Assembly (NCBI RefSeq): GCF_900112815.1
Contig: NZ_FOND01000021.1
Location: forward strand, 1-64,000
Length of the DNA stretch: 64,000 nt
Origin: Blastococcus tunisiensis
GTDB lineage: Bacteria; Actinomycetota; Actinomycetes; Mycobacteriales; Geodermatophilaceae
Direction: 5' to 3'
Shown piece by piece: positions 1 to 64,000 of this stretch. The notes under the pieces are model-generated. The model was given only the letters and a program-made list of their open reading frames with translations. It did no database searches and was not told the origin of the DNA. Made by a program: the position numbers and the translations under genes. Position 1 is the first letter of the stretch. Every line of letters begins with the position of its first letter.

Positions 1-2
1 CC

Positions 3-323
3 CGCGGGGTCACCACCCAGCGGGTGCTATCCGACAACGGCTCGGCCTACCGCTCCCACGCCTGGCGCGACGCATGCCTCGAGCTCGGCATCACGCCCAA
101 GCGGACCCGGCCCTACCGGCCGCAGACCAACGGCAAGATCGAGCGCTTCCACCGCACCATGGCCGACGGCTGGGCTTTCGCCCGCATGTTCTACAGCGAG
201 TCAGCCCGCCGGAAAGCCCTGCCCGCCTGGCTGCACGAGTACAACCATCACCGGCCCCACACCGCGATCGGCAAGCACTCCCCGATCACCCGCTTGAACA
301 ACCTGGCTGGGCAGTACATCTAG
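3..323 (+). CDS. IS481-like transposase, 3' part (runs off left edge)
   Basis: The C-terminal part of a DDE integrase-core transposase. The reading frame is open to the left edge, so the N terminus and the first catalytic Asp lie outside the window. The second catalytic Asp is in SDNGSAY and the Glu is in TNGKIERFHRT. There are 35 residues between them, as expected for DD35E integrase cores. The terminal YNHHRPHTAIGKHSPI segment is typical of IS481 and IS3 relatives. The stop lies only 36 bp before guaB1, so the element's right end must fall in that gap. Whether the element is intact cannot be judged here. Confidence 0.85.
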   Translation, partial: RGVTTQRVLSDNGSAYRSHAWRDACLELGITPKRTRPYRPQTNGKIERFHRTMADGWAFARMFYSESARRKALPAWLHEYNHHRPHTAIGKHSPITRLNNLAGQYI

Positions 324-1787
<1,464 letters not shown>

Positions 1788-1824
1788 CGGCGACCGCACC
1801 GGCGTCGCCGGGGAGGGCGGCCCG

Positions 1825-2172
1825 GTGAAGCCACTGCCCGTCGAGGTCTTCGAGCAGCTGGTCGCCGACGCCCTCGACCAGGTGCCGCCGGAGCTGCTGG
1901 CGCTCATGGACAACGTCGTCGTCCTGGTGGAGGACCGCAATCCCGAGGAGCCCGACCTGCTGGGGCTCTACGAGGGCTTCGCCCTGACCGAGCGCGGGTG
2001 GGAGTACGGCGGGGCGCTGCCGGACCGGATCATGATCTACCGGGAGGCGATCTGCGACATCTCCGAGACCGCCGACGACGTGGTCGACGAGGTGACGATC
2101 ACCGTCGTCCACGAGATCGCGCACCACTTCGGGATCGACGACGAGCGCCTGCACGAGCTCGGCTGGGGATGA
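1825..2172 (+). CDS. Minimal zincin metallopeptidase-family protein
   Basis: A 115-residue small soluble protein. The zinc signature HEIAHHFGIDDERLHELGW begins at His96, giving two His ligands and a third candidate downstream. This matches the short actinobacterial zincin family (formerly DUF1025), whose substrates are unknown. The GTG start at 1825 is chosen because GGGAGGG lies 7 nt upstream, although the frame stays open further left. It follows guaB1 by 37 bp on the same strand and may be co-transcribed with it. Peptidase activity is inferred from the motif only. Confidence 0.85.
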   Translation: MKPLPVEVFEQLVADALDQVPPELLALMDNVVVLVEDRNPEEPDLLGLYEGFALTERGWEYGGALPDRIMIYREAICDISETADDVVDEVTITVVHEIAHHFGIDDERLHELGWG

Positions 2173-2215
2173 GCGGCACCCCGTGGCGGCACGTGTGCTG
2201 CCACACTCGTCCACC

Positions 2216-2671
2216 GTGCGCCCGACGCTGTTCGCGTTCGCCGGCGGCGAGCCTGCCTTCCGGGCGCTGGCCGCCGCACACCACGCCCGCTGCCTCGCCG
2301 ACCCGGAGCTGAACCACCCCTTCACCCGCGCCGACCTGGACCCGCAGCACGTCCCGCGGCTGGCCGCGTACTGGGCCGAGGTCATGGGTGGTCCGCCGCG
2401 CTACTCCGAAGGGTTGGGCGACCAGTCCGGTCTGCTGCGGATGCACGCGGGCAACGGGGACATCAGCGACCTCGGCCGGCGGTTCGTCGACTGCTTCGTC
2501 GCCGCCCTCGACGACGCGCAACTGCCCGCCGACCCGGAGTTCCGGTCCGCGATGCGCGCGTACGTGGAGTGGGCCGTGGACGACGTGCTGGTCTTCTCGC
2601 CCGTGGATGCCGTCGTACCGGACGACCGCGCCGTCCCCCGGTGGTCCTGGGACGGTCTGCGGCGCGGGTAG
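2216..2671 (+). CDS. Group II truncated haemoglobin-like globin
   Basis: About 151 residues of a bacterial truncated globin. The N-terminal TLFAFAGGEPAFRALAAAHHARCLADPELNHPF block is the usual helix A/B region, and HPFTRADLDPQHVPRLAAYWAEVMGGPPRYSE resembles the family's central region. Members bind haem and are linked to oxygen or nitric-oxide chemistry. The GTG at 2216 gives the family-like N terminus; another in-frame GTG at 2183 would add 11 residues. It follows the zincin gene closely and precedes the GroES-like gene by 11 bp, so the three may form one transcript. The proximal His was not assigned with certainty. Confidence 0.85.
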   Translation: MRPTLFAFAGGEPAFRALAAAHHARCLADPELNHPFTRADLDPQHVPRLAAYWAEVMGGPPRYSEGLGDQSGLLRMHAGNGDISDLGRRFVDCFVAALDDAQLPADPEFRSAMRAYVEWAVDDVLVFSPVDAVVPDDRAVPRWSWDGLRRG

Positions 2672-2682
2672 CGTGGGACGAC

Positions 2683-3015
2683 GTGCCCGAGAACTCAGCC
2701 GCCGGCAAGCTGCCGATCAAGATGCTGCACGACCGCATCCTGGTCGCGCTCCGCAAGGAGGACGGCGACCGTCGCTCCAGCGGCGGCATCCTCATCCCCG
2801 CGACCGCACAGGTGGCCAAGCGCCTGGTCTGGGGCGAGGCGAAGGGCGCCGGGCCGAGCGTGCGCCAGGTGAAGGTGGGCGACCAGGTGCTGTTCTCCCC
2901 CGAGGACCAGCACGAGGTCGAGGTGCACGGCGAGGACCTGATCATCCTGCGCGAGCGCGACGTGCACGCCGTCGCCGCCGAGCGCATCGAGGAATCGACC
3001 GGCCTCTACCTCTGA
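2683..3015 (+). CDS. Divergent GroES/Cpn10-family protein
   Basis: A 110-residue protein with the Cpn10 fold signature: DRILVAL near the N terminus, SSGGILIPATAQ as the mobile-loop region, VKVGDQVLF and HGEDLIILRERDVHAV at the C-terminal strands. The usual AVGPG segment after the mobile loop is replaced by WGEAKGAGPS. The C terminus extends about 15 residues beyond standard GroES and ends in ESTGLYL. There is no groEL beside it. It probably belongs to the divergent actinobacterial GroES-like group rather than being the main co-chaperonin. The GTG start at 2683 follows a GGGA site. Whether it works with a GroEL ring is unknown. Confidence 0.85.
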   Translation: MPENSAAGKLPIKMLHDRILVALRKEDGDRRSSGGILIPATAQVAKRLVWGEAKGAGPSVRQVKVGDQVLFSPEDQHEVEVHGEDLIILRERDVHAVAAERIEESTGLYL

Positions 3016-3105
3016 CCGGGCTCCACCTCTGACCGGCGACCGCGCGCGACGGGCGGTCCCACAGGGGCGCGCGCGGGCCGCCGCGGCCCGTCCTCCCCCA
3101 CCGCA

Positions 3106-3170
3106 GCGCGTCCTCCCTCAGCGCCCACCGTGCGGGAGGACGCGCCATGATCAGGTTCCCTGATCGTGGC
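3106..3170. repeat. Repeat family A, copy 1 (double hairpin, bidirectional terminator candidate)
   Basis: Two adjacent inverted repeats lie between the convergent groES-like and marR genes. The first pairs GCGCGTCCTCCC (3106-3117) with GGGAGGACGCGC (3134-3145). The second pairs GCCATGATCAGG (3144-3155) with CCTGATCGTGGC (3159-3170), allowing one G-T pair. The two overlap by two bases. The same arrangement recurs near 30.8, 36.0 and 45.0 kb. The second hairpin reaches into the last codons of marR. Confidence 0.7.
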
Positions 3171-3633
3171 CGGGCGGGTCGGCGCGGGAATGGCGCATGG
3201 TCGCCGCGGTCATGTCCAGCACGAACCGGCGGACGACGGCCAGCTCCTCGTCGGTGTAGTCCTCCATCGCCGCGGCCAGGTCCCGGGCCAGCCCCCCGAA
3301 GTGCTCGGCCCCCGCGGCCATGGCCGAGTCCGACATCTCCAGCGCCACCCGCCGCCGGTCGCCGGTGTCGCGCACCCGCCGCACGTGGCCGACCTTCTCC
3401 AGCCGGTCGACCAGCGCCGTCACCGAGGCCGAGCTCAGCTCCACGGCGGACCCCAGCCGGCCGGCGGTGAGCGCCTCGCCACGGCGGGCCGCGTCCATGA
3501 TCGCCACCAGCGCCCGGACGTCGGTGCGGTTGAGGCCGTGCACCTGGGCGAATCTCTGGCCGACTGCATCCAGTTCCACGGTCAGCCGGCGAAGGAGCAG
3601 TGCGAGCTCCTGCCGTGACCCCGCATCAGCCAC
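3151..3633 (-). CDS. MarR-family transcriptional regulator
   Basis: A 160-residue winged-helix protein of normal MarR length. The recognition region LTAGRLGSAVELSSASVTALVDRLEKVGHVRR and the wing RDTGDRRRVALEMS occupy about residues 55-105, flanked by N- and C-terminal dimerisation helices. It is divergent from the MMPL exporter gene. The 78-bp gap holds a strong inverted repeat (3669-3693), so autoregulation and control of the exporter are likely, with a small lipophilic ligand as inducer. Its last codons are part of repeat A copy 1. Confidence 0.9.
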   Translation of the reverse strand: MADAGSRQELALLLRRLTVELDAVGQRFAQVHGLNRTDVRALVAIMDAARRGEALTAGRLGSAVELSSASVTALVDRLEKVGHVRRVRDTGDRRRVALEMSDSAMAAGAEHFGGLARDLAAAMEDYTDEELAVVRRFVLDMTAATMRHSRADPPGHDQGT

Positions 3634-3668
3634 GCACCGCCTCCGTTCGCCATCCGCCGTCGTCCGCC

Positions 3669-3693
3669 ATAATCTCTCGACGATCGAGATTAT
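3669..3693. promoter_or_regulatory. Probable MarR operator between marR and the MMPL gene
   Basis: An AT-rich inverted repeat stands out in GC-rich DNA: ATAATCTC (3669-3676), nine bases, GAGATTAT (3686-3693). A shorter symmetric core, TCTCGA-CGA-TCGAGA, sits inside it. It lies about 18 bp before the MMPL start and 35 bp before the marR start, well placed to repress both promoters. Binding is inferred from position. Confidence 0.7.
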
Positions 3694-3711
3694 CGACCAT
3701 CAAGGGACATC

Positions 3712-5844
3712 ATGCCTCGCCGTACCGCCGCCCTCCGCTGGCTGATCCCCGCCCTCGTCGCCGTGGCCTGGCTGGCCCTGGCCGGACCGCTGGGCTCCTT
3801 CAGCGGCAAGCTGGGCGAGGTCTCGGAGAACGACTCCGCAGCCTTCCTCCCCGACAGCGCGGAGTCCACCCGGGTCACCGAGCTGCAGCAGCAGTTCCGC
3901 ACCGAGCGCACGCTGCCGGTGATCCTGCTCTGGGAGAGCGAGGACGGCCCCCTCGGCCAGGACGCGCTGGCCGAGGCCCGGGCCCGCGTCGACCAGGCGG
4001 TGGGCATCGCCGAGGACGCCGGCGCGCTCGAGGGCGAGGCCTCCCCGCCGATCCCGTCCGAGGACGGCGAGGCCGTGCAGGCCGTCCTGCCGTTCGACCC
4101 GAACCTGGGCGACGCGCTCGGCGAGGTGATCGGGCAGCTGCGCGACCTGCCCGGGATCGACGGCACCACCGCCTACGTGACCGGCCCCGGCGCGATCTTC
4201 TCCGACTTCGCCGAGGGCTTCGCGGGCATCGACGGGCTGCTGCTGATCGCCGCGTTCGGCGTCGTCCTGCTCATCCTGCTCGTCGTCTACCGCAGCCCGC
4301 TGCTGCCGCTGCTGGTGATCGGCACGGCCGGCATGGCGCTGGTCGTCTCGCTCGCGGTGGCGTACTTCCTGGCCGACCAGGGCTGGATCACGGTGAACGG
4401 CCAGAGCCAGGGCATCGCCTCGATCCTGGTCGTCGGCGCCGCCACGGACTACGGCCTGCTGCTGGTCTCCCGGTACCGCGAGGAGCTGCGCCGGGAACGG
4501 TCCCCCGTGGCCGCCATGAAGGTGGCGCTGCAGCAGTCGTGGGAGCCGATCGCAGCCTCGGGCGGGACGGTGATCCTCGGCGTCCTCTGCCTGCTCTTCT
4601 CCGACCTGGGCTCCAACCGGGCGCTCGGCCCGATCTCCGCGGTGTGCATCGCCTTCGCCATGCTGGCCGCGCTCACCTTCCTGCCCGCGCTCCTCGTGCT
4701 GTTCGGCCGCGCCGCGTTCTGGCCCTTCCGCCCGAAGTTCGGCGAGGAGCACACCCACGGCAAGGGCTGGGAGCGGATCGCCACGTCGGTCGGCCGCCGT
4801 CCCACCCGGTACCTCGTGGGCAGCGCCGGCGTCCTGGTCGTCTTCGCGCTGTTCCTGCCCACCTTCGACGCCGACGGGATCCCGCTGTCGGAGGCCGTGC
4901 GCGGCGGGTCGGAGTCCGGCGCCGGGCAGGAGGCCCTGGCCCGCCACTACGAGGCCGGCGCGGCGAGCCCCGCGGTGATCATCACCCCGGCCGACGGCTG
5001 GCAGGACGTCGCCGACGCCGCCGCCGGGGTCGACGGCGTGGCGGAGGTGGCGCCCTTCACCGGCGAGCAGGGCGGCCCGCCCGGCGCCGGGTCCGGCGAG
5101 CCGGTCGAGGTCGACGGCCTCGTCCGGATCGACGCCACGCTGGCCGACGCCCCCGACAGCGAGGCCGCGCAGGACACCGTCCAGCAACTGCGGGCGGCCG
5201 TGAGCGACGTCGACGCCGACGCGCTCGTCGGGGGCTCCTCCGCGCAGGACCTCGACACCCAGGAGACGGCGGCCCGCGACCTGGCGGTGATCGTCCCGCT
5301 GGTGCTGCTGGTCATCACTGTCGTGCTGGCCCTGCTGCTGCGGGCGATCGTGGCTCCGCTGCTGCTGGTGGCCACGGTGGCGCTGAGCACGGCCGCGACC
5401 GTCGGCGTCGCCGCGCTGGTGTTCGACCACCTGTTCCAGTTCCCGGGCAGCGATCCGCAGGTGCTGCTGATCGGCTTCGTGTTCCTCGTCGCGCTGGGGA
5501 TCGACTACAACATCTTCCTGATGACCCGGGCCCGGGAGGAGTCGGTCCGGCACGGGGCGAAGGACGGCGTGCTGCGGGCGCTGGCGGTGACCGGCGGGGT
5601 CATCACCAGCGCCGGGCTGGTGCTGGCGGCGACCTTCGGCGCCCTGACCGTGCTGCCGCTGGTGATCCTCATCCAGCTGGGGTTCCTGGTCGGCTTCGGC
5701 GTCCTGCTGGACACGTTCGTCGTCCGCACGCTGCTGGTGCCGGCCGCCGTCCACCTGATCGGGGACAAGGTCTGGTGGCCCGGCGCGCTGGCGAGCGGCC
5801 CGACCGCCCCCGAGCCGGAGGAGCGCGAGCTCGCGAGGGTGTAG
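3712..5844 (+). CDS. MMPL-family RND transporter
   Basis: A 710-residue membrane protein with the two-half MMPL design. An N-terminal TM helix is followed by an extracytoplasmic domain opening with ENDSAAFLPDSAEST, a motif typical of actinobacterial MMPL proteins. A bundle of TM helices follows (about residues 170-360), then a second periplasmic domain (about 385-520) and a second TM bundle to residue 690. Such proteins export lipids or drugs using proton motive force. The ATG at 3712 has AAGGGA upstream. The divergent MarR gene suggests substrate-inducible expression. The substrate cannot be told from sequence. Confidence 0.92.
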   Translation: MPRRTAALRWLIPALVAVAWLALAGPLGSFSGKLGEVSENDSAAFLPDSAESTRVTELQQQFRTERTLPVILLWESEDGPLGQDALAEARARVDQAVGIAEDAGALEGEASPPIPSEDGEAVQAVLPFDPNLGDALGEVIGQLRDLPGIDGTTAYVTGPGAIFSDFAEGFAGIDGLLLIAAFGVVLLILLVVYRSPLLPLLVIGTAGMALVVSLAVAYFLADQGWITVNGQSQGIASILVVGAATDYGLLLVSRYREELRRERSPVAAMKVALQQSWEPIAASGGTVILGVLCLLFSDLGSNRALGPISAVCIAFAMLAALTFLPALLVLFGRAAFWPFRPKFGEEHTHGKGWERIATSVGRRPTRYLVGSAGVLVVFALFLPTFDADGIPLSEAVRGGSESGAGQEALARHYEAGAASPAVIITPADGWQDVADAAAGVDGVAEVAPFTGEQGGPPGAGSGEPVEVDGLVRIDATLADAPDSEAAQDTVQQLRAAVSDVDADALVGGSSAQDLDTQETAARDLAVIVPLVLLVITVVLALLLRAIVAPLLLVATVALSTAATVGVAALVFDHLFQFPGSDPQVLLIGFVFLVALGIDYNIFLMTRAREESVRHGAKDGVLRALAVTGGVITSAGLVLAATFGALTVLPLVILIQLGFLVGFGVLLDTFVVRTLLVPAAVHLIGDKVWWPGALASGPTAPEPEERELARV

Positions 5845-5877
5845 GCGCGCGCCGCCCGCCCGCCCGCCCTGCCAGAT

Positions 5878-5934
5878 GATCATCGGCGGGTGGCGCCCGT
5901 CAGCGGCGTGTCGTCCAGCCACCCGCCGATGATC
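5878..5934. repeat. Repeat family B, copy 1 (17-bp perfect inverted repeat)
   Basis: GATCATCGGCGGGTGGC (5878-5894) pairs perfectly with its reverse complement at 5918-5934 across a 23-base loop. It lies 33 bp after the MMPL stop and before the next co-directional gene, as a terminator would. Copies recur at 6.86 and 46.76 kb. Confidence 0.7.
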
Positions 5935-5979
5935 AACGGCGGTCGGGCGACTGGTTGACCGGACGGGCAGGGTGGAGGC

Positions 5980-6855
5980 ATGACTGCTCTCCGGATCGCG
6001 GTCCTCGGACCGGGCGGGGTCGGCGGGATGCTCGGGGCGCTGCTGGCCCGCGACGGGCACGCCGTCACCTGCCTGGCCCGCCCGGAGACCGCCGAGCACG
6101 TCCAGCGGCACGGCCTGACGCTGTCCAGCGACCGGTTCGGCGCGTTCACCGCTCCGGCCCGGGGGACGACGCGGCTCGACGCCCCGGTCGACGTCTGCCT
6201 GGTCACCCCGAAGGCCACCCAGCTCGCGGCCGCGCTGGACCGGCTGCCCGCCGAGGTGCTCGGGACGGCGGTGCTGGTCCCGCTGCTCAACGGCATCGAC
6301 CACCTGGAGCTGCTGCGGGCGCGCTACCCGGAGGCCCGCACCGTGGCGGGGGCGATCCAGGTGGCCGCGCACCGGCCGGCTCCGGGGACCGTCCGCCACG
6401 ACGGGTCGCTGGCCGCGGTGACGCTCGCACCCGGTGCCGAGCAGCTGGCCGACGCGCTGGCGGCGACCGGCGTCGACGTCGACGTCCGGCCGGACGAGCG
6501 CGGGCTGCTGTGGGCCAAGCTCTGCCTGCTCGCCCCACTCGCCCTGCTCACCACGTCGCTCGCCGCACCGCTCGGCACGGCGCGGGAGCAGCGGGCCGAG
6601 GACCTGCGGGCCGTCGTCGAGGAGGTCGCCGCCGTCTCCCGCGCGGACGGAGCCGACCCCGACCCGACCGCGACGCTGGAGCTGCTGCACTCGCTGCCGG
6701 CCGGGATGCGCTCCTCGATGCAGCGCGACGCCGAGGCCGGCCGGCCCACCGAGCTGGACGCGATCGGCGGCGCGGTGCTGCGGGCGGCCGGGCGGCACGG
6801 GATCGACGTCCCGGCCACCCGCCGGATCGTGGAGGAGCTCCGCGCCCGGCTCTGA
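5980..6855 (+). CDS. Ketopantoate reductase family (ApbA/PanE) oxidoreductase
   Basis: A 291-residue NADPH-dependent reductase. The N-terminal Rossmann motif is VLGPGGVGGMLGALLARDGH (residues 6-25). A central TPKATQL stretch and the LNGIDHLELLR region contain the conserved Asn of the family. The C-terminal helical domain includes the conserved Lys in LLWAKLCLLAPLALLT and the SSMQRDAEAGRPTELDAI substrate motif. Family members reduce 2-dehydropantoate to pantoate for CoA synthesis, but many paralogues act on other 2-oxoacids. No other pantothenate genes are adjacent, so panE itself is not certain. It is flanked by two family-B repeats, suggesting a separate transcript. Confidence 0.88.
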   Translation: MTALRIAVLGPGGVGGMLGALLARDGHAVTCLARPETAEHVQRHGLTLSSDRFGAFTAPARGTTRLDAPVDVCLVTPKATQLAAALDRLPAEVLGTAVLVPLLNGIDHLELLRARYPEARTVAGAIQVAAHRPAPGTVRHDGSLAAVTLAPGAEQLADALAATGVDVDVRPDERGLLWAKLCLLAPLALLTTSLAAPLGTAREQRAEDLRAVVEEVAAVSRADGADPDPTATLELLHSLPAGMRSSMQRDAEAGRPTELDAIGGAVLRAAGRHGIDVPATRRIVEELRARL

Positions 6856-6862
6856 GCCCGTC

Positions 6863-6919
6863 GATCATCGGCAGGTGGCTGCCCGACACGCCGGCAGGGG
6901 CAGCCACGCGCCGATGATC
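6863..6919. repeat. Repeat family B, copy 2
   Basis: Arms of 22 nt starting GATCATCGGC (6863-6884) pair with 6898-6919 with two mismatches. It lies between the convergent ketopantoate-reductase-like gene and pheA. Its last bases overlap the pheA stop. A bidirectional terminator is the simplest reading. Confidence 0.65.
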
Positions 6920-7868
6920 AACGCGGGGAGGGGCCGCCCCGGATGCCCGCGAGCCAGCCCTCCGCATCGGCGAAGGCCGCGTCGGCGGCCACGTCGGGCA
7001 CGGGCACGTTCTCCCGCCCGTCGGCGCGGGCGTAGGACCCGAGGAACCGGACGTCGTCGCAGACCCGGTGCAGCGCGGCCAGCGCCTCGCCCACGCGGGC
7101 GTCGGCGATGTGCCCCTCGCAGTCGAGGCTGAAGGAGTAGACGCCCAGCCGCTCCCGGGTCGGGCGGGACTCGATCCGGGTCAGCGAGATCCCCCGGACG
7201 GCGAACTCGCTGAGCAGCGCGAGCAGCGCGCCGGTGCGGTCGCCGACGACGGCGACCAGCGAGGTCTTGTCGTTGCCCGTGGGCGCGGGCAGCGCACCGG
7301 CCGGCTCGACCAGCACGAAGCGGGTCACCGCGCCCGGGGTGTCGGCGAGGTCGTCGACCAGCGCCACCAGCCCGTAGCGCTCGGCGGCGATGGGCGCGCA
7401 CACGGCGGCGTCGAAGTCCCCCGCCGCCACGGCCGCGGCGGCTCCCGCGGTCGAGGACACCGGCAGCGGGACGACGCCGGGGAACAGCTCGGCCAGCCGC
7501 CCCGCGGTCTGCGCCAGGGCGTGCGGATGGCTGGCCACCGACCGCACGCCGGCCTGCTCCGTCCCGGGCCGGACGGCCAGCACGAAGGCGACGTCGAGGA
7601 ACACCTCGCGGGTGATCACCAGGGGCGCACCGTCGGCCAGCCCGTCCATCGTGGCCGGCACCGAGCCCTCGACGGAGTTCTCCAGGGGGACCAGCGCGGC
7701 GTCGGCGTCCCCCGATCGGACGGCGGCCAGCGCCGCGGGGACACTCGGCTGGGGGTACCGCGATCCTCCCGCGGAGGAGACGGCGCTGAGGGCGGCTTCG
7801 GCGAAGGTACCCTCGGGTCCCAGATAGGCGAACCGCGTCGGAGACGTACTGGGTGGCATCCCGGGCAT
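6918..7868 (-). CDS. pheA: Prephenate dehydratase
   Basis: A 316-residue monofunctional enzyme of phenylalanine synthesis that converts prephenate to phenylpyruvate. The PDT domain runs from FAYLGPEGTFAEAAL (about residue 13) to the catalytic Thr-containing TRFVLV motif (about 183-188). An ACT regulatory domain follows, with ESRPTRERLGVYSFSLDCEGH, the usual phenylalanine-sensing ESRP motif. There is no chorismate mutase domain. About 30 residues after the ACT domain vary in the family. Start ATG at 7868; a second ATG three codons downstream is possible. No aromatic-pathway genes are adjacent. Confidence 0.95.
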   Translation of the reverse strand: MPGMPPSTSPTRFAYLGPEGTFAEAALSAVSSAGGSRYPQPSVPAALAAVRSGDADAALVPLENSVEGSVPATMDGLADGAPLVITREVFLDVAFVLAVRPGTEQAGVRSVASHPHALAQTAGRLAELFPGVVPLPVSSTAGAAAAVAAGDFDAAVCAPIAAERYGLVALVDDLADTPGAVTRFVLVEPAGALPAPTGNDKTSLVAVVGDRTGALLALLSEFAVRGISLTRIESRPTRERLGVYSFSLDCEGHIADARVGEALAALHRVCDDVRFLGSYARADGRENVPVPDVAADAAFADAEGWLAGIRGGPSPR

Positions 7869-7981
7869 CCGACGAGGGTAGTGCGGGCGGGGCGGGGCGT
7901 GTCCCGACCCGGGGGAACCGAGTCGTCACCGACAGGCTCGGCCGCAGCACGGCTGGCCCGACCCGTCAGTGGAGGGGATCT

Positions 7982-9676
7982 GTGACACCCAGCCCGGTCC
8001 GCGTCGCCTCGAGCGATCTCGCGGCCGTGCTGTGGCGCCTGCTGGACGCCAGCTCCCGGGACGACTCCACCGCCTTCCTCTGCCTCCTCGACGACGCCGA
8101 CGGCGCCTTCGCCGAGGCCACCGACGCGCGGTGGACGGCGTGGCGGCACGCCCTGGCCGCCCAGCGGGCGCTGTTCGAGAGCGACCCGGACCTCGCCGTC
8201 GAGTCCGTGGCGGCCGCCCGGGAGGCGCTGCTCGCGTGCCCGCCCTCGGCCGACACCGCGCTCACGCTGGCCTACCTGGCGCACGTCGAGGTCACCGCCG
8301 ACCACTTCGACGCCGCGATGCTGTTCGCCGTCGACGCCAGCCTGCTCACCGAGGGGCCCAACGCCGGCGAGCCCACCCGCGCCCTGCACCAGGCGCACCG
8401 CTGGCTGTCGCTGACCCTCTCGGGCCTGGACCTCGAGGAGCTCGCGGTCTCGCACGCGGTCCGCGGGCACCGGATCGCCGCCGCCCTCCCCGACCTGGGC
8501 GACCAGTGGCAGCTGCTGCAGCTCTCGGCCCAGCAGCACGCCGAGCTGGCCCAGACGCTGCGCCGGCGCGGGGACTCGGAGCGGGCCCGGGCGCTGGCCG
8601 CCGTGGCGATCGCCCAGGCCACCGAGGCCCGGGAGATGGCCTGGGAGCCGGATCCGGCCGCCGCCGACCTGCTCGACGTCGTCCAGGCGTGGGCGATGAA
8701 CAGCTCCGACGACCTGGACAGCGCCATGGGCCCGCTGCGCCGGGTCCGCCGCCGCGTGCAGGAGCACGGTGGCCTGTGGCTGCGCGGCTACACCGACCTC
8801 GTCCTGGCCCGCCTGCTGGTCCGGGTGGCCCAGCGCGACGAGGACGCGGAGTACGGCGAGGAGGCCATCGGCCTGCTGGTGGACGCCGCCGGCGCCTTCG
8901 TGGCCTCCGGGGACCGGCGCCGCTACCGGCAGTGCCTGCTGGAGCTGGGGCAGAGCACCGCCGACCTGGGCCGGCCCGCCGAGGCGCTGCACTGGCTGGA
9001 GGCCTACCGCGCCGACACCGGCCGGGCGCACGCGCGCGGCCGGGAGATGTGGGCGGAGATGTTCATCCGCCGCAGCCGGCTGCGCGAGGCCGAGCGGCAG
9101 GCCGCCCTGCTGCGCCGGCACGCCCTGGAGGACCCGCTCACCGGCCTGGGCAACCGGCGCAGCGCCGAGCGGCGGCTGGGCACGATGCCGCTCGGCGAGG
9201 AGCCGCTGTCGCTGGCCGTGGTCGACGTCGACCGGTTCAAGAAGGTGAACGACGAGGCGTCGCACACCCACGGGGACGCCGTCCTCCGCCGGGTGGCCGA
9301 CCTGCTGCGGGAACACAGCCGCACCGGCGACGAGGTGTACCGCTGGGCGGGCGACGAGTTCCTGGTCGTGCTGCCGACGGCGACGGAGGCCCAGGCGCTC
9401 GTGGTGATGGAACGGCTCCGCGCGGCCGTGGCCGAGGCGGACTGGAGCGACCTCGTGCCCGGCCCGGTCACCGTCAGCATCGGCGTGGCCACCGCGCCGG
9501 CCGTCGAGGAGCAGCCGCCGGCCGAACCACCCCGGCCGGGAGGGGGCTGGCGGGCGCTGTTCGACACCGCCGATCTGCACCTGTTCTCCGCCAAGCGCAG
9601 CGGCCGCAACCGCGTGCGGGCTCCCGGCGGGGAGGCCGCTGCCGGCTCCGGCGGACCGTCCCCGGCCCCCGCGTGA
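7982..9676 (+). CDS. Diguanylate cyclase with N-terminal helical repeat domain
   Basis: A 564-residue soluble protein. Residues 1-380 are rich in paired helices resembling a TPR-like sensory scaffold, with no TM segment. A coiled segment (RSRLREAERQAALLRRHA) leads into a GGDEF domain starting DPLTGLGNRRSAERRL. The signature is AGDEF at residues 456-460, a variant found in active cyclases. RTGD, five residues before it, matches the c-di-GMP inhibitory I-site. The family makes c-di-GMP from two GTP. The start is GTG 7982 with GGAGGGG just upstream, though the frame is open for 43 codons further left. The stop overlaps the start of the next GGDEF gene. Confidence 0.9.
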   Translation: MTPSPVRVASSDLAAVLWRLLDASSRDDSTAFLCLLDDADGAFAEATDARWTAWRHALAAQRALFESDPDLAVESVAAAREALLACPPSADTALTLAYLAHVEVTADHFDAAMLFAVDASLLTEGPNAGEPTRALHQAHRWLSLTLSGLDLEELAVSHAVRGHRIAAALPDLGDQWQLLQLSAQQHAELAQTLRRRGDSERARALAAVAIAQATEAREMAWEPDPAAADLLDVVQAWAMNSSDDLDSAMGPLRRVRRRVQEHGGLWLRGYTDLVLARLLVRVAQRDEDAEYGEEAIGLLVDAAGAFVASGDRRRYRQCLLELGQSTADLGRPAEALHWLEAYRADTGRAHARGREMWAEMFIRRSRLREAERQAALLRRHALEDPLTGLGNRRSAERRLGTMPLGEEPLSLAVVDVDRFKKVNDEASHTHGDAVLRRVADLLREHSRTGDEVYRWAGDEFLVVLPTATEAQALVVMERLRAAVAEADWSDLVPGPVTVSIGVATAPAVEEQPPAEPPRPGGGWRALFDTADLHLFSAKRSGRNRVRAPGGEAAAGSGGPSPAPA

Positions 9677-12651
9677 CCAGCTCCGCCTGGGACGCGTGGG
9701 ACGCGTCGGACGGGGGACGGCGCGTTCCCGAACAGGTGCTCGACAGCGCACCCGACGCCGTGCACAGTGCGCTCGTGCCGCCCGGAACCCTGCACCGCCG
9801 GGTGACCGCTGCCCTGGCGAACTGGCAGCTCGACGACGCCGAGGAGCTCCTCGCCGACGTGGAGCGCGAGCCCTCGCCGTACGTCGTCGCGGACCCGGTG
9901 GCCGACGCCCCCGCGGACGCCCCTGTCTCGCTGGGCAAGGCGTGGGCCGACACCCTGCGCGCCGAGCTGCTCGTCCGGCGCCTCCGCGTCGCCGGCTTCA
10001 CCCTCGTCGGCGACCCGGTGACCGCCGGTGCCGCGGCCGGCGACCCGCTGGACCTGCACGCCGGCGTCGCCGACCTCATCGAGGGCACCGGCGAGGACGG
10101 CGACCCGCGGTCGGAGTCGGCCTCCCGCGCCGCGCTGGCCATCGCCCTGGTCCGGTCGGCGAAGGCCGCCTTCGACGCCTCCGACGACGACCTGCAGCGC
10201 GCCGCCGGCCTGGCCCGGCACGCCCGGATCGAGCTGCTCTCCCGGCGCATCGACGCCGCCATGGACGAGGCCGTCGAGGCCGCCAGCCTGCTCGACCCGG
10301 TCCTGCCGCCCAGTGCCCTGCTGGTGGACACGCTCGGCACCCTCGCCGGCGTGCTCGCCGACCTCGAGCTCATGCCGCTGGCGCTGGACTACCAGCGGCG
10401 GGCCCACGAGGCGGCGCTGACCGCCGCCGCCGACCCGGCCGCCGCGGGGTGGTCCGGGGACGGTGACGCCGCCGACGTCGTGGTGGCCACCACCGCCACC
10501 TGTCTCGGCGAGCTCTGCGCGGAGCTGGGCGAGGGCCTGCTGGACGACGGCGTCCCCGAGTCGGCCGTGCCGCACTTCGCCGAGGCGCGCCTGCTGGCGG
10601 AGAAGGCCCTCGAGCTGCTGCCCCCGGACAGCCCCGGGCTCGTCCCCGCGCAGGTGGTGCACGGCTGGGCGCTGGTGGGGCTCGGCGAGCACGCCGCCGC
10701 CGTGGGCCCGCTGCGCGCCGCCGTGCGCGTCACCTCGGCGACGGCCGACCGCGCCCAGCTGGCGTCGGCGCAGCTCGCCCTGGGCCGGGCGCTGCGCCGC
10801 CAGGGCGACGTGTCCGAGGCCGACGAGCACCTGGTCTCGGCGCTGAGCCTGGCCACCGAGCACGGCCTCCCCCGGCTGCGGCGGGCCGCGCTGCGCGAGC
10901 TGTGCACCCTGCACGCCGAGCTGGACGACGCCGGACGCGCGCTCCCCTACCTGCAGGCCTACCTCTCCGACGAGCTGGACCGGGTCGACGAGCGGCGCAC
11001 CCGGTGGGTGGAGCTGTTCGGCCGGCGCAAGAGCCTGCTGGAGACCGAGCGGGCCGCCGGCCAGCTCCGCCGCCAGGCCTACGAGGACCCGCTCACCCAC
11101 CTGCCCAACCGCCGCTACGCCGAGGCCCGGCTCGACGGGCTGCTGGCCACCGGCGGCGCCCCCGCGCTCGCCGTGGTGGACGTGGACCGCTTCAAGTCGA
11201 TCAACGACGCCTTCGGTCACCCCGCCGGCGACGCCGCGCTGCGCACCGTCGGCGAGCTGCTCGTGGCCGGCGTCCGCGACACCGACGAGGTGTGCCGCTG
11301 GGCCGGGGACGAGTTCGTCATCCTGCTCCCCGACACCACGGCCGAGCAGGGCGAGCGGGCCCTGGAGCGGATCCGCCGCTCGGTGGCGACCTACGACTGG
11401 TCCTCCCTCGGCATCGAGGCCCCGGTCACCATCAGCGTGGGCATCGCCTCGGCCGCCCGCGGTGACGACCGGCGGACCCTCTTCGCCGCCGCCGACGGCG
11501 TCCTCTACGACGCCAAGCGCAGCGGCCGCGACCGCGTCGTCCGGCTGTCCGGGGTGACCCAGACACGGGCAGCCGGCGCCAGCCCGCTCGACGTCCTGTT
11601 CGGCCCCCCGCCGTCCGCCGACGGGGCCACGCCCTCCGGGCCGGACGACGACGGCACCGCGGACGGCGCCACCGCGGACACGCACACGGCGGACAGCGGC
11701 ACCGCAGGCACCGGCACGGCGGACACCCGGACTCCGGACGCCGGTGGCCCGGGCAGTCCGGTGGCGTCCCCCGCCCCCGACGCGACTCCCGTGCCGCGGC
11801 CCGCCGCCGAGGCGGCCGACGGGTTCGCCCCCCTGCTCGTCCCGCCGCGGCCGGCGCACCCGCCGCTGGGCACGGGCGGGCCGGCCGAGCCGCTGCTGGG
11901 CCCGCTGCCCGCGTCGGGACCGGTCGTCGTGCCGGCAGCTCCCGCCGCCGTGCAGCCCGCCGCCGTCGAGCCCGCGCCGGTCCCGCCCACCCCCGTGGAG
12001 CCGGCGACACCCGCCGCCGCACGACGCACCGCCGCGGTGGAGCCGGAGGTCGTCTGGGCCACCGGCCGCACCACCGAGCAGGTCCTCGCCCTGGTCCGCG
12101 AGGCGCGGCGCGAGCACCCCGACCGGCCGGCGCTGGTGCTGCGCGCCGGCGCGGAGACGCTCGTGGCCCTCGCCTCCGAGCACGACGCGTACACGACGAT
12201 GGACGCCGCGGCGATGGCGGCGGCGGTCGGGCCGGTGCCCGAGCCGGTGGGCCGCGTGCACGTGCTGTGCGCCGGCGGGGCCGACGGTCCCGTCGCGGCG
12301 GAGGTCGCCTTCGTCGCGCGGGTCAGCGGCACCGCGGCCGTGCGGCTGGACGACGTCGCCGGCAGCCGGCTCCGCGACCTGCTCGCCGACGGCTCGGCGT
12401 TCGCCGGCGCCGACTGCCTGGTCGTCGTGGCCGGGCTGGACGCCTCGCTCGCGGCGACCGTGGGGGAGGCCGCCGACGTCCCCGTGGTGGCGGTGCCCAC
12501 CTCGGCGGGGACGCCGAACGCCTTCGCCGGCCTCGGCGCGCTGGTGACGATGCTGAACTCGGCCGCGCCGGGCGTCGCCGTCACCGCCATCGACAACGGC
12601 TGGTCCGCCGGCGTGTTCGCCGCCCGCGTCGCCCGACGGGCGGCTGTGTGA
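9673..12651 (+). CDS. GGDEF protein with C-terminal degenerate LarB-like domain
   Basis: A 992-residue protein in one uninterrupted frame. Residues 1-430 are helical-repeat rich and similar in style to the upstream gene. A GGDEF domain follows (about 460-630), starting DPLTHLPNRRYAEARL, with AGDEF at 544-548 and RDTD as a possible I-site. A 155-residue Pro/Ala/Thr/Asp linker leads to a LarB-like domain (about 785-985) with PEVVWATGRTTEQV, VPVVAVPTSAG, GLGALVTMLNS and IDNGWSAG. LarB carboxylates nicotinate adenine dinucleotide for the nickel-pincer cofactor. Here Ala964 replaces the catalytic Cys of the LNSC motif, and the GTSD and HRLL motifs are changed. The GTG start overlaps the previous stop (GTGA). 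larC is next. Confidence 0.85.
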   Translation: MTSSAWDAWDASDGGRRVPEQVLDSAPDAVHSALVPPGTLHRRVTAALANWQLDDAEELLADVEREPSPYVVADPVADAPADAPVSLGKAWADTLRAELLVRRLRVAGFTLVGDPVTAGAAAGDPLDLHAGVADLIEGTGEDGDPRSESASRAALAIALVRSAKAAFDASDDDLQRAAGLARHARIELLSRRIDAAMDEAVEAASLLDPVLPPSALLVDTLGTLAGVLADLELMPLALDYQRRAHEAALTAAADPAAAGWSGDGDAADVVVATTATCLGELCAELGEGLLDDGVPESAVPHFAEARLLAEKALELLPPDSPGLVPAQVVHGWALVGLGEHAAAVGPLRAAVRVTSATADRAQLASAQLALGRALRRQGDVSEADEHLVSALSLATEHGLPRLRRAALRELCTLHAELDDAGRALPYLQAYLSDELDRVDERRTRWVELFGRRKSLLETERAAGQLRRQAYEDPLTHLPNRRYAEARLDGLLATGGAPALAVVDVDRFKSINDAFGHPAGDAALRTVGELLVAGVRDTDEVCRWAGDEFVILLPDTTAEQGERALERIRRSVATYDWSSLGIEAPVTISVGIASAARGDDRRTLFAAADGVLYDAKRSGRDRVVRLSGVTQTRAAGASPLDVLFGPPPSADGATPSGPDDDGTADGATADTHTADSGTAGTGTADTRTPDAGGPGSPVASPAPDATPVPRPAAEAADGFAPLLVPPRPAHPPLGTGGPAEPLLGPLPASGPVVVPAAPAAVQPAAVEPAPVPPTPVEPATPAAARRTAAVEPEVVWATGRTTEQVLALVREARREHPDRPALVLRAGAETLVALASEHDAYTTMDAAAMAAAVGPVPEPVGRVHVLCAGGADGPVAAEVAFVARVSGTAAVRLDDVAGSRLRDLLADGSAFAGADCLVVVAGLDASLAATVGEAADVPVVAVPTSAGTPNAFAGLGALVTMLNSAAPGVAVTAIDNGWSAGVFAARVARRAAV

Positions 12652-12758
12652 TCTGTCGTCCTCCGGACGACACCGCGCCCAACAGCCCGCCGGGAGCCCT
12701 CCGGGCCCCGCGGCAGGTCCACCCGCGGCCGAGTGCCGTTCCCGGCAGCCGCTGGGCC

Positions 12759-13946
12759 ATGATCGAGCGCATGATCGGCTGGCTGGACCTCTCCGCGGGC
12801 GCCTCGGGGGACATGCTCCTGGGCGCGCTGGTCGACGCCGGGGTGCCGCTGGAGGTACTCACCACCGCGGTCGCCGCGCTCCCGGTCGAGCGGATCCGGC
12901 TGGTGACCGAGCAGACGACCCGCCACGGCCTCGGGGCCACCCGGGTGCACGTGCACGCACCGCCGTCGTCCGAGCACCGCACCTGGGCCGACGTCCGGGA
13001 CCTGCTGGCCGGCGCCGGACTGCCGACCCCGGTCCGGGACGGCGCGCTCGCCGTCTTCGAGCGGCTGGCCGTGGCCGAGGGCCGGGTCCACCGGGTGCCC
13101 CCCGACGACGTGCACTTCCACGAGGTCGGCGCGCTGGACGCGCTGGCCGACGTCGTCGGGGTCGTGGCCGGCCTCGAGCACCTGGGGCTCACCCGGCTGA
13201 GCGCCTCCCCCGTGGCACTGGGCAGCGGCACCGTGCGCAGCGCGCACGGGGTGGTGCCGATCCCCGGCCCCGCGGTCCTGGAGCTGCTGCGCGGTGTCCC
13301 GGTGGTCGCCGGGCCGGTGCCGGCCGAGATGTGCACCCCGACCGGCGCGGCCCTGCTCGCCGCCCGGGTGGACGAGTGGACGACGCTGCCGCCGATGCGG
13401 GTGGAACGCGTCGGCGTCGGCGCGGGCGGACGGGACCCGGCCGAGCTGCCCAACGTCGTCCGCCTGGTGCTCGGGGAGGCCGCGGCGCCGCAACCGGCCG
13501 GGCCGGTGGTCCTGGAAACCAACGTCGACGACCTCGACCCGCGGCTGTGGCCGGGCGTCCTGGAGGCGCTGCTCGCCGCCGGCGCCTCCGACGCCTGGCT
13601 GACCCCGATCCTGATGAAGAAGGGCCGCCCGGCGCACACCCTGTCGGCGCTGTGCCCCCCGGCGGCCGTCCCCGGCGTGGAGGCGGCGGTCTTCGCCGGC
13701 ACGTCGAGCATCGGCCTGCGGGTCGTCCCGGTCGGCAAGGTCGCGCTGGAGCGGGTGCAGACCTCGGTGGAGGTGCTCGGCGGCCGCACCGGCGTCAAGC
13801 TCTCCGTGCACGACGGGCGGGTGGTGAACGTCAGCGTCGAGTACGAGGACGTCGCCGCGCTCGCCCGCGACCTGGGCCTGCCGGCCAAGGAGGTGCTGCG
13901 CGCCGCCACGGCGGCGGCGGAGGCGGCTCATCCCGTCGGCCCGTGA
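12759..13946 (+). CDS. larC: LarC-family nickel insertion protein
   Basis: A 395-residue protein with the LarC N terminus (WLDLSAGASGDMLLGALVDAG), the DVHFHEVGALDALADVVG motif, GSGTVRSAHGVVPIPGPAVLELL, TPTGAALLA and the C-terminal VVLETNVDDLDPRLWPGVLEALLAAG block. LarC uses CTP to insert nickel into the pyridinium-dithio-mononucleotide cofactor used by lactate racemase-type enzymes. Both halves are in one frame, unlike species that need a frameshift. ATG 12759 is taken as start; ATG 12771 is equally possible. It lies 107 bp after the GGDEF-LarB gene. No larE or larA is visible in this window. Confidence 0.92.
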   Translation: MIERMIGWLDLSAGASGDMLLGALVDAGVPLEVLTTAVAALPVERIRLVTEQTTRHGLGATRVHVHAPPSSEHRTWADVRDLLAGAGLPTPVRDGALAVFERLAVAEGRVHRVPPDDVHFHEVGALDALADVVGVVAGLEHLGLTRLSASPVALGSGTVRSAHGVVPIPGPAVLELLRGVPVVAGPVPAEMCTPTGAALLAARVDEWTTLPPMRVERVGVGAGGRDPAELPNVVRLVLGEAAAPQPAGPVVLETNVDDLDPRLWPGVLEALLAAGASDAWLTPILMKKGRPAHTLSALCPPAAVPGVEAAVFAGTSSIGLRVVPVGKVALERVQTSVEVLGGRTGVKLSVHDGRVVNVSVEYEDVAALARDLGLPAKEVLRAATAAAEAAHPVGP

Positions 13947-14025
13947 CGGCGAGACCTCTGACGACCAGGCCACCCGGCCCCGGTGGCCTGCCGGAACCCG
14001 GCCGATCGTGGCGCAGGATGGCCGG

Positions 14026-14685
14026 GTGCGCGCCCTCTTCCCGCCGACCCCGTCCGGGCGGCGCCTCCCCCGCCGGCTGACCCAGCTCTACGCGGGGCTG
14101 CTGCTCTACGGCATCTCCATGGCGCTGATCATCCGGTCGGCGCTGGGCAACATGCCGTGGGACGTGCTGCACCAGGGGCTCGCCGACCGGCTGGACCGCT
14201 CGATCGGCACGGTGGCGATCGCCGTGGGGGCGCTGGTGCTGCTCGCCTGGATCCCGCTCCGCCAGCGGCCAGGGCTGGGCACCGTGAGCAACGTCGTCGT
14301 CCTCGGGCTGGCACTGGACGCGACGCTCGCCGTCGTCCCGGCTCCGTCGGCCCTCCCGCTGCGGCTCGCGCTGCTGGTCGGCGGCGTGCTGCTCAACGGC
14401 GTCGCCACCGCCGCCTACATCGGCGTCGCGCTGGGGCCCGGCCCGCGGGACGGGCTGATGACCGGCCTGGTCGCGCGCACCGGCGGCTCGGTGCGCGTGG
14501 TGCGCACCTCCATCGAGGTCGCCGTCGTGGCCTGCGGCTGGCTGCTCGGCGGCACCCTGGGGCTGGGCACCGTCCTGTACGCGGTGGCGATCGGCCCCCT
14601 GGTGCAGCTCCTGCTGCCGCCGCTGTCGGTCAGCCCTGCTGCGCGCCCCACTCCGCCAGCCGCCGTTCCTGCTCCTCCGGGCTGA
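14026..14685 (+). CDS. YczE/YitT-type membrane protein
   Basis: A 219-residue integral membrane protein with about five TM helices. The first helix (YAGLLLYGISMALIIRSALGNMPWDVLHQGLA) and the GPGPRDGLMTGLVARTGGSVRVVRTSIEVAVVACGWLLGG segment are characteristic of the YczE/YyaS/YitT family, whose function is largely unknown. GTG 14026 is preferred because AGGA lies 7 nt upstream; GTG 14008 would add six residues. Its last 56 bp overlap the convergent VOC gene, coding for a Pro/Ala-rich tail. Confidence 0.85.
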   Translation: MRALFPPTPSGRRLPRRLTQLYAGLLLYGISMALIIRSALGNMPWDVLHQGLADRLDRSIGTVAIAVGALVLLAWIPLRQRPGLGTVSNVVVLGLALDATLAVVPAPSALPLRLALLVGGVLLNGVATAAYIGVALGPGPRDGLMTGLVARTGGSVRVVRTSIEVAVVACGWLLGGTLGLGTVLYAVAIGPLVQLLLPPLSVSPAARPTPPAAVPAPPG

Positions 14686-15102
14686 TGTCCTCGACCTTGG
14701 TCATGATCGCCCAGCGGTGCCCGAAGGGGTCGTAGACGGAGGCGAACCGGTCGCCGGTGACGAAGGTGCCGGGCTCCTCCCGCACCGTCGCCCCCCGCTC
14801 GACGGCCCTCGCGAAGACGGCGTCGACGTCGGGCACGTAGATGCAGGTCGAGCCGCTGACCGCGTCCGTGGACCGGTCCGGCACCACGAGGCCGTACTGC
14901 TCGTTCGGGTCCGACAGCTGCAGCCGCCCGTCGCCGAGGTCGAGCTCGGCGTGCGCGACGGTGCCGCCGGGGCCGTCCATCCGGCTCACGACGGTCGCGC
15001 CGAACACGTCGGCGTAGAAGCCGATCGCCTCGGCCGCGGGCGAGCAGACGAGGAACGGGTCAGGGTCGTGTAGCCCTCGGGCTTGCCGTGCGTGATCGTC
15101 AT
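14630..15102 (-). pseudogene. VOC (glyoxalase-like) protein with an apparent 1-nt frameshift near the start
   Basis: The main frame, 14630-15007 (125 codons from a GTG), encodes most of a PhnB-like VOC protein: RMDGPGGTVAHAELDLGDGRLQLSDPNE, CIYVPDVDAVFARAVERGA, YDPFGHRWAIMTKVEDIS. The expected first strand is also present but split. ATG 15102 begins MTITHGKPEGYTTLT, then the frame must shift by one base at about 15057-15059 to give PFLVCSPAAEAIGFYADVFGA. One C appears lost from a C run. Read in one frame, neither half is a full VOC domain. It could be a real mutation or a sequencing error in a homopolymer. Divergent from the AraC gene, which may regulate it. Confidence 0.75.
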
Positions 15103-15128
15103 GCCCCCACCCTGCCTAGGCTGCGGGG

Positions 15129-15989
15129 GTGGCGTCTTGGACAAACGCGACAGCCCTCGACCGCGCGGCCACCCTGCGCGGGTTGCTGCGGCCGGCCGAG
15201 ACGGCGACGCGGGCGGGTCTGCGCCGCGACGCCCCGGTCAGCGAGCCGCTGCGGCCGTTCGTCGAGCGGTACTGGTCGGTGCGCTGGGACCTCACCGGGC
15301 AGCCCCCGTTCCGCTCGGAGGTGCTCAGCCACCCCAGCGTCAACGTCTCCGTGGAGACCGGCACCGAGCCGCGGTTCGGCTTCGCGCTGCCCGCCGTCCT
15401 GCTGCACGGGGTGGTCACCCGCCGGTTCGTCGTCGACCTGACCGGCGCCGGCCGGGTGACCGCGGTGAAGTTCCGGCCCGGCGGCTTTCCCGCCCTCACC
15501 GGCGCCCTCCCCGGTCGCAACACCGTCGAGCCCGTGGGCGACCGGCTGGGCCTGCCCGCGGCCCGGCTGCTGGACGACGTCCTGGCCCCGGAGGACGACG
15601 ACGCGCGCGCCGCCGTCCTCGACGCCGCCCTGCTCCCGCTGGCGTCGGAGCCGGCCGACGCCTACCTCGACCTGCTGGGCCTGATCGACGCGATGATCTC
15701 CGACCGGGAGCTGGTCCGCGTCGACCAGGTGGCCGCGCTCGGCGGGATCAGCGTCCGGTCGCTGCAGCGGCTGTTCGCCGGCTACGTCGGGGTCACCCCC
15801 AAGGCGGTGCTGGCCCGCTACCGGCTGCAGGACGCCGCCGCCGCGATCGACGCCGGGAACGGGGACGACCTGGCCGCGCTGGCGGCGTCGCTGGGCTGGT
15901 TCGACCAGGCCCACTTCAGCCGCGACTTCCGTGCCGTCGTGGGGGTTCCCCCGTCGGAGTACCTCCGGCAGGCACGCCGGGTCCCCTGA
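15129..15989 (+). CDS. AraC-family transcriptional regulator
   Basis: A 286-residue regulator. An N-terminal cupin-like sensing region (PLRPFVERYWSVRWDL to AVKFRPGGFPALTG) resembles the DUF6597-type AraC N-terminal domain. The C-terminal double helix-turn-helix is at about 190-275: VDQVAALGGISVRSLQRLFAGYVGVTPKAVLARYRLQDA and AALAASLGWFDQAHFSRDFRAVVGVPPSEY. It sits 26 bp from the start of the divergent frameshifted VOC gene, a pairing common in actinobacteria. Start GTG 15129 leaves very little promoter space. Its 3' end overlaps the convergent MFS gene by 74 bp. Confidence 0.88.
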   Translation: MASWTNATALDRAATLRGLLRPAETATRAGLRRDAPVSEPLRPFVERYWSVRWDLTGQPPFRSEVLSHPSVNVSVETGTEPRFGFALPAVLLHGVVTRRFVVDLTGAGRVTAVKFRPGGFPALTGALPGRNTVEPVGDRLGLPAARLLDDVLAPEDDDARAAVLDAALLPLASEPADAYLDLLGLIDAMISDRELVRVDQVAALGGISVRSLQRLFAGYVGVTPKAVLARYRLQDAAAAIDAGNGDDLAALAASLGWFDQAHFSRDFRAVVGVPPSEYLRQARRVP

Positions 15990-17061
15990 CGTCGGGTTCC
16001 CTGGTCCGCAGCCCGGCCCGCACCACCGGCACGACGGCGAGCACCAGGACGGCCACCGCCGCCGCCCCGCCCAGCGCCCAGGCCGCGAACACCAGCAGCG
16101 AGGCCAGCTCGATGCCCAGCCCCGCGACCGAGGTGATCGTGGCCCGGTGGGTGCTCGCGATCCCGTCCTGCAGCCGCGCCTCGGCCACGACGAGGACGGC
16201 GAGGTAGAGGGCGTAGAAGACCGCGACGGCGCCGAGCGCGGCCGGCCGGGCCCAGACGGCGGCCACCGCCAGGAACCCGGCCGCCGCGACCAGCAGGCCC
16301 AGGAGGGCCCACCCCGGCAGCCGGTCGGCCCGGCCGCCGAGCGCGGCTCCGGCGGCGCCGGCGAGCGCGACGACCAGCACGGCGAAGGGGACCGCGGCCG
16401 TGGGCACGCCCCACTCCCCGGCGAGCACGGGGAAGTACTCCTCGACCGCGTCCAGGCCACCGATCAGCGCGACGGCGAGCACGAGGACGCGCAGCGCCGG
16501 CGACCGCAGGACGTCGGCGACGCCCCGGCGCACCGGCTGCTCCCCGCCGTCCGCTCCCGTCCGGGGCGCTTCCGGGAAGCGCAGCGCCAGGGCGGCGGCG
16601 GCCAGGCAGACGACCACGCTGGCCCAGCCGACCAGCGGGTACCCGCCGACGGCGAACAGGGCGCCGGCGGCGAACGCCGTGGGCACCTGGACGACGAGCT
16701 CGGCCGACGTCATCGCGCCGTTCACCCGGGCATAGCCGTCGCTCGCGCCCACCGCGGCCAGCCCGTCGTAGACCAGCGCCTCGGCGGCGCCGGAGACCAG
16801 CGCGCCCGAGATGCCCCACAGCAGGAAGCCCACCGCGAAGGCCCAGACCTGCGGCGCCGCCGTCCACACGGCGAAGCCGGCCGCCTGCAGCACGCCTCCC
16901 AGGACCACGACCCCGCGGCGGGACCAGCGGTCGGCGAGCACACCGGCCGGGACCTCGGTGAGGAAGGAGGTGACCGACCAGACGGCGAACAGCATGGAGA
17001 TCTGCGCGCCGGAGAGCCCGGTGTCGAGGAAGAGCAGCGCGTAGAGCGGGTACAGCGGCAC
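15916..17061 (-). CDS. MFS transporter (start unclear, N terminus possibly interrupted)
   Basis: A 12-TM-type major facilitator, 381 codons as open from GTG 17061. The motif VPAGVLADRWSRRGVVVLGG between TM2 and TM3 is MFS motif A. From this start the first helix is short. In the same frame upstream lie LARLAVGWAALSEL, which completes TM1, and an ATG at 17157, but an in-frame TGA (17143-17145) occurs four codons after that ATG. The gene may start at a CTG, or carry a nonsense mutation (CGA to TGA would restore Arg). The substrate is unknown. The tail overlaps the AraC gene. Confidence 0.75.
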   Translation of the reverse strand: MPLYPLYALLFLDTGLSGAQISMLFAVWSVTSFLTEVPAGVLADRWSRRGVVVLGGVLQAAGFAVWTAAPQVWAFAVGFLLWGISGALVSGAAEALVYDGLAAVGASDGYARVNGAMTSAELVVQVPTAFAAGALFAVGGYPLVGWASVVVCLAAAALALRFPEAPRTGADGGEQPVRRGVADVLRSPALRVLVLAVALIGGLDAVEEYFPVLAGEWGVPTAAVPFAVLVVALAGAAGAALGGRADRLPGWALLGLLVAAAGFLAVAAVWARPAALGAVAVFYALYLAVLVVAEARLQDGIASTHRATITSVAGLGIELASLLVFAAWALGGAAAVAVLVLAVVPVVRAGLRTREPDVRGPGVPAGGTPTGEPPRRHGSRG

Positions 17062-17217
17062 CAGCTCCGAGAGCGCGGCCCAGCCGACGGCCAGGCGGGC
17101 CAGCGGCCGCGCGGCGGGCGGGAGCGGGTTCGGCGACGGGCGTCAACGGAACGGCATGTGCGGAGGCTAACGCCGGCCGGGCGGCTCGCGCAGCCGGTTT
17201 CTCGCTAGGCTGCCCGG

Positions 17218-17325
17218 CGAAGGGGAGTAGCCCCCCGTCCGCTGGTCGACATGCTGGCGCCTCCCGAGGCCGCCCGGTCAGCGGGTCCACGTCCCGCGTG
17301 GATGGGCGAGACCTTCGACCAGCAG
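17218..17325 (+). ncRNA. yybP-ykoY manganese riboswitch aptamer
   Basis: The aptamer hallmarks are present in order: AAGGGGAGTAGC at 17219-17230, GGTCAGCGGGTCCACG with the short hairpin CCACG-TCCCG-CGTGG, and GGGCGAGACCTT at 17304-17315. A closing helix pairs GCTGGTCGA (17241-17249) with TCGACCAGC (17315-17323). In established examples this RNA binds Mn2+ and turns on manganese exporters. It lies 66 bp before a UPF0016-family exporter gene on the same strand, as expected. This accounts for most of the 330-bp gene-free stretch here. Confidence 0.92.
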
Positions 17326-17330
17326 CCCGC

Positions 17331-17369
17331 GCTGCCCGGTCGGAGGCCGCCCTGACTCCGCCCGGCAGC
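17331..17369 (+). promoter_or_regulatory. Hairpin following the Mn riboswitch (expression platform candidate)
   Basis: GCTGCC and GGCAGC close an imperfect hairpin with an inner CGGAG/CTCCG helix. It ends seven bases before the CGGAGGAG ribosome site of the exporter gene. No U-run follows, so translational or Rho-linked control is more likely than intrinsic termination. The switching mechanism is inferred. Confidence 0.5.
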
Positions 17370-17390
17370 GCCCAGCGGAGGAGAAGTCCC

Positions 17391-17987
17391 GTGGTCCTGT
17401 CCGTCATCGCGACGGCGTTCATCCTGGTCCTGCCCGTCGAGCTGCCGGACAAGACGCTCTTCGCCAGCCTCGTGCTCGCCACCCGCTTCCCCCCGTTGCC
17501 GGTCTTCGTCGGGGTGGGTGCGGCGTTCGGACTCCAGGTCGCGATCGCGGTCACCGCCGGGTCGCTGCTGTCCCTCCTGCCCGAGGCCCTGGTCAGCGGC
17601 GTGGTGGCCGTGCTCTTCCTCGTCGGCGCGGTGCTCCTGTGGCGCAGCGCGCGCAGCGGCCCCGAGGACGAGGAGCTCGGCGAGACCGGGCAGGGCAGCT
17701 CGTTCCTCCGCATCGCGGCGGTCTCTTTCGGCGTCCTCTTCGCCGCCGAGTGGGGCGACCTGTCGCAGCTGGCCACCGCAGGGCTGGCCGCCCGGTACGA
17801 CGAGCCGCTGTCGGTGTTCGTCGGCGCCTGGGCCGCGCTGCTCGTGGTGTCGGGGCTCGCGGTCTTCCTGGGCACGAAGCTCGCCGACCGGTTGCCGATC
17901 GCGCTGATCCGCCGGGTGGCGGCCGGGCTGTTCCTGGTCTTCGCGGCGTTCGCGGTCGCCGAGACGGTGCGCGCGCTCGCGAGCTGA
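17391..17987 (+). CDS. TMEM165/GDT1 (UPF0016) family transporter, probable Mn exporter
   Basis: A 198-residue membrane protein with six predicted TM helices in two inverted halves. Each half carries the family's acidic motif: VELPDKTLFASLVLATR (about residue 15) and AEWGDLSQLATAGL (about residue 118). These bind divalent cation in the GDT1 family, which exports Mn2+ and Ca2+ by exchange. The GTG 17391 follows a strong CGGAGGAG site. The upstream yybP-ykoY riboswitch independently supports manganese detoxification. Confidence 0.93.
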   Translation: MVLSVIATAFILVLPVELPDKTLFASLVLATRFPPLPVFVGVGAAFGLQVAIAVTAGSLLSLLPEALVSGVVAVLFLVGAVLLWRSARSGPEDEELGETGQGSSFLRIAAVSFGVLFAAEWGDLSQLATAGLAARYDEPLSVFVGAWAALLVVSGLAVFLGTKLADRLPIALIRRVAAGLFLVFAAFAVAETVRALAS

Positions 17988-18036
17988 CGCCGCCACCCGT
18001 TCGGGGGACCCCCGCTCAACCCGGCGGCGATGGCTG

Positions 18037-18050
18037 TCGTTCCGGAACGA
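18037..18050. promoter_or_regulatory. 14-bp perfect palindrome upstream of a GGDEF gene
   Basis: TCGTTCCGGAACGA is a perfect palindrome 38 bp before the start codon at 18089. It could be a dimeric repressor site or overlap a promoter. No regulator is encoded beside it. Confidence 0.4.
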
Positions 18051-18088
18051 GTACGATCTCGAAGGCTCTCCCGGGGAAGGCTGCTGGC

Positions 18089-19543
18089 ATGACGACGACC
18101 GGACGACGGCACCCGCGTGCCCGCCCGGCCGCGCTCGTGCACGAGTTCGGCGTCCCCGGCCCGAGCGCCGATCCGGAGCTCGACGGCATCGTCCGCCTGG
18201 CCGCCGCCGTGACCGGGCTGCGCTACGCCGCCGTCAACACCCTCGACACCCCCGTCAAGCACGCGCTGGCGGCGCACGGCTTCCGCGCCACCGCCACGCC
18301 GCGCGACGAGTCGATCGGCTTCGTGCTGGCCCGGCGCGGCGCCGGCGTCCAGACGGTCGAGGACCTCACGGCCGTGCCGGAGTTCGCCGGGAACCCGTGG
18401 GTGGACGGCCGGCGGGGCCGGGTGCGCGCCTACGCGAGCGCGCCGATCGTGGTGGACGACGTCCTGCTCGGCGCGCTGAGCGTCTTCGACGACGAGCCGC
18501 ACGCCTTCACGCCGGACGACTGCGGCCGCCTCGACGACCTCGCCGCCGTCGCCGTCTCGCTGTTCCGCGCCCGGCAGCAGGCCAGCCGGCTGGCCGACCT
18601 GGCGGCCGCCGGTCAGCTGGCCCGGGCCGACCTGGAGCGCGCCCACGCGCGCCTGGTGCGGTCGACCGCGTTCACCAGCGCACTGCTCGACGCCCTGCCC
18701 GTCGGCGTGGTGGCCGGGGACGCAGAGGGACGGCTGTCGTTGTTCAACCGGGTCAGCCGCGAGTGGCACGGCGTCGAGCCCGACCCGGCGGTCGCCGTCG
18801 ACGAGCTCCCCGGCGTCTTCCGGCTCACCGACGCGCAGGGCGCGGCGCTGCCCCCGGACCTGGTGCCGCTCACCCGGGTCTACCGCGAGGGCCGGGTGGC
18901 CGACGTCGAGATGGGCATCGCGGCGCCGGGCCGGCCGCTGCGGCTGGTTACCGCCTCGGGCACCACCATCCGCGGCGACGACCAGAAGGTCCTCGGCGCC
19001 CTGGTCACGCTGGTCGACGTCACCGCCCAGCGGGAGCTGGAGCGGGCCCTTCGCGCGGCGGCCCTGCACGACCCGCTGACCGGGTTGCCCAACCGCAGCC
19101 TGCTGCTCGACCGGCTCGAGCAGTCGCTGTCCGCGGCCCGGCGGGCGGCCGAGCCGGCGGCGGTCCTCTACTGCGACCTCGACGGGTTCAAGCCGGTGAA
19201 CGACGTGGCCGGCCACGCGGTCGGTGACGAGGTGCTCGTCGATGCCGGCCGGCGGCTGGCGTCGGCCGTCCGGCCGGGCGACACCGTGGCCCGCATCGGC
19301 GGCGACGAGTTCGTCGTCCTCTGCCCCAGCGTCCGGGGCGAAGAGGCGGCGCAGGAGATCGCCGGGCGGGTCGCCGCCGCGTTCGGCACGCCGTTGCACA
19401 GCGCGGACGGCACGGCGTTCGACGTCGGGATCAGCATCGGCGTGGCGCTCTGCGCGCCCGAGGACACCCCGGAGTCGGCGCTCGAGGCCGCCGACGCCGC
19501 GATGTACCGGGTCAAGGCCGCCGGCCGGCTCAGCCGCGGGTGA
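18089..19543 (+). CDS. GAF-PAS-GGDEF diguanylate cyclase
   Basis: A 484-residue soluble signalling protein. A GAF domain (about 20-165) contains the typical VRAYASAPIVVDDVLLGALSVFDDEPHAF end. A coiled linker and a short PAS-like domain (about 190-310, ALLDALPVGVVAGDAEGRLSLFN) follow. The GGDEF domain starts at HDPLTGLPNRSLLLDRL, with canonical GGDEF at 404-408 and an RPGD I-site five residues before it. Both point to an active, product-inhibited c-di-GMP synthase. There is no EAL domain. ATG 18089 follows GGGGAAGG. The 3' end overlaps the convergent osmoprotectant-binding gene by 14 bp. Confidence 0.93.
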   Translation: MTTTGRRHPRARPAALVHEFGVPGPSADPELDGIVRLAAAVTGLRYAAVNTLDTPVKHALAAHGFRATATPRDESIGFVLARRGAGVQTVEDLTAVPEFAGNPWVDGRRGRVRAYASAPIVVDDVLLGALSVFDDEPHAFTPDDCGRLDDLAAVAVSLFRARQQASRLADLAAAGQLARADLERAHARLVRSTAFTSALLDALPVGVVAGDAEGRLSLFNRVSREWHGVEPDPAVAVDELPGVFRLTDAQGAALPPDLVPLTRVYREGRVADVEMGIAAPGRPLRLVTASGTTIRGDDQKVLGALVTLVDVTAQRELERALRAAALHDPLTGLPNRSLLLDRLEQSLSAARRAAEPAAVLYCDLDGFKPVNDVAGHAVGDEVLVDAGRRLASAVRPGDTVARIGGDEFVVLCPSVRGEEAAQEIAGRVAAAFGTPLHSADGTAFDVGISIGVALCAPEDTPESALEAADAAMYRVKAAGRLSRG

Positions 19544-20507
19544 CGAGCCCCTCGTCCACCATCCAGTCCAGCGCCACGTCGGCGGGCTCCTCGCCCTCCA
19601 CGTCGACCCGCGCGTTGAGCACCTGCAGCACCTCGTCGGTCAGCAGCGGCGTGATCTGACCGAAGATGTCGGCCAGCTCGGGGTACTCCTCCAGCGTCTC
19701 GGTCAGCACGACGGGCGAGATGTTGTACGCCGGGAAGAACCCGCGGTCGTCCTCGAGCACGGTGAGGTCCAGGGCGGGGATCCGGCCGTCGGTGGTGAAC
19801 ACCTCGCCGAAGTTGCACAGCCCGTCGTCGGTGGCCTCGTACACGGCGCCGGTGTCCAGGATGCGGATGTTGTCGCGCGGCACCCCCTGGGGGTCACCGA
19901 GCGGGATGCCGTAGGTCTCGAGCATCGGGCCGAGGCCGTCGTTGCGGCTGGCGAACTCCGACTCGACGCAGAAGGTGCGTTCCTCGACCGGCAGCTCGGC
20001 GATGCCGGAGAGGGTCGAGATGTTGCCCAGCTCCGGCAGCGCCTCGCTGCGCACGGCGAACGCGTAGGTGTTGTTGGCCTCGGCCGGTGGCAGCCAGGTC
20101 AGCCCGTTGCCCTCGTCGACGTCGCGCACGGCCTCCCACTGCTCCTGCGGATCGGGGATCGGGTCGGACTCCCCGAAGTAGGACAGCCAGGCGGTGCCGG
20201 TGTACTCCCACTCCATGTCGATGTCCCCGTCCACCAGGCCCTGGCGGGCAGGGACGGAGCCGGGGATGTTGGTCCGGTCCACGACGTCGAACCCGGCCAC
20301 CTGCAGCGCGATCACCGCGATCTTGCCGAGGATGAGCTGCTCGGTGAAGTTCTTGGCGCCGACGACGATCTCGTCCCCCTCGACGCCGTCGATCGGCTCG
20401 ATGCTGCCGGGCGCCGACGGCGGCGTGTACTGGGTGGCGGCCTGCAGTCCGCAGCCCGTCGTCGCCAGGAGGGCGGTGGCGGCCAGCGCCACGAGACGCG
20501 CGCGCAT
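19530..20507 (-). CDS. Osmoprotectant (glycine betaine-type) ABC substrate-binding lipoprotein
   Basis: A 325-residue protein with a lipoprotein signal peptide (charged start, hydrophobic core, ATTGC lipobox, Cys19). The mature part is an OpuAC/ProX-type binding protein: IVVGAKNFTEQLILGKIAVIALQVAGFDVVDRTNIPGS, then DIDMEWEYTGTAWLSYFG. The KNFTEQ and EWEYTGT motifs are typical of OpuC/Opu-type choline, betaine and related quaternary-amine binders. It is the last gene of a four-gene operon. Its start directly follows the stop of the permease gene. Confidence 0.92.
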   Translation of the reverse strand: MRARLVALAATALLATTGCGLQAATQYTPPSAPGSIEPIDGVEGDEIVVGAKNFTEQLILGKIAVIALQVAGFDVVDRTNIPGSVPARQGLVDGDIDMEWEYTGTAWLSYFGESDPIPDPQEQWEAVRDVDEGNGLTWLPPAEANNTYAFAVRSEALPELGNISTLSGIAELPVEERTFCVESEFASRNDGLGPMLETYGIPLGDPQGVPRDNIRILDTGAVYEATDDGLCNFGEVFTTDGRIPALDLTVLEDDRGFFPAYNISPVVLTETLEEYPELADIFGQITPLLTDEVLQVLNARVDVEGEEPADVALDWMVDEGLVTRG

Positions 20508-21329
20508 CTAGAGCCCCCTCGGCCGGGCGACGTGCTCGACCACCCGGCCCAGCCAGTCGATGGCCAGCGCGAGCAGCGCCACCAGCACCGCCCCGCTGAT
20601 CAGCAGGGCGTCCAGCGACAGGTTGATCCCGGTCGTGATCAGCACACCCAGCCCGCCGCCGTTGATGAAGGTGGCCAGGGTGGCGGTGCCGACGAGGAGC
20701 ACGAGCGCGGTCCGCACGCCGGCCAGCAGCACCGGCACCGCCAGGGGCAGCTCGACCCGGAGCAGCACGGCGAGGGCGCTCATCCCCATCCCCCGGCCCG
20801 CCTCGACCAGCCGGGCATCGACGCCCTGGATGCCGACGATGGTGTTGCGCAGCACCGGCAGCGCGGCGTAGACGACCAGCCCGATCACCGCCGTCCGGAA
20901 GCCGAAACCCACCCAGGCGGCCAGCAGGACCAGCAGGCCGATGGCCGGAGCCGCCTGCCCGGTGTTCGCCACCCCGATGATCAGCGGGCTGAACCGGCGC
21001 ATCGCGCCACGGGTCAGCAGCACGCCCAGCGGGATGGCGATGACCAGCACGATCACCGCGGAGACCGCGGTGAGCTGCAGGTGCTCGACGATGCTCCGGG
21101 ACAGGGCGCTCCAGCCCAGCTGCCGGGACTCGGTCTCGCTGAGGTCGGCCGCGAGCCGCCAGACGACGAAGGCAAGCACGGCCGCCGCCAGCATGACCGG
21201 CTGCCACACCAGCGCCCGCCAGCCGCCGGCACCGGACGCGGCCGCGCGCTCGTCGGCCGCCTGGGTGGCGGGCTCAGGCGCGGTGTCGTCGGGGGCGCCG
21301 TCCGGGCGGACCCCGGTGGAGGCGGTCAC
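20508..21329 (-). CDS. Osmoprotectant ABC transporter permease (second)
   Basis: A 273-residue inner-membrane permease. A hydrophilic 40-residue N-terminal tail is followed by six TM helices. The coupling motif EAGRGMGMSALAVLLRVELPLAVPVLLAGVRTALVLLVGTATLATFINGGGLG is the EAA loop that contacts the ATPase. It belongs to the OpuCB/OpuCD type. Its ATG overlaps the ATPase stop by four bases, indicating translational coupling. It is paired with another permease upstream, so the transporter probably has a heterodimeric channel. Confidence 0.92.
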   Translation of the reverse strand: MTASTGVRPDGAPDDTAPEPATQAADERAAASGAGGWRALVWQPVMLAAAVLAFVVWRLAADLSETESRQLGWSALSRSIVEHLQLTAVSAVIVLVIAIPLGVLLTRGAMRRFSPLIIGVANTGQAAPAIGLLVLLAAWVGFGFRTAVIGLVVYAALPVLRNTIVGIQGVDARLVEAGRGMGMSALAVLLRVELPLAVPVLLAGVRTALVLLVGTATLATFINGGGLGVLITTGINLSLDALLISGAVLVALLALAIDWLGRVVEHVARPRGL

Positions 21330-22531
21330 CCGGCCGCTCCGGAGCGGGTGCGCTGGATGGCCGCCATGACGGTCTCGACGGCCATGACCCCGGCCAGGCT
21401 CTCCCGCCGGCCGGTGACCACCACCCCGCCCTGGCTGGCCGCCAGCATCGTGTCGAGCGCATCGTTGAGCGTCGAGCGCATCCCCACGACGGGCAGCCGT
21501 TCGTCGACCGTGTCGGGAATCGTCGGGGACCGGGTGAGCTCGGCCAGCGTGGGCCAGCTGATCGGCCGCCCGCGCCGGTCCAGCACGACCACGTAGTCGT
21601 CGCCGGCCGCCTGCGCCGCGGCCACGGCGGCCGCGGCGTCCGAGCCGACCGTCGCCGTCGTCGGCTGCAGGAGGTCGACGTCCCCGACCCGGGTCAGCGT
21701 GAGCTGCTTGAGGGTGGCGCCGGCGCCGACGAAGTCGGCGACGTACTCCTCGGCCGGATCGGCGAGGATCCGCTCGGGCGTGTCGTACTGCACCACCCGC
21801 GCGCCCACGTCGAACACGACGATCCGGTCACCCAGCTTCACGGCCTCGTCGAAGTCGTGGGTGACGAAGACGATGGTCTTTCCCAGCTCCTCCTGGATGC
21901 GGATGAGCTCGTCCTGCAGCCGCTGGCGGGTGATCGGGTCGACGGCACCGAACGGCTCGTCCATGAGCAGCACGGGCGGGTCGGCGGCCAGCGCGCGGGC
22001 GACCCCGACCCGCTGCTGCTGCCCGCCGGAGAGCTCGCGCGGGTACCGGTCGCGGTACTGGTCGGGGTCCAGGCCCACCAGGTCGAGCAGCTCGTCCACG
22101 CGAGCGGCGACGCGGGCGTCGTCCCACTTGAGCATCTTCGGGACCAGCCCGATGTTGGTAGCCACGGTCATGTGCGGGAACAGCCCGCCGGCCTGGATGA
22201 CGTACCCGATCCGCCGGCGCAGCCGGTCCGGGTCCTGGTCGGTGACGTCCTCGTCGCCGAGGTGGATGCGGCCGCCGGTCGGCTCGATCAGCCGGTTGAT
22301 CATCTTCAGCAGCGTCGTCTTCCCGCAGCCCGACGGGCCGACGAACATGACCGTCTCGCCGGCGGCGATCTCCAGGGTGACGTCGTCGACGGCGGGCACG
22401 TCCTGACCGGGATAGCGCTTGGTCACGCCGTCCAGCCGGATCGGCACGCCGCTGATGTTCCGGTCGTCGCGGCCGGGCTCGGCGGCGGTCGGCGGAGCGG
22501 GCTGCGCCTCGGAGGGCAAGGTCTCAGACAC
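21326..22531 (-). CDS. Osmoprotectant ABC transporter ATP-binding protein with CBS domains
   Basis: A 401-residue ProV/OpuCA-type ATPase. Walker A is GPSGCGKTT, the signature LSGGQQQRVGVARAL, and Walker B VLLMDEPFGAVDP, within about residues 30-265. Tandem CBS-like motifs follow at about 285-390, which in OpuA-type systems sense ionic strength or nucleotides and gate osmotic activation. It overlaps both neighbours (8 bp with the upstream permease, 4 bp with the downstream one). The N terminus carries an extra 25 residues, Pro/Ala-rich. Confidence 0.93.
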   Translation of the reverse strand: MSETLPSEAQPAPPTAAEPGRDDRNISGVPIRLDGVTKRYPGQDVPAVDDVTLEIAAGETVMFVGPSGCGKTTLLKMINRLIEPTGGRIHLGDEDVTDQDPDRLRRRIGYVIQAGGLFPHMTVATNIGLVPKMLKWDDARVAARVDELLDLVGLDPDQYRDRYPRELSGGQQQRVGVARALAADPPVLLMDEPFGAVDPITRQRLQDELIRIQEELGKTIVFVTHDFDEAVKLGDRIVVFDVGARVVQYDTPERILADPAEEYVADFVGAGATLKQLTLTRVGDVDLLQPTTATVGSDAAAAVAAAQAAGDDYVVVLDRRGRPISWPTLAELTRSPTIPDTVDERLPVVGMRSTLNDALDTMLAASQGGVVVTGRRESLAGVMAVETVMAAIQRTRSGAAG

Positions 22532-23165
22532 GGATCCCCCTGGGGGTGGTCAGCCGGCCCACCAGGACCAGCAGCAGGTCGAGGACGAGGGCCAGCAGGA
22601 CGATCGCGATCGTCCCGGTGAGCGTCGAGTTGAGGGCGTTGGCCCCACCGAGGCGGGAGAGCCCGGAGAAGATGAACCCGCCGAGGCCCGGACCCAGCAC
22701 GTAGGCGGCGATGGCCGCGATGCCCATGACCATCTGGGTGGACACCCGGATGCCGGCCAGGATCACCGGCCAGGCCAGCGGCAGCTCCACCCGCAGCAGG
22801 GTGCGGACCCGGCTCATCCCGATGCCGCGGGCGGACTCGACCAGGGACCGGTCGACCCCGGCCAGCCCCACGACGGCGTTGCGCAGCACCGGCAGGGCCG
22901 CGTAGAAGGTGATCGCGATGACCGCCGGCGTGATGCCGAAACCGAACGGCGCCAGCAGGATGCCCAGCAGCGCGAAGGAGGGGACGGTCAGGCCCACGGC
23001 GGAGAAGCCGTTGGCGGCCGACGTGGCGGTCGGGTTGCGGTAGACCAGGACCGCCAGCGCGACGGCGAGGAGCGAGCCGAGCAGGACGCACTGGACGACG
23101 AGACTGACGTGCTGGAAGGCCTGGAAGGCGATGAGGCCGCGGCGCTCGACCACGTAGTCCCACAT
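22524..23165 (-). CDS. Osmoprotectant ABC transporter permease (first gene of operon)
   Basis: A 213-residue permease with five or six TM helices and the EAA-like loop ESARGIGMSRVRTLLRVELPLAWPVILAGIRVSTQMVMGIAAIAAYVLGPGLG. ATG 23165 gives the natural N terminus MWDYVVERRGLIAFQAFQHVSLV and has an AAAGG-type site upstream, although the frame is open a further 34 codons. It is the promoter-proximal gene of the operon. The operon promoter must lie in the 250 bp shared with the divergent merR gene. Confidence 0.9.
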   Translation of the reverse strand: MWDYVVERRGLIAFQAFQHVSLVVQCVLLGSLLAVALAVLVYRNPTATSAANGFSAVGLTVPSFALLGILLAPFGFGITPAVIAITFYAALPVLRNAVVGLAGVDRSLVESARGIGMSRVRTLLRVELPLAWPVILAGIRVSTQMVMGIAAIAAYVLGPGLGGFIFSGLSRLGGANALNSTLTGTIAIVLLALVLDLLLVLVGRLTTPRGIRV

Positions 23166-23354
23166 GGGGCCAGCACCTTTCCCGGCCGCATGTGCGCCGC
23201 GGATTCGACGTGAGGTCCTGCGCGGGTACCGGACGACTCCGGGCGCAGGGGAAACCGACCGTTTCACATCCGCCCCCCGACCGGCGACCCCCGCGATGAT
23301 TGCGATCCTGCGACGACCCGCTCCGTCGACGATCGCTGACTGCGGGTGACGGGC

Positions 23355-23380
23355 TTGACCCTGACGTGGCGTCAGGCTGT
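23355..23380 (+). promoter_or_regulatory. MerR-type promoter and operator of the TipA-like regulator
   Basis: TTGACC (23355-23360) is a good -35 element. It is followed at once by the inverted repeat CTGACG-TGG-CGTCAG (23361-23375). A dyad in a long spacer is the classic MerR-family arrangement, in which the activator bends the promoter. The -10 element is not clear. It lies 37 bp before the merR start, so autoactivation is likely. Confidence 0.65.
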
Positions 23381-23416
23381 TGCCTTCTCCTCGTCAACAC
23401 CGAAGGAGGGACCGCG

Positions 23417-24169
23417 ATGAACGTGGGAGAGGTCGCGGCACTGGCCGGCGTCACGGTGCGCACGCTGCACCACTACGACCGGATTGGCCTGCTGTCGCCG
23501 TCCGGGCGCACGTCGGCCGGCTACCGGCAGTACTCGGCGGCCGATCTGGACCGGCTGCACCAGGTGCTGCTCTACCGCGAGCTGGGGTTCCCCCTCGAGG
23601 AGGTCGCGGCACTGCTCGACGACGCGTCCGCCGATCCCGCGGAGCACCTGCGCCGGCAGCACCGGCTGCTGCGGGACCGGCTGGAGCGGACGTCGGCGAT
23701 GGTCGCGGCCGTCGAGAAGGAGATGGAGGCACGGGACATGGGGATCGCACTGACCCCGGAGGAGAGGTTCGAGGTGTTCGGCGAGCACGACCCGGCGCAG
23801 TACGACGCCGAGGTGCGGGAGCGCTGGGGCGAGACCGACGCGTACGCGCAGTCGACGCGGCGGACGGCGGCCTACTCGAAGGACGACTGGGTCCGGATCA
23901 CGGCCGAGATGGAGGACCTCGGCAACCGGTGGGTCGCCGTGATGCGGTCCGGGGCCGCGCCCGACTCGGCGGAGGCGATGGACGTCGCGGAGGACAACCG
24001 GCAGCACATCAGCCGCAGCTTCTACGAGTGCTCGCCCGAGATGCACGCCGGCCTCGGGCGGATGTACGTCGAGGACGAGCGCTTCGCGGCCACGTACGAG
24101 GCGATGGCACCCGGCCTGGCGCGGTACGTGAGCACCGCCGTCCAGGCCAACGCCGCCCGCCAGGGCTGA
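23417..24169 (+). CDS. MerR-family regulator with TipAS-like ligand domain
   Basis: A 250-residue regulator. The N-terminal MerR winged helix-turn-helix is NVGEVAALAGVTVRTLHHYDRIGLLSPSGRTSAGYRQYS (residues 2-40). A long coiled-coil dimerisation helix (about 75-115) leads to a TipAS-type C-terminal domain (about 125-245) with YDAEVRERWGETDAYAQSTRRTAAYSKDDW. In TipA relatives this domain traps thiopeptides and other drugs. ATG 23417 follows an excellent AAGGAGGG site. Possible targets include its own gene and the divergent transporter operon. A 17-bp hairpin terminator follows the stop. Confidence 0.93.
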   Translation: MNVGEVAALAGVTVRTLHHYDRIGLLSPSGRTSAGYRQYSAADLDRLHQVLLYRELGFPLEEVAALLDDASADPAEHLRRQHRLLRDRLERTSAMVAAVEKEMEARDMGIALTPEERFEVFGEHDPAQYDAEVRERWGETDAYAQSTRRTAAYSKDDWVRITAEMEDLGNRWVAVMRSGAAPDSAEAMDVAEDNRQHISRSFYECSPEMHAGLGRMYVEDERFAATYEAMAPGLARYVSTAVQANAARQG

Positions 24170-24238
24170 CGCCGGGCCCGCTCGGCCCCGACGGGCGTCG
24201 TCCGCCCGCGACTGGCGGTGGCAGGTACAGCCGCACCA

Positions 24239-24278
24239 CCGGACGTCCAGCCGCGCCACGACGCGGCTGGACGTCCGG
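24239..24278 (+). terminator. 17-bp perfect hairpin after the MerR gene
   Basis: CCGGACGTCCAGCCGCG (24239-24255) pairs perfectly with 24262-24278 across the six-base loop CCACGA. It lies 70 bp after the merR stop. There is no U-run, as is usual for actinobacterial terminators. The right arm runs directly into the 25-bp tandem repeat. Confidence 0.65.
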
Positions 24279-24384
24279 TCCGGCGGCCAGACCCCGGGGA
24301 GGGTCCGGCGGCCAGACCTCGGGAAGGGTCCGGCGGCCAGACCCCGGGAAGGGTCCGGCGGCCAGACCCCGGGAAGGGTCCGGG
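24277..24384. repeat. 25-bp tandem repeat, four copies plus a partial
   Basis: Units beginning GGTCCGGCGGCCAGACCCCG start at 24277, 24302, 24327 and 24352, and a partial unit starts at 24377. The copies are nearly identical (CTCG for CCCG in the second). A 25-bp period is not a multiple of three, so it is not a protein repeat. It fills most of the gap before the first FUSC gene. Confidence 0.8.
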
Positions 24385-24448
24385 GACGAGTCGGACGTCA
24401 CCCTCCCGGTGGGTGCGCCCGGCCCCCCGTGGCCCGCATCCTGGCCGG

Positions 24449-25537
24449 GTGGGGTGGGTGGTGGCACGGCTGCAGCAGCCGTGGGTGCAGCGGGCGGTCC
24501 GGGCGGCACTGGCGGCGGGGCTGTCGTGGCAGGTGGCGCTGCTGCTGCCCGACGCCCTCTCCGAGTACGCCTACTACGCCCCGCTGGGCGCGGTGATCGC
24601 GGTCAGCCCGACGGTCGCGGACTCGGCCAGCGCCGCCTGGCGCAGCATCCTGGCGATCCTGCTCGGGTTCGCGCTGGCCGTCGCGGTCTACGAGGTCACG
24701 CGGGCGGTGCCCAACGCGCTGACCATCGCGCTGATCGTGCTGCTGGCGATCGTCGTGGAGCAGTGGCGGTACCTGCGGGAGCAGGCCAGCTGGGTGAGCT
24801 TCGCGGCGGTCCTCATGCTGACCGTGGGGACGGCGGACCCGGCCGACTACGCGGTGCGCTACGCGGGCCTGACCTTCCTGGGGGCCGCGATCGGCGTCCT
24901 GGTCACCACCGTGCTGTTCCCGCCGCTGCAGCTGACGTCGGCCACCCAGCGGATCGAGGCCGCCCGGGGGCTGATCGCGGACCACCTGGAGACGATGGCC
25001 GCCGGGCTGCGCAGCGGCCGGGTGCCCGACCCGGACGAGTGGGACGACCGCGGGCACCGGCTCGACCGCGCCCTGGAGCGGATGCGGCAGGCCGAGCTGG
25101 TCGTGGAGCGCGCCCGCCGGGCCAACCCGCGGGCCCGGAAGTGGCGCGGCACCGCGGCCGGCATCCGGGAGCAGTCCCGCGCGCTGGACCGCGTCGCCGT
25201 CCTCATCGACGACCTCACCACCCTGGTCGTGGAGTTCCACCCGCACCGGCGGGGCCTGGACCGGGTCGACGACGGGACCGGCTGGGTGCTCGCCGACGCC
25301 CTCGAGGGGCTGGCCGGCGTCGTCCGGATCCCGTACCACGACACCGACACGCAGCCCGACGAGCGGGACGGGGCCATCGGGGCGGCGCTCGCGGCGGCCG
25401 GGCGGCTGACGGCGCTGGTGCGGGAGTCCGCGATCGGCGACGACGAGGGCTTCTTCGCCCTGGGTGCCGTGGCGGTCGGCACGCACCGGGCCCTGACCGT
25501 GCTGGAGGCGCAGTCCCGCTGGCCGCAGCCGGCCTGA
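24449..25537 (+). CDS. FUSC / aromatic acid exporter-type membrane protein, copy 1
   Basis: A 362-residue protein with an N-terminal membrane domain of about six TM helices (residues 15-165: VRAALAAGLSWQVALLLPDALSEYAYYAPLGAVIAV and so on). A cytoplasmic helical domain of about 190 residues follows. This is the FUSC/ArAE arrangement linked to efflux of aromatic acids. GTG 24449 is chosen because the N terminus then aligns residue for residue with the downstream paralogue. GTG 24458 and 24461 are alternatives. Function is inferred at family level only. Confidence 0.85.
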   Translation: MGWVVARLQQPWVQRAVRAALAAGLSWQVALLLPDALSEYAYYAPLGAVIAVSPTVADSASAAWRSILAILLGFALAVAVYEVTRAVPNALTIALIVLLAIVVEQWRYLREQASWVSFAAVLMLTVGTADPADYAVRYAGLTFLGAAIGVLVTTVLFPPLQLTSATQRIEAARGLIADHLETMAAGLRSGRVPDPDEWDDRGHRLDRALERMRQAELVVERARRANPRARKWRGTAAGIREQSRALDRVAVLIDDLTTLVVEFHPHRRGLDRVDDGTGWVLADALEGLAGVVRIPYHDTDTQPDERDGAIGAALAAAGRLTALVRESAIGDDEGFFALGAVAVGTHRALTVLEAQSRWPQPA

Positions 25538-25580
25538 CCCGGAGGGTTGACCGGCCGGCCGCCGGGAACCGTCTGAGGTC

Positions 25581-26672
25581 GTGAGGGGTCTGTGGGCACC
25601 GTTGCGCCGCCCGGTCGTCCAGCGCGGGATCCGCGCCGCGCTCGCCGCCGGCATCTCCTGGCAGCTCGCCGTCCTCCTGCCGGCCCCGTTGTCCGACTAC
25701 GCCTACTACGCCCCGCTGGGCGCGGTGGTCGCCTGCCTGCCGACCGTCGCGGACTCGGCGAGCGTCGCCTGGCGGACGGTGCTGGCGATCCTGCTGGGAG
25801 GCGGGATCGCGGTCGGCGTGCACGAGATCGCCCGCCCGGTGCCGACCGCCCTCACCCTGGCGCTGGTCGTCGCCGTCGCGATCGGGGTGGAGCAGTGGCG
25901 GGTCCTGGGCTCCAACGCCAGCTGGGTGAGCGTCGCCGCGCTGTTCACCCTGACGCTGGGGAACGCGGACGATCCGACCGCGTACGTGCTGCCCTACGCC
26001 GCGCTGGTGCTGTTCGGTGGCGCGATCGGCGTCCTGGTGACCACGCTGCTGTTCCCGCCGCTGCAGCTGACCCACGCCAGCGAGCAGGTCGCCCGGGTGC
26101 GGGAGCTGCTGGCCGAGCACCTGGAGCTCGTGGCGGGGGAGCTGCGCCGCGGCGAGCTGCCGACGGCCGAGGAGGAGGAGCAGCGCGTCGCCGCCCTCAG
26201 CGGCCCCCTGGACCGCATGCGGCAGGCCGAGCGCACGGTGGAGCGGGCCCGGCAGGCGAACCCGCGGGCCCGGAAGTGGCAGGAGCCGGCCGCGCGGCTG
26301 CGCGCCCAGTCGCGGTCGCTGGACCGGGTCGCCGTCCTCGCCGACGACGTCACGACCCTGGTGGCGGAGTACCGGCCCGGGGACCCGGGCGGGGACGGCC
26401 CCGAGCTGGGGACGGCGGAGCGGCTGGCCGACGCCCTCGACGGGCTCGCGGGCGTCGTGCGCACCCCCTACCACGACGGCGACGAGCGCCCCGACGACCG
26501 CGACAGCCGCATCGACGTGGCCCGGCAGGCGCTGGACAACCTCACCGAACGGCTGCGCCGGACGACGGTCGACGACGACCCCGGCTTCCTCGCGCTGGCC
26601 GCCGTCGCGGTCGGCGTCCAGCGGGCGCTGCTGGCCCTCGACGCCGAGCCCCGCGAGCCGTCCCCGGCCTGA
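25581..26672 (+). CDS. FUSC / aromatic acid exporter-type membrane protein, copy 2
   Basis: A 363-residue close paralogue of the preceding gene, 43 bp downstream. The shared blocks include the first helix (RAALAAG-SWQ-AVLLP), SDYAYYAPLGAVVA, VTTLLFPPLQLT, the QAERTVERARQANPRARKW helix and DRVAVLADDVTTLV. The tandem arrangement indicates local duplication. The two may act as a hetero-oligomer or have separate substrates. Start GTG 25581. Confidence 0.88.
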   Translation: MRGLWAPLRRPVVQRGIRAALAAGISWQLAVLLPAPLSDYAYYAPLGAVVACLPTVADSASVAWRTVLAILLGGGIAVGVHEIARPVPTALTLALVVAVAIGVEQWRVLGSNASWVSVAALFTLTLGNADDPTAYVLPYAALVLFGGAIGVLVTTLLFPPLQLTHASEQVARVRELLAEHLELVAGELRRGELPTAEEEEQRVAALSGPLDRMRQAERTVERARQANPRARKWQEPAARLRAQSRSLDRVAVLADDVTTLVAEYRPGDPGGDGPELGTAERLADALDGLAGVVRTPYHDGDERPDDRDSRIDVARQALDNLTERLRRTTVDDDPGFLALAAVAVGVQRALLALDAEPREPSPA

Positions 26673-26678
26673 CCCGCG

Positions 26679-27473
26679 TCAGACGCGGATCAGCAGCTCG
26701 CCGTGCAGCATGCCGAGCCAGCCGTCGTCGGACTCCGCCCAGCGCAGCCAGGCGGCGGCGATCTCCGCCAGCTCCGCCGGCGTCGCCAGGCCGTAGGCCA
26801 CCGCCTGGTCGGCGAACGCCGACGACGTCGCCCGCCCGGCCCAGGAGCGGCCCCACCACCGCCGCTCCTCGGGCGAGGCGTAGCAGTAGGTGCCCGCGCT
26901 GGCGGTGATGTCGCGCAGCCCCGCCGCGTGCGCCCAGGACAGCAGCCGCCGTCCGGCGTCGGGCTCGGCCCCGTTGGCCCGGGCGACGCGGGAGTAGAGG
27001 TCCAGCCACCGCTCCAGGCCAGGGTCCGCCGGGAACCAGGTGGTGGCCGCGTAGTCGACGTCCCGGACGGCGACGAGCCCGCCCGGACGGCAGACGCGGG
27101 CCATCTCGCGCAGCGCCGCGACCGGGTCGGTGAGGTGCTGCAGCACCTGGTGGGCGTGCACGACGTCGACGGAGCCGTCGGCCGCGTCGAGCGCGTACAC
27201 GTCCCCGACCGCGAAGGAGACCGCCACCCCGGCGCCGGCGGCCGCCGCCCGCGCCTCGGCCAGCGGCTCGGCCGACACGTCGATGCCCAGCACCCGCCCG
27301 GGGGCGACCCGCGCGGCGAGGTCGACGGTGATCGTGCCGGGCCCGCAGCCGACGTCGAGCAGGTCCAGTCCCGGGCGCAGGTGCGGGAGCAGGTACCCGG
27401 CCGAGTTCTCCGCGGTGCGCCACCGGTGCGACTGCAGGACGGGCTCGGCGTGCCCGTGGGTGTAGGTGTCCAC
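26679..27473 (-). CDS. Class I SAM-dependent methyltransferase
   Basis: A 264-residue methyltransferase. Motif I LLDVGCGPGTITVDLA is at about 39-54, GIDVSAEPLAEARA is the acidic loop, and VDVVHAHQVLQHLTDPVAALREMARVCRPGG is the UbiE-like post-motif region. It is similar to the Methyltransf_11/25 group, whose targets range from quinones to small metabolites. GTG 27473 is chosen because AGGA lies 7 nt upstream; the open frame continues far upstream as an antisense artefact. It is convergent with the FUSC pair and lies 26 bp after glpD on the same strand. Confidence 0.88.
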   Translation of the reverse strand: MDTYTHGHAEPVLQSHRWRTAENSAGYLLPHLRPGLDLLDVGCGPGTITVDLAARVAPGRVLGIDVSAEPLAEARAAAAGAGVAVSFAVGDVYALDAADGSVDVVHAHQVLQHLTDPVAALREMARVCRPGGLVAVRDVDYAATTWFPADPGLERWLDLYSRVARANGAEPDAGRRLLSWAHAAGLRDITASAGTYCYASPEERRWWGRSWAGRATSSAFADQAVAYGLATPAELAEIAAAWLRWAESDDGWLGMLHGELLIRV

Positions 27474-27499
27474 GCCCCGATCCTGCACCCGGCGTCCCG

Positions 27500-29050
27500 T
27501 CAGATGGAATGCCCATCCCGTCCAGTGGGATAAGCCTCCTCGGCGAGCACCCGCTCGGCCACCGGCACGGCGCGCTCCCGATCGGCGGGGACCAGCCCGA
27601 TCCGGGTGCGCCGGTCGAGCAGGTCGGCGACGGTGCGCGCCGCCTCGTAGCGGACCGCGAAGCGGAGCTCCCCCTCCGTCTCGGGCCGGCCGGCCACCAC
27701 GACGGCGGTGCCCAGCGCCTCCACGGCCGGGGCCTCCGTGCCGTACCGGGTCACCAGCCGCCCCGGTGCGGCCACCCGCTCCAGCGCCGGCCGCGGCGCC
27801 GCGCCGACCAGCGGCAGCCGGGACGTGACCGACCGCCGGGCGCCCCGGCCCAGCCGGGCCACCACGGCGTCCACCGCCTCCTCGGCCATCGCGCGGTAGG
27901 TGGTCAGCTTGCCGCCGACGACGGAGAGGACCGGTCCGTCCCACTGCAGCAGGTGCCGGCGCGAGAGGTCGGCGGTCGAGTCCCCCGGGCCCGCCCCGGC
28001 GGACATCGGCAGCACCAGCGGCCGGTATCCCGCGTAGGCGCCGACCACGTCGTCCCCGGTCAGCGGCGCCGCCAGCACTTGGTTCACCGTCTCGAGCAGC
28101 TGGGCCACCTCGGCGTCGCTCGGCGTCGCGTCGTCGTCGGGCACCTGGCCCTCGACCGGCTCGTCGGTGATCCCGAGGTAGACCCGCCCGTCGGCCTGCG
28201 GCAGCGCGAACACGTACCGCGACCGCGACCCGGGGATCGGCACGGTGAGCGCCGCCGTCGGCGACCCGAGCGCGGATCCCGGCACCACCAGGTGCGAGCC
28301 GCGCGAGGGCACCAGCCGGATCGACGGCGCCAGCGCCTGCGCCCACACCCCCGCGGCGTTCACCACGGCCCCGGCCCGCAGCGCGAACGCTTCCGCGCCG
28401 GCCCGCACGTGCACGTCGGCACCGTCCACCGCCGTCGCGGTGGCGCCGGTCAGGACCCGCGCCCCGTACGCGGCCGCCGTCCGGGCCAGGGCCACGACCA
28501 GCCGGGCGTCGTCCACCAGCTGCCCGTCCCAGAAGACGACGCCGCCGCGCCCGGCGCGGACACCCGGCACCAGCCGCGAGACCTCGTCGGACCCGACCCG
28601 CCGGGTGCCGGGCAGCGACCCGCGGCCGCCGCGCACCGACAGCCGGACGGCGTCCCCCAGCCGGCCGCCCGCGGCGGCCAGCGCGGTGACGTCCCGGCCG
28701 GCGACGTCCGGGACGAGGAACGGCAGCCGCCGCACCAGGTGCGGCGCGGTCGCGCCCATGAGGACGGCGCGCTCCCGGGCGCTCTCCCGGGCCAGGCCGA
28801 GCTCGCCGTGCGCCAGGTAGCGCAGCCCGCCGTGGACCAGCTTGGACGACCACCGGCTGGTGCCCGCCGCGAGGTCGGTGCGCTCGAGCAGGACGACCGA
28901 CAGGCCCCGGCTCGCGGCGTCCAGCGCCACCCCCGCACCGGTCACGCCGCCACCGACGACGACGACGTCCACGGTCGCGCCGGCCAGCTCCGCGAGATCG
29001 CGCGCCCGGCGAGCCGGCGAGAGGGCTCCAGGCAGGGACGACGTCACCAT
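27500..29050 (-). CDS. glpD: Glycerol-3-phosphate dehydrogenase, FAD-dependent
   Basis: A 516-residue flavoprotein. The FAD-binding motif is DVVVVGGGVTGAGVALDAASRGLSVVLLE (about 32-60), followed by GTSRWSSKLVHGGLRYL and a C-terminal helical domain. GKLTTYRAMAEEAVD is the conserved GlpD motif. It oxidises glycerol-3-phosphate to dihydroxyacetone phosphate at the membrane and passes electrons to quinone. ATG 29050 follows GGAG by seven bases. It is divergent, with a 35-bp gap, from an AGPS-like flavoenzyme whose typical substrate derives from DHAP. Confidence 0.95.
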   Translation of the reverse strand: MVTSSLPGALSPARRARDLAELAGATVDVVVVGGGVTGAGVALDAASRGLSVVLLERTDLAAGTSRWSSKLVHGGLRYLAHGELGLARESARERAVLMGATAPHLVRRLPFLVPDVAGRDVTALAAAGGRLGDAVRLSVRGGRGSLPGTRRVGSDEVSRLVPGVRAGRGGVVFWDGQLVDDARLVVALARTAAAYGARVLTGATATAVDGADVHVRAGAEAFALRAGAVVNAAGVWAQALAPSIRLVPSRGSHLVVPGSALGSPTAALTVPIPGSRSRYVFALPQADGRVYLGITDEPVEGQVPDDDATPSDAEVAQLLETVNQVLAAPLTGDDVVGAYAGYRPLVLPMSAGAGPGDSTADLSRRHLLQWDGPVLSVVGGKLTTYRAMAEEAVDAVVARLGRGARRSVTSRLPLVGAAPRPALERVAAPGRLVTRYGTEAPAVEALGTAVVVAGRPETEGELRFAVRYEAARTVADLLDRRTRIGLVPADRERAVPVAERVLAEEAYPTGRDGHSI

Positions 29051-29085
29051 GATCGCTCCGGCGGCAGCACCGGCAGACTGTACCG

Positions 29086-30744
29086 GTGGCAACGCAGCCG
29101 GAACTGACGATCCAGGGCTGGGGACCGCCGTCCCCCGCCGCGGCACCGCGCGACGGGGACCTGGGCGGCACGCTGCCCAGGGCGGCCCGCCGCTACCTGA
29201 GCGGCGAGCTGGGCTGGACCCCGCGGGCGACCCCGCCGGTCGCCGTCGACGAGATCGACCTGGCGCCCTCCCGGCTCGCCGAGGACGTGCGCGCCCGGCT
29301 GGTCGAGCTGCTCGGCGCCGACAACGTCCGCACCGACCGGGAGTCGCGGCTGCGGCGGGCCGGGGGGAAGAGCTACCTGGACCTCCTCCGCCGCCGCGGC
29401 GGGAACGCCTCCGACGCCCCGGACGCCGTCGTCCTCCCCGGGACGACCGAGGAGACGGCGGCGCTGCTGGCCACCTGCAGCGAGCAGGGCGTCGTCGTCA
29501 TCCCGTTCGGCGGGGGCACCAGCGTCGTCGGCGGCCTCGCCGGCGTCGACCCCGACGACCGCCCCTCGATCGCCGTCGACCTGTCCCGCATGTCGTCGGT
29601 GCAGTCCCTCGACGTGCCCTCCTCGCTGGTCACCGTCGGCCCCGGCATGCGCGGCCCCGCACTGGAGCAGGAGCTGGGCCGGGCCGGCCTGACCCTCGGG
29701 CACCTGCCGCAGAGCTGGGAGTTCGCCACGCTCGGGGGGTACGCCGCCACCCGCTCGGCCGGGCAGAACTCCACCGGCGTCGGCCGCTTCGACGAGCTCG
29801 TCACCGGGCTGACGCTGGCCACCCCCTCCGGGGTCCTGGAGCTGGGCCATCCCCCGGCGACGGCGGCCGGGCCCGACCTGCTGGGCCTGGCGCTCGGGTC
29901 GGAGGGGACGCTCGGCATCATCACCGAGCTGACGCTGCGGGTCCGCCCGGTGCCGGCGACCTCGGCCTACGAGGGGTGGTCGTTCCGCTCCTGGGCCACC
30001 GGGCTGGCCGCTCTGCAGCAGCTCTCCCGCCACGACCTGCTGCCCGACGTCGTCCGGCTGTCGGACTCCGACGAGACGCGGGCCAACCTGCTGATGGCCT
30101 CCGGTGCGGGGGCGAGGGCGCTGCGGGCCGGCCTGCGGGTCCGCGGGCACGGCGACGGCTGCCTGCTCGTGCTCGGCTGGGAGGGGCTGCCCTCGATGGT
30201 GCAGGCGCGGACGAAGGCGGCCGCCTCCGTGCTGCGCGACGGCGGGGCGATCCGGCTCGGCCGCACCGTCGCCGAGTCGTGGAAGAAGAACCGGTTCGCC
30301 GGCCCCTACCTGCGCGACCGGCTCATGGACGGCGGGCTGCTGGTCGAGACCCTGGAGACGGCGGCCACCTGGTCGGCGCTGCCCACCGTGTACGACGCCG
30401 TCCGCCGGGCCCTGCGCGGTTCGCTGACCCGCGACGGTCGCCGTCCGCTGCTGATGAGCCACCTCTCGCACGCCTACCCGACCGGTGGCTCGCTGTACGT
30501 GACGGTGCTGGCCGACCGCGACGACGACCTGCCCCTGCAGCAGTGGCTGACGGCCAAGCGGGCCGCGACCGACGCCCTGCTGGCCGCGGGCGGCACGCTC
30601 ACCCACCACCACGCCGTCGGCGCCGACCACCGCCCGTGGATGGAGCGCGAGGTCGGGCCGCTCGGGGTGGAGGTGCTGCGGGCGGTCAAGGAGCGACTGG
30701 ACCCCCGGGGCATCTGCAACCCCGGCGTCCTGCTCCCCGACTGA
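29086..30744 (+). CDS. FAD-binding oxidase, alkyldihydroxyacetonephosphate synthase-like
   Basis: A 552-residue vanillyl-alcohol-oxidase/GlcD superfamily flavoenzyme. The FAD domain (PCMH type) is at about 115-290 with VVIPFGGGTSVVGGL and QSWEFATLGGYAATRSAGQNSTGVGRFDELV. The C-terminal domain includes LSHAYPTGGSLYVTVLA and HHHAVGADHRPWMEREVG. These last two resemble AGPS, where a His-rich loop lies at the active site. Actinobacterial relatives are annotated either as AGPS or D-lactate-type oxidases. The glpD neighbour favours a glycerolipid or G3P role, but this is inference. Start GTG 29086. Confidence 0.88.
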   Translation: MATQPELTIQGWGPPSPAAAPRDGDLGGTLPRAARRYLSGELGWTPRATPPVAVDEIDLAPSRLAEDVRARLVELLGADNVRTDRESRLRRAGGKSYLDLLRRRGGNASDAPDAVVLPGTTEETAALLATCSEQGVVVIPFGGGTSVVGGLAGVDPDDRPSIAVDLSRMSSVQSLDVPSSLVTVGPGMRGPALEQELGRAGLTLGHLPQSWEFATLGGYAATRSAGQNSTGVGRFDELVTGLTLATPSGVLELGHPPATAAGPDLLGLALGSEGTLGIITELTLRVRPVPATSAYEGWSFRSWATGLAALQQLSRHDLLPDVVRLSDSDETRANLLMASGAGARALRAGLRVRGHGDGCLLVLGWEGLPSMVQARTKAAASVLRDGGAIRLGRTVAESWKKNRFAGPYLRDRLMDGGLLVETLETAATWSALPTVYDAVRRALRGSLTRDGRRPLLMSHLSHAYPTGGSLYVTVLADRDDDLPLQQWLTAKRAATDALLAAGGTLTHHHAVGADHRPWMEREVGPLGVEVLRAVKERLDPRGICNPGVLLPD

Positions 30745-30803
30745 GCACCCTGCGCCGCGGACCGGGGTCAGGGGTCCGCGGCGCCGACGGCCCCGCTACG
30801 CCA

Positions 30804-30864
30804 TGATCAGGGGACCTGATCCCGGAGCGTCCTCCCTCACGTCCTGCGGTGAGGGAGGACGCTC
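30804..30864. repeat. Repeat family A, copy 2
   Basis: The 16-bp perfect hairpin GAGCGTCCTCCCTCAC (30825-30840) / 30849-30864 lies between convergent genes. GATCAGGGGACCTGATC, the TGATCAGG-type palindrome, precedes it at 30804-30820. A second GATGATCAGGGTGGCTGATCG stretch follows to about 30885. The order is therefore mirrored compared with copy 1. Terminator use for both genes is likely. Confidence 0.7.
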
Positions 30865-30894
30865 GATGATCAGGGTGGCTGATCGTGGACGGGC

Positions 30895-32334
30895 TCAGAT
30901 GGCGTGGCCGAACGTGAAGATCCCGGCCGGGTCGACGGCGGCCTTCACCGCGCGCAGTCGGGTCAGGGTCTCCGGCGGGTAGGCCGCACGGACCTCCCCC
31001 GGGCCGGACACGTCACCCAGGAAGTTGATCATCGTCTCCGCGGCCCGCCACGGCGCCAGCGCCCCGACGACCCCGCCCACGACGGCCGGCACGACCTGCG
31101 CCAGCTCCGGCACGCCCGGGCCGATCACGTACACCGCGAACGCCCCGCTCCGGCCGGGGACGGCGTTCGGCACCGCCGCCGGCCGGCCGAGCGCGCCCCC
31201 CATGAGCCGGATCTCCACCATGATCACCGGGACGTCGAGCTGCGGCCCGGCCGCCGCCAGCAGCGCGTCCACCGCCTCCTCGGTCAGGTCGGTGAGCAGC
31301 AGGCCCTTCTCGAAGGCCGGCATCGGGTCGACCGGGTCCATGTGGATGCTGTCCATCTCCGTCGTCCGGATGGGGCCGACGTAGCCGAGCACGATCCGCC
31401 CGGCCTCCTTCATCGGCGCGAGCAGCCGCTCGGCCTCGGCCTCGTCGGGGCCGGCGGAGGCGAACCGCAGGTGGACGACGGTCTGCCCGCGCAGCGGGGG
31501 CGGGAGGAACTCCAGGTCCGGCAGCCGCAGCAGCGCGATCGAGCTGCTGATGTGCTCGGGCAGCATCGGCGCCCACTGGCGGAACCGGTGCAGCAGCGCC
31601 GGGGCGTCGTCGCCGGCGAAGAAGATGCCGCCGGCGTACAGCCCGGTGACCGGCACCAGCTCGATCTCCAGCGCCGTCACGATGCCGAGGTTGCCCTTGC
31701 CGCCGCGGACGGCCCAGAAGAGCTCGGGCTCGGCGTCGGCGGTGAGGCGGCGCAGCCGGCCGTCGGCGGTCACGATCTCCACGGCGTGGACGTGGTCGGC
31801 GGCGAACCCGTACTGCCGGCCGAGCGACCCCATGCCGCCGCCGAGGGTGTAGCCGACCACGCCGACGTCGGACGACGAGCCGCACAGCCCGGCGAGGCCG
31901 AACTCGGCGGCCGCCTCCAGCACCCGGGCCCACTTCACACCGGCCTCGACGCGGGCCGTGCGCCGCTCGGGATCGATCTGCACCCCCTGCATCCGGCGGG
32001 TGGTGACCATCAGCGACCCCGCGGCGTTGCGGACCGGGCCGTGGCCGGTGGCCTGGACGGCGACGCGCAGGTCGTGCGCGACGGCCCAGGAGACGGCGGC
32101 GGCGACGTCGGCGGCGCAGGTGGCGCCCACGGCGACGGCGGGGGTGTGCTGCACGGCGACGTTCCAGGTGGCGACCTCGGCGGCCAGGCCGTCGTCGCCG
32201 GCGACGTAGACCGGCCCGTGCACCCGGCCGCGCAGCTCGTCGACGGCGCCCGCGGGGAAGGCGGGGGCGAGGGTGGCGAGCACCGTGTCGCTCAGGACGG
32301 CGGAGGGGAGCTCGGGCTTCTCGGTGAGACTCAT
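30895..32334 (-). CDS. FAD-binding oxidoreductase with BBE domain
   Basis: A 479-residue berberine-bridge-enzyme-like flavoprotein. The FAD domain shows VAVQATGHGPV (a His that can bind flavin covalently), CGSSSDVGVVGYTLGGGMGSLGRQYGFAADHV and FWAVRGGKGNLGIVTALEIEL. The C-terminal PAGIFTFGHAI matches the BBE motif, which ends the family. The substrate is unknown: relatives oxidise sugars, alkaloids or polyketides. ATG 32334 is chosen because the sequence upstream lacks family similarity. It is divergent from a SARP-type regulator gene. Confidence 0.9.
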   Translation of the reverse strand: MSLTEKPELPSAVLSDTVLATLAPAFPAGAVDELRGRVHGPVYVAGDDGLAAEVATWNVAVQHTPAVAVGATCAADVAAAVSWAVAHDLRVAVQATGHGPVRNAAGSLMVTTRRMQGVQIDPERRTARVEAGVKWARVLEAAAEFGLAGLCGSSSDVGVVGYTLGGGMGSLGRQYGFAADHVHAVEIVTADGRLRRLTADAEPELFWAVRGGKGNLGIVTALEIELVPVTGLYAGGIFFAGDDAPALLHRFRQWAPMLPEHISSSIALLRLPDLEFLPPPLRGQTVVHLRFASAGPDEAEAERLLAPMKEAGRIVLGYVGPIRTTEMDSIHMDPVDPMPAFEKGLLLTDLTEEAVDALLAAAGPQLDVPVIMVEIRLMGGALGRPAAVPNAVPGRSGAFAVYVIGPGVPELAQVVPAVVGGVVGALAPWRAAETMINFLGDVSGPGEVRAAYPPETLTRLRAVKAAVDPAGIFTFGHAI

Positions 32335-32524
32335 CAGGGGTATTTCCTCTTCGCGGCCGCGGCGGTGGCCGCGGATCGGGGGAGCTCGCGGCGGTGACCG
32401 CGCAGCCGGTTCGGACGCAGGACAGAGTTCCGGCGGCCGCTTGGCGGATACTTGGACCCGACTTGCAGCGCACCGCACGAGAAGGGGTGCCGGCCGGGCA
32501 CGGCGGCTGGGAACATCCCGGCTC

Positions 32525-35500
32525 GTGCGCTTCCGCGTGCTCGGCCCGCTCGAGGTCACCGGTCCCGACGGCCGTCCGCTGGACGTCGGCGGCGCGAAGC
32601 CGCGCGCGCTCCTCACCCTGCTGCTGGCCGAGGCCGGCCGGGTGGTCGGGATCGACCGCATCGTCGACGCACTCTGGGGCGAGGACCCGCCGGCCACCGC
32701 CACCGGCACCCTGCAGGCCTACGTCTCCCACCTGCGGCGGGTCCTCGAGCCCGAGCGCGGGCCGCGCGAGGCGCCGACCGTGCTGCTCACCCGCCCGCCC
32801 GGCTACCTGCTGCGGGCCGACCCGGCCGACCTGGACCTGCTCCGGTTCGCCCGGCTGGTCGACGACGGCGACCGGGCGGTCGGGGCCGGCGACGGCGCCG
32901 CGGGCATCGCCCTGCTCGACGAGGCGCTCGGGCTGTGGCGCGGCGACCCCTTCCCGGAGCTCGGGGAGCTGCCGGCCGCGGCGACCGACCGGCTGCGGCT
33001 CACCGAGCTGCACGTGCGGGCCCGGGAACGGCGCTGCGACGCCCTGCTGGCGGCGGGCCGCGCCGAGGCCGCCGTCCCGGACCTCCAGCGACTCGTCGCC
33101 GAGCACCCGCTGCGCGAGCGGCTCTGGGCCCGCCTGGTCACCGCGCTCTACGCGGCCGACCGGCAGGCCGACGCGCTCGACGCCCTCCGCCGGTGCGCCG
33201 GGCTGCTGCGGCACGAGCTGGGCATCGACCCGGGGCCCGAGCTGCGCGACCTGGAGCGGGCCGTGCTGCGCCAGGACGCGACGCTGCTGGACCGGGTGCC
33301 GCGCCCGGTCCTCCCGACCGCCCCGGCCCCGGCCCCGGTGATGACCGCCGGCGCCGAGCTCCTGGTCGGCCGGCGGAGCGAGCTCGCGCGGCTGCAGGCG
33401 GTCGCCGGGCAGGTGAGCGCCGGGCACCCGGCCGTCGTCGTCCTCGAGGGCGAGGCCGGGATCGGCAAGACCCGGCTGGCCGAGGCCGCCGCTGCGGCGG
33501 CGCGGGCCGCCGGCTGGACGGTGGCGTGGAGCCGATGCGCCGACGACACCGGCGCGCCGGCGCTGTGGCCCTGGCGGCAGGTGCTCGAGCAGCTGGGGCA
33601 GGACGAGCTCGCCCTCCAGCTCAGGGCCGGGGACGACGACCCCGATGCCGCCCGGTTCGACCTGTTCCAGGACCTGCGGACCCGGCTGCGGACGGCGGCC
33701 GGCCCGGCGCCGGTGCTGGTCGTGCTGGACGACCTGCAGGGCGCCGACACCACCTCGGTGCAGCTGCTCGGGCTCCTGGCCCGCCACCTCCCCCGCGCGC
33801 CGGTGCTCCTGCTGGTGACGGCCCGCACCGTGGGCGAGCAGCTGCCCGAGGCGGTCACGGACTGCCTGGCCCGGCTGGCCCGGGAGCCCGCCGCCACCTG
33901 CCTGCGGTTGGCCGGGCTGGACGCCGACGACGTCGCGGCGCTGCTGGACACCCAGCCCGGCGCCCGCGGCGACCGCGCGCTGGCCTCGGCCGTGCACGAC
34001 CGCACCGGCGGCAACCCGTTCTTCGTCGTCGAGCTGTCCCGCTGGCTGGCCGGCACCCACGAGCGGCACCTGGACGCCGTCCCGGTGCCGCCGTCCGTCG
34101 GCGCGGTGCTGCGCACGCGGCTGGCCCGGCTGCCCGCGCCCACCCGTGCCGTGCTCGAGCTGTGCGCGGTCGCCGGCCGCGAGGTGAGCCTGGAGCTGCT
34201 CGAGGCGGCGCGGACGCCGGCGGAGGAGGCGCTGGACGCCCTGGACTCCGCCGTCGCGACGGGCCTGGTCGTGGAGGGGAGGCGGCCGTGGCGCTGGCGG
34301 TTCGCCCACGCGCTGGTCCAGGAGGTGCTGGTCGGCGACCTCCCCGCGCTGCGGAGGGCGCGGCTGCACGCGCGGCTGGGCGAGGCGCTGGAGCGCCGGG
34401 TTGCCCTGACCACGGACGACTCGCTGGTCGAGCGGCTGGCGCACCACTTCGTCGAGGCGCTGCCGGTCGCCGGTCCCGCGCCGGCACGGATCTACTCCAC
34501 CGCGGCGGCGCGGGCCGCCCGCGCCCGCCTGGCCCACGGCGAGGCGGCGGCGCACACCCGCCGCGCCCTGGAGCTGGTCGACCCGGCCGGACCGGACGCC
34601 GCGCGCACCCGCCACGACCTGCTGACCGCGCTGGGCAACGACCTGCTCCGCTCCGGCTCGCGGACGGAGGCCCGGGAGGTGGTGGCGCAGGCGATCGCGG
34701 GCGCCCGGCACCTGGACGACCGCGGGTGCCTCGCCGAGGCGGCGGCGGTCTGGGGGAGCGTGACGGTCTGGAACTGGCGGCCGCACGGCATGGTGGACGA
34801 CGACATGGTGGCCCTGCTCGAGGACCTCCTGGCCGGCGGGGACGTCGACGACCGCACCACTGCGCAGCTGCTCGGCACCCTCGGCGTCGAACTGGCGTTC
34901 GGCCCCGACGACCGCGGGGTGCGCGCCGCGGAGCAGGCGGTCGGGATCGCCCGCACGGCCGGCGATCCCGAGCTCCTCGGGCGGGCGCTGAACAACTTCA
35001 GCCTCGCCGTCTGGGGCCGCCCCGGCGCCGCCGAGCGGCGGCTGGCCGCCGTCGACGAGTCCCTGGCGATGGTCGGCCGCGGGCTGCCGCGGTGGACGGA
35101 GTTCGTGGCGCGGCTGCACCGGGCGGCGATCCGGCTGCACCTCACCGACCTCGCCGGTTTCGAGGCCGACCATGCGGAGGCCCGCCGGCTGGCAGTGTCG
35201 CTGAGCGGTCCGGAGGTGCGCCCGCACGTGCTGTGGCAGGCCGGCGGGCTGGCCTGGCTGCGCGGCGACGCCGCCCGCGCCGAGGAGCTGACCACCGAGG
35301 CCTACGAGCTCTACCGCCGGGTCACCCCGCACGCCCGGCACGCCTACGCGGCGCACCAGTTCACCCTGCGCCGCGCCGACGGCCGGCAGGGCGAGGTGGT
35401 GCCGCTCCTGGTGGAGACCGGCGACGAGGGCAGCCCGCTGCTGCAGGAGATGGCCGTGCTCGCCGCCGCGGAGTCCGGGGACGTCGGTGAGGCCCGGCGG

Positions 35501-35884
35501 CTGCGCACGCGGTGGGGGCGCACCCCGATCCGCGACTGGGCCAGCGACGTCGCCGTCCTGCTGCAGGCCGAGTCGGCGCTGTGGCTGGGCGACGACCCGG
35601 ACCTGACGTCGGCCGCCGAGTCGCTGCTGCCCTACCGCGGGCGCCAAGCGGTCCTCGGCACGCCGTCCCTCACGCTGGGCGCCTACGACGAGCTGCTGGG
35701 CCGGCTCGCCGAGCGCCGGGGCGATCTCGACGCGGCACGGTGCTGGTGGCGGTCGGCCCGCGAGCAGGGGGTGCTGGTCGGGTCGCCGCACCAGGTCGCG
35801 CTGGCCGACGCGCACCTGGCGCGGGTCACCGAGGTGCCGCCGCGGCAGCGCACCGTCCCGCCGATGCTCCGCGCGCCGTCCTGA
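32525..35884 (+). CDS. AfsR/SARP-family regulator with BTAD and ATPase domains
   Basis: A 1119-residue regulator. It has an OmpR-like DNA-binding domain (residues 1-95, FRVLGPLEVTGPDGRPLDVGGAKPRALLTLLL), a BTAD domain (about 100-245, ending LRHELGIDPGPELRDLERAVL) and a STAND-type ATPase (about 275-560). The ATPase has Walker A GEAGIGKT and Walker B VLVVLDDLQ. A TPR-like tail runs to the end. Such proteins activate secondary metabolism or stress genes. No biosynthetic cluster is visible nearby; the divergent BBE oxidoreductase is the obvious candidate target. GTG 32525 matches the family N terminus, but the ribosome site is weak. Confidence 0.92.
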   Translation: MRFRVLGPLEVTGPDGRPLDVGGAKPRALLTLLLAEAGRVVGIDRIVDALWGEDPPATATGTLQAYVSHLRRVLEPERGPREAPTVLLTRPPGYLLRADPADLDLLRFARLVDDGDRAVGAGDGAAGIALLDEALGLWRGDPFPELGELPAAATDRLRLTELHVRARERRCDALLAAGRAEAAVPDLQRLVAEHPLRERLWARLVTALYAADRQADALDALRRCAGLLRHELGIDPGPELRDLERAVLRQDATLLDRVPRPVLPTAPAPAPVMTAGAELLVGRRSELARLQAVAGQVSAGHPAVVVLEGEAGIGKTRLAEAAAAAARAAGWTVAWSRCADDTGAPALWPWRQVLEQLGQDELALQLRAGDDDPDAARFDLFQDLRTRLRTAAGPAPVLVVLDDLQGADTTSVQLLGLLARHLPRAPVLLLVTARTVGEQLPEAVTDCLARLAREPAATCLRLAGLDADDVAALLDTQPGARGDRALASAVHDRTGGNPFFVVELSRWLAGTHERHLDAVPVPPSVGAVLRTRLARLPAPTRAVLELCAVAGREVSLELLEAARTPAEEALDALDSAVATGLVVEGRRPWRWRFAHALVQEVLVGDLPALRRARLHARLGEALERRVALTTDDSLVERLAHHFVEALPVAGPAPARIYSTAAARAARARLAHGEAAAHTRRALELVDPAGPDAARTRHDLLTALGNDLLRSGSRTEAREVVAQAIAGARHLDDRGCLAEAAAVWGSVTVWNWRPHGMVDDDMVALLEDLLAGGDVDDRTTAQLLGTLGVELAFGPDDRGVRAAEQAVGIARTAGDPELLGRALNNFSLAVWGRPGAAERRLAAVDESLAMVGRGLPRWTEFVARLHRAAIRLHLTDLAGFEADHAEARRLAVSLSGPEVRPHVLWQAGGLAWLRGDAARAEELTTEAYELYRRVTPHARHAYAAHQFTLRRADGRQGEVVPLLVETGDEGSPLLQEMAVLAAAESGDVGEARRLRTRWGRTPIRDWASDVAVLLQAESALWLGDDPDLTSAAESLLPYRGRQAVLGTPSLTLGAYDELLGRLAERRGDLDAARCWWRSAREQGVLVGSPHQVALADAHLARVTEVPPRQRTVPPMLRAPS

Positions 35885-35917
35885 CCGCCGCCCCCACCGC
35901 GCGGTCGCCGGCCCGAC

Positions 35918-36100
35918 CGTCCTCCCCCACCGCGCGGCCGCCGTCCCGGCCGTCCTCCCCCACCGCGCGGCCGCCGTCCCGACCGTTCTCCCCCACCGCG
36001 CGGCCGCCGTCCCGACCGTCCTCCCCCACCGTGGCGCGTCCTCCCCCACCGTCTGCCGTGGGGGAGGACGCGCCATGATCAGGTGCCCCGATCATGGCGC
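35918..36100. repeat. Repeat family A, copy 3, with a 33-bp tandem array
   Basis: Units starting CGTCCTCCCCCACC begin at 35918, 35951, 35984 and 36017 (33-bp period), and again at 36037. The last unit forms a 17-bp perfect hairpin, GGCGCGTCCTCCCCCAC (36033-36049) with 36058-36074. Next, GCGCCATGATC (36070-36080) pairs with GATCATGGCGC (36090-36100). The two hairpins share five bases, so they cannot both form fully. The element sits between the convergent SARP regulator and SDR genes. Confidence 0.8.
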
Positions 36101-36124
36101 GGGCAGCCGGGCAGGGGGTGTTTC

Positions 36125-36892
36125 TCAGGCGGTGGTGGCGATCCCGCCGTCGACGGGGATGACCGCGCCGGTGACGTAGGCGCCCGCCCGGCTGGCCAGG
36201 TAGACGACGACGCCGGCCATGTCGTCGGGCCGGCCGATGCGGCCCAGCGGGGACTTGGCGGCGATCTCCGACCCGAAGGCATCGAGCGTGGCGGCCATCA
36301 TCTTCGACTCGAACGGGCCGGGCGCGACGGCGTTGACCGTGATGCCCTTCGGCCCGAGCTCCTTGGCGAGCACGCGGGTCAGCTGGTGCAGCCCGGCCTT
36401 GCTCGTGGCGTAGGAGTAGGTCGGCATCGGGTTGACGTGCAGGCCGTCGATGCTGCCGACGTTCACGATGCGGGCCGGGTCGCCCTCGCTGGCCGCCGCC
36501 TGCAGCTTCGGCAGGAAGGCGCGGGTGAGGAAGAACGGCGACTTGAGGTTGAGGTCGAGCAGCTTGTCCCAGGCCGACTCGGGGAAGGTCTCCAGCGGCT
36601 CGCCCCACGTGGCGCCGGCGTTGTTGACCAGGATGTGCACGCGCTCCTCCCGCGCGCCCACCTCCTCGGCGAGCCGCACGCACTCGGCCTCGGTGGAGAG
36701 GTCGGCCGGGATGGAGACGGCGGTGCCGAACTCGGCCAGCTCGGCGACGGCGGCGTCGCCCGCCTCGGCCTTGCGGGAGCTGAGGTACACCCGGGCCCCC
36801 GCCTGGAGCAGGCCGCGGGCCATCATCAGGCCGATCCCGCGGGTGCCGCCGGTGACGACGGCCACCTTGCCGGTCAGGTCGAACAGGTCCAC
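36125..36892 (-). CDS. SDR-family oxidoreductase
   Basis: A 255-residue classical short-chain dehydrogenase. The cofactor motif is TGGTRGIG (about 14-21), the structural motif NNAG, the catalytic Ser in NVGSID, and Tyr/Lys in YSYATSK. It ends [10 protein letters not shown] as FabG-like enzymes do. NADPH preference is suggested by SSRKAE after strand 2. The substrate is unknown. GTG 36892 has GGAGG seven bases upstream. It is divergent from the arginine deiminase gene. Confidence 0.92.
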
Positions 36893-37009
36893 GCGGTACC
36901 TCCGCCTCAGGCGGGGCCCGCCTCGTCGCGGGCCCTCCCCGGCACGATAACCAGCGGGTCGCCGGGCACTGCCGGGCGGCCGGGCCACCCCCTGTGCCAG
37001 CCTCTGCGC

Positions 37010-38245
37010 ATGATCGAGTCTGCTCCCGAGGCGCCGCTCATGGGCGCCACCAGCGAGGTCGGCCGGCTGCGGACCGTGCTCCTGCACCGCCCCGGCGCGG
37101 AGCTGCGCCGGCTCACCCCGCGCAACAACGACGAGCTGCTCTTCGACGGCGTCCCGTGGGTCGACCGCGCCCAGGAGGAGCACGACGCCTTCGCGCAGGC
37201 ACTGGCCGACCGCGACGTCGAGGTGCTGCACCTGGACCGGCTGCTGGCCGAGGTGCTGTCCTTCCCCTCCGCCCGGGCCGAGCTCATCGCCGCCGCGGTC
37301 GACGATCCCCGGCTCGGGGCCACCCTGCAGCGCTCGACCACCACGCACCTGGCCGGCCTGGCGCCGGAGGACCTGGCCCGCACGCTGATCGCCGGGCTGG
37401 CGCACGACGAGCTCCGCGGCGGCAAGGGGCTGGCCTACGAGGTCATGGACCGCGGTGACTTCGTCGTCCCGCCGCTGCCGAACCTGCTGTTCACCCGGGA
37501 CTCCTCCGTCTGGGTCGGCGACGAGGTCGCGGTGACGTCGCTGGCGATGCCGGCCCGCCACCGCGAGAGCACCATCACCGCCGCGGTCTACGCCCACCAC
37601 CCGCGGTTCGCCGGGGTGGAGCAGCTCTACGGCGCCCAGCTGGAGCACCTGGAGGGCGGGGACGTGCTGCTGCTCGCCGAGGGCGTCGTGGCCGTCGGCG
37701 TCGGGGAGCGGACGACGCCCGGCGGGGCCGAGCGGCTGGCCCGGCGGCTGTTCGCCCGGCGGCTGGCCAGCACGGTGCTCGTCGTCCCCATCGTCCAGCA
37801 GCGAGCGACCATGCACCTGGACACGATCGCCACGATGGTCGACGTCGACGCGATGGTCATGTACCCCGCCGTTGCCGATTCGCTGGTCGCCTGGACCGTG
37901 ACGGCCCCGGACGGGGTGGCCGACGACGCCGACACCACCGAGCTGGCGGTCACCGGCCCCCGGCCGTTCCTGGCCGCCGCCGCGACCGCCATGGGCATCG
38001 ACCGGCTGCGGGTCATCGACACCGGCCTGGACCCGGTGACCGCCGAGCGGGAGCAGTGGGACGACGGCAACAACACCCTGGCCCTGGCCCCCCGCCTGGC
38101 CGTGGCCTACGAGCGCAACACCGTGACCAACGCCGCGCTCGAGGCGCACGGCATCGAGGTGGTCCGGATCGCCGGGTCGGAGCTCGGCAGCGGCCGCGGT
38201 GGCCCGCGCTGCATGTCCTGCCCGGTGGCGCGCGACCCCCGCTGA
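37010..38245 (+). CDS. arcA: Arginine deiminase
   Basis: A 411-residue guanidino-modifying enzyme that hydrolyses arginine to citrulline and ammonia. Seen motifs are [15 protein letters not shown] near the N terminus, [13 protein letters not shown], the catalytic-triad region [10 protein letters not shown] and the His motif [13 protein letters not shown]. The C-terminal [10 protein letters not shown] carries the nucleophilic Cys (about Cys404). The length is normal for ArcA. No arcB, arcC or arcD is adjacent, so it may serve in arginine catabolism or acid/energy stress on its own. Confidence 0.95.
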
Positions 38246-38377
38246 CCCGGCCGTCGGACCCCCGCCTCGACCGTCCGGGCGGACTTCGCCGACAGGTGGG
38301 CCGCCCGGGCGCTCCGGCCACTACGCTCCGGACCCTCCGCGCCACCACCCGTGGCGCAACGGGAAGGGACGTCGCAG

Positions 38378-39877
38378 GTGGCGGGGACGGCACGGGAGAC
38401 CGGGCGGATCGCGGGCATCGGCGGGGGGCTGGTCGGCTTCCTGGTCTTCGTCGAGTTCACCAGCGGCGTCCTGCAGGGCTACTACATCCCGCTGCTCACC
38501 GACATCGCCCGGCACCTGGACATCCACGACGCCGACGTCAACTGGCTCGAGGCCGCCCAGCTGATGCTGTCGGCGATCGCCGTGCCGATCCTGGCCAAGC
38601 TCGGCGACCTGCACGGCCACCGGCGGATGCTGCTGCTGTCGGCGGCGCTGGTGGCCGCGGCGACGGTCGTGCTCGCGTTCGCGTCGTCCTTCCCGGTGTT
38701 CCTCGTCGCGTGGGCGGTGCAGGGCATCTACGCCGCCTGGCTGCCGCTGCAGGTGGCGCTGATCTACAACCGCTCGCGCGGCCGGGCGGACCAGGCGGCG
38801 CAGACGCGGCGGGCCACCGGCCTGATCGTCGCCGCGCTGCAGCTGGGCGCGATCGTCGGTGCGCTGGGCGGCGGGCAGGTCGGCAGCGCCCTCGCCGGGC
38901 AGTTCTGGCTGGTGCTGCTGATCCCCGGGTTCCTGGTGGCCGGCGTCTGCGCGGTCGTCGCGCTGCGCGTGCCGGAGAGCGTGGACCGGCAGTCCGGCTC
39001 CGTCGACGCGACCGGCGCGGCGCTGCTCAGCGTCGTCCTGCTGGTGATCACCGGCGGCCTGACCTTCGTCCGGATCAACGGCGCCGGCGAGGCCTGGCCG
39101 TGGCTGGTCACCGCCCTGGGCCTGCTGCTGGTCGTCCCGTTCGTGCGCTACGAGCTGGGCCGGCCCGACCCGCTGGTCGACTTCCGCGTCCTGCGCAGCC
39201 CCGCCATGTGGCCGGTGCAGCTGACCGCCGGGCTCTTCGGCGTCAGCGTGCTCGGCGCCCAGGGCCCGCTGTCGACCTTCGCCCGCACCGACCCGGACGA
39301 CTACGGCTACGGGCTGGGGTTGTCGACGAGCATGGTGTCGATCGTCATCGGCGGCTACGTCATCTCGATGCTGGTCGGGGCCAGCCAGTTCTCCCGGATC
39401 TCCGCCCGCACCACCCCGCGGACGACGCTGATCGGCGCCGCGGTCCTCGTCGGCACTGGCTACCTGCTGCTCGTGCCGTTCCACGACTCGCTGGCCCAGG
39501 TGCTGGCCTGCATGGTGGTGGCCGGCCTGGGCTCGGGTGCCCTGGTGGCGGCCCTGCCCGCGGCCGCCGCCGCCGCCGCGCCGACCGGTCGCACCGGCGT
39601 GGCCACCGGCCTGACCAACACCACGAAGGTCCTCGGCGGCAGCTTCGCCTCCGCGACGTTCGCCGTCGCCCTGGCCGCGAACGCGCCGACGCTCGCCGAC
39701 GGCTCCGCGGGGACGGCGGGCTCCCTGGGCGGTTATCTCGCCGTGTGGATCATCTGCGGGACGACGGCGCTGGCGGCCGCGGTCGCGCTGGTGTTCGTGC
39801 CGCGCCTGGCGTTCTCCGACGCACCCGACGCCACGGACCTCCGTTCGGTCGCGCCCGCGACGGAGCACCGGGCATGA
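38378..39877 (+). CDS. MFS transporter of the 14-TM (DHA2/EmrB-like) type
   Basis: A 499-residue membrane protein with about 14 TM helices. The loop after TM2 reads LAKLGDLHGHRRMLLLSA, which fits MFS motif A. GLIVAALQLGAIVGALGGGQVG resembles motif C of drug-proton antiporters. GTG 38378 is preferred since GGGAAGGGA lies eight bases upstream; GTG 38351 is the longest option. The stop overlaps the start of the peptidase gene (ATGA), so the two are translationally coupled. The substrate is unknown. Confidence 0.9.
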   Translation: MAGTARETGRIAGIGGGLVGFLVFVEFTSGVLQGYYIPLLTDIARHLDIHDADVNWLEAAQLMLSAIAVPILAKLGDLHGHRRMLLLSAALVAAATVVLAFASSFPVFLVAWAVQGIYAAWLPLQVALIYNRSRGRADQAAQTRRATGLIVAALQLGAIVGALGGGQVGSALAGQFWLVLLIPGFLVAGVCAVVALRVPESVDRQSGSVDATGAALLSVVLLVITGGLTFVRINGAGEAWPWLVTALGLLLVVPFVRYELGRPDPLVDFRVLRSPAMWPVQLTAGLFGVSVLGAQGPLSTFARTDPDDYGYGLGLSTSMVSIVIGGYVISMLVGASQFSRISARTTPRTTLIGAAVLVGTGYLLLVPFHDSLAQVLACMVVAGLGSGALVAALPAAAAAAAPTGRTGVATGLTNTTKVLGGSFASATFAVALAANAPTLADGSAGTAGSLGGYLAVWIICGTTALAAAVALVFVPRLAFSDAPDATDLRSVAPATEHRA

Positions 39878-41307
39878 GGGGCGCACTGCTGGGCGCGGCC
39901 TGCGGTGCCGCGGTGGCCGCCGCGACCCGCCGGGTCGCCCGCTTCCGCCCGCCCCCGGACGCCCCGGACCCCGCCGACCTCGACGGTCTGGACGCCGACG
40001 GCGCGGCGCAGCGCCTGGCCGAGCTGGTCCGCATCCCGACGATCTCCACCCGGGACGCCGCCGAGCGCGACACCGCCGCGTTCGAGCGGTTCCGCGCGCG
40101 GCTGGCGGAGCTGTACCCGCACACCCACCGCGTCCTCGAGCGGGAGGTGCTCGGCGGCGGCGCGCTGCTCTACCGGTGGCCCAGCGGGACGGACCTGCCG
40201 CCCCTGGTGCTCATGGCGCACTACGACGTCGTCCCGGTGGCCGGCCAGGAGTGGTCGCGCGACCCGTTCTCCGGCCTGATCGAGGACGGCGTGGTGCACG
40301 GCCGCGGCGCCATCGACGACAAGGGCGCCCTGGTGGCGATCCTCGAGGCGGTGGAGTCCCTGGTCGCGGCCGGGTTCACCCCCGCCCGCGACGTCTACCT
40401 CTCCTTCGGCGACGACGAGGAGGTGGCCGGCGTCGGGGCGCAGCTGGCGGTCGAGGCGTTCACCGCCCGCGGCGTCCGGCCCTGGGCGGTGATCGACGAG
40501 GGCGGCGCCGTGGTCAGCGGCGTCTTCCCCGGCGTCCCGGGCCAGACCGCCGTCGTCGGGCTGGCGGAGAAGGGGCTGCTGGACGTCGAGCTGGTCACCA
40601 CCGACGCCGGTGGGCACGCGTCCGCGCCCGTCCGCGGCGGCGCGCCCGCACGGCTGGCCCGCGCCATCCTGCGGATCGAGGACGACCCGTTCCCCGCCCG
40701 GCTGCACGACGTCGTCCTCGGGATGGTCGACGCCCTGGGCCGGCACGCCCCGATCGGCTACCGGGCGCTGTTCGCGCACGCGGCGTACCTGCGCCCACTG
40801 CTGGCGGCCGTGCTGTCGAAGGCGAGCCGCGAGGCCAACGCGCTGGTCCGGACGACGGTGGCCATCACCGAGCTCGAGGGCAGCAAGGCCCGCAACGTGC
40901 TGGCCACCCGCGCCCGGGCGCACGCCAACATCCGGATCGCCCTGGGCGAGACGGTGCAGTCGACCGTCGACCGGCTGCGCCGGGTGATCGACGACCCGAG
41001 CGTCGAGCTGACCGTGGTGTCCGGGAACGATCCGTCACCGGTGTCGCGGGCGGACAACGAGGCGTTCGCGCTGGTCGGTGCCGCCGTCCGCTCGGTGTAC
41101 CCGGAGGCCGCGGTGGCCCCGTACGTGATGGTGCAGGCGAGCGACGCCCGGCACTTCAGCCAGATCTGCGACAGCGTCTACCGGTTCATGCCCTTCGACC
41201 TGACGAAGGGCGAGCTGGCCGCCCTGCACGCCGCCGACGAGCGGATCGGCGTCGCCGCCCTGCACCGCGGCGCCGGCTTCTACCGCTACCTGATCCGCCA
41301 CCTCTGA
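39874..41307 (+). CDS. M20-family metallopeptidase
   Basis: A 477-residue dinuclear zinc hydrolase. Metal-ligand motifs are MAHYDVVPV (His and Asp at about 113-118), GRGAIDDKGA with the bridging Asp, FGDDEEV with the catalytic Glu, and DARHFSQ with the last His. A dimerisation domain lies between (about 235-350). The N terminus is Ala-rich and hydrophobic for about 20 residues (GALLGAACGAAVAAATR) and could be an anchor or signal. Relatives cleave dipeptides or N-acyl amino acids. It is coupled to the upstream transporter. Confidence 0.92.
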   Translation: MRGALLGAACGAAVAAATRRVARFRPPPDAPDPADLDGLDADGAAQRLAELVRIPTISTRDAAERDTAAFERFRARLAELYPHTHRVLEREVLGGGALLYRWPSGTDLPPLVLMAHYDVVPVAGQEWSRDPFSGLIEDGVVHGRGAIDDKGALVAILEAVESLVAAGFTPARDVYLSFGDDEEVAGVGAQLAVEAFTARGVRPWAVIDEGGAVVSGVFPGVPGQTAVVGLAEKGLLDVELVTTDAGGHASAPVRGGAPARLARAILRIEDDPFPARLHDVVLGMVDALGRHAPIGYRALFAHAAYLRPLLAAVLSKASREANALVRTTVAITELEGSKARNVLATRARAHANIRIALGETVQSTVDRLRRVIDDPSVELTVVSGNDPSPVSRADNEAFALVGAAVRSVYPEAAVAPYVMVQASDARHFSQICDSVYRFMPFDLTKGELAALHAADERIGVAALHRGAGFYRYLIRHL

Positions 41308-41310
41308 CGG

Positions 41311-41735
41311 CGGCCGGGCGTTCCGCCGCTGGGTGTTCCCGCGGACGGTCGGCCCCTGCCCACAGGAGTGGGCAACGGCCGAGCATGCCCGAAGGAGGGA
41401 TCGCGCGCGGCCGGGCGTTCCGCCGCTGGGTGTTCCCGCGGACGGTCGGCCCCTGCCCACAGGAGTGGGCAACGGCCGAGCATGCCCGAAGGGAGGATCG
41501 CGCGCGGCCGGGCATTCCTCCGCCGATGTCCCCCCGCGGACGGTCGGCCCCTGCCCACAGGAGTGGGCAACGGCCGAGCATGCCCGAAGGAGGGATCGCG
41601 CGCGGCCGGGCGTTCCGCCGCTGGGTGTTCCCGCGGACGGTCGGCCCCTGCCCACAGGAGTGGGCAACGGCCGAGCATGCCCGAAGGGAGGATCGCGCGT
41701 GGCCGGGCATTCCTCCGCTGGGGTGTCCCCGCGGA
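41311..41735. repeat. 97-bp tandem repeat array, four units plus a partial
   Basis: Units beginning CGGCCGGGC start at 41311, 41408, 41505, 41603 and 41700 (periods 97, 97, 98 and 97). Each contains TGCCCAC-AGGA-GTGGGCA, a tight hairpin, and the segment CCGAGCATGCCCGAAGG. Two unit types are visible (CGTTCCGCCGCTGGGTGTTCC or CATTCCTCCGC... starts), so units 2-3 and 4-5 form a 195-bp higher-order repeat. The array fills the 430-bp gap between the convergent peptidase and SEC-C genes. No coding sequence is supported in it. Confidence 0.9.
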
Positions 41736-41738
41736 CGC

Positions 41739-42671
41739 TCAGCGCAGGGTGATCTGCCGCGAGATCAGCCCGGCGCGGGCGCGCCGCTCGTCGGAGGTCA
41801 GCGGCTCGGTCACGGCCAGGGCTGCCTCCAGCCGGGTCTGGAACTCCGTCGCCGGCCCGACCCAGTCGGCCGCCGGGGTGTCGGCGGGCAGGTCCCACAC
41901 GGGGACGACGAGGCCGAGGGCACGGAAGGCTCCCGCGTAACGGGTGCCCTCCCCCAGCAGGATCTGGCCGGACGCCGAGAGCCGGGCCAGGGCGTCGAGC
42001 AGCTTCTCCTCCGGCTCCGGCCGCACCCAGCGAAGGTGCGCCCGCTCGTCGCCGGGCCGCACCCAGTAGGCCGCCTCGAGCCCGGCCAGCCGGACGGTCG
42101 GCAGGATCGCCTCGTTGGCGTGCTCCAGACCGGCCGTGGCCGCGGCCGAGGGCTCCGTCCCCTCCAGCCAGAAGCCGAAGTCGTCGTGCACGGTCACCTC
42201 GAAGGGCGCCGAGAGGTCGAGCAGCTCCCGCAACCGGGGGCCGGCCGAGCCGGCGCCGCCGACGGGGCCCGGGTCCACCGGCGCGCCGGCCGGGGCCTCC
42301 AGCGCCGCGGCGAGCGCCGTGCCGATGTCGCGGCTCACGTCGTCGGAGGAGACCTGCATCTGGACGGCGACCACGATCTCGCCGTTGGCCCGCACCAGGG
42401 CGGGGGTGCCGCCCGGCAGCACGCTGGCGAGGGTGACCTCCCGGCCGTCCGTCGTCCGCAGGCCGGCCGTGGCCGCCGGGACCAGCTCGCGCAGCGCCAC
42501 CCAGTCCGCCTCGCCCGGGAGCCCCTCGAAGGGCCGGGTCACCGGCGGGGCGTAGCCGGAGCCGTGGCAGTGCTTGTAGCGCCGGCCGGAGCCGCAGAAG
42601 CACGGGGCCTTCGGGTTGATGCCCTCCGGCGCGTCGGTGGCGGGGGCTGCGGAGCGCTTGCGGGAAGCCAT
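41739..42671 (-). CDS. SEC-C motif protein (DUF5926-like)
   Basis: A 310-residue protein. An N-terminal SEC-C zinc motif, CFCGSGRRYKHCHG, occurs at about residues 24-37; it is shared with SecA C termini and binds Zn through three Cys and a His. The rest resembles the actinobacterial DUF5926 family of unknown function, with no membrane segments. It starts with a Lys/Arg-rich segment (MASRKRS). It is divergent from the P450 gene with a 245-bp gap carrying a long palindrome. Confidence 0.85.
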   Translation of the reverse strand: MASRKRSAAPATDAPEGINPKAPCFCGSGRRYKHCHGSGYAPPVTRPFEGLPGEADWVALRELVPAATAGLRTTDGREVTLASVLPGGTPALVRANGEIVVAVQMQVSSDDVSRDIGTALAAALEAPAGAPVDPGPVGGAGSAGPRLRELLDLSAPFEVTVHDDFGFWLEGTEPSAAATAGLEHANEAILPTVRLAGLEAAYWVRPGDERAHLRWVRPEPEEKLLDALARLSASGQILLGEGTRYAGAFRALGLVVPVWDLPADTPAADWVGPATEFQTRLEAALAVTEPLTSDERRARAGLISRQITLR

Positions 42672-42806
42672 GCGGTGCAGCGTAGTGAAAGGCCTCCCGT
42701 CCCCCTCCCGCCTCGCATGCTCGGCGCGAGCCTCTGGACGGGGGCCGGGCGTCGGAGCCCGGCAGCAGGGCCGCCGCTCAGGCCACCCGGGCCGCTCCCG
42801 GCCTCT

Positions 42807-42861
42807 GAACCATGCGCACTCGTGGTCATCGCCGGCCGATGGCCACGAGTGCGCATGGTTC
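42807..42861. repeat. 19-bp perfect inverted repeat in a divergent promoter region
   Basis: GAACCATGCGCACTCGTGG (42807-42825) pairs perfectly with 42843-42861. Within the loop, CATCG and CGATG add five more pairs. It lies between the divergent SEC-C and P450 genes, 55 bp before the P450 start, so it is not a convergent terminator like the other repeats. It could be an operator, a cruciform or a mobile palindromic unit. Confidence 0.75.
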
Positions 42862-42916
42862 GTGGCCCCGCAGGGCTGTGACCGGCGTCGTTGCCGGCGT
42901 TCCTAGGCTCGTGGAC

Positions 42917-44119
42917 GTGACGCCCGCTCCCCTCGACCTGACCGATCCCGCCGTCGTCGCCGACCCGTACCCGGCGTTCGCCCGGGCCCGTGCGGAGGCG
43001 CCGGTGCAGTGGCACGAGGGGCTCGGGCTGTGGCTGGCGTTCACCCACGCCGAGGCCAACGCCGTGCTGCGCGACCGCCGGCTGGGCCGGATCTGGTCGG
43101 ACAAGGCGCCGGCCGAGCGGTTCGGGAGCTTCAACCTCATCCACCGCAACGCCATCCTGGAGATGGAGCCGCCGGACCACACGCGGCTGCGCCGGCTGAT
43201 CAGCGCCGCGTTCGCCCGCGGGCACGTGGAGCGCCTGCGGCCGTGGGTGGAGGAGCTCGCGGGCACCCTGGTCGACGGCCTGGTCGAGCGATCCGGGGGC
43301 ACCGAGCCGGTCGACGTCCTCAGCGGGATGGCCGAGGAGCTGCCGGTCGCCGTCATCGCCGAGTTGCTGGGGGTGCCGGAGGCCGACCGGGCACTGCTGC
43401 GCCCGTGGTCGAACGCGATCGTGAAGATGTACGAGTACGGCCGGACGACGGAGATCGAGGACGCCGCCGAGCGTGCCGCCGAGGAGTTCGTCGCCTACCT
43501 GCGCGAACTGGCCGCCGACCGCCGGAAGAACCTCGGCGAGGACCTCGTCTCGCACCTGGTCAGCGTCCGGGACGCCGAGGGCGACAAGCTCACCGAGGAC
43601 GAGCTGGTCACCACCTGCATCCTGCTGCTCAACGCCGGCCACGAGGCGACCGTCAACGTCAGCGGCAACGGCCTGCTCGCCCTGCTGGAGCACCCCGACC
43701 AGCTGCAGCGGCTGCGCGACGATCCCGCGCTGCTGCCGACGGCGATCGAGGAGCTCATGCGCTTCGACTCCCCGCTGCAGCTGTTCGAGCGCACCGCGAC
43801 CGCCGACGTCGAGATCGGCGGGATCACGGTGCAGCAGGGCCAGAAGATCGCCGCCCTGCTGGGGTCGGCCAACCACGACCCCGCGGTGTTCGCCGAACCG
43901 GGGACCCTCGACGTCGGGCGCACCGACAACCCGCACATCTCCTTCGGGGCCGGCATCCACTTCTGCATCGGCGCCCCGCTTGCCCGCGTCGAGCTGCAGG
44001 CGTCGTTCGGCGCGCTGCTCTCGCGCACCTCGCGGCTGGAGCTGGGGCGGCCCGCGCGGCGCCGTCCGGAGTTCGTCATCCGCGGCCTGCGCGACCTCCC
44101 CGTCGTCCTCACCGCCTGA
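42917..44119 (+). CDS. Cytochrome P450
   Basis: A 400-residue bacterial P450. The haem ligand Cys350 lies in FGAGIHFCIGAPLAR. The I-helix oxygen-activation motif is LLNAGHEATVN, and the K-helix ExxR is in EELMRFDSP. It has no membrane anchor and needs separate ferredoxin partners, none of which is adjacent. GTG 42917 is preferred over GTG 42911 by spacing from an AGG site. The substrate is unknown. The methyltransferase gene follows 61 bp later on the same strand, so a small tailoring operon is possible. Confidence 0.93.
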   Translation: MTPAPLDLTDPAVVADPYPAFARARAEAPVQWHEGLGLWLAFTHAEANAVLRDRRLGRIWSDKAPAERFGSFNLIHRNAILEMEPPDHTRLRRLISAAFARGHVERLRPWVEELAGTLVDGLVERSGGTEPVDVLSGMAEELPVAVIAELLGVPEADRALLRPWSNAIVKMYEYGRTTEIEDAAERAAEEFVAYLRELAADRRKNLGEDLVSHLVSVRDAEGDKLTEDELVTTCILLLNAGHEATVNVSGNGLLALLEHPDQLQRLRDDPALLPTAIEELMRFDSPLQLFERTATADVEIGGITVQQGQKIAALLGSANHDPAVFAEPGTLDVGRTDNPHISFGAGIHFCIGAPLARVELQASFGALLSRTSRLELGRPARRRPEFVIRGLRDLPVVLTA

Positions 44120-44180
44120 TCTCTTGCCGGACCGGCAACGGAAGTGGCCGATCCGCGGCGTGCGGGGGGAGAGTGCGGAG

Positions 44181-44843
44181 GTGACCCGAGACCTTCCCGT
44201 GGACCCGACCGCCGCCGACGACTACGTGGGATCTCCCGCGGTGCGGGCGGAGTGGGACCGGCGCTACACCGAGTGGGAGCAGCTGTGGAGCGGCCGACCC
44301 AACGGAGCGCTCGTCGCCGAGGCCGGGGACCTGACGCCCGGGAGGGTGCTGGACGTCGGCTGCGGCGAGGGCGCGGACGCCGTCTGGCTGGCCCGTCAGG
44401 GCTGGGACGTGACGGCTCTCGACGTCTCCGAGGTGGCCCTGGAGCGGGCGGCGCGGCATGCCCGCGACGCCGGCGTCGAGGTCCGCTGGGTGCACGCCGG
44501 CCTGGAGGAGGCGGCGCTGCCGCCGCGGTCCTTCGACCTCGTCTCCGCCCAGTACCCGGCCCTGCCACGCACGCCGGACGCCGCCGCCGAGCGCGCCCTG
44601 CTGGACGCCGTCGCGCCGGGCGGCGTGCTGCTGCTCGTGCACCACGCGGGGATGGAGACGCACCGACCGGAGAACAGCGAGTTCGACCCGGCGGACTACG
44701 TCTGGCCCTCGATGGTGGCAGCGCTGCTGGACGACGCGTGGCGGGTGGAGGTGGACGAGCAGCGGCCGCGCGTCGCACCGGAGAGCGGCGGCGGGGCACA
44801 CCACACCGAGGACGTCGTGCTCCGCGCCCGCCGGTTGCGCTGA
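44181..44843 (+). CDS. Class I SAM-dependent methyltransferase (TehB/Methyltransf_25-like)
   Basis: A 220-residue methyltransferase. Motif I is VLDVGCGEGADAVWLARQGWDVTALDVSEVALERA (about 57-91), and FDLVSAQYPAL is motif II-like. The N-terminal WDRRYTEWEQLWSGRPNGALV is typical of the small-molecule thiol or tellurite-type group. GTG 44181 is chosen from the ribosome-site position (GGGGGGA). It may be co-transcribed with the P450. Confidence 0.88.
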   Translation: MTRDLPVDPTAADDYVGSPAVRAEWDRRYTEWEQLWSGRPNGALVAEAGDLTPGRVLDVGCGEGADAVWLARQGWDVTALDVSEVALERAARHARDAGVEVRWVHAGLEEAALPPRSFDLVSAQYPALPRTPDAAAERALLDAVAPGGVLLLVHHAGMETHRPENSEFDPADYVWPSMVAALLDDAWRVEVDEQRPRVAPESGGGAHHTEDVVLRARRLR

Positions 44844-44979
44844 GCCGACCCGACCGGGGGCGGGGCGGCCACCCTCGACGGACGGCATCCTCCTCGCCGC
44901 GCGGCATCCTCCTCGCCGCGCGGCGTCCCCCTCGCGGCTCGGCGTCCCCCTCGCGGCGGCGTCCCTTTCGCGGCGGCGT

Positions 44980-45078
44980 CCTCCCCCACCGGAGCGCGTC
45001 CTCCCCCACCGGAGCGCGTCCTCCCCCACCGCCCACCGTGCGGGAGGACGCGCCACGATCAGGGAACCTGATCATGGC
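44980..45078. repeat. Repeat family A, copy 4
   Basis: Three CGTCCTCCCCCACC units precede the hairpin GCGCGTCCTCCC (45014-45025) / GGGAGGACGCGC (45042-45053). Then GCCACGATCAGG (45052-45063) pairs with CCTGATCATGGC (45067-45078), with one G-T pair. The preceding 100 bp holds degenerate GGCGTCCCCCTCGCGGC units. It lies between two co-directional genes, 137 bp after the methyltransferase stop. Confidence 0.75.
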
Positions 45079-45123
45079 GGACCACCGGTGGAAGGTGAGC
45101 GCCGTCACTGGCACGATGCGGTC

Positions 45124-46743
45124 ATGCGCGGCCTGATGCAGGACACCCCACTGACCGTCGACGCGATCTTCCGGCACGTCGAGCAGCACTACGGCGACGG
45201 CACGATCGTCACCAACAACCCCGGGGGCGTGACCCGGGCGACCTACGCGGAGTGGGCCCAGCGCACCCGCAAGCTCGGCGGGGTCCTGGACACCCTGGGC
45301 ATCAGCGCCGACGGCCGGGTCGGCACGTTCGGCTGGAACAGCCAGCGCCACCTGGAGCTGTACTTCGCCGCGCCCTGCACCGGCCGGGTGCTGCACACGC
45401 TCAACGTGCGGCTCTTCCCGGAGCAGCTGACCTACATCGCCAACCACGCCGAGGACGAGGTCATCTTCGTCGACCGCAGCGTCCTGCCCCTCCTGTGGCC
45501 GCTGATCGACACCATGAAGACGGTCCGGCAGGTCGTGATCATGGACGACGGCACGGACAACGAGATCCCCGACGACCCCCGGGTCCTCGACTACGAGACG
45601 CTGCTGGCCGACGCCGAGCCGGTCGAGTTCCACGTCGAGGACGAGGGCCTGGCCGCGTCGATGTGCTACACGAGCGGCACCACCGGCAACCCCAAGGGCG
45701 TCGTCTACTCCCACCGCTCGACGTTCCTGCACACGATGGGCGTCCTGATGCCCAACGCCTTCGGGCTGGGCATCCGCGACGTCGCGATGCCGGTCGTGCC
45801 GATGTTCCACGCCAACGCCTGGGGGATCGCGCAGGCCGCGCCCGCCGCGGGGGCCTCGCTGGTCATGCCCGGCGCGCTCATGCAGCCGGAGGCTCTGGCG
45901 AAGCTGATCATCGACGAGGGCGTCACGTTCACCGCCGGCGTCCCGACCATCTGGCAGGGCGTGCTCCCCCACCTGGCCGGCAAGCCGCACAAGCTGCGCG
46001 ACATCGGCTGCGGCGGCTCCGCCGTCCCGAAGGCCCTGTCGGAGGCCTACCGGGAGCAGGTCGGCATCCCGATCCTGCAGGCGTGGGGCATGACCGAGAC
46101 CCACCCGGTGGCCTCCTCCGGCATCCTGCCGCCGCGCTACGAGGACGTCGACGACGCGACCAAGGCGACTCAGCGGGCCCGCGCCGGCATCCCGTTCCTG
46201 GGTGTGGAGGCGCGGATCGTCGACGCCGACACCCTCGAGCCGCAGCCGTGGGACGACAAGGCCACCGGCGAGCTGCAGGTGCGCGGGCCGTGGTGCGCGA
46301 AGGACTACTACAACCCCGACGCCGGCGTGGAGCTCACCACCGCGGACGGCTGGATGAAGACCGGCGACGTCGCGGCGATGGACGAGTTCGGCTCCATCCG
46401 GATCGCCGACCGCACCAAGGACCTGATCAAGTCCGGCGGCGAGTGGATCAGCTCGGTCGACCTGGAGAACGCGATCATGAGCCACCCGGCGGTGAAGGAG
46501 GCCGCGGTCATCGGCATCCCGCACCCGAAGTGGGACGAGCGCCCGCTGGCCTGCGTCGTGGTCAAGGAGGGCGAGTCGGTGACCGAGGAGGAGATTCTCG
46601 AGCACCTCAAGCCGCTGGTGGCCAAGTGGTGGATGCCCGAGGCCGTGGAGTTCATCGACGAGGTGCCCAAGACCAGCGTCGGCAAGTTCTCGAAGAAGGA
46701 CCTGCGCAACCAGTTCGCGGAGTACGCGCTCCCCGAGGGCTGA
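45124..46743 (+). CDS. Long-chain-type fatty acyl-CoA synthetase (AMP-forming)
   Basis: A 539-residue ANL-superfamily ligase. The AMP-binding P-loop is YTSGTTGNPKG (about 181-191), AWGMTETHPV is motif A5, DGWMKTGDVAAMDEFGSIRIADRTKDLIKSGGEWIS spans A7-A8, and PKTSVGKFSKKDLR carries the catalytic Lys. The sequence favours FadD-like medium/long-chain acyl-CoA synthetases of actinobacteria. It activates fatty acids with ATP and CoA for degradation or lipid synthesis. ATG 45124. A family-B repeat follows. Confidence 0.93.
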   Translation: MRGLMQDTPLTVDAIFRHVEQHYGDGTIVTNNPGGVTRATYAEWAQRTRKLGGVLDTLGISADGRVGTFGWNSQRHLELYFAAPCTGRVLHTLNVRLFPEQLTYIANHAEDEVIFVDRSVLPLLWPLIDTMKTVRQVVIMDDGTDNEIPDDPRVLDYETLLADAEPVEFHVEDEGLAASMCYTSGTTGNPKGVVYSHRSTFLHTMGVLMPNAFGLGIRDVAMPVVPMFHANAWGIAQAAPAAGASLVMPGALMQPEALAKLIIDEGVTFTAGVPTIWQGVLPHLAGKPHKLRDIGCGGSAVPKALSEAYREQVGIPILQAWGMTETHPVASSGILPPRYEDVDDATKATQRARAGIPFLGVEARIVDADTLEPQPWDDKATGELQVRGPWCAKDYYNPDAGVELTTADGWMKTGDVAAMDEFGSIRIADRTKDLIKSGGEWISSVDLENAIMSHPAVKEAAVIGIPHPKWDERPLACVVVKEGESVTEEEILEHLKPLVAKWWMPEAVEFIDEVPKTSVGKFSKKDLRNQFAEYALPEG

Positions 46744-46755
46744 CGCCGCTCTCCC

Positions 46756-46822
46756 GTGTTGATCATCGGCGGGTGGCTGCGCCCGCCGGCGTGTCACCCG
46801 GCCACCCGCCGATGATCAACAC
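46756..46822. repeat. Repeat family B, copy 3 (22-bp perfect inverted repeat)
   Basis: GTGTTGATCATCGGCGGGTGGC (46756-46777) pairs perfectly with 46801-46822 across a 23-base loop. It begins 13 bp after the acyl-CoA synthetase stop and ends 30 bp before the next gene. Terminator use is likely. Confidence 0.75.
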
Positions 46823-46851
46823 GGCCGCGACCCCGCAGGTAGCCTGGGTGC

Positions 46852-47214
46852 ATGCAGCTCCTGTGCCCGAAATGCCACAACGTGATGGCGCAGTACGAGC
46901 GCAACCGGGTGCTGGTCGACCAGTGCACCGAGTGCAAGGGGATCTTCCTCGACCGCGGTGAGCTGGAGAACCTCGTGGCGGCCGAGCGGGCCGTCAACGA
47001 CGTCGAGGACGGCCGCCCGGTCGTGCCCCCGCCGACGGCGGCCGCACCCCCGCCCATCCGCGACCCCTACGACCGGGACCCGCGCTACTACGGCGAGCAC
47101 CGCTACGACGAGCGCTACTACGGCCGCGGCTACGAGCAGCAGCGGGGCTACGACGAGAAGTACGCCAAGAAGAAGCGCCGCAAGAGCATCCTCGAAGAGC
47201 TCCTCGACTTCTAG
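46852..47214 (+). CDS. Small zf-TFIIB-type zinc-ribbon protein
   Basis: A 120-residue protein. A treble-clef zinc ribbon has CPKC at residues 5-8 and CTEC at 25-28, followed by KGIFLDRGELENLV, as in the zf-TFIIB family. A Pro-rich linker leads to a Tyr/Arg/Asp-rich tail (RDPRYYGEHRYDERYYGRGY) and a basic end (KKKRRKS). The tail looks disordered and possibly nucleic-acid binding. Function is unknown. Confidence 0.85.
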   Translation: MQLLCPKCHNVMAQYERNRVLVDQCTECKGIFLDRGELENLVAAERAVNDVEDGRPVVPPPTAAAPPPIRDPYDRDPRYYGEHRYDERYYGRGYEQQRGYDEKYAKKKRRKSILEELLDF

Positions 47215-47219
47215 AAGGA

Positions 47220-47269
47220 CCCCGCTGCCCCCTCCTCTCGCAAGCTCGAGGCGGGACCCTGCAGCGGGG
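47220..47269. terminator. Hairpin between convergent zinc-ribbon and rhodanese genes
   Basis: CCCCGCTGC (47220-47228) pairs with GCAGCGGGG (47261-47269) a few bases after the zinc-ribbon stop. The gap to the convergent rhodanese stop is about 20 bp. It probably serves both genes. Confidence 0.6.
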
Positions 47270-47291
47270 CCGCTCCAGCACGTCACCAGGC

Positions 47292-47621
47292 TCAGCGGAC
47301 GAAGGGCGGCTGGCCGGTCTCGCTGACCATGGGCTTGCCGGCCGCCTCCCAGCCGCCCATCCCCTCGGCGACGTTCACCGCGTCGAACCCGTTCTGGTTC
47401 AGCCAGGCAGCGACCCGCGCCGACCGGCCGCCGCTGCGGCAGGTGACGTAGAGCGGATCGGCCTCGGGGAGGTCGTCGAGCCGGGCCGGGACGTCGCCCA
47501 TCGGGATGTGGGTCGCCCCCTCGACGTGGCCGTGCACCCACTCGTCGTCCTCCCGGACGTCGAGGATCACGGCGTCCTCGGGCAGCTCGCTGACAGAGAC
47601 GGTCGGAACCTGCTGCGGCAT
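47292..47621 (-). CDS. Rhodanese-domain protein
   Basis: A 109-residue single-domain rhodanese. The active loop is CRSGGRSARVA with catalytic Cys61, and the domain opens with DAVILDVREDDEWVHGHVEGATHIPMGD. It is a cytoplasmic sulfur-transfer or persulfide carrier of GlpE type. The ATG at 47621 follows GGAG by six bases and is preferred to ATG 47633. No sulfur-acceptor gene is adjacent. Confidence 0.9.
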   Translation of the reverse strand: MPQQVPTVSVSELPEDAVILDVREDDEWVHGHVEGATHIPMGDVPARLDDLPEADPLYVTCRSGGRSARVAAWLNQNGFDAVNVAEGMGGWEAAGKPMVSETGQPPFVR

Positions 47622-47680
47622 CACGCGCTCCATCGTGGCATGCGTGAGCCCGTCGGCCCGCACTGCGAGGATGGACGGCG

Positions 47681-48205
47681 ATGACCACGACCACGACCAC
47701 GACCCCGTCCCCGGTGCGCGAGCCGGCCTGGCCGCTGTCCCGCTCGGCGATCGGGCTGTGGGTGACCGAGAGCGTGATCAGCTCGGTGTTCCTCGGCATG
47801 GGGTTGGCCGCGTTCCTGATCTTCGTGCCGGCCGAGCCCGGCACCCCGCTCCCGGTGCTGCGGTGGGTCGTCCCCGTGCTGTACGCCGTGTACGTGGTGC
47901 TCGCCGTCGGTGTCCGCCCGTGGGTGCGCTTCCGGGTGCACCGCTGGGAGATCACGGACGAGGCGGTCTACACCCTCACCGGCTGGCTGACCCGCACCTG
48001 GACGCTGGTGCCGATCTCCCGCATCCAGACCGTCGACGTCACCCGCGGCGTGCTCCAGCAGATGTTCGGGCTGTCGACGGTCGCGGTCATGACGGCGTCC
48101 TCGCAGGGCACCGTGCAGGTCTGGCACCTGGAGGCCGACGTCGCCCAGCAGGTCGCCGACGACCTCGCGCACCGGGCCGAGCAGGTCCGCGACCAGGCCA
48201 CGTGA
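47681..48205 (+). CDS. PH (bPH2/YdbS-like) domain membrane protein
   Basis: A 174-residue protein with a Thr-rich start, two TM helices (about 25-85) and a bacterial PH domain (about 95-165, HRWEITDEAVYTLTGWLTRTWTLVPISRIQTVDVTRGVLQQMFGL). The YdbS/YdbT pair is conserved in Gram-positive bacteria and has been linked in Bacillus to bacteriocin or antimicrobial resistance. Its stop overlaps the GTG of the YdbT-like partner. Confidence 0.88.
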   Translation: MTTTTTTTPSPVREPAWPLSRSAIGLWVTESVISSVFLGMGLAAFLIFVPAEPGTPLPVLRWVVPVLYAVYVVLAVGVRPWVRFRVHRWEITDEAVYTLTGWLTRTWTLVPISRIQTVDVTRGVLQQMFGLSTVAVMTASSQGTVQVWHLEADVAQQVADDLAHRAEQVRDQAT

Positions 48206-49743
48206 CCGGGCCGACGGAGCCGGCCACGCCCCCACCGGCCACGCCCCCACCGGCCGCGCCCCCACCGGCCACGCCCCCACCGGTGCCCCGACCGCCCGAC
48301 ACCGGGCGGCGCACCTCCCCACTCGTCGTGCTGGTGCACACGGTGACCTTCCGGCAGGCCCGGCAGTTCGTCCCGGCGGTCATCCCGATCGTCGCGGCCA
48401 CCGGCCTGGGCGGTGGGGCGTGGACGGTCGCGGCGCTCGTCGTCGGCGTCACGCTGCTGTCGCTGGGCACCGCCGCGCTGGGCTGGTGGCGCTTCCGCTA
48501 CGCCGACGGCCCGGCGTCCGTCGTCGTCACCCGGGGGCTGCTGTCCCGGTCGGTGCGCACCGTCCCCAACGACCGCATCCGGGGCGTCGAGGTCGAGACG
48601 CCGCTGCTGCACCGGCTGCTCGGGCTAGTGCGGGTGCGCATCGACGCCGCGGCCGGGGCGGTCAACGGCAAGGACGAGGAGCTCGTCATCGACGGGGTCC
48701 CGCGCGCCGAGGGCGACCGGCTGCGCGCCGCCGTCCTCACCCACCGGTCCGGGCCGGTCGCCGAGGAGGGCGCCGAACCGGCGGCGGAGGAGGAGTTCGC
48801 CCGCTTCGACAACCGCTGGCTGTTCTACGCCCCGCTGGTCGGCAGCTACCTGGCCGTGCCCCTGGCCGGGGTGGGTGCGCTGTTCCGGCTGGCCCAGGAG
48901 CTGCCCGCTCGCTTCCAGCCGGACATCGACGGCGTGCAGATCAGCGGCGTAGGGGCACTGCTCGCCGTCCTCGCGGTCGCCCTGGTGCTGCTCGTCGCGG
49001 GGTCGGTCATCGGTGCCGCCGTCGTCAACTGGGGCTTCCGGCTCACCCGGCGCGGCGGCTCCCTGGTCGCCGCACGCGGTCTGGTCACCCGCCGGCACAC
49101 CGAGCTGGAGATCGACCGGATCCGCGGCTGGACCCTGTCGGAGGGGCTGGGCATGCGCTGGGTGCGGGCCGCACGGGCCGGCGCCCTGGTCACCGGCCTC
49201 GGGGACGCCGCCCGCCGCGGCCAGCTGCTCCCGCTGGGGCCGCGCGAGGAGGCCCGCGCGCTCGGCATCCGCCTGGTCCCCGAGCCCGGGCCGCTGCGGC
49301 CGCACCCCCCGGCCGCGCGCCGGCGCCGGATCGTCCGCGCCGTCACCGCCGGGCTGCTGGTCACCGCGGCCGGTGCGGTCACGACGCCGCTGCTGGGCTG
49401 GTGGTGGGTCCTGGTGGCCGGCCTGGTCCTCCTCGTCCTGGGCGTGCCCCTGGGTCTCGGCCGCTATGCCGCCCTCGGTCACGCCAGCGGCGAGGGGTCG
49501 TTCTCCGTCCGCAGCGGCTGGCTGGTGCGCGAGCAGGCCGTGCTCCAGGACCGCGCCGTCGTCGGCTGGCAGGTGCGGCAGTCGCCGTTCCAGCGACGGG
49601 CCGGCCTGGCCACGGTCGTCGCCTGCGTCGGCGCCGGCAGCGGTGGCTACGCCGCCGTCGACATGGCCGCCGACGAGGTCGGCGCGTTCACCGCCGCGGC
49701 CTCCGACCAGTGGGCGAGGACCTTCAGCGCGCGAGCGGAGTGA
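48202..49743 (+). CDS. PH (bPH2/YdbT-like) domain membrane protein
   Basis: A 513-residue protein. The N terminus has a Pro/Ala/Thr repeat encoded by a 15-bp direct repeat (about 48225-48290). Three PH-type domains alternate with TM pairs. PH1 holds VVVTRGLLSRSVRTVPNDRIRGVEVETPLLHRLLGL, PH2 ARGLVTRRHTELEIDRIRGWTLSEGLGMRW, and PH3 VRSGWLVREQAVLQDRAVVGWQVRQSPFQRRAGL. This is the usual YdbT layout. The GTG overlaps the previous stop (GTGA), so the two subunits are made together. The 3' end overlaps the convergent MutL-like gene by 20 bp. Confidence 0.88.
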   Translation: MTGPTEPATPPPATPPPAAPPPATPPPVPRPPDTGRRTSPLVVLVHTVTFRQARQFVPAVIPIVAATGLGGGAWTVAALVVGVTLLSLGTAALGWWRFRYADGPASVVVTRGLLSRSVRTVPNDRIRGVEVETPLLHRLLGLVRVRIDAAAGAVNGKDEELVIDGVPRAEGDRLRAAVLTHRSGPVAEEGAEPAAEEEFARFDNRWLFYAPLVGSYLAVPLAGVGALFRLAQELPARFQPDIDGVQISGVGALLAVLAVALVLLVAGSVIGAAVVNWGFRLTRRGGSLVAARGLVTRRHTELEIDRIRGWTLSEGLGMRWVRAARAGALVTGLGDAARRGQLLPLGPREEARALGIRLVPEPGPLRPHPPAARRRRIVRAVTAGLLVTAAGAVTTPLLGWWWVLVAGLVLLVLGVPLGLGRYAALGHASGEGSFSVRSGWLVREQAVLQDRAVVGWQVRQSPFQRRAGLATVVACVGAGSGGYAAVDMAADEVGAFTAAASDQWARTFSARAE

Positions 49744-51028
49744 CCCTCGGGGCGGCCAGCAGATCCTGGGCCAGCGCCGCGGCCGCCACGGGGTGGTCGC
49801 CCGCCAGCAGCCCGACGGCGGCCAGCACGTACCGCCGGTCGACGACCACCGCCTTGCCGTCCAGCACGCTCCCCGCGCCGCCGGCGTCCTCGGCCAGCCG
49901 GGCGAGCACCTGGTCCACCGCCGCCGGGTCGGCGTGCCGGAAGACGCCGCCGGACAGCACCACCAGCCGGGCCGACCGCGCACTGGCGCCACCCGGGCCG
50001 TAGGCCGCCTCGGCACGCAGGTGCCGGCGCAGCGCCACGGTGGCGGCCGCCTCTGCCAGGGCCAGCGGGTCGTCGCCGGGCCCGGTCAGCCCCTCGGCCA
50101 CGGCAGCCGCCCGCAGCGCGTCCACACTCCACGAGACGCCGAGGTCGCCCTCCACCGTCCGGCGACGGGCGGGCACACCGACCGCCTCGCGGCCCAGCGT
50201 CGCCTGCTCGGCGTCCGGGTCGGGCACGCAGTACACGTCGGTGGTCGCCCCGCCCACGTCCAGCGCCACCACGGAGACCTCCGCCGGGGCGAGCGCCCGG
50301 GCCAGCACGGTCACGCCCTCCAGGACGGCGTCCGGGGTGACCGCACGCACCCAGGACCGCAGCCGCGGATCGGCCGACAGCCGGTCGCCGCCGATCACGT
50401 GTTCCAGGAACACCGTGCGGATCGCCGCCCGCGCCGACTCCGGCGCCAGCCGGCCGATGTCGGGCAGCACGTTGCCCGCCTCGTGCACCGGCAGCCCGCC
50501 CGCGCGCAGCACGGCCGCGACCTCGTCCCGCACGGCGGCGTTCCCGGCCAGCACGACCGGCACCGACCACGGAGGGCCCCCACGGCCTCCCGCACCGGTA
50601 CCCGGTGATACGGCCGACGAGGCCAGCGCCGTTGCGTTGGCCCGCAGCACCGACGCCTCGCCGCCGTCGGTGCCCCCGACCAGCAGGACGACGTCGGGCT
50701 CCGCCGCCCGGAGCGCGGCCAGCCGGTCGGCGTCCAGCACCCCGGCGGCGACGTGCACGACCCGGGCGCCGGCCGACAGCGCGGCCCGGCGCCCGGCCTC
50801 GGCGCTGATCAGCTCCTCGTAGCCGACCACCGCCAGCCGCAGCCCCCCGCCGGCGCTGGAGCACGCCACGACCGGTGCCTCCGGGAAGCCCGCCGTCGCG
50901 TCCAGGACCCCGCGGACGACGTCGTCCAGGGTGGTGGGCGCCTGGGCGGTGGCCAGCAGCCGCCCGGAGGCATCGTCGACCAGCGCGGCCTTGGTGAACG
51001 TCGAGCCGATGTCGACGCACGCGATCAC
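49724..51028 (-). CDS. MutL-like (glutamate mutase L) ASKHA-fold protein
   Basis: A 434-residue ATPase-fold protein. The phosphate-1 motif is CVDIGSTFTKAALVD at the N terminus, and ALDVGGATTDVYCVPDP is the phosphate-2 motif. It matches the GlmL/MutL family, thought to reactivate B12-dependent mutases. No mutase subunit gene is seen here, so its partner is unknown. GTG 51028 places the ATPase motif at the very N terminus, as in the family, with an AGGGT site upstream; longer starts to 51073 are possible. Confidence 0.85.
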   Translation of the reverse strand: MIACVDIGSTFTKAALVDDASGRLLATAQAPTTLDDVVRGVLDATAGFPEAPVVACSSAGGGLRLAVVGYEELISAEAGRRAALSAGARVVHVAAGVLDADRLAALRAAEPDVVLLVGGTDGGEASVLRANATALASSAVSPGTGAGGRGGPPWSVPVVLAGNAAVRDEVAAVLRAGGLPVHEAGNVLPDIGRLAPESARAAIRTVFLEHVIGGDRLSADPRLRSWVRAVTPDAVLEGVTVLARALAPAEVSVVALDVGGATTDVYCVPDPDAEQATLGREAVGVPARRRTVEGDLGVSWSVDALRAAAVAEGLTGPGDDPLALAEAAATVALRRHLRAEAAYGPGGASARSARLVVLSGGVFRHADPAAVDQVLARLAEDAGGAGSVLDGKAVVVDRRYVLAAVGLLAGDHPVAAAALAQDLLAAPRVTPLAR

Positions 51029-51105
51029 CCGGCGGACCCTACCGATCCGGCCGTCCGCCCCCACCGACCTCACCGTCCGGTCGCCGACCCCGTGCTGCCG
51101 CGCGA

Positions 51106-51260
51106 GGTCGGCGACCCGTGCGCGAGGCCCGCGGCCGTCGGAGCCGCCGGGGTGAGGGCAGGCAGGCCTGGCCCGCGGGGGCCACGGGTCGGCCCCGGTG
51201 TGTCAGCCCCGGCGGGCAGAGCCAGGAGCGACCACCGCCGTCCGAGCCCCGAAGAAGGCC
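51106..51260 (+). promoter_or_regulatory. GC-rich leader before the Nramp gene, possibly structured
   Basis: The 235-bp gap before the Nramp start contains several potential helices: GGTGAGGG and GAGCGACCACC regions bracket GGGGCCACGGGTCGGCCCC and CCCCGGTGTGTCAGCCCCGGCGGG. It does not show the yybP-ykoY hallmarks. I could not match it to M-box or another known class. It is noted as an unassigned leader. Confidence 0.3.
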
Positions 51261-51263
51261 GCC

Positions 51264-52556
51264 GTGTACCTGTCCAAGACCGAGGCCGCCGTCCTCCCGC
51301 GCACGCTGGGCTCCGCCGCCCGGCCGACGCCACCGGCGGAGGGCACGCGTCGCATCTGGCCACTCCTGGGGCCGGCCTTCGTCGCCGCCGTGGCCTACGT
51401 CGACCCGGGCAACTTCGCGACGAACTTCTCCGGCGGCGCCTCGTTCGGGTACACGCTGCTCTGGGTCATCGTCGCGGCGAACCTCATGGCGATGCTGATC
51501 CAGTCGCTGACCGCGAAGCTCGGCCTGGCCACCGGGCGCGACCTCGCCACGCTCTGCCGGGAGCGGCTGCCCCGCCCGGTCACCCGTGGGCTCTGGCTGC
51601 AGGCCGAAGCGGTCGCCATCGCCACCGACCTGGCCGAGATCGTCGGCGGCGCCGTCGCGCTGTACCTGCTCTTCGGCGTCCCGCTGCCGGTGGGCGGGGT
51701 GATCACCGCGGTCGTCGCCTTCGGCCTGCTGGCCGCCCAGTCCCGCGGGCACCGCCCGTTCGAGCGGGTCATCACCGGGCTGCTGCTCGTCATCGGCCTG
51801 GGCTTCGCCTACACGCTGGTCGGCTCGGGGGTCGACGTCGCCGGCGCGGCGGCCGGCCTGGTGCCCTCCTTCGCCGGGCCCGAGAGCCTGATCCTCGCCA
51901 CCGGCATCCTCGGCGCGACGGTGATGCCGCACGTCATCTACGTGCACTCCGCGCTCACCCCGGGCCGGTACGGCGACGCCGTCACCGCCGGCCGGACGGC
52001 GACCGGACGGCGCCGCCTGCTGCGCGCGCAGCGCCTGGACGTGCTGCTGGCGATGGGGTTCGCCGGGCTGATCAACGCCGCGATGCTCGTCGTCGGCGCC
52101 CAGTTGTTCACCGGCACCGGCATGGACGGGTCGCTGGAGGCGGTGCACGCCGGGCTGGGCGAGCAGCTGGGCCGGGGCGCGGGCATCGCCTTCGGCATCG
52201 CCCTGCTGGCCGCCGGGTTCGCGTCGTCCTCGGTCGGCACGCACGCCGGTCAGGTGGTGATGGCCGGGTTCCTGCGCCGGTCGATCCCGGTCCTGCTGCG
52301 CCGGCTGGTCACGCTGGCGCCCGCGCTGCTGATCCTGCTGCTCGGTGTCGACCCCACGACCGCGCTCGTCTGGTCGCAGGTCGTGCTCTCCTTCGGCATC
52401 CCGTTCGCCCTCGTGCCGCTGCTGTGGCTGACCAGCCGGCGCGACGTCATGGGCGGCTGGGTGAACCGGCGCCGGACGACGGCCGTGGGTGCGGTCATCG
52501 CCGTCCTCATCATCGGCCTGAACCTGCACCTGCTGCTGGAGCTCACGCTGGGCTGA
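51264..52556 (+). CDS. mntH: Nramp-family divalent metal transporter
   Basis: A 430-residue transporter with 11 TM helices. The TM1 metal-site motif is AAVAYVDPGNFATN (DPGN), and TM6 has GATVMPHVIYVHSAL (MPH). Both are the Mn2+/Fe2+ ligands in Nramp proteins. It imports manganese or iron with protons. GTG 51264 with AAGAAGG upstream is preferred. The TM1 region reads GPAFVAAVAYVDPGN, with no selectivity Met visible next to it. Together with the riboswitch exporter and the Mn-catalase, it fits a manganese-using cell. Confidence 0.93.
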   Translation: MYLSKTEAAVLPRTLGSAARPTPPAEGTRRIWPLLGPAFVAAVAYVDPGNFATNFSGGASFGYTLLWVIVAANLMAMLIQSLTAKLGLATGRDLATLCRERLPRPVTRGLWLQAEAVAIATDLAEIVGGAVALYLLFGVPLPVGGVITAVVAFGLLAAQSRGHRPFERVITGLLLVIGLGFAYTLVGSGVDVAGAAAGLVPSFAGPESLILATGILGATVMPHVIYVHSALTPGRYGDAVTAGRTATGRRRLLRAQRLDVLLAMGFAGLINAAMLVVGAQLFTGTGMDGSLEAVHAGLGEQLGRGAGIAFGIALLAAGFASSSVGTHAGQVVMAGFLRRSIPVLLRRLVTLAPALLILLLGVDPTTALVWSQVVLSFGIPFALVPLLWLTSRRDVMGGWVNRRRTTAVGAVIAVLIIGLNLHLLLELTLG

Positions 52557-52564
52557 GCCGACCG

Positions 52565-53251
52565 TCACCCCTCGGCGCGCTGGTCGAGGCCCACCCGCCC
52601 GGCGAGGGCCGCCGCCTCCACCCGGCTGGCCACCCGCAGGCGCCGCAGCAGGTGGGCCACCAGCCGCTTCGCCGTCCGCTCGGAGACGTGCAGCGTGGTC
52701 GCGATGTCCACCGTCCCGGTGCCGGCCGCGACCAGCCGCCAGAGCCGGCGCTCGTCCGCGGTGAGCTGACCGGCGATCCCGTCGTCGCCCGAGGTCCCGC
52801 CGTGCTCGAGCAGGTGCCGCAGCAGCGGCTCCGGCAGCACCGACCACCCGTCGAGGACGGCGAGGAGCGGGCCGACGAGGGACTCCGGGTCGGCGGTCTT
52901 GGGCAGGAAGCCGGCCGCACCGGCGCGCAGGGCCTCCACGGCCGCGTGCTCGTCGGCCATCCCCGACATGGCCACGATCCGCACCGTGGGCGCCACGCGG
53001 CGGACGGCGGCGATCGCCCGGGAGCCGCCGGGCGGCGGCATCTGCACGTCGATGACGGCGACGTCGGCCCGGAACCGCTGCACCAGAGCAGCCGCCGCCG
53101 AGGCGTCGTCGGTGGCGGCCACGACCTGGACCCGCCCGCCGCTCACCTCGGGCAGGAGCAGGGTGAGCCCCCGGGTGAAAAGTGGGTGGTCGTCCACCAC
53201 AATCACGTCCAGAGGCCTCTGGCGTGAAACAACGGCGCCGTCCTCGCCCAT
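52565..53251 (-). CDS. NarL/LuxR-type response regulator
   Basis: A 228-residue regulator. The receiver domain has VIVVDDHPLFTRG and the phospho-acceptor Asp in VAVIDVQMPPPGG, with the conserved Lys in LPKTADPES. The C-terminal LuxR-like helix-turn-helix is LTADERRLWRLVAAGTGTVDIATTLHVSERTAKRLVAHLL, where the second helix carries KRLV rather than the usual KTHV. ATG 53251. It is divergent from a soluble kinase gene, probably its partner, and convergent with the Nramp gene. Confidence 0.9.
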   Translation of the reverse strand: MGEDGAVVSRQRPLDVIVVDDHPLFTRGLTLLLPEVSGGRVQVVAATDDASAAAALVQRFRADVAVIDVQMPPPGGSRAIAAVRRVAPTVRIVAMSGMADEHAAVEALRAGAAGFLPKTADPESLVGPLLAVLDGWSVLPEPLLRHLLEHGGTSGDDGIAGQLTADERRLWRLVAAGTGTVDIATTLHVSERTAKRLVAHLLRRLRVASRVEAAALAGRVGLDQRAEG

Positions 53252-53302
53252 GTTCTCCCGCCCGTCGGTGCGCCTCGGCGCGCTGGTCCCGCGGGGGCGG
53301 AG

Positions 53303-54043
53303 GTGCCCGTGATCCTGGCGCAACACACCTCACCGGCACGGTGGAGCGGATTCCTGCCCGCCGCGGTCCGCAGAGCCCGAGCCCGGCTGCGCCGTGGGGG
53401 TGCTCGTGCGGCCGAGCCGGAACGGCCCAGCTCCGAGGACGTCCTGGTCCGGGCGCTGTGCCACGACATGCGTGGCTCCCTGGCGTGCCTGGAGAGCGCG
53501 CTCCGCCACCTCGGGCGCACCGATCCGGCGCTGTCCGACGTCCTCGAGCTGGCACAGGCCCAGGCCGCCCACCTCACCTCGCTGCTGCGCACCGCGGAGG
53601 TCACCGGTGGTGCGGCGCCCCGGCGTCCGCGGGACGGCCAGCGGCTGACGGATGTGCTGGCCGCCTCCGTCGCCGCGTCCGGGCTGCCGCGCGCCCAGCT
53701 GACCGTGGACCTCGACGAGACCTCCGAGCACGTGCTGGTGGGGGACGCCCGGCTCCAGCGCATCCTGGTCAACCTCCTGGAGAACGCCCACCGGCACGGC
53801 AGGGGCGCCCCCGTGCACCTGGGCGTCACCAGCGGCGGTGGCTGGGTGGAGTGCGCCGTCACCCAGGCGGGGGTCCCCGCGCAGCTGGTGATCGGCCATC
53901 TGACGACGACGCGCCCGCCCGCCGACCTCACCGGACTCGGGCTGTGGTCGGTGCAGCAGCAGGTGCGGCAACTGGGCGGCTGGATCGTGTGGGAGGAGCA
54001 CGGCGGCGCGCTCACCCTCCGGGTCCAGCTCCCCGACCACTGA
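53303..54043 (+). CDS. Soluble sensor histidine kinase, degenerate ATP lid
   Basis: A 246-residue protein with no TM segment or sensory domain. A short basic N terminus precedes the H-box, ALCHDMRGSLACLESALRHLG (His at about residue 53). HATPase N-box is LQRILVNLLENAHRHG, and GLGLWSVQQQVRQLGGWIVWEE is the G2 region. The G1 box DxGxG is not seen: that place reads ECAVTQAGVPAQ. It may bind ATP weakly or act as a phosphotransfer or scaffold protein. It is followed by the Mn-catalase gene 101 bp downstream on the same strand. GTG 53309 is an alternative start. Confidence 0.8.
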   Translation: MPVILAQHTSPARWSGFLPAAVRRARARLRRGGARAAEPERPSSEDVLVRALCHDMRGSLACLESALRHLGRTDPALSDVLELAQAQAAHLTSLLRTAEVTGGAAPRRPRDGQRLTDVLAASVAASGLPRAQLTVDLDETSEHVLVGDARLQRILVNLLENAHRHGRGAPVHLGVTSGGGWVECAVTQAGVPAQLVIGHLTTTRPPADLTGLGLWSVQQQVRQLGGWIVWEEHGGALTLRVQLPDH

Positions 54044-54144
54044 TTGGCACCGGGGGGCCACCGGACGGCACGGGTAGGCCAGGGCGGGCGGGCAGAAGGT
54101 CGGTGTGCCCGCGAGCGCGGGCGCTTCGACGCAGAGGAGGACCC

Positions 54145-55008
54145 GTGTTCACGCACACGCACGCGCTGCAGTACGAGGCCAAGCCCGACGGCCCCGACCC
54201 GGCCTACGCCCGCCGGCTCCAGGAGGTCCTCGGCGGCCAGTGGGGCGAGATGACGGTCGCCACCCAGTACCTGCTCCAGGGCTGGAACTGCCGACTGCCC
54301 GGCAAGTACAAGGACATGCTGCTCGCCATCGGCACCGAGGAGCTGGCGCACGTCGAGATCCTGGTGACGCTGATCGACCGGCTGCTGGACCACCAGCCGC
54401 TCAAGCCCGACTCCGCCGACCGCACCAAGGAGGCGGCCGCCGGGTTCGGCAACACCAACCCGCAGCACGCGATCGTCAACGGCGGGGGCGCCTACTACCG
54501 CGACAGCATGGGCCTGCCCTGGAGCGGCGGGTACGTGACGGCGAGTGGGAACCTGATGGCCGACTTCAACTACAACGCGACCGCCGAGATGATGGGCCGG
54601 CTGCAGGTCTCCCGGCTCTACAACATGACCGACGACCCGGGGGTCAAGGAAACCCTGCGCTTCCTGCTCGCGCGCGACCACTACCACCAGATGCAGTGGC
54701 TCAAGGCGATCGAGGAGCTCAAGGTGGACGGGCTGGAGAACATCCCGGTGCCCGAGGCGTTCCCCATGGACGAGGAGCCGGAGGAGTTCGCCTACGCCTT
54801 CCTCGACGCCTCCGACGGCCCGGACGCCGCGGCCGGCAGCTGGGCGAGCGGACCGGCGATCGACGGGACGGACAAGCAGCTCTCGGCCCGCCGGATCGAG
54901 GCCACCGCCGACGCGCCGATCCTGCCGCCGGGTGACCCGCGGCTGTACGGCACGCCGCCGATGCCGGGTGAGGGCCTGCTGCAGAAGGCCAAGGACCTCC
55001 TCAAGTGA
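54145..55008 (+). CDS. Manganese catalase
   Basis: A 287-residue non-haem catalase with a ferritin-like four-helix bundle. Dimanganese ligands are seen at Glu35 (QWGEMTVATQYL), Glu66 and His69 (EELAHVE), a later Glu in NATAEMMGRLQ, and the His in RDHYHQMQW. It disproportionates hydrogen peroxide in the cytoplasm. GTG 54145 follows a strong GAGGAGGA site. The adjacent kinase and divergent response regulator may control its expression, but no specific binding site is seen. Confidence 0.95.
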   Translation: MFTHTHALQYEAKPDGPDPAYARRLQEVLGGQWGEMTVATQYLLQGWNCRLPGKYKDMLLAIGTEELAHVEILVTLIDRLLDHQPLKPDSADRTKEAAAGFGNTNPQHAIVNGGGAYYRDSMGLPWSGGYVTASGNLMADFNYNATAEMMGRLQVSRLYNMTDDPGVKETLRFLLARDHYHQMQWLKAIEELKVDGLENIPVPEAFPMDEEPEEFAYAFLDASDGPDAAAGSWASGPAIDGTDKQLSARRIEATADAPILPPGDPRLYGTPPMPGEGLLQKAKDLLK

Positions 55009-55105
55009 GTCTCTGAGCGTCCTGCCTGCGTCGCCGTGCCGGCGGCCCGTCCCCGCACCGGACGGGCCGCCGGCAGGGCGCGACACCGATCCCGGAGGTC
55101 CCGCC

Positions 55106-55339
55106 GTGCACCTGCACCTGCCCCACCGGCTGACCGTTCCGCTCGTCCTGCTGTCGGTGGTCTACGCGTCCGCGATCGCCGTCGCGCTCGCGAACCCGGG
55201 CCGGCCCACGGTCGCCGGTCTCGTCGTCCTGGCCGGCCTGACCGCCCGCTGGGGAGCCCACCACCGGCGTGCCCCGGCACCGGCGGAGGTCGTGGTCCTC
55301 GCACCCGATCCCGCGCCGGCCCGCTCCACCGCTGCCTGA
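55106..55339 (+). CDS. Small predicted membrane protein
   Basis: A 77-residue protein with two close hydrophobic segments (LTVPLVLLSVVYASAIAVALA and TVAGLVVLAGLTARWGA), followed by a Pro/Ala-rich tail. GTG 55106 has GGAGG seven bases upstream. I do not recognise a family. It lies 97 bp after the Mn-catalase and may share its transcript. Confidence 0.7.
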   Translation: MHLHLPHRLTVPLVLLSVVYASAIAVALANPGRPTVAGLVVLAGLTARWGAHHRRAPAPAEVVVLAPDPAPARSTAA

Positions 55340-55350
55340 CCCCGGACGCG

Positions 55351-55390
55351 CCGAGGCGCGCGCCCCCCGGACGGGGAGCGCGCGCCTCGG
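55351..55390. terminator. 12-bp perfect hairpin between convergent genes
   Basis: CCGAGGCGCGCG (55351-55362) pairs with CGCGCGCCTCGG (55379-55390), and inner CCCC/GGGG adds more. It lies just after the small membrane protein stop and before the symporter stop on the other strand. Confidence 0.75.
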
Positions 55391-55402
55391 GTACGACGAG
55401 GG

Positions 55403-57136
55403 CTAGCGGGACCGCGGCTCGTGCGGCGGCTCCCCCAGCCACTCGTCCTCGGGCACGTCCTCCAGGTGCCCTTCGGCGTGCGCCGCGACCAGCCGGCTCT
55501 TGCCGGGGTAGCGGATCTCCTCCACCAGCTCCTGCATGACCGGCGACGGCTTCGGGGTGAACTGCGAGACGATGATCGTCACCACGAAGTTGATGATCAT
55601 GCCGATGGTGCCGAAGCCGGTCTCGGGGATGCCCCAGAGACCCTCGCTGTTGCCGTAGATGTCGATCGTCCACAGCATGTACGCGATCGTCGTGCCCAGG
55701 CCGGCCGCGAGGCCCGCCGTGGCACCCATCGCCGTCGTCTTCTTCCAGAAGATGCCGAGCACCAGGATCGGGAAGAAGCTCGCACAGGCGAGGCCGAACG
55801 CGAGCGCGACCACCTGGGCGACGAAGCCGGGCGGGTTGATGCCCAGGTAGCCGGCGACGACGATCGCCGCCCCCATCGCGATCCGCCCGACGAGCAGCTG
55901 CCGGGCCTCCGTGGCGGCCGGGTTGATCCGCTTGTAGTAGACGTCGTTGGCCACCGAGGAGGAGATGACCAGCAGCAGACCGGACGCGGTGGAGAGCGCG
56001 GCGGCCAGGGCGCCGGCGGCGACCAGGCCGACCACGGGTGCCGGCAGACCGGCGATCTCCGGCGTCGCGAGCACGATGATGTCGTTGTTGATCACCAGCT
56101 CGCCGGTCGCGGGCCCGTAGTCGATGACGCCGTTGCTGTTGACGTCGTCGACCGTGATCAGTCCGACGTCGGCCCAGGTGTTGAACCACCCGGGCGTCTC
56201 GTCGACCCCCGTGCCCGCGATCTGGTCGATGAAGTTGAGCTTGCTGAACGCCCCCACCGCCGGGGCGGAGGTGTAGAGCAGGGCGATGAAGAACAGCGCC
56301 CACAGGGCCGAGAACCGCGCGGCACGGACGCTCTTGGCCGTGTAGAAGCGGACGATCACGTGCGGCAGGCCGGCTGTGCCGAACATCAGCGCCGCGGTGA
56401 TCAGCACCATGTTGAGCATCGTCGTCTGCGTGAACGCCTCGGTGTAGGCCGCGAAGCCGAGGTCCTCCTGCAGGCCGTTGAGCTCGCCGAGGATCTCGCC
56501 GAAGGCGATCTGCGGGACCGGGATCCCGGTGATCTGCACCGAGATGGCCACCACCGGGATGAGGTAGGCGACGATCAGGACGCTGTACTGGGCGACCTGC
56601 GTCCAGGTGATCCCCTTCATGCCGCCGAGCACGGCGTAGAAGAAGACGATGACCATGCCGATGATCACACCGGCCGTGGTGCCGACGCCGAGGAACCGCT
56701 GGAACACCAGGCCGACACCGGCCATCTGCCCCGCGACGTAGACGAACGAGACGACGACCGCCGCGACGACCGCGACGAGCCGGGCCGTCTCGGAGTACCG
56801 GTCACCGACGAAGTCCGGGATCGTGTACTTGCCGAACTTGCGCAGGTAGGGGGCCAGCAGGAGGGCGAGCAGCACGTAGCCGCCGGTCCAGCCCATCAGG
56901 TACACCGAACCGGCGTAGCCGTTGCCGGCGAAGGCGATGATGCCGGCCATGGAGATGAACGACGCGGCGCTCATCCAGTCCGCGGCGATCGCGGCCCCGT
57001 TGGCCGGGGCAGGGATGCCGCCGCCGGCGACGTAGAAGCCGGACGTGGTGGACACCCGGCTGGCGTAGGCGATGTAGATGTAGATGCCGAACGTGATGAC
57101 GACGAAGACGAGCGTCCAGACCTGGATGTCGCTCAT
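55403..57136 (-). CDS. Sodium:solute symporter (VC_2705/ActP-like), large subunit
   Basis: A 577-residue SSS-family transporter with about 13 TM helices. Motifs include GIPAPANGAAIAADWMSAASFISMAGIIAFAGNGY, GKYTIPDFVGDRYS, FGTAGLPHVIVRFYTAKS and ASGLLLVISSSVANDVYYK. It resembles acetate/short-chain acid symporters and pairs with a DUF4212-type small subunit, as VC_2705-subfamily transporters do. There is a hydrophilic insert around 350-400 (VDDVNSNGVIDYG). ATG 57136 overlaps the stop of the small subunit. Acetate or a similar acid is the likely substrate. Confidence 0.92.
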   Translation of the reverse strand: MSDIQVWTLVFVVITFGIYIYIAYASRVSTTSGFYVAGGGIPAPANGAAIAADWMSAASFISMAGIIAFAGNGYAGSVYLMGWTGGYVLLALLLAPYLRKFGKYTIPDFVGDRYSETARLVAVVAAVVVSFVYVAGQMAGVGLVFQRFLGVGTTAGVIIGMVIVFFYAVLGGMKGITWTQVAQYSVLIVAYLIPVVAISVQITGIPVPQIAFGEILGELNGLQEDLGFAAYTEAFTQTTMLNMVLITAALMFGTAGLPHVIVRFYTAKSVRAARFSALWALFFIALLYTSAPAVGAFSKLNFIDQIAGTGVDETPGWFNTWADVGLITVDDVNSNGVIDYGPATGELVINNDIIVLATPEIAGLPAPVVGLVAAGALAAALSTASGLLLVISSSVANDVYYKRINPAATEARQLLVGRIAMGAAIVVAGYLGINPPGFVAQVVALAFGLACASFFPILVLGIFWKKTTAMGATAGLAAGLGTTIAYMLWTIDIYGNSEGLWGIPETGFGTIGMIINFVVTIIVSQFTPKPSPVMQELVEEIRYPGKSRLVAAHAEGHLEDVPEDEWLGEPPHEPRSR

Positions 57137-57441
57137 GAGTGGTGGACCTCTTCCTCGTACTCGTCGATGCCGTACTCGGCGTCGAGCTTGTCCATCCGCC
57201 ACACGTAGACGGCGATGAGGATCACGAAGGTCACGATGGATCCCTGCTGGGCGAACCAGAAGCCGAGGGGGAAGCCGAGGATCTCGATGTTGTTCAGCGG
57301 TTCGACGAAGACGATGCCCGCACCGAACGACACCAGCGCCCAGATCACCAGCAGCACGCTCATCAGGCGGAGATTCCTCCGCCAGTACTCCCTACGTTGG
57401 GTTGCGTCCACGCACTCCTCCAGAGGTCCGGCATACGACAT
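57133..57441 (-). CDS. DUF4212 / symporter small subunit
   Basis: A 102-residue protein with two TM helices: LMSVLLVIWALVSFGAGIVFV and FWFAQQGSIVTFVILIAVYVW. The N-terminal REYWRRNLRLM is the family's conserved start, and NNIEILGFPLGFWFAQQGS is the signature loop. It is translated just before the large subunit and overlaps it by four bases. Its role in the symporter is unknown beyond conserved pairing. ATG 57441. Confidence 0.92.
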   Translation of the reverse strand: MSYAGPLEECVDATQRREYWRRNLRLMSVLLVIWALVSFGAGIVFVEPLNNIEILGFPLGFWFAQQGSIVTFVILIAVYVWRMDKLDAEYGIDEYEEEVHHS

Positions 57442-57445
57442 ATGT

Positions 57446-57534
57446 CCCAGGTCACATGTGCGCGGACAGGGAACCAGACCTGCCTGGTCCGGTCAAACAG
57501 TCGTACACACACTGCAACGTCCTCGTGACCTGGG
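57446..57534. promoter_or_regulatory. Inverted half-sites upstream of the symporter operon
   Basis: CCCAGGTCAC (57446-57455) and its exact reverse complement GTGACCTGGG (57525-57534) lie 69 bp apart in the divergent promoter region. Between them, ACCAG-ACCTGC-CTGGT (57473-57488) forms another dyad. The region probably binds a regulator. No regulator is encoded beside it. Confidence 0.4.
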
Positions 57535-57606
57535 AAGACGCGTCGCCCATACCATCGGCGTCACGGGCTATCGCAACCGCCCCGGAGCACCTACAGTCCT
57601 GTCCTT

Positions 57607-58029
57607 ATGGCGGTGACTACACGGGACGCAACGCGCCGAGCTCGGCGCCGGGCACCCGGGAGCAGGCGCCTGCTCGGTGCGGCGCTGCTCGTGCTCTTCG
57701 GCTCCTTTCTGCCCTGGATCGCCACCGCGGCCGGCAACATCTCCGGCGTCCGCGGAGCCGGCATGTGGACGATGTACGCCGCCGTCCTGGGCGTCGCCGG
57801 CGCGATCATCCGCTCGCACGTCATCGCCGGCGTGCACGCGGCGATCCTGGCCGTGGTGGCCGTCGCCCTCCCGCTGTGGCAGGTGCTGCACCTCGCCGGG
57901 CTCGTCGGCCTCTTCTCCGGGTGGGCGCCCGGCCCGGGCCTGGTGATGGTGTTCGGTGGCGGGGTGCTCGCCGGCTCCGCCGCGCTCTCCCTGTTCCGGG
58001 CCGCGCGGACCGGCGCCCCGACCGCCTGA
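57607..58029 (+). CDS. Predicted four-TM membrane protein
   Basis: A 140-residue protein with an Arg-rich N-terminal tail (TRRARRRAPGSRR) and about four TM helices starting LLGAALLVLFGSFLPWIATAAG. The FLPWI motif and Gly-rich loops resemble small actinobacterial membrane proteins of unknown function. It is divergent from the symporter operon. ATG 57607. Confidence 0.75.
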   Translation: MAVTTRDATRRARRRAPGSRRLLGAALLVLFGSFLPWIATAAGNISGVRGAGMWTMYAAVLGVAGAIIRSHVIAGVHAAILAVVAVALPLWQVLHLAGLVGLFSGWAPGPGLVMVFGGGVLAGSAALSLFRAARTGAPTA

Positions 58030-58127
58030 CCGCCGCCGCACCCGTCCGCGTGGGCCGGCCGGCCGGCCGACCCACGACGTTGCGCGGCACGTAACGCCGC
58101 GGTCATCCGGCCACGGTGCAATGGGTC

Positions 58128-59432
58128 ATGGCCGGGACGTCGACGGGGTGGTACCAGGTGGCTCGCGCCACCGCGGTCGGGACGACGCCGGTGCCGGTCG
58201 GCGCCGGCGGCCGCTCCTACGTACTCGTGCGGCTGCGCCCCGGCGCCGAGATCAGCGCCTTCCCGGCCCGCTGCCCGCACCGGCTGGTGCCGCTGGCCGG
58301 GGCGACCGTGGCCGAGGGCCGGCTGCAGTGCCCGGCGCACGGCTGGCGCTTCGACGGCGAGGGCCGGTGCGTGGACGTCCCCTCCCTCGGCCCGGCCGGC
58401 TGCCCACCGCCCCGCGCCGACCTCCCGATGCCGTGGGCGGTCGAGGAGCGGCACGGCTGGGTCTGGCTGGCCCCCGACCGGACGGGGACGCCGGGCCCAC
58501 CGCGACCCGGCGCCGCCCCGGTGCTCGAGCCGGTCCCCGGGACGCCGGCCCCGCGCGGTGGCGTGTTCGGCAACCTCGACCCCTCGCTCGAGCACGCCTG
58601 GCACCCCGTGGCGCTGGCCCGCGAGCTGCGCCCCGGCGGGTGGTTGCAGGTCCGGCTGCTGGGCCGCACCTGGACGGTGCGCCGGGACGGCCCGGCCCTC
58701 GCCGCGGACCCGCCGGCCTTCGGCGTCCGCGAGCGGCTCGGCGTCGTATGGCTGGCCCCGCGCGAGGCGCTCGACGTCGCGCTGGAGGTGCCGGAGGCCG
58801 GGGACCGCCGCTTCGTGGGCAACTGGCTGGCGCCGGTGCGATCACCCGGTCCGGCCGGACCGCTGGCCGACACCGTCCTCGACGCGACCCACGGCCCGTT
58901 CGTCCACGCCTCGACCGTCGGCGCGCTCGACTCCCCGGAGGTGGGCCCGTACGAGGTGCGGACGGAGCCCGGCGGGTTCAGCAGCGTGCAGGAGCAGTGG
59001 GTGGACAACCCGGTCGATCCCGAGGTGGCGACGGGGGGCCGCCCGCTGCGCCAGCGGCGACGGACCACCTACACCTACCGGGCGCCGTTCCAGCTACGGC
59101 TGCGCCAGGACTTCCTGGACACCGGGGCGACGACGACGATCGTCTACCTGCTGCAGCCCGAGGACCACGACTCGACCCGGATCTACGTGCGCCTGCTGCT
59201 CTCCGACGGGCCGGGGCAGCCACTGGTCACCCCGGCCACGGCAGCGGCCCGGCTGGCGCTGCAGGGTCAGATCCTGGCGGAGGACGTCCGCTCGCAGGAG
59301 GCGCTCCTCCTCGACGGGCTGCCGCTGGACCGGCGCGACGAGGTGCACGTCCCGGCCGACGCCCGCGGGGTCGCCCTGCGGCAGGCGCTCTGCACCTTCA
59401 TGGTCGCCCGCCGCCGGCAGCCGGCCGCCTGA
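58128..59432 (+). CDS. Rieske non-haem iron oxygenase with a second, degenerate Rieske-like half
   Basis: A 434-residue protein. Rieske ligands are Cys49-His51 (CPH) and Cys68-His71 (CPAH). The catalytic domain has D252xxH255xxxxH260 (DATHGPFVH), the mononuclear iron site. Between them, residues about 155-210 repeat the start and end of a Rieske domain (HAWHPVALARELRPGGWLQVRLLG to VRERLGVVWLAP) but lack the Cys/His ligands. ATG 58128 gives the family-like start AGTSTGWYQVA; GTG 58116 is four codons earlier. It needs a separate reductase. The substrate is unknown. Confidence 0.85.
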   Translation: MAGTSTGWYQVARATAVGTTPVPVGAGGRSYVLVRLRPGAEISAFPARCPHRLVPLAGATVAEGRLQCPAHGWRFDGEGRCVDVPSLGPAGCPPPRADLPMPWAVEERHGWVWLAPDRTGTPGPPRPGAAPVLEPVPGTPAPRGGVFGNLDPSLEHAWHPVALARELRPGGWLQVRLLGRTWTVRRDGPALAADPPAFGVRERLGVVWLAPREALDVALEVPEAGDRRFVGNWLAPVRSPGPAGPLADTVLDATHGPFVHASTVGALDSPEVGPYEVRTEPGGFSSVQEQWVDNPVDPEVATGGRPLRQRRRTTYTYRAPFQLRLRQDFLDTGATTTIVYLLQPEDHDSTRIYVRLLLSDGPGQPLVTPATAAARLALQGQILAEDVRSQEALLLDGLPLDRRDEVHVPADARGVALRQALCTFMVARRRQPAA

Positions 59433-59440
59433 CACCCCGG

Positions 59441-59587
59441 TCAGTCGGGCCGGAGCTCCGCGCCGCAGGCCGCGCAGGTGGTCGGCGGGTCCTCCTCGGC
59501 CATCCGGCCGCACTCGGGGCAGACGCGCTGCAGCCAGCAGGCGGGGTCCCCGCCCTCGTCCCCGGGCGTCCGGGTCTCCTCGCTCAC
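59441..59587 (-). CDS. Small zinc-ribbon protein
   Basis: About 48 residues from GTG 59587. Two CxxC knuckles (VCPECG and TCAACG) form a rubredoxin-like zinc ribbon, preceded by an acidic PGDEGGDPA stretch. The frame stays open to 59746, so a longer form is possible. The ribosome site is weak. It is convergent with the Rieske gene. Confidence 0.5.
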   Translation of the reverse strand: MSEETRTPGDEGGDPACWLQRVCPECGRMAEEDPPTTCAACGAELRPD

Positions 59588-59731
59588 GCGGCCACCGTAC
59601 GAGCGCGGGGCGGCGCCCCCGGTGTGGGCACGACGCCCCTCCTTCATTGCAGTAGGACGACGGTCGGGATTGTGCACCGATCCCGGGGTAGGGGACCGGG
59701 GATGCCCGTCGAACTCCGAGGAAGGACACCC

Positions 59732-60286
59732 ATGACCCGGCCCCACCCGGTACGGACAGCTCTCACCGCCGCCGCCTGCGCGGCAGTGCTGCCGCTGGCC
59801 GCATGCAGCCAGGACAACCCGATCGAGAACGAGGGCACGGAGGTCATCGGGGGCAACGCCGGCGCCGACGAGGCCGTGACCGAGGACATCAAGATCACCG
59901 CCCTGATGCTCGACTACCCCGGCGACGGGCAGTGGGAGGAGGGCGAGGACGTCACCCTCTACGCGGCCATCACCAACACCGGCACCACCGCCGACCGGCT
60001 CGTCGACGTCACCGGCGAGGACTTCGCCGACGCGCAGCTGGCCGCGCTCGACGGCAGCGACGGCGCGATCGAGGTCCCCGAGAACGACAACGTCTACCTG
60101 GAGCCCGAGGGCGAGCCGTCGGTGATCCTGCAGGACCTGCAGACCTCGCTGCGCTCGTCCCAGTCGATCCCGGTCACGTTCGTCTTCGAGGAGGCCGGCG
60201 AGGTGACCATGACCGCGACCGTCTCCTCCTCACCGCCCGGGGAGGGCGATTTCGAGGCGCCGGAGGACCCCACCCCCGAGGAGTGA
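59732..60286 (+). CDS. Putative lipoprotein with PCuAC/DUF461-like fold
   Basis: A 184-residue lipoprotein. The signal peptide ends in the lipobox LAAC with Cys25. The mature domain (about 50-165) shows a beta-sandwich pattern with VTLYAAITNTGTTADRLVDVTGEDFA and SIPVTFVFEEAGEVTMTATV, similar to actinobacterial PCuAC-type lipoproteins. The His/Met copper ligands of that family are absent. The tail is acidic (EAPEDPTPEE). ATG 59732 follows GAGGAAGGA. Copper binding is therefore unlikely. Confidence 0.8.
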   Translation: MTRPHPVRTALTAAACAAVLPLAACSQDNPIENEGTEVIGGNAGADEAVTEDIKITALMLDYPGDGQWEEGEDVTLYAAITNTGTTADRLVDVTGEDFADAQLAALDGSDGAIEVPENDNVYLEPEGEPSVILQDLQTSLRSSQSIPVTFVFEEAGEVTMTATVSSSPPGEGDFEAPEDPTPEE

Positions 60287-60360
60287 TCCCCCCGCGGTCG
60301 GACACGCGGGTCATCCTCCGGGGCGACGACGGGGGAGGGCCGCCTCCCTAGGGTCTGGTC

Positions 60361-61545
60361 GTGATGGACCGCCCCCTCGACCGCGTCGCCGCGTGGACCC
60401 GCGAGCACCCGTTCGCCGTCGACGTCGCGCTGGCGGTCGGGGTGTTCCTGTTCGCGGTCGTCCTCGTGTCCAGCAGCTACTGGCAGGGCGAGCAGACGGC
60501 GTTCGTCTTCGGGGTGCTGCTCACCGCCCCCCTCGCCTGGCGCCGCCGCGCCCCGGTGCAGGCCGCGGCCGTGGTGGTCGTCGTCAGCCTGCTCCAGCTC
60601 CTCCTGGCCGACGACCTCCTCGCCGCGAACGTCTCCGCGCTGATCATGGTCTCCGCGCTGGCCGCGTACGCGCCGCGGTGGGCGGGACGGGCCGGACTCG
60701 GGCTCGGGCTGGCCGGGGCCGTGCTGGCCAGCGCCCGCTACTTCTCGCCGAGCGACAGCGAGACGCTGCTGCTCAGCACCGGCTCGATCGCCGTCGCCGT
60801 GGTGGCGGCCTGGGCACTCGGTGACCTCCGCCGGGCGCGGCTGCAGCGGCTGGCGGCGCTGGAGGAACGGGCCCAGCTGCTGGAGCTGGAGCGCGACCAG
60901 GAGATGCGCCTGGCCGCCACGGCCGAGCGCGCCCGCATCGCCCGGGAGCTGCACGACGTGGTGGCCCACTCCCTCTCCGTCGTGATCGCCCAGGCCGACG
61001 GCGGCCGGTACGCGGGCCGGACCGACCCCGGGGCGGCGACCGGCGCGCTGGAGGCGATCGCGGCCACCGGGCGGCAGGCGCTGACCGACATGCGGTCCCT
61101 GCTCGGCGTGCTGCGCGAGGGCGGCGGCGAGGAGTACGCCCCCCAGCCCGACGTCGCCGCGATCCCCGCCCTGGTGGAGGACGTCCGGGTCAGCGGGCTG
61201 GACGTCGACCTGATCGTCGAGGGCGAGCCCCAGCCGATGCCCGCCGGCCCCCAGCTGGCGGCCTACCGGATCGTGCAGGAGTCCCTCACCAACGTCCTGA
61301 AGCACGCCGGCCCGGCGAGCCGGGCCTGGGTCCGCCTGCAGTGGCGGGCCGACGCGCTGGAGCTGTCCGTGCTCGACGACGGCCGCGGCGCCTCGGCCGC
61401 CATGGTCGCCTCCGACGGCGACGGCCAGGGGGTGCGCGGCATGCGCGAACGCGCCACGCTGCACGGCGGGCGCCTCGAGGCGGGACCGCGCCCGGGTGGC
61501 GGCTTCGGCGTCCACGCGGCCCTGCCCTACGGTCGGCGGCGATGA
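60361..61545 (+). CDS. NarL/DesK-type sensor histidine kinase
   Basis: A 394-residue membrane kinase. About four or five TM helices (residues 18-150) are followed by a HisKA_3 H-box, AERARIARELHDVVAHSLSVVIAQA, and an HATPase domain with QESLTNVLKHAGP (N-box), LSVLDDGRGA (G1) and GQGVRGMRERATLHGG (G2). It is typical of actinobacterial cell-envelope stress sensors. It is coupled to the response regulator by an ATGA overlap. GTG 60361 or ATG 60364 is the start. The ABC exporter genes downstream are likely targets. Confidence 0.92.
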   Translation: MMDRPLDRVAAWTREHPFAVDVALAVGVFLFAVVLVSSSYWQGEQTAFVFGVLLTAPLAWRRRAPVQAAAVVVVVSLLQLLLADDLLAANVSALIMVSALAAYAPRWAGRAGLGLGLAGAVLASARYFSPSDSETLLLSTGSIAVAVVAAWALGDLRRARLQRLAALEERAQLLELERDQEMRLAATAERARIARELHDVVAHSLSVVIAQADGGRYAGRTDPGAATGALEAIAATGRQALTDMRSLLGVLREGGGEEYAPQPDVAAIPALVEDVRVSGLDVDLIVEGEPQPMPAGPQLAAYRIVQESLTNVLKHAGPASRAWVRLQWRADALELSVLDDGRGASAAMVASDGDGQGVRGMRERATLHGGRLEAGPRPGGGFGVHAALPYGRRR

Positions 61546-62237
61546 GCGAGCCGATCCGGGTGGTGCTGGTGGACGACCAGCAGATGGTGCGTGCCGGCTT
61601 CCGGATGGTGATCGACTCCCAGCCCGACCTGACCGTCGTCGGTGAGGCCGGGGACGGCGCCACCGCGGTCCAGGTGGTCCGCCGCACCCCCACCGACGTC
61701 GTCCTCATGGACGTGCGCATGCCCGGCACCGACGGCATCGAGGCGACCCGCCAGGTGACCACGCTGCCGGACGCGCCGCGCGTCGTCGTCCTGACGACGT
61801 TCGACCTCGACGAGTACGTGGTGGCCGCGATCGGCGCGGGGGCCAGCGGGTTCCTGCTCAAGGACGCACCGCCCGAGGAGATGCTGGCCGCCGTGCGCAC
61901 CGTGCACGCCGGCGACTCGGTGATCGCGGCCAGCTCCACCCGGCGGCTGCTGCAGCACGTGGCCCCGATGCTGCGCGGGTCGGCCACGACGCCGTCGGGG
62001 TCCGACGACCGGGTGCTGGCCGAGCTGACCCCGCGCGAACGCGAGGTGCTGGAGCAGATGGCGCTGGGGGCGAGCAACACCGAGATCGCCGCTCACTTCG
62101 TGGTCAGCGAGGCGACCGTGAAGACCCACGTCGGGCGGGTGCTGGCCAAGACCGGCTCCCGGGACCGCGTGCAGGCCGTCGTCCTCGCCTACCGGACCGG
62201 CCTCGTGCAGCCGGCCGACCTGCTCCGCGACGCCTAG
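61542..62237 (+). CDS. NarL/LuxR-type response regulator
   Basis: A 231-residue regulator. The receiver has VVLVDDQQMVRAG and phospho-acceptor Asp in VVLMDVRMPGTDG, with Lys in FLLKDAPPEE. The C-terminal LuxR helix-turn-helix is LTPREREVLEQMALGASNTEIAAHFVVSEATVKTHVGRVLAKTG. It is the partner of the upstream kinase (4-base overlap). A terminator hairpin follows the gene, and a MacB-type ABC operon lies beyond it. Confidence 0.95.
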   Translation: MSEPIRVVLVDDQQMVRAGFRMVIDSQPDLTVVGEAGDGATAVQVVRRTPTDVVLMDVRMPGTDGIEATRQVTTLPDAPRVVVLTTFDLDEYVVAAIGAGASGFLLKDAPPEEMLAAVRTVHAGDSVIAASSTRRLLQHVAPMLRGSATTPSGSDDRVLAELTPREREVLEQMALGASNTEIAAHFVVSEATVKTHVGRVLAKTGSRDRVQAVVLAYRTGLVQPADLLRDA

Positions 62238-62245
62238 CGGAAGGA

Positions 62246-62294
62246 CCCCGTCCTCCCCGCCCTTCGCCCGCTCAGGGCGGTGCCCGGGACGGGG
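62246..62294 (+). terminator. Hairpin after the two-component operon
   Basis: CCCCGTCC (62246-62253) pairs with GGACGGGG (62287-62294), and inner CGCCCT (62258-62263) pairs with AGGGCG (62274-62279). It begins nine bases after the regulator stop. Confidence 0.65.
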
Positions 62295-62418
62295 CTGGGG
62301 CAGGGACGCCCCTTCTCTCCCACCAGGGGATGACCTGGCCTCGGCCCCCGGGGGCACGGACGGTGGCGGCGAGATCGCCCTCCGCTCCGACGCGGCGGGA
62401 GGCCCCGGACCGGCAGCG

Positions 62419-62437
62419 TGATCACCGTCCTGATCAC
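62419..62437 (+). promoter_or_regulatory. TGATCAC direct repeat before the ABC exporter operon
   Basis: TGATCAC occurs at 62419-62425 and again at 62431-62437, a 12-base period, 20 bp before the ABC ATPase start. LuxR-type response regulators often bind such paired sites, so it is a candidate site for the adjacent regulator. The placement also fits a promoter spacer. Confidence 0.35.
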
Positions 62438-62456
62438 TGCCTTCCGGAGGTCTTCC

Positions 62457-63230
62457 GTGCCCGTCCCCGTCATGACCGTCCCCGGCGAGCCGCCCGCCTC
62501 GCTGTCCACCGCCGCCGTCCGGTCCTGGGGGCTGCGCAAGACCTACGGCAGCGGTGAGACCGCGGTACAGGCGCTGGCGGGGGTCGACGTCGCCTTCGCC
62601 GCCGGCGAGTTCACCGCGATCATGGGCCCGTCCGGCTCGGGCAAGTCCACCCTCATGCACTGCCTGGCGGGCCTGGACTCGGCCACCGAGGGCGAGGTCT
62701 GGCTGGGGAGCACCGAGCTGATCCGCCTCCGGGACGACGAGCTGACGAAGCTGCGCCGCCAGCGGATCGGCTTCGTCTTCCAGTCGTTCAACCTGCTGCC
62801 GGTGCTCGACGCGCGGGACAACATCGTGCTACCCATGCAGCTGGCCGGCCAGCGCCCCGACACGGGCTGGTTCGACGACGTCGTCGCCCGCCTCGGCCTG
62901 CGCGAACGACTCGGGCACCGCCCGCACGAGCTCTCCGGCGGCCAGCAGCAGCGCGTCGCCATCGCCCGTGCGCTGCTCCCCCGCCCCGACGTCGTGTTCG
63001 CCGACGAGCCGACCGGCAACCTGGACTCCCGGTCCGGCGCCGAGGTGCTCGGGCTCCTCCGGTCCAGCGTGAAGGAGACCGGCCAGACCGTCGTCATGGT
63101 CACCCACGACCCGGTGGCCGCCGCCTACGCCGACCGCGTGGTGCTGCTGGCCGACGGCCGGGTGGCCGGCCAGATCGACGCGCCCACGGCGGAGTCCGTG
63201 CTGGACGCGCTGCGCGGACTGGGGGCCTGA
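62457..63230 (+). CDS. MacB/LolD-type ABC transporter ATP-binding protein
   Basis: A 257-residue ATPase. Walker A is GPSGSGKST, Q-loop FQSFNLLPVLDARDNI, signature LSGGQQQRVAIARAL, Walker B VVFADEPTGNLDS and the His switch VMVTHD. The Q-loop sequence and DEPTGNLD are typical of the MacB/LolD/FtsE group. GTG 62457 has GGAGG seven bases upstream; GTG 62418 and ATG 62472 are alternatives. It works with the following FtsX-like permease. It probably exports antimicrobial peptides or lipids under control of the adjacent two-component system. Confidence 0.93.
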   Translation: MPVPVMTVPGEPPASLSTAAVRSWGLRKTYGSGETAVQALAGVDVAFAAGEFTAIMGPSGSGKSTLMHCLAGLDSATEGEVWLGSTELIRLRDDELTKLRRQRIGFVFQSFNLLPVLDARDNIVLPMQLAGQRPDTGWFDDVVARLGLRERLGHRPHELSGGQQQRVAIARALLPRPDVVFADEPTGNLDSRSGAEVLGLLRSSVKETGQTVVMVTHDPVAAAYADRVVLLADGRVAGQIDAPTAESVLDALRGLGA

Positions 63231-63234
63231 CGTC

Positions 63235-64000
63235 ATGCGCGCAGTCACGCTGGCGAGCGTCCGGGCGCACCTGCCCCGGCTGATCGCCTCCACCCTCGCC
63301 ATCGTCATCGCCGTGGGCTTCGTGGTGGCGACCCTGGTGCTCAACGAGACCACGAAGGCCACCGTCCTGACGGCGGCCGGCGCCCAGTACGTGGACACCG
63401 ACGTGGTGGTCACCTCCGACAGCGGCACCGGCCTGGCCGAGCACGTCGACACCCTCACCGGGCTGGACGGCGTGCAGGCCGTCGAGCCGACCTGGCAGAC
63501 CTCCGTCCAGGCCGTCGCCCCCGGCCGCACCGGAGCGCAGTACGTGCTCGTCGAGTCGGTGGCGGGAGACCCGCAGCTGCGCTGGCAGCAGCTCGCCGAC
63601 GGCTCGCTGCCGGAGCGCGCCGGGGAGATCGCGGTCAGCGAGCGCGTCGGCGCCGCCGTCGGCGACGTCCTCCCGGTCACCGTCTACGACGCCGAGGGCG
63701 ACCCGACGACCAGGGACGCCACGGTGACCGGCGTCGTCGACCTCGGCGGCGACCCGACAGCCGGGATCTACGGCAAGGCGTACGCCACCGCCGACCAGGT
63801 CCGGGCCTGGGGCGCCGAGGAGCCCACCGAGCTGCGCATCACCGGCAGCGCCGATCCCGGCACGGTCTTCGGCGACGTCAGCACCGCGCTGTCCGGAGCC
63901 GACGTCACCGTGCGCACGGGCACCGAGCAGGCCGAGGCGGCCGTCGCGACCATCACCGGCGACGCCGCGTGGCTGACCACCACCCTGCTGGTGTTCGCCA
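63235..64000 (+). CDS. FtsX/MacB-like ABC permease, 5' part (runs off right edge)
   Basis: The first 255 or so codons of a permease, from ATG 63235, four bases after the ATPase stop. There is an N-terminal TM helix (RLIASTLAIVIAVGFVVATLVL), then a MacB-type periplasmic domain (DTDVVVTSDSG to GTEQAEAA). A second TM helix begins at the window edge. The frame is open to the last base, which is why it is not a closed ORF here. The usual family length is 800 or more residues with two such halves. Confidence 0.88.
   Translation, partial: MRAVTLASVRAHLPRLIASTLAIVIAVGFVVATLVLNETTKATVLTAAGAQYVDTDVVVTSDSGTGLAEHVDTLTGLDGVQAVEPTWQTSVQAVAPGRTGAQYVLVESVAGDPQLRWQQLADGSLPERAGEIAVSERVGAAVGDVLPVTVYDAEGDPTTRDATVTGVVDLGGDPTAGIYGKAYATADQVRAWGAEEPTELRITGSADPGTVFGDVSTALSGADVTVRTGTEQAEAAVATITGDAAWLTTTLLVFA

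Follow-up and report, generated by a model that had tools for sequence, protein, structure and literature searches.

A likely LarB pseudoenzyme domain fused to an active-looking diguanylate cyclase in Geodermatophilaceae

Why does a GGDEF protein of Blastococcus tunisiensis end in a LarB-like domain in which the Cys carried by LarB enzymes is replaced by Ala, and why does this gene lie directly upstream of larC? The question arose from a first-pass annotation of the window, by which we mean the whole 64,000-nucleotide stretch of DNA analysed (contig NZ_FOND01000021.1). There the domain was suggested to be either a pseudoenzyme or an enzyme that carries out the LarB step by another route, and a link between c-di-GMP and nickel-pincer (NPN) synthesis was proposed. 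The locus runs in the order pheA (divergent), TPR-GGDEF gene, TPR-GGDEF-LarB-like fusion and larC:

6918–7868, minus strand: pheA (prephenate dehydratase), the divergent syntenic marker, identified by profile matches
7853–9676, plus strand: a second TPR-GGDEF gene, without a LarB domain; start uncertain; overlaps the fusion gene by 4 bp
9673–12651, plus strand: the TPR-GGDEF-linker-LarB-like fusion gene, an open frame of 992 aa with a GTG start
12759–13946, plus strand: larC (PF01969, 435 bits), with no other larC match in the genome; start possibly 12771

The annotation had placed larC 107 bp after the fusion, and this distance separates the end of the fusion frame at 12651 from the ATG at 12759; the larC alignments of relatives begin closer to the following ATG, at 12771, and this start is likewise possible. 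Both the divergent pheA and the N-terminal part of the tandem TPR-GGDEF gene were matched in every one of the 91 fused loci for which 5 kb or more of upstream sequence was available. Of 94 fused loci, 33 have larC on the same strand no more than 150 bp away, and in 39 none was seen in the ~5 kb or more of downstream sequence read.

The single frame described for the GGDEF and LarB-like domains proved sound. Translation of 9673–12651 on the plus strand is free of stops over all 992 codons and yields, from N- to C-terminus, a TPR-like region, a GGDEF domain, a Pro/Ala-rich linker and a LarB-fold domain:

9781–11052, plus strand: all-helical TPR-like N-terminal region, residues ~37–460 (Pfam TPR below cut-off, AF2, Foldseek)
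11077–11535, plus strand: GGDEF domain, residues 469–621, with an AGDEF A-site and an RDTD (RxxD) I-site (Pfam)
11551–12021, plus strand: variable Pro/Ala-rich linker (motif parsing of relatives' linkers, codon periodicity)
12022–12636, plus strand: LarB-like domain, residues 784–988, apparently degenerate in its catalytic site (NF033503, PDB LarB, AF2)

The same fusion, sought in related genomes, recurred across the Geodermatophilaceae, a family of soil and stone bacteria: the GGDEF and LarB-like domains lie in a single open frame at 94 of the 96 loci with enough upstream sequence, a count that leaves out seven fused-type loci ending at contig ends. The fusion is therefore no artefact, and frameshift or misassembly is rejected. 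In L154, which is included among the fused loci, an in-frame stop separates the TPR part from the GGDEF domain, and L202 gave no match. That two genes have been misread as one frame, stops being rare at high GC, is very improbable. Such a misreading would accommodate a GTG inside the frame at 12037, the two loci (2/96) in which the GGDEF and LarB parts lie in different frames, and the start codons that 45 of the 71 parsed loci have near the LarB-like domain, 4 of them with an SD-like stretch. The frame is nevertheless kept in the other 94 despite varying linker length. Moreover, in the 71 of 94 fused loci whose linkers a motif parser delimited (23/94 were skipped), the linkers span 64–170 aa with ~40% Pro+Ala and show codon-like periodicity (GC of 0.87/0.66/0.93 at positions 1/2/3), while their two alternative frames contain stops in 36/71 and 24/71.

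The N-terminal region gave weak Pfam TPR matches, all below cut-off, and its AF2 model (mean pLDDT 69, moderate confidence) has TPR proteins as its best Foldseek matches, at E ~1e-5 with low TM-scores. The GGDEF domain matches PF00990 at residues 469–621 with E 2.3e-38 and 132 bits, against a cut-off of 23.8. Its A-site reads AGDEF in 89/94 fused loci and AGDEY in 5/94, and the RxxD I-site is present in 94/94. By these two motifs, the cyclase part of the fusion protein is an active-looking diguanylate cyclase.

For the C-terminal domain, LarB is the closest family by both sequence and fold, in agreement with the original assignment. The NCBIfam LarB model NF033503 matches residues 784–988 with 136.9 bits, under the curated cut-off of 175 bits, and among 41 related genomes one fused copy exceeds this cut-off (L081, 177.3 bits). 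The best PDB sequence match is L. plantarum LarB (E ~1e-30), and the PurE/AIR carboxylase profile PF00731 matches the C-terminal half weakly. When the AF2 model of the domain (pLDDT 76, moderate confidence) was submitted to Foldseek, the top 27 matches were all LarB chains (E 3.5e-14 to 7.5e-11; TM ~0.6, rmsd 9–11). The model thus indicates that the LarB fold is retained in the fused domain. In the alignment, however, the domain departs from LarB at Ser127 and at the GVAGxHR and GYG motifs, and three features set it apart:

12562–12564, plus strand: Ala964 (codon gcc) at the LarB Cys221 position, aligned with Lp Cys221
12280–12282, plus strand: Ala870 at the LarB Ser127 position (alignment)
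12178–12204, plus strand: EHDAYTTMD, residues 836–844, a motif specific to the fused type (EHxxxTTxD count)

The replacement of the LarB Cys by Ala964, reported in the first-pass annotation, holds far beyond the window. We aligned 103 fused-type domains, in which L043 and L046 count as rows though they are two contig pieces of one MAG, with 31 standalone and 29 larE-linked LarBs. Cys221, which we take to be the catalytic Cys of LarB, is absent from all 102 fused-type rows that are not gapped at this position and present in 60/60 other LarBs, the larE-linked set having been extracted with a pattern that includes this Cys (31 loci were examined, and the two non-matching ones are fused copies). 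Ser127 is found in 0/103 fused-type rows compared with 58/60 other LarBs, its place being taken by Ala or Gly in 99/103. Five residues near-constant elsewhere (57–60/60), namely K57, G181, Y204, F234 and G235, occur in 0/103 fused-type rows, and GVAGxHR is mostly erased, with V154 kept in 3, A155 in 6, G156 in 1, H158 in 8 and R159 in 1 of the 103. In the window, GTSD reads GGAD and VAGIHR is changed too, both alterations having been pointed out already. Other positions persist in fused-type rows: P199-T200-S201 and E134 in 103/103, D128 in 101/103, D231 in 102/103, and G178 and G233 in 101–103 of 103. Judged from this residue pattern, the domain is likely a pseudoenzyme that has lost its catalytic Cys, as the first-pass annotation had suggested.

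Fused-type domains also have conserved residues of their own. EHxxxTTxD occurs in 88/103 fused-type rows and in 0/60 other LarBs; T842 and D844 are present in 103/103, an Asp at D844 being common in other LarBs too. Twelve positions, including R799, H837, T841 and T842, are near-constant in the fused type only (L043 and L046 left out), and L830 and A924 are further conserved residues gained beside R799 and EHxxxTTxD. The region of the EHDAYTTMD loop is poorly predicted in the AF2 model (pLDDT <50, model residues 55–72). Taken at the level of sequence, the fused-type pattern looks like new constraint rather than decay.

The LarB-like domain is under purifying selection. In simple pairwise Nei–Gojobori estimates, made on few pairs, its dN/dS was 0.05–0.26 in seven pathway pairs and 0.08–0.37 in nine pairs labelled as having no pathway or no larC (the label of L044 is unproved). 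In these nine pairs pheA gave 0.19–0.34, and across all pairs where it was readable 0.17–0.34. In Klenkia the domain reaches 0.37, and constraint there is moderate; the GGDEF value for L018/L037 was disregarded, since unrelated hits had been compared. Purifying selection and invariant residues would also suit an active enzyme using a route other than Cys221, the second of the two original suggestions. We give this scarcely any credence, however, since the catalytic-site motifs are altered together and the fused protein is never the only LarB match in the 56 larE-positive genomes considered below.

How far the fused type extends was assessed in two ways. A pattern scan of 84,980 genomes returned at least 43 loci, which by title belong to Blastococcus, Modestobacter, Klenkia, Geodermatophilus, Goekera and other Geodermatophilaceae; among the listed loci are also one from a 'Frankiales' MAG and one unverified 'Bacillus'. 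A LarB profile search gave matches in 111 of 112 Geodermatophilaceae genomes. Nine of the 112 (groups g5–g7) are without the fused type, and the seven of these nine that were seen have the standalone type with Cys. The fused type, called from the profile score plus fetched sequences, is found in 101 of the remaining 103 genomes and in 91 of the 92 near-complete ones (≥90% complete, ≤5% contaminated). Outside the family, all 18 fetched LarB loci have the Cys (18/18), and no GGDEF match was found in their stretches.

Gene content bears directly on whether the fused domain could serve as the LarB of its genome. A second intact larB, with motifs and Cys, was found beside larE in the window genome (contig C21), which also has its own strong AIRC match on C28 (217.7 bits). 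Among the 91 near-complete fused-type genomes, larE occurs in 56, each of which also shows a second LarB match, counted per genome at E up to 1e-3 with 28 candidates scored in most genomes; the Cys-type identity of second LarBs refers to the 29 larE-linked and the fetched standalone sequences. The fused protein is thus the sole LarB in 0/56, and its use as the genome's LarB for NPN synthesis is rejected on gene content, which also speaks against the idea that it performs the step by another route. The search for larE and larA had a divided outcome in the window genome: larE is there, adjoining the intact larB, whereas LarA (Lar_N) gave no match even at E values up to 10. With LarA not found there and present in 15/42 genomes overall, no NPN user can be tied to the fusion. 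PMC11796402 reports larB, larE and larC without larA in ~15% of the genomes that it covers.

The fused protein is also kept where the pathway is not found. There is no second LarB match in 34/91 near-complete fused-type genomes, all 34 of which are without larE, and in 28/91 neither larE, larC nor any other LarB was found (absence of larE or larC meaning no match at E up to 1e-20). When all candidates were scored with the curated LarB profile, 9/41 genomes were without larC, larE over the cut-off or a non-fused LarB. Because the fused protein is kept in the 28 genomes, it is not dependent on the NPN pathway. In 7/91 larC is kept without larE; in six of these the fused protein is the only LarB match, and the larC match of five of them starts 20–23 bp past the fused frame, that of the sixth at a distance of 3.6 kb. 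The seventh, G141, counted as lacking larE, has a short partial larE match, perhaps cut by a contig end, and is among neither the 28 nor the six.

These numbers allow us to weigh the proposal that the fused protein regulates NPN synthesis, for example by binding LarC or intact LarB, and so makes supply c-di-GMP-dependent. The position of larC directly downstream in the window, its closeness in a third-or-so of fused loci (33/94 within 150 bp) and the six near-complete genomes with larC and neither larE nor a second LarB match all fit a link to LarC. Nevertheless, we consider this proposal improbable. As a general role it is rejected on account of the 28/91 genomes in which the protein is kept and none of the pathway genes was found, so that a conserved c-di-GMP link to NPN synthesis, as originally envisaged, is not upheld. 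Moreover, larC evolves faster once larE is gone (dN/dS 0.28–0.39 in two pairs, compared with 0.12–0.24 in seven pathway pairs), whereas the LarB-like domain does not (0.11–0.13 in the two larC-keeping pairs without larE), and the larC adjacency looks ancestral. Within the subset of fused-type genomes that keep the pathway, regulation of NPN synthesis may still occur.

The evidence for ancestry comes from eleven loci with a standalone larB whose Cys is intact; eight of them belong to other families of the order, and three to group g7 of Geodermatophilaceae. All have larC directly downstream and a divergent pheA, which lies within 0.7 kb in nine and at 3.4–4.4 kb in two, and no GGDEF match was found in the stretches read around them. 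Since these related loci hold pheA and larB–larC with the Cys intact, the larC neighbour of the fusion is probably inherited, ancestral synteny and no evidence for present function. In a larC tree of 17 of the 54 fused-locus larC genes plus 24 others (pheA-linked L113 and L141 left out), the fused-locus genes cluster with those of pheA-larB-larC operons (86/99; a single long-branch row has strayed in among them). Geodermatophilus-type genomes have separate lar operons, and the larC genes of these stand apart (97/97, starred); pheA-linked L121 and L123 fall outside the fused-locus clade. The LarB tree, with 28/103 fused-type, 15/29 larE-linked and 31/31 standalone rows, joins the fused type with pheA-linked standalone LarBs with a weak support of 80. 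The AU test does not reject a tie between the fused type and larE-linked LarB (p-AU 0.47), and the tree obtained with a wider larE-linked grouping is better by 12.7 log-likelihood units, long branches being present. We therefore call descent of the fused domain from a pheA-linked larB, which rests on synteny and the larC tree, likely rather than shown.

Our preferred reading, which we regard as reasonably probable, is that a larB was captured by a diguanylate cyclase and became a catalytically dead regulatory or oligomerisation module independent of NPN. In an ancestor shared by most Geodermatophilaceae, a chromosomal larB between a divergent pheA and larC would have been joined to the downstream member of a tandem TPR-GGDEF pair; this history, including the sequence in which fusion and loss took place, we infer. 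Where larE is present, the separate larB would do the catalysis, and the captured domain would have lost its catalytic apparatus and acquired new conserved positions (EHxxxTTxD; R799, L830, A924). It may now act as the C-terminal regulatory or oligomerisation module of the cyclase. Enzymes of the LarB/PurE fold form oligomers, so that a LarB fold could draw the GGDEF domains to which it is flexibly linked close to one another and tune their dimerisation. The module might also, or instead, bind an altered ligand or a partner through the new motif, and the TPR part and the EHxxxTTxD loop could be further inputs to the cyclase.

A lesser possibility, to which we give some weight, is that the dead LarB fold still has NaAD, NAD or an NPN intermediate as a ligand, which it does not turn over, and by binding it switches GGDEF as a sensor of a small nucleotide-like effector. 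The effector would then sit in a remade pocket that includes the EHxxxTTxD loop. Were this so, c-di-GMP or cyclase activity would report pyridine-nucleotide or NPN status in these actinobacteria. The retained fold and the conserved PTS, D128 and E134 are in keeping with such binding, as is the crystallisation of S127A LarB in complexes (according to PDB entry titles), given that 99/103 fused-type rows have Ala or Gly at that position. On the other hand, K57, Y204, Phe234 and most of GVAGxHR are lost, so that the old pocket has probably been remade, and its persistence in genomes in which no pathway genes were found argues against a general role of NPN intermediates as ligand.

If the capture of larB is the correct reading, a second-messenger enzyme took over a cofactor-biosynthesis enzyme, which lost its catalytic site and has been retained where the pathway genes are gone, and the likely ancestral locus, the fused descendants and pathway-less genomes are all at hand for comparison. 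The LarB-like domain would add to the partner domains of diguanylate cyclases a new one that is open to testing, and the locus is a warning against deducing NPN synthesis from a LarB annotation and an adjacent larC. In the open-licence literature, to which our search was confined (subscription papers not covered), we found no relevant paper on LarB with GGDEF, and no paper on nickel pincer with c-di-GMP, on AIR carboxylase with GGDEF or on pseudoenzyme with cyclase; as far as searched there, a diguanylate cyclase with a pseudoenzyme-derived partner domain is undescribed.

Three known systems place the fusion. The fused domain resembles LarB, the P2CMN synthase that carboxylates and hydrolyses NaAD (L. 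plantarum; PDB 7mj0-7mj2, 8soq, 8stc, 8std), in fold, with ~35% identity, and keeps its PTS, D128, E134 and D231, but it is without Cys221, Ser127, Lys57, Tyr204 and most of GVAGxHR; unlike LarB it is joined to GGDEF, has the new EHxxxTTxD and is kept where pathway genes are not found. With PurE/AIR carboxylase (PF00731) it shares a superfamily, although it has the LarB N-terminal part and no purine role is indicated. Finally, the fusion has the A-site and RxxD I-site motifs in common with GGDEF diguanylate cyclases bearing N-terminal sensor domains (PF00990), and differs from them in a C-terminal domain that derives from a cofactor-biosynthesis enzyme.

Immediately upstream of the fusion gene, and overlapping it by 4 bp, lies a second gene of tetratricopeptide repeat (TPR)-GGDEF type:

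Window 7853-9676, second TPR-GGDEF gene

This companion gene stands beside the fusion gene in all 91 fused loci whose upstream sequence extends for 5 kb or more, and its cyclase and that of the fusion gene may work as a pair. At locus L154, an in-frame stop separates the TPR region from GGDEF in an otherwise fused gene. The domain encoded at locus L012 is 84% identical to that of the window; its record is labelled 'UNVERIFIED_ORG: Bacillus sp. AZ43' and looks like Blastococcus.

Elsewhere in the window genome, on its contig C21, lies a convergent gene pair:

C21:293878-295322, larE and intact larB (loci L002 and L006)

No recognisable LarA was found in this genome, which is possibly a maker of the nickel-pincer cofactor without a known user of it. 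Besides the fused gene, Geodermatophilus-type genomes (loci L124-L126 and L144-L146) carry further lar genes, a separate set belonging to another lineage, with larB accompanied by larC in five of the six stretches and larE present in five of six.

The genomes of loci L025, L163, L168, L169, L170 and L197 retain larC near the fusion, and neither larE nor an additional LarB was matched in them. Judged from two pairwise dN/dS comparisons, larC looks to be evolving faster in these genomes.
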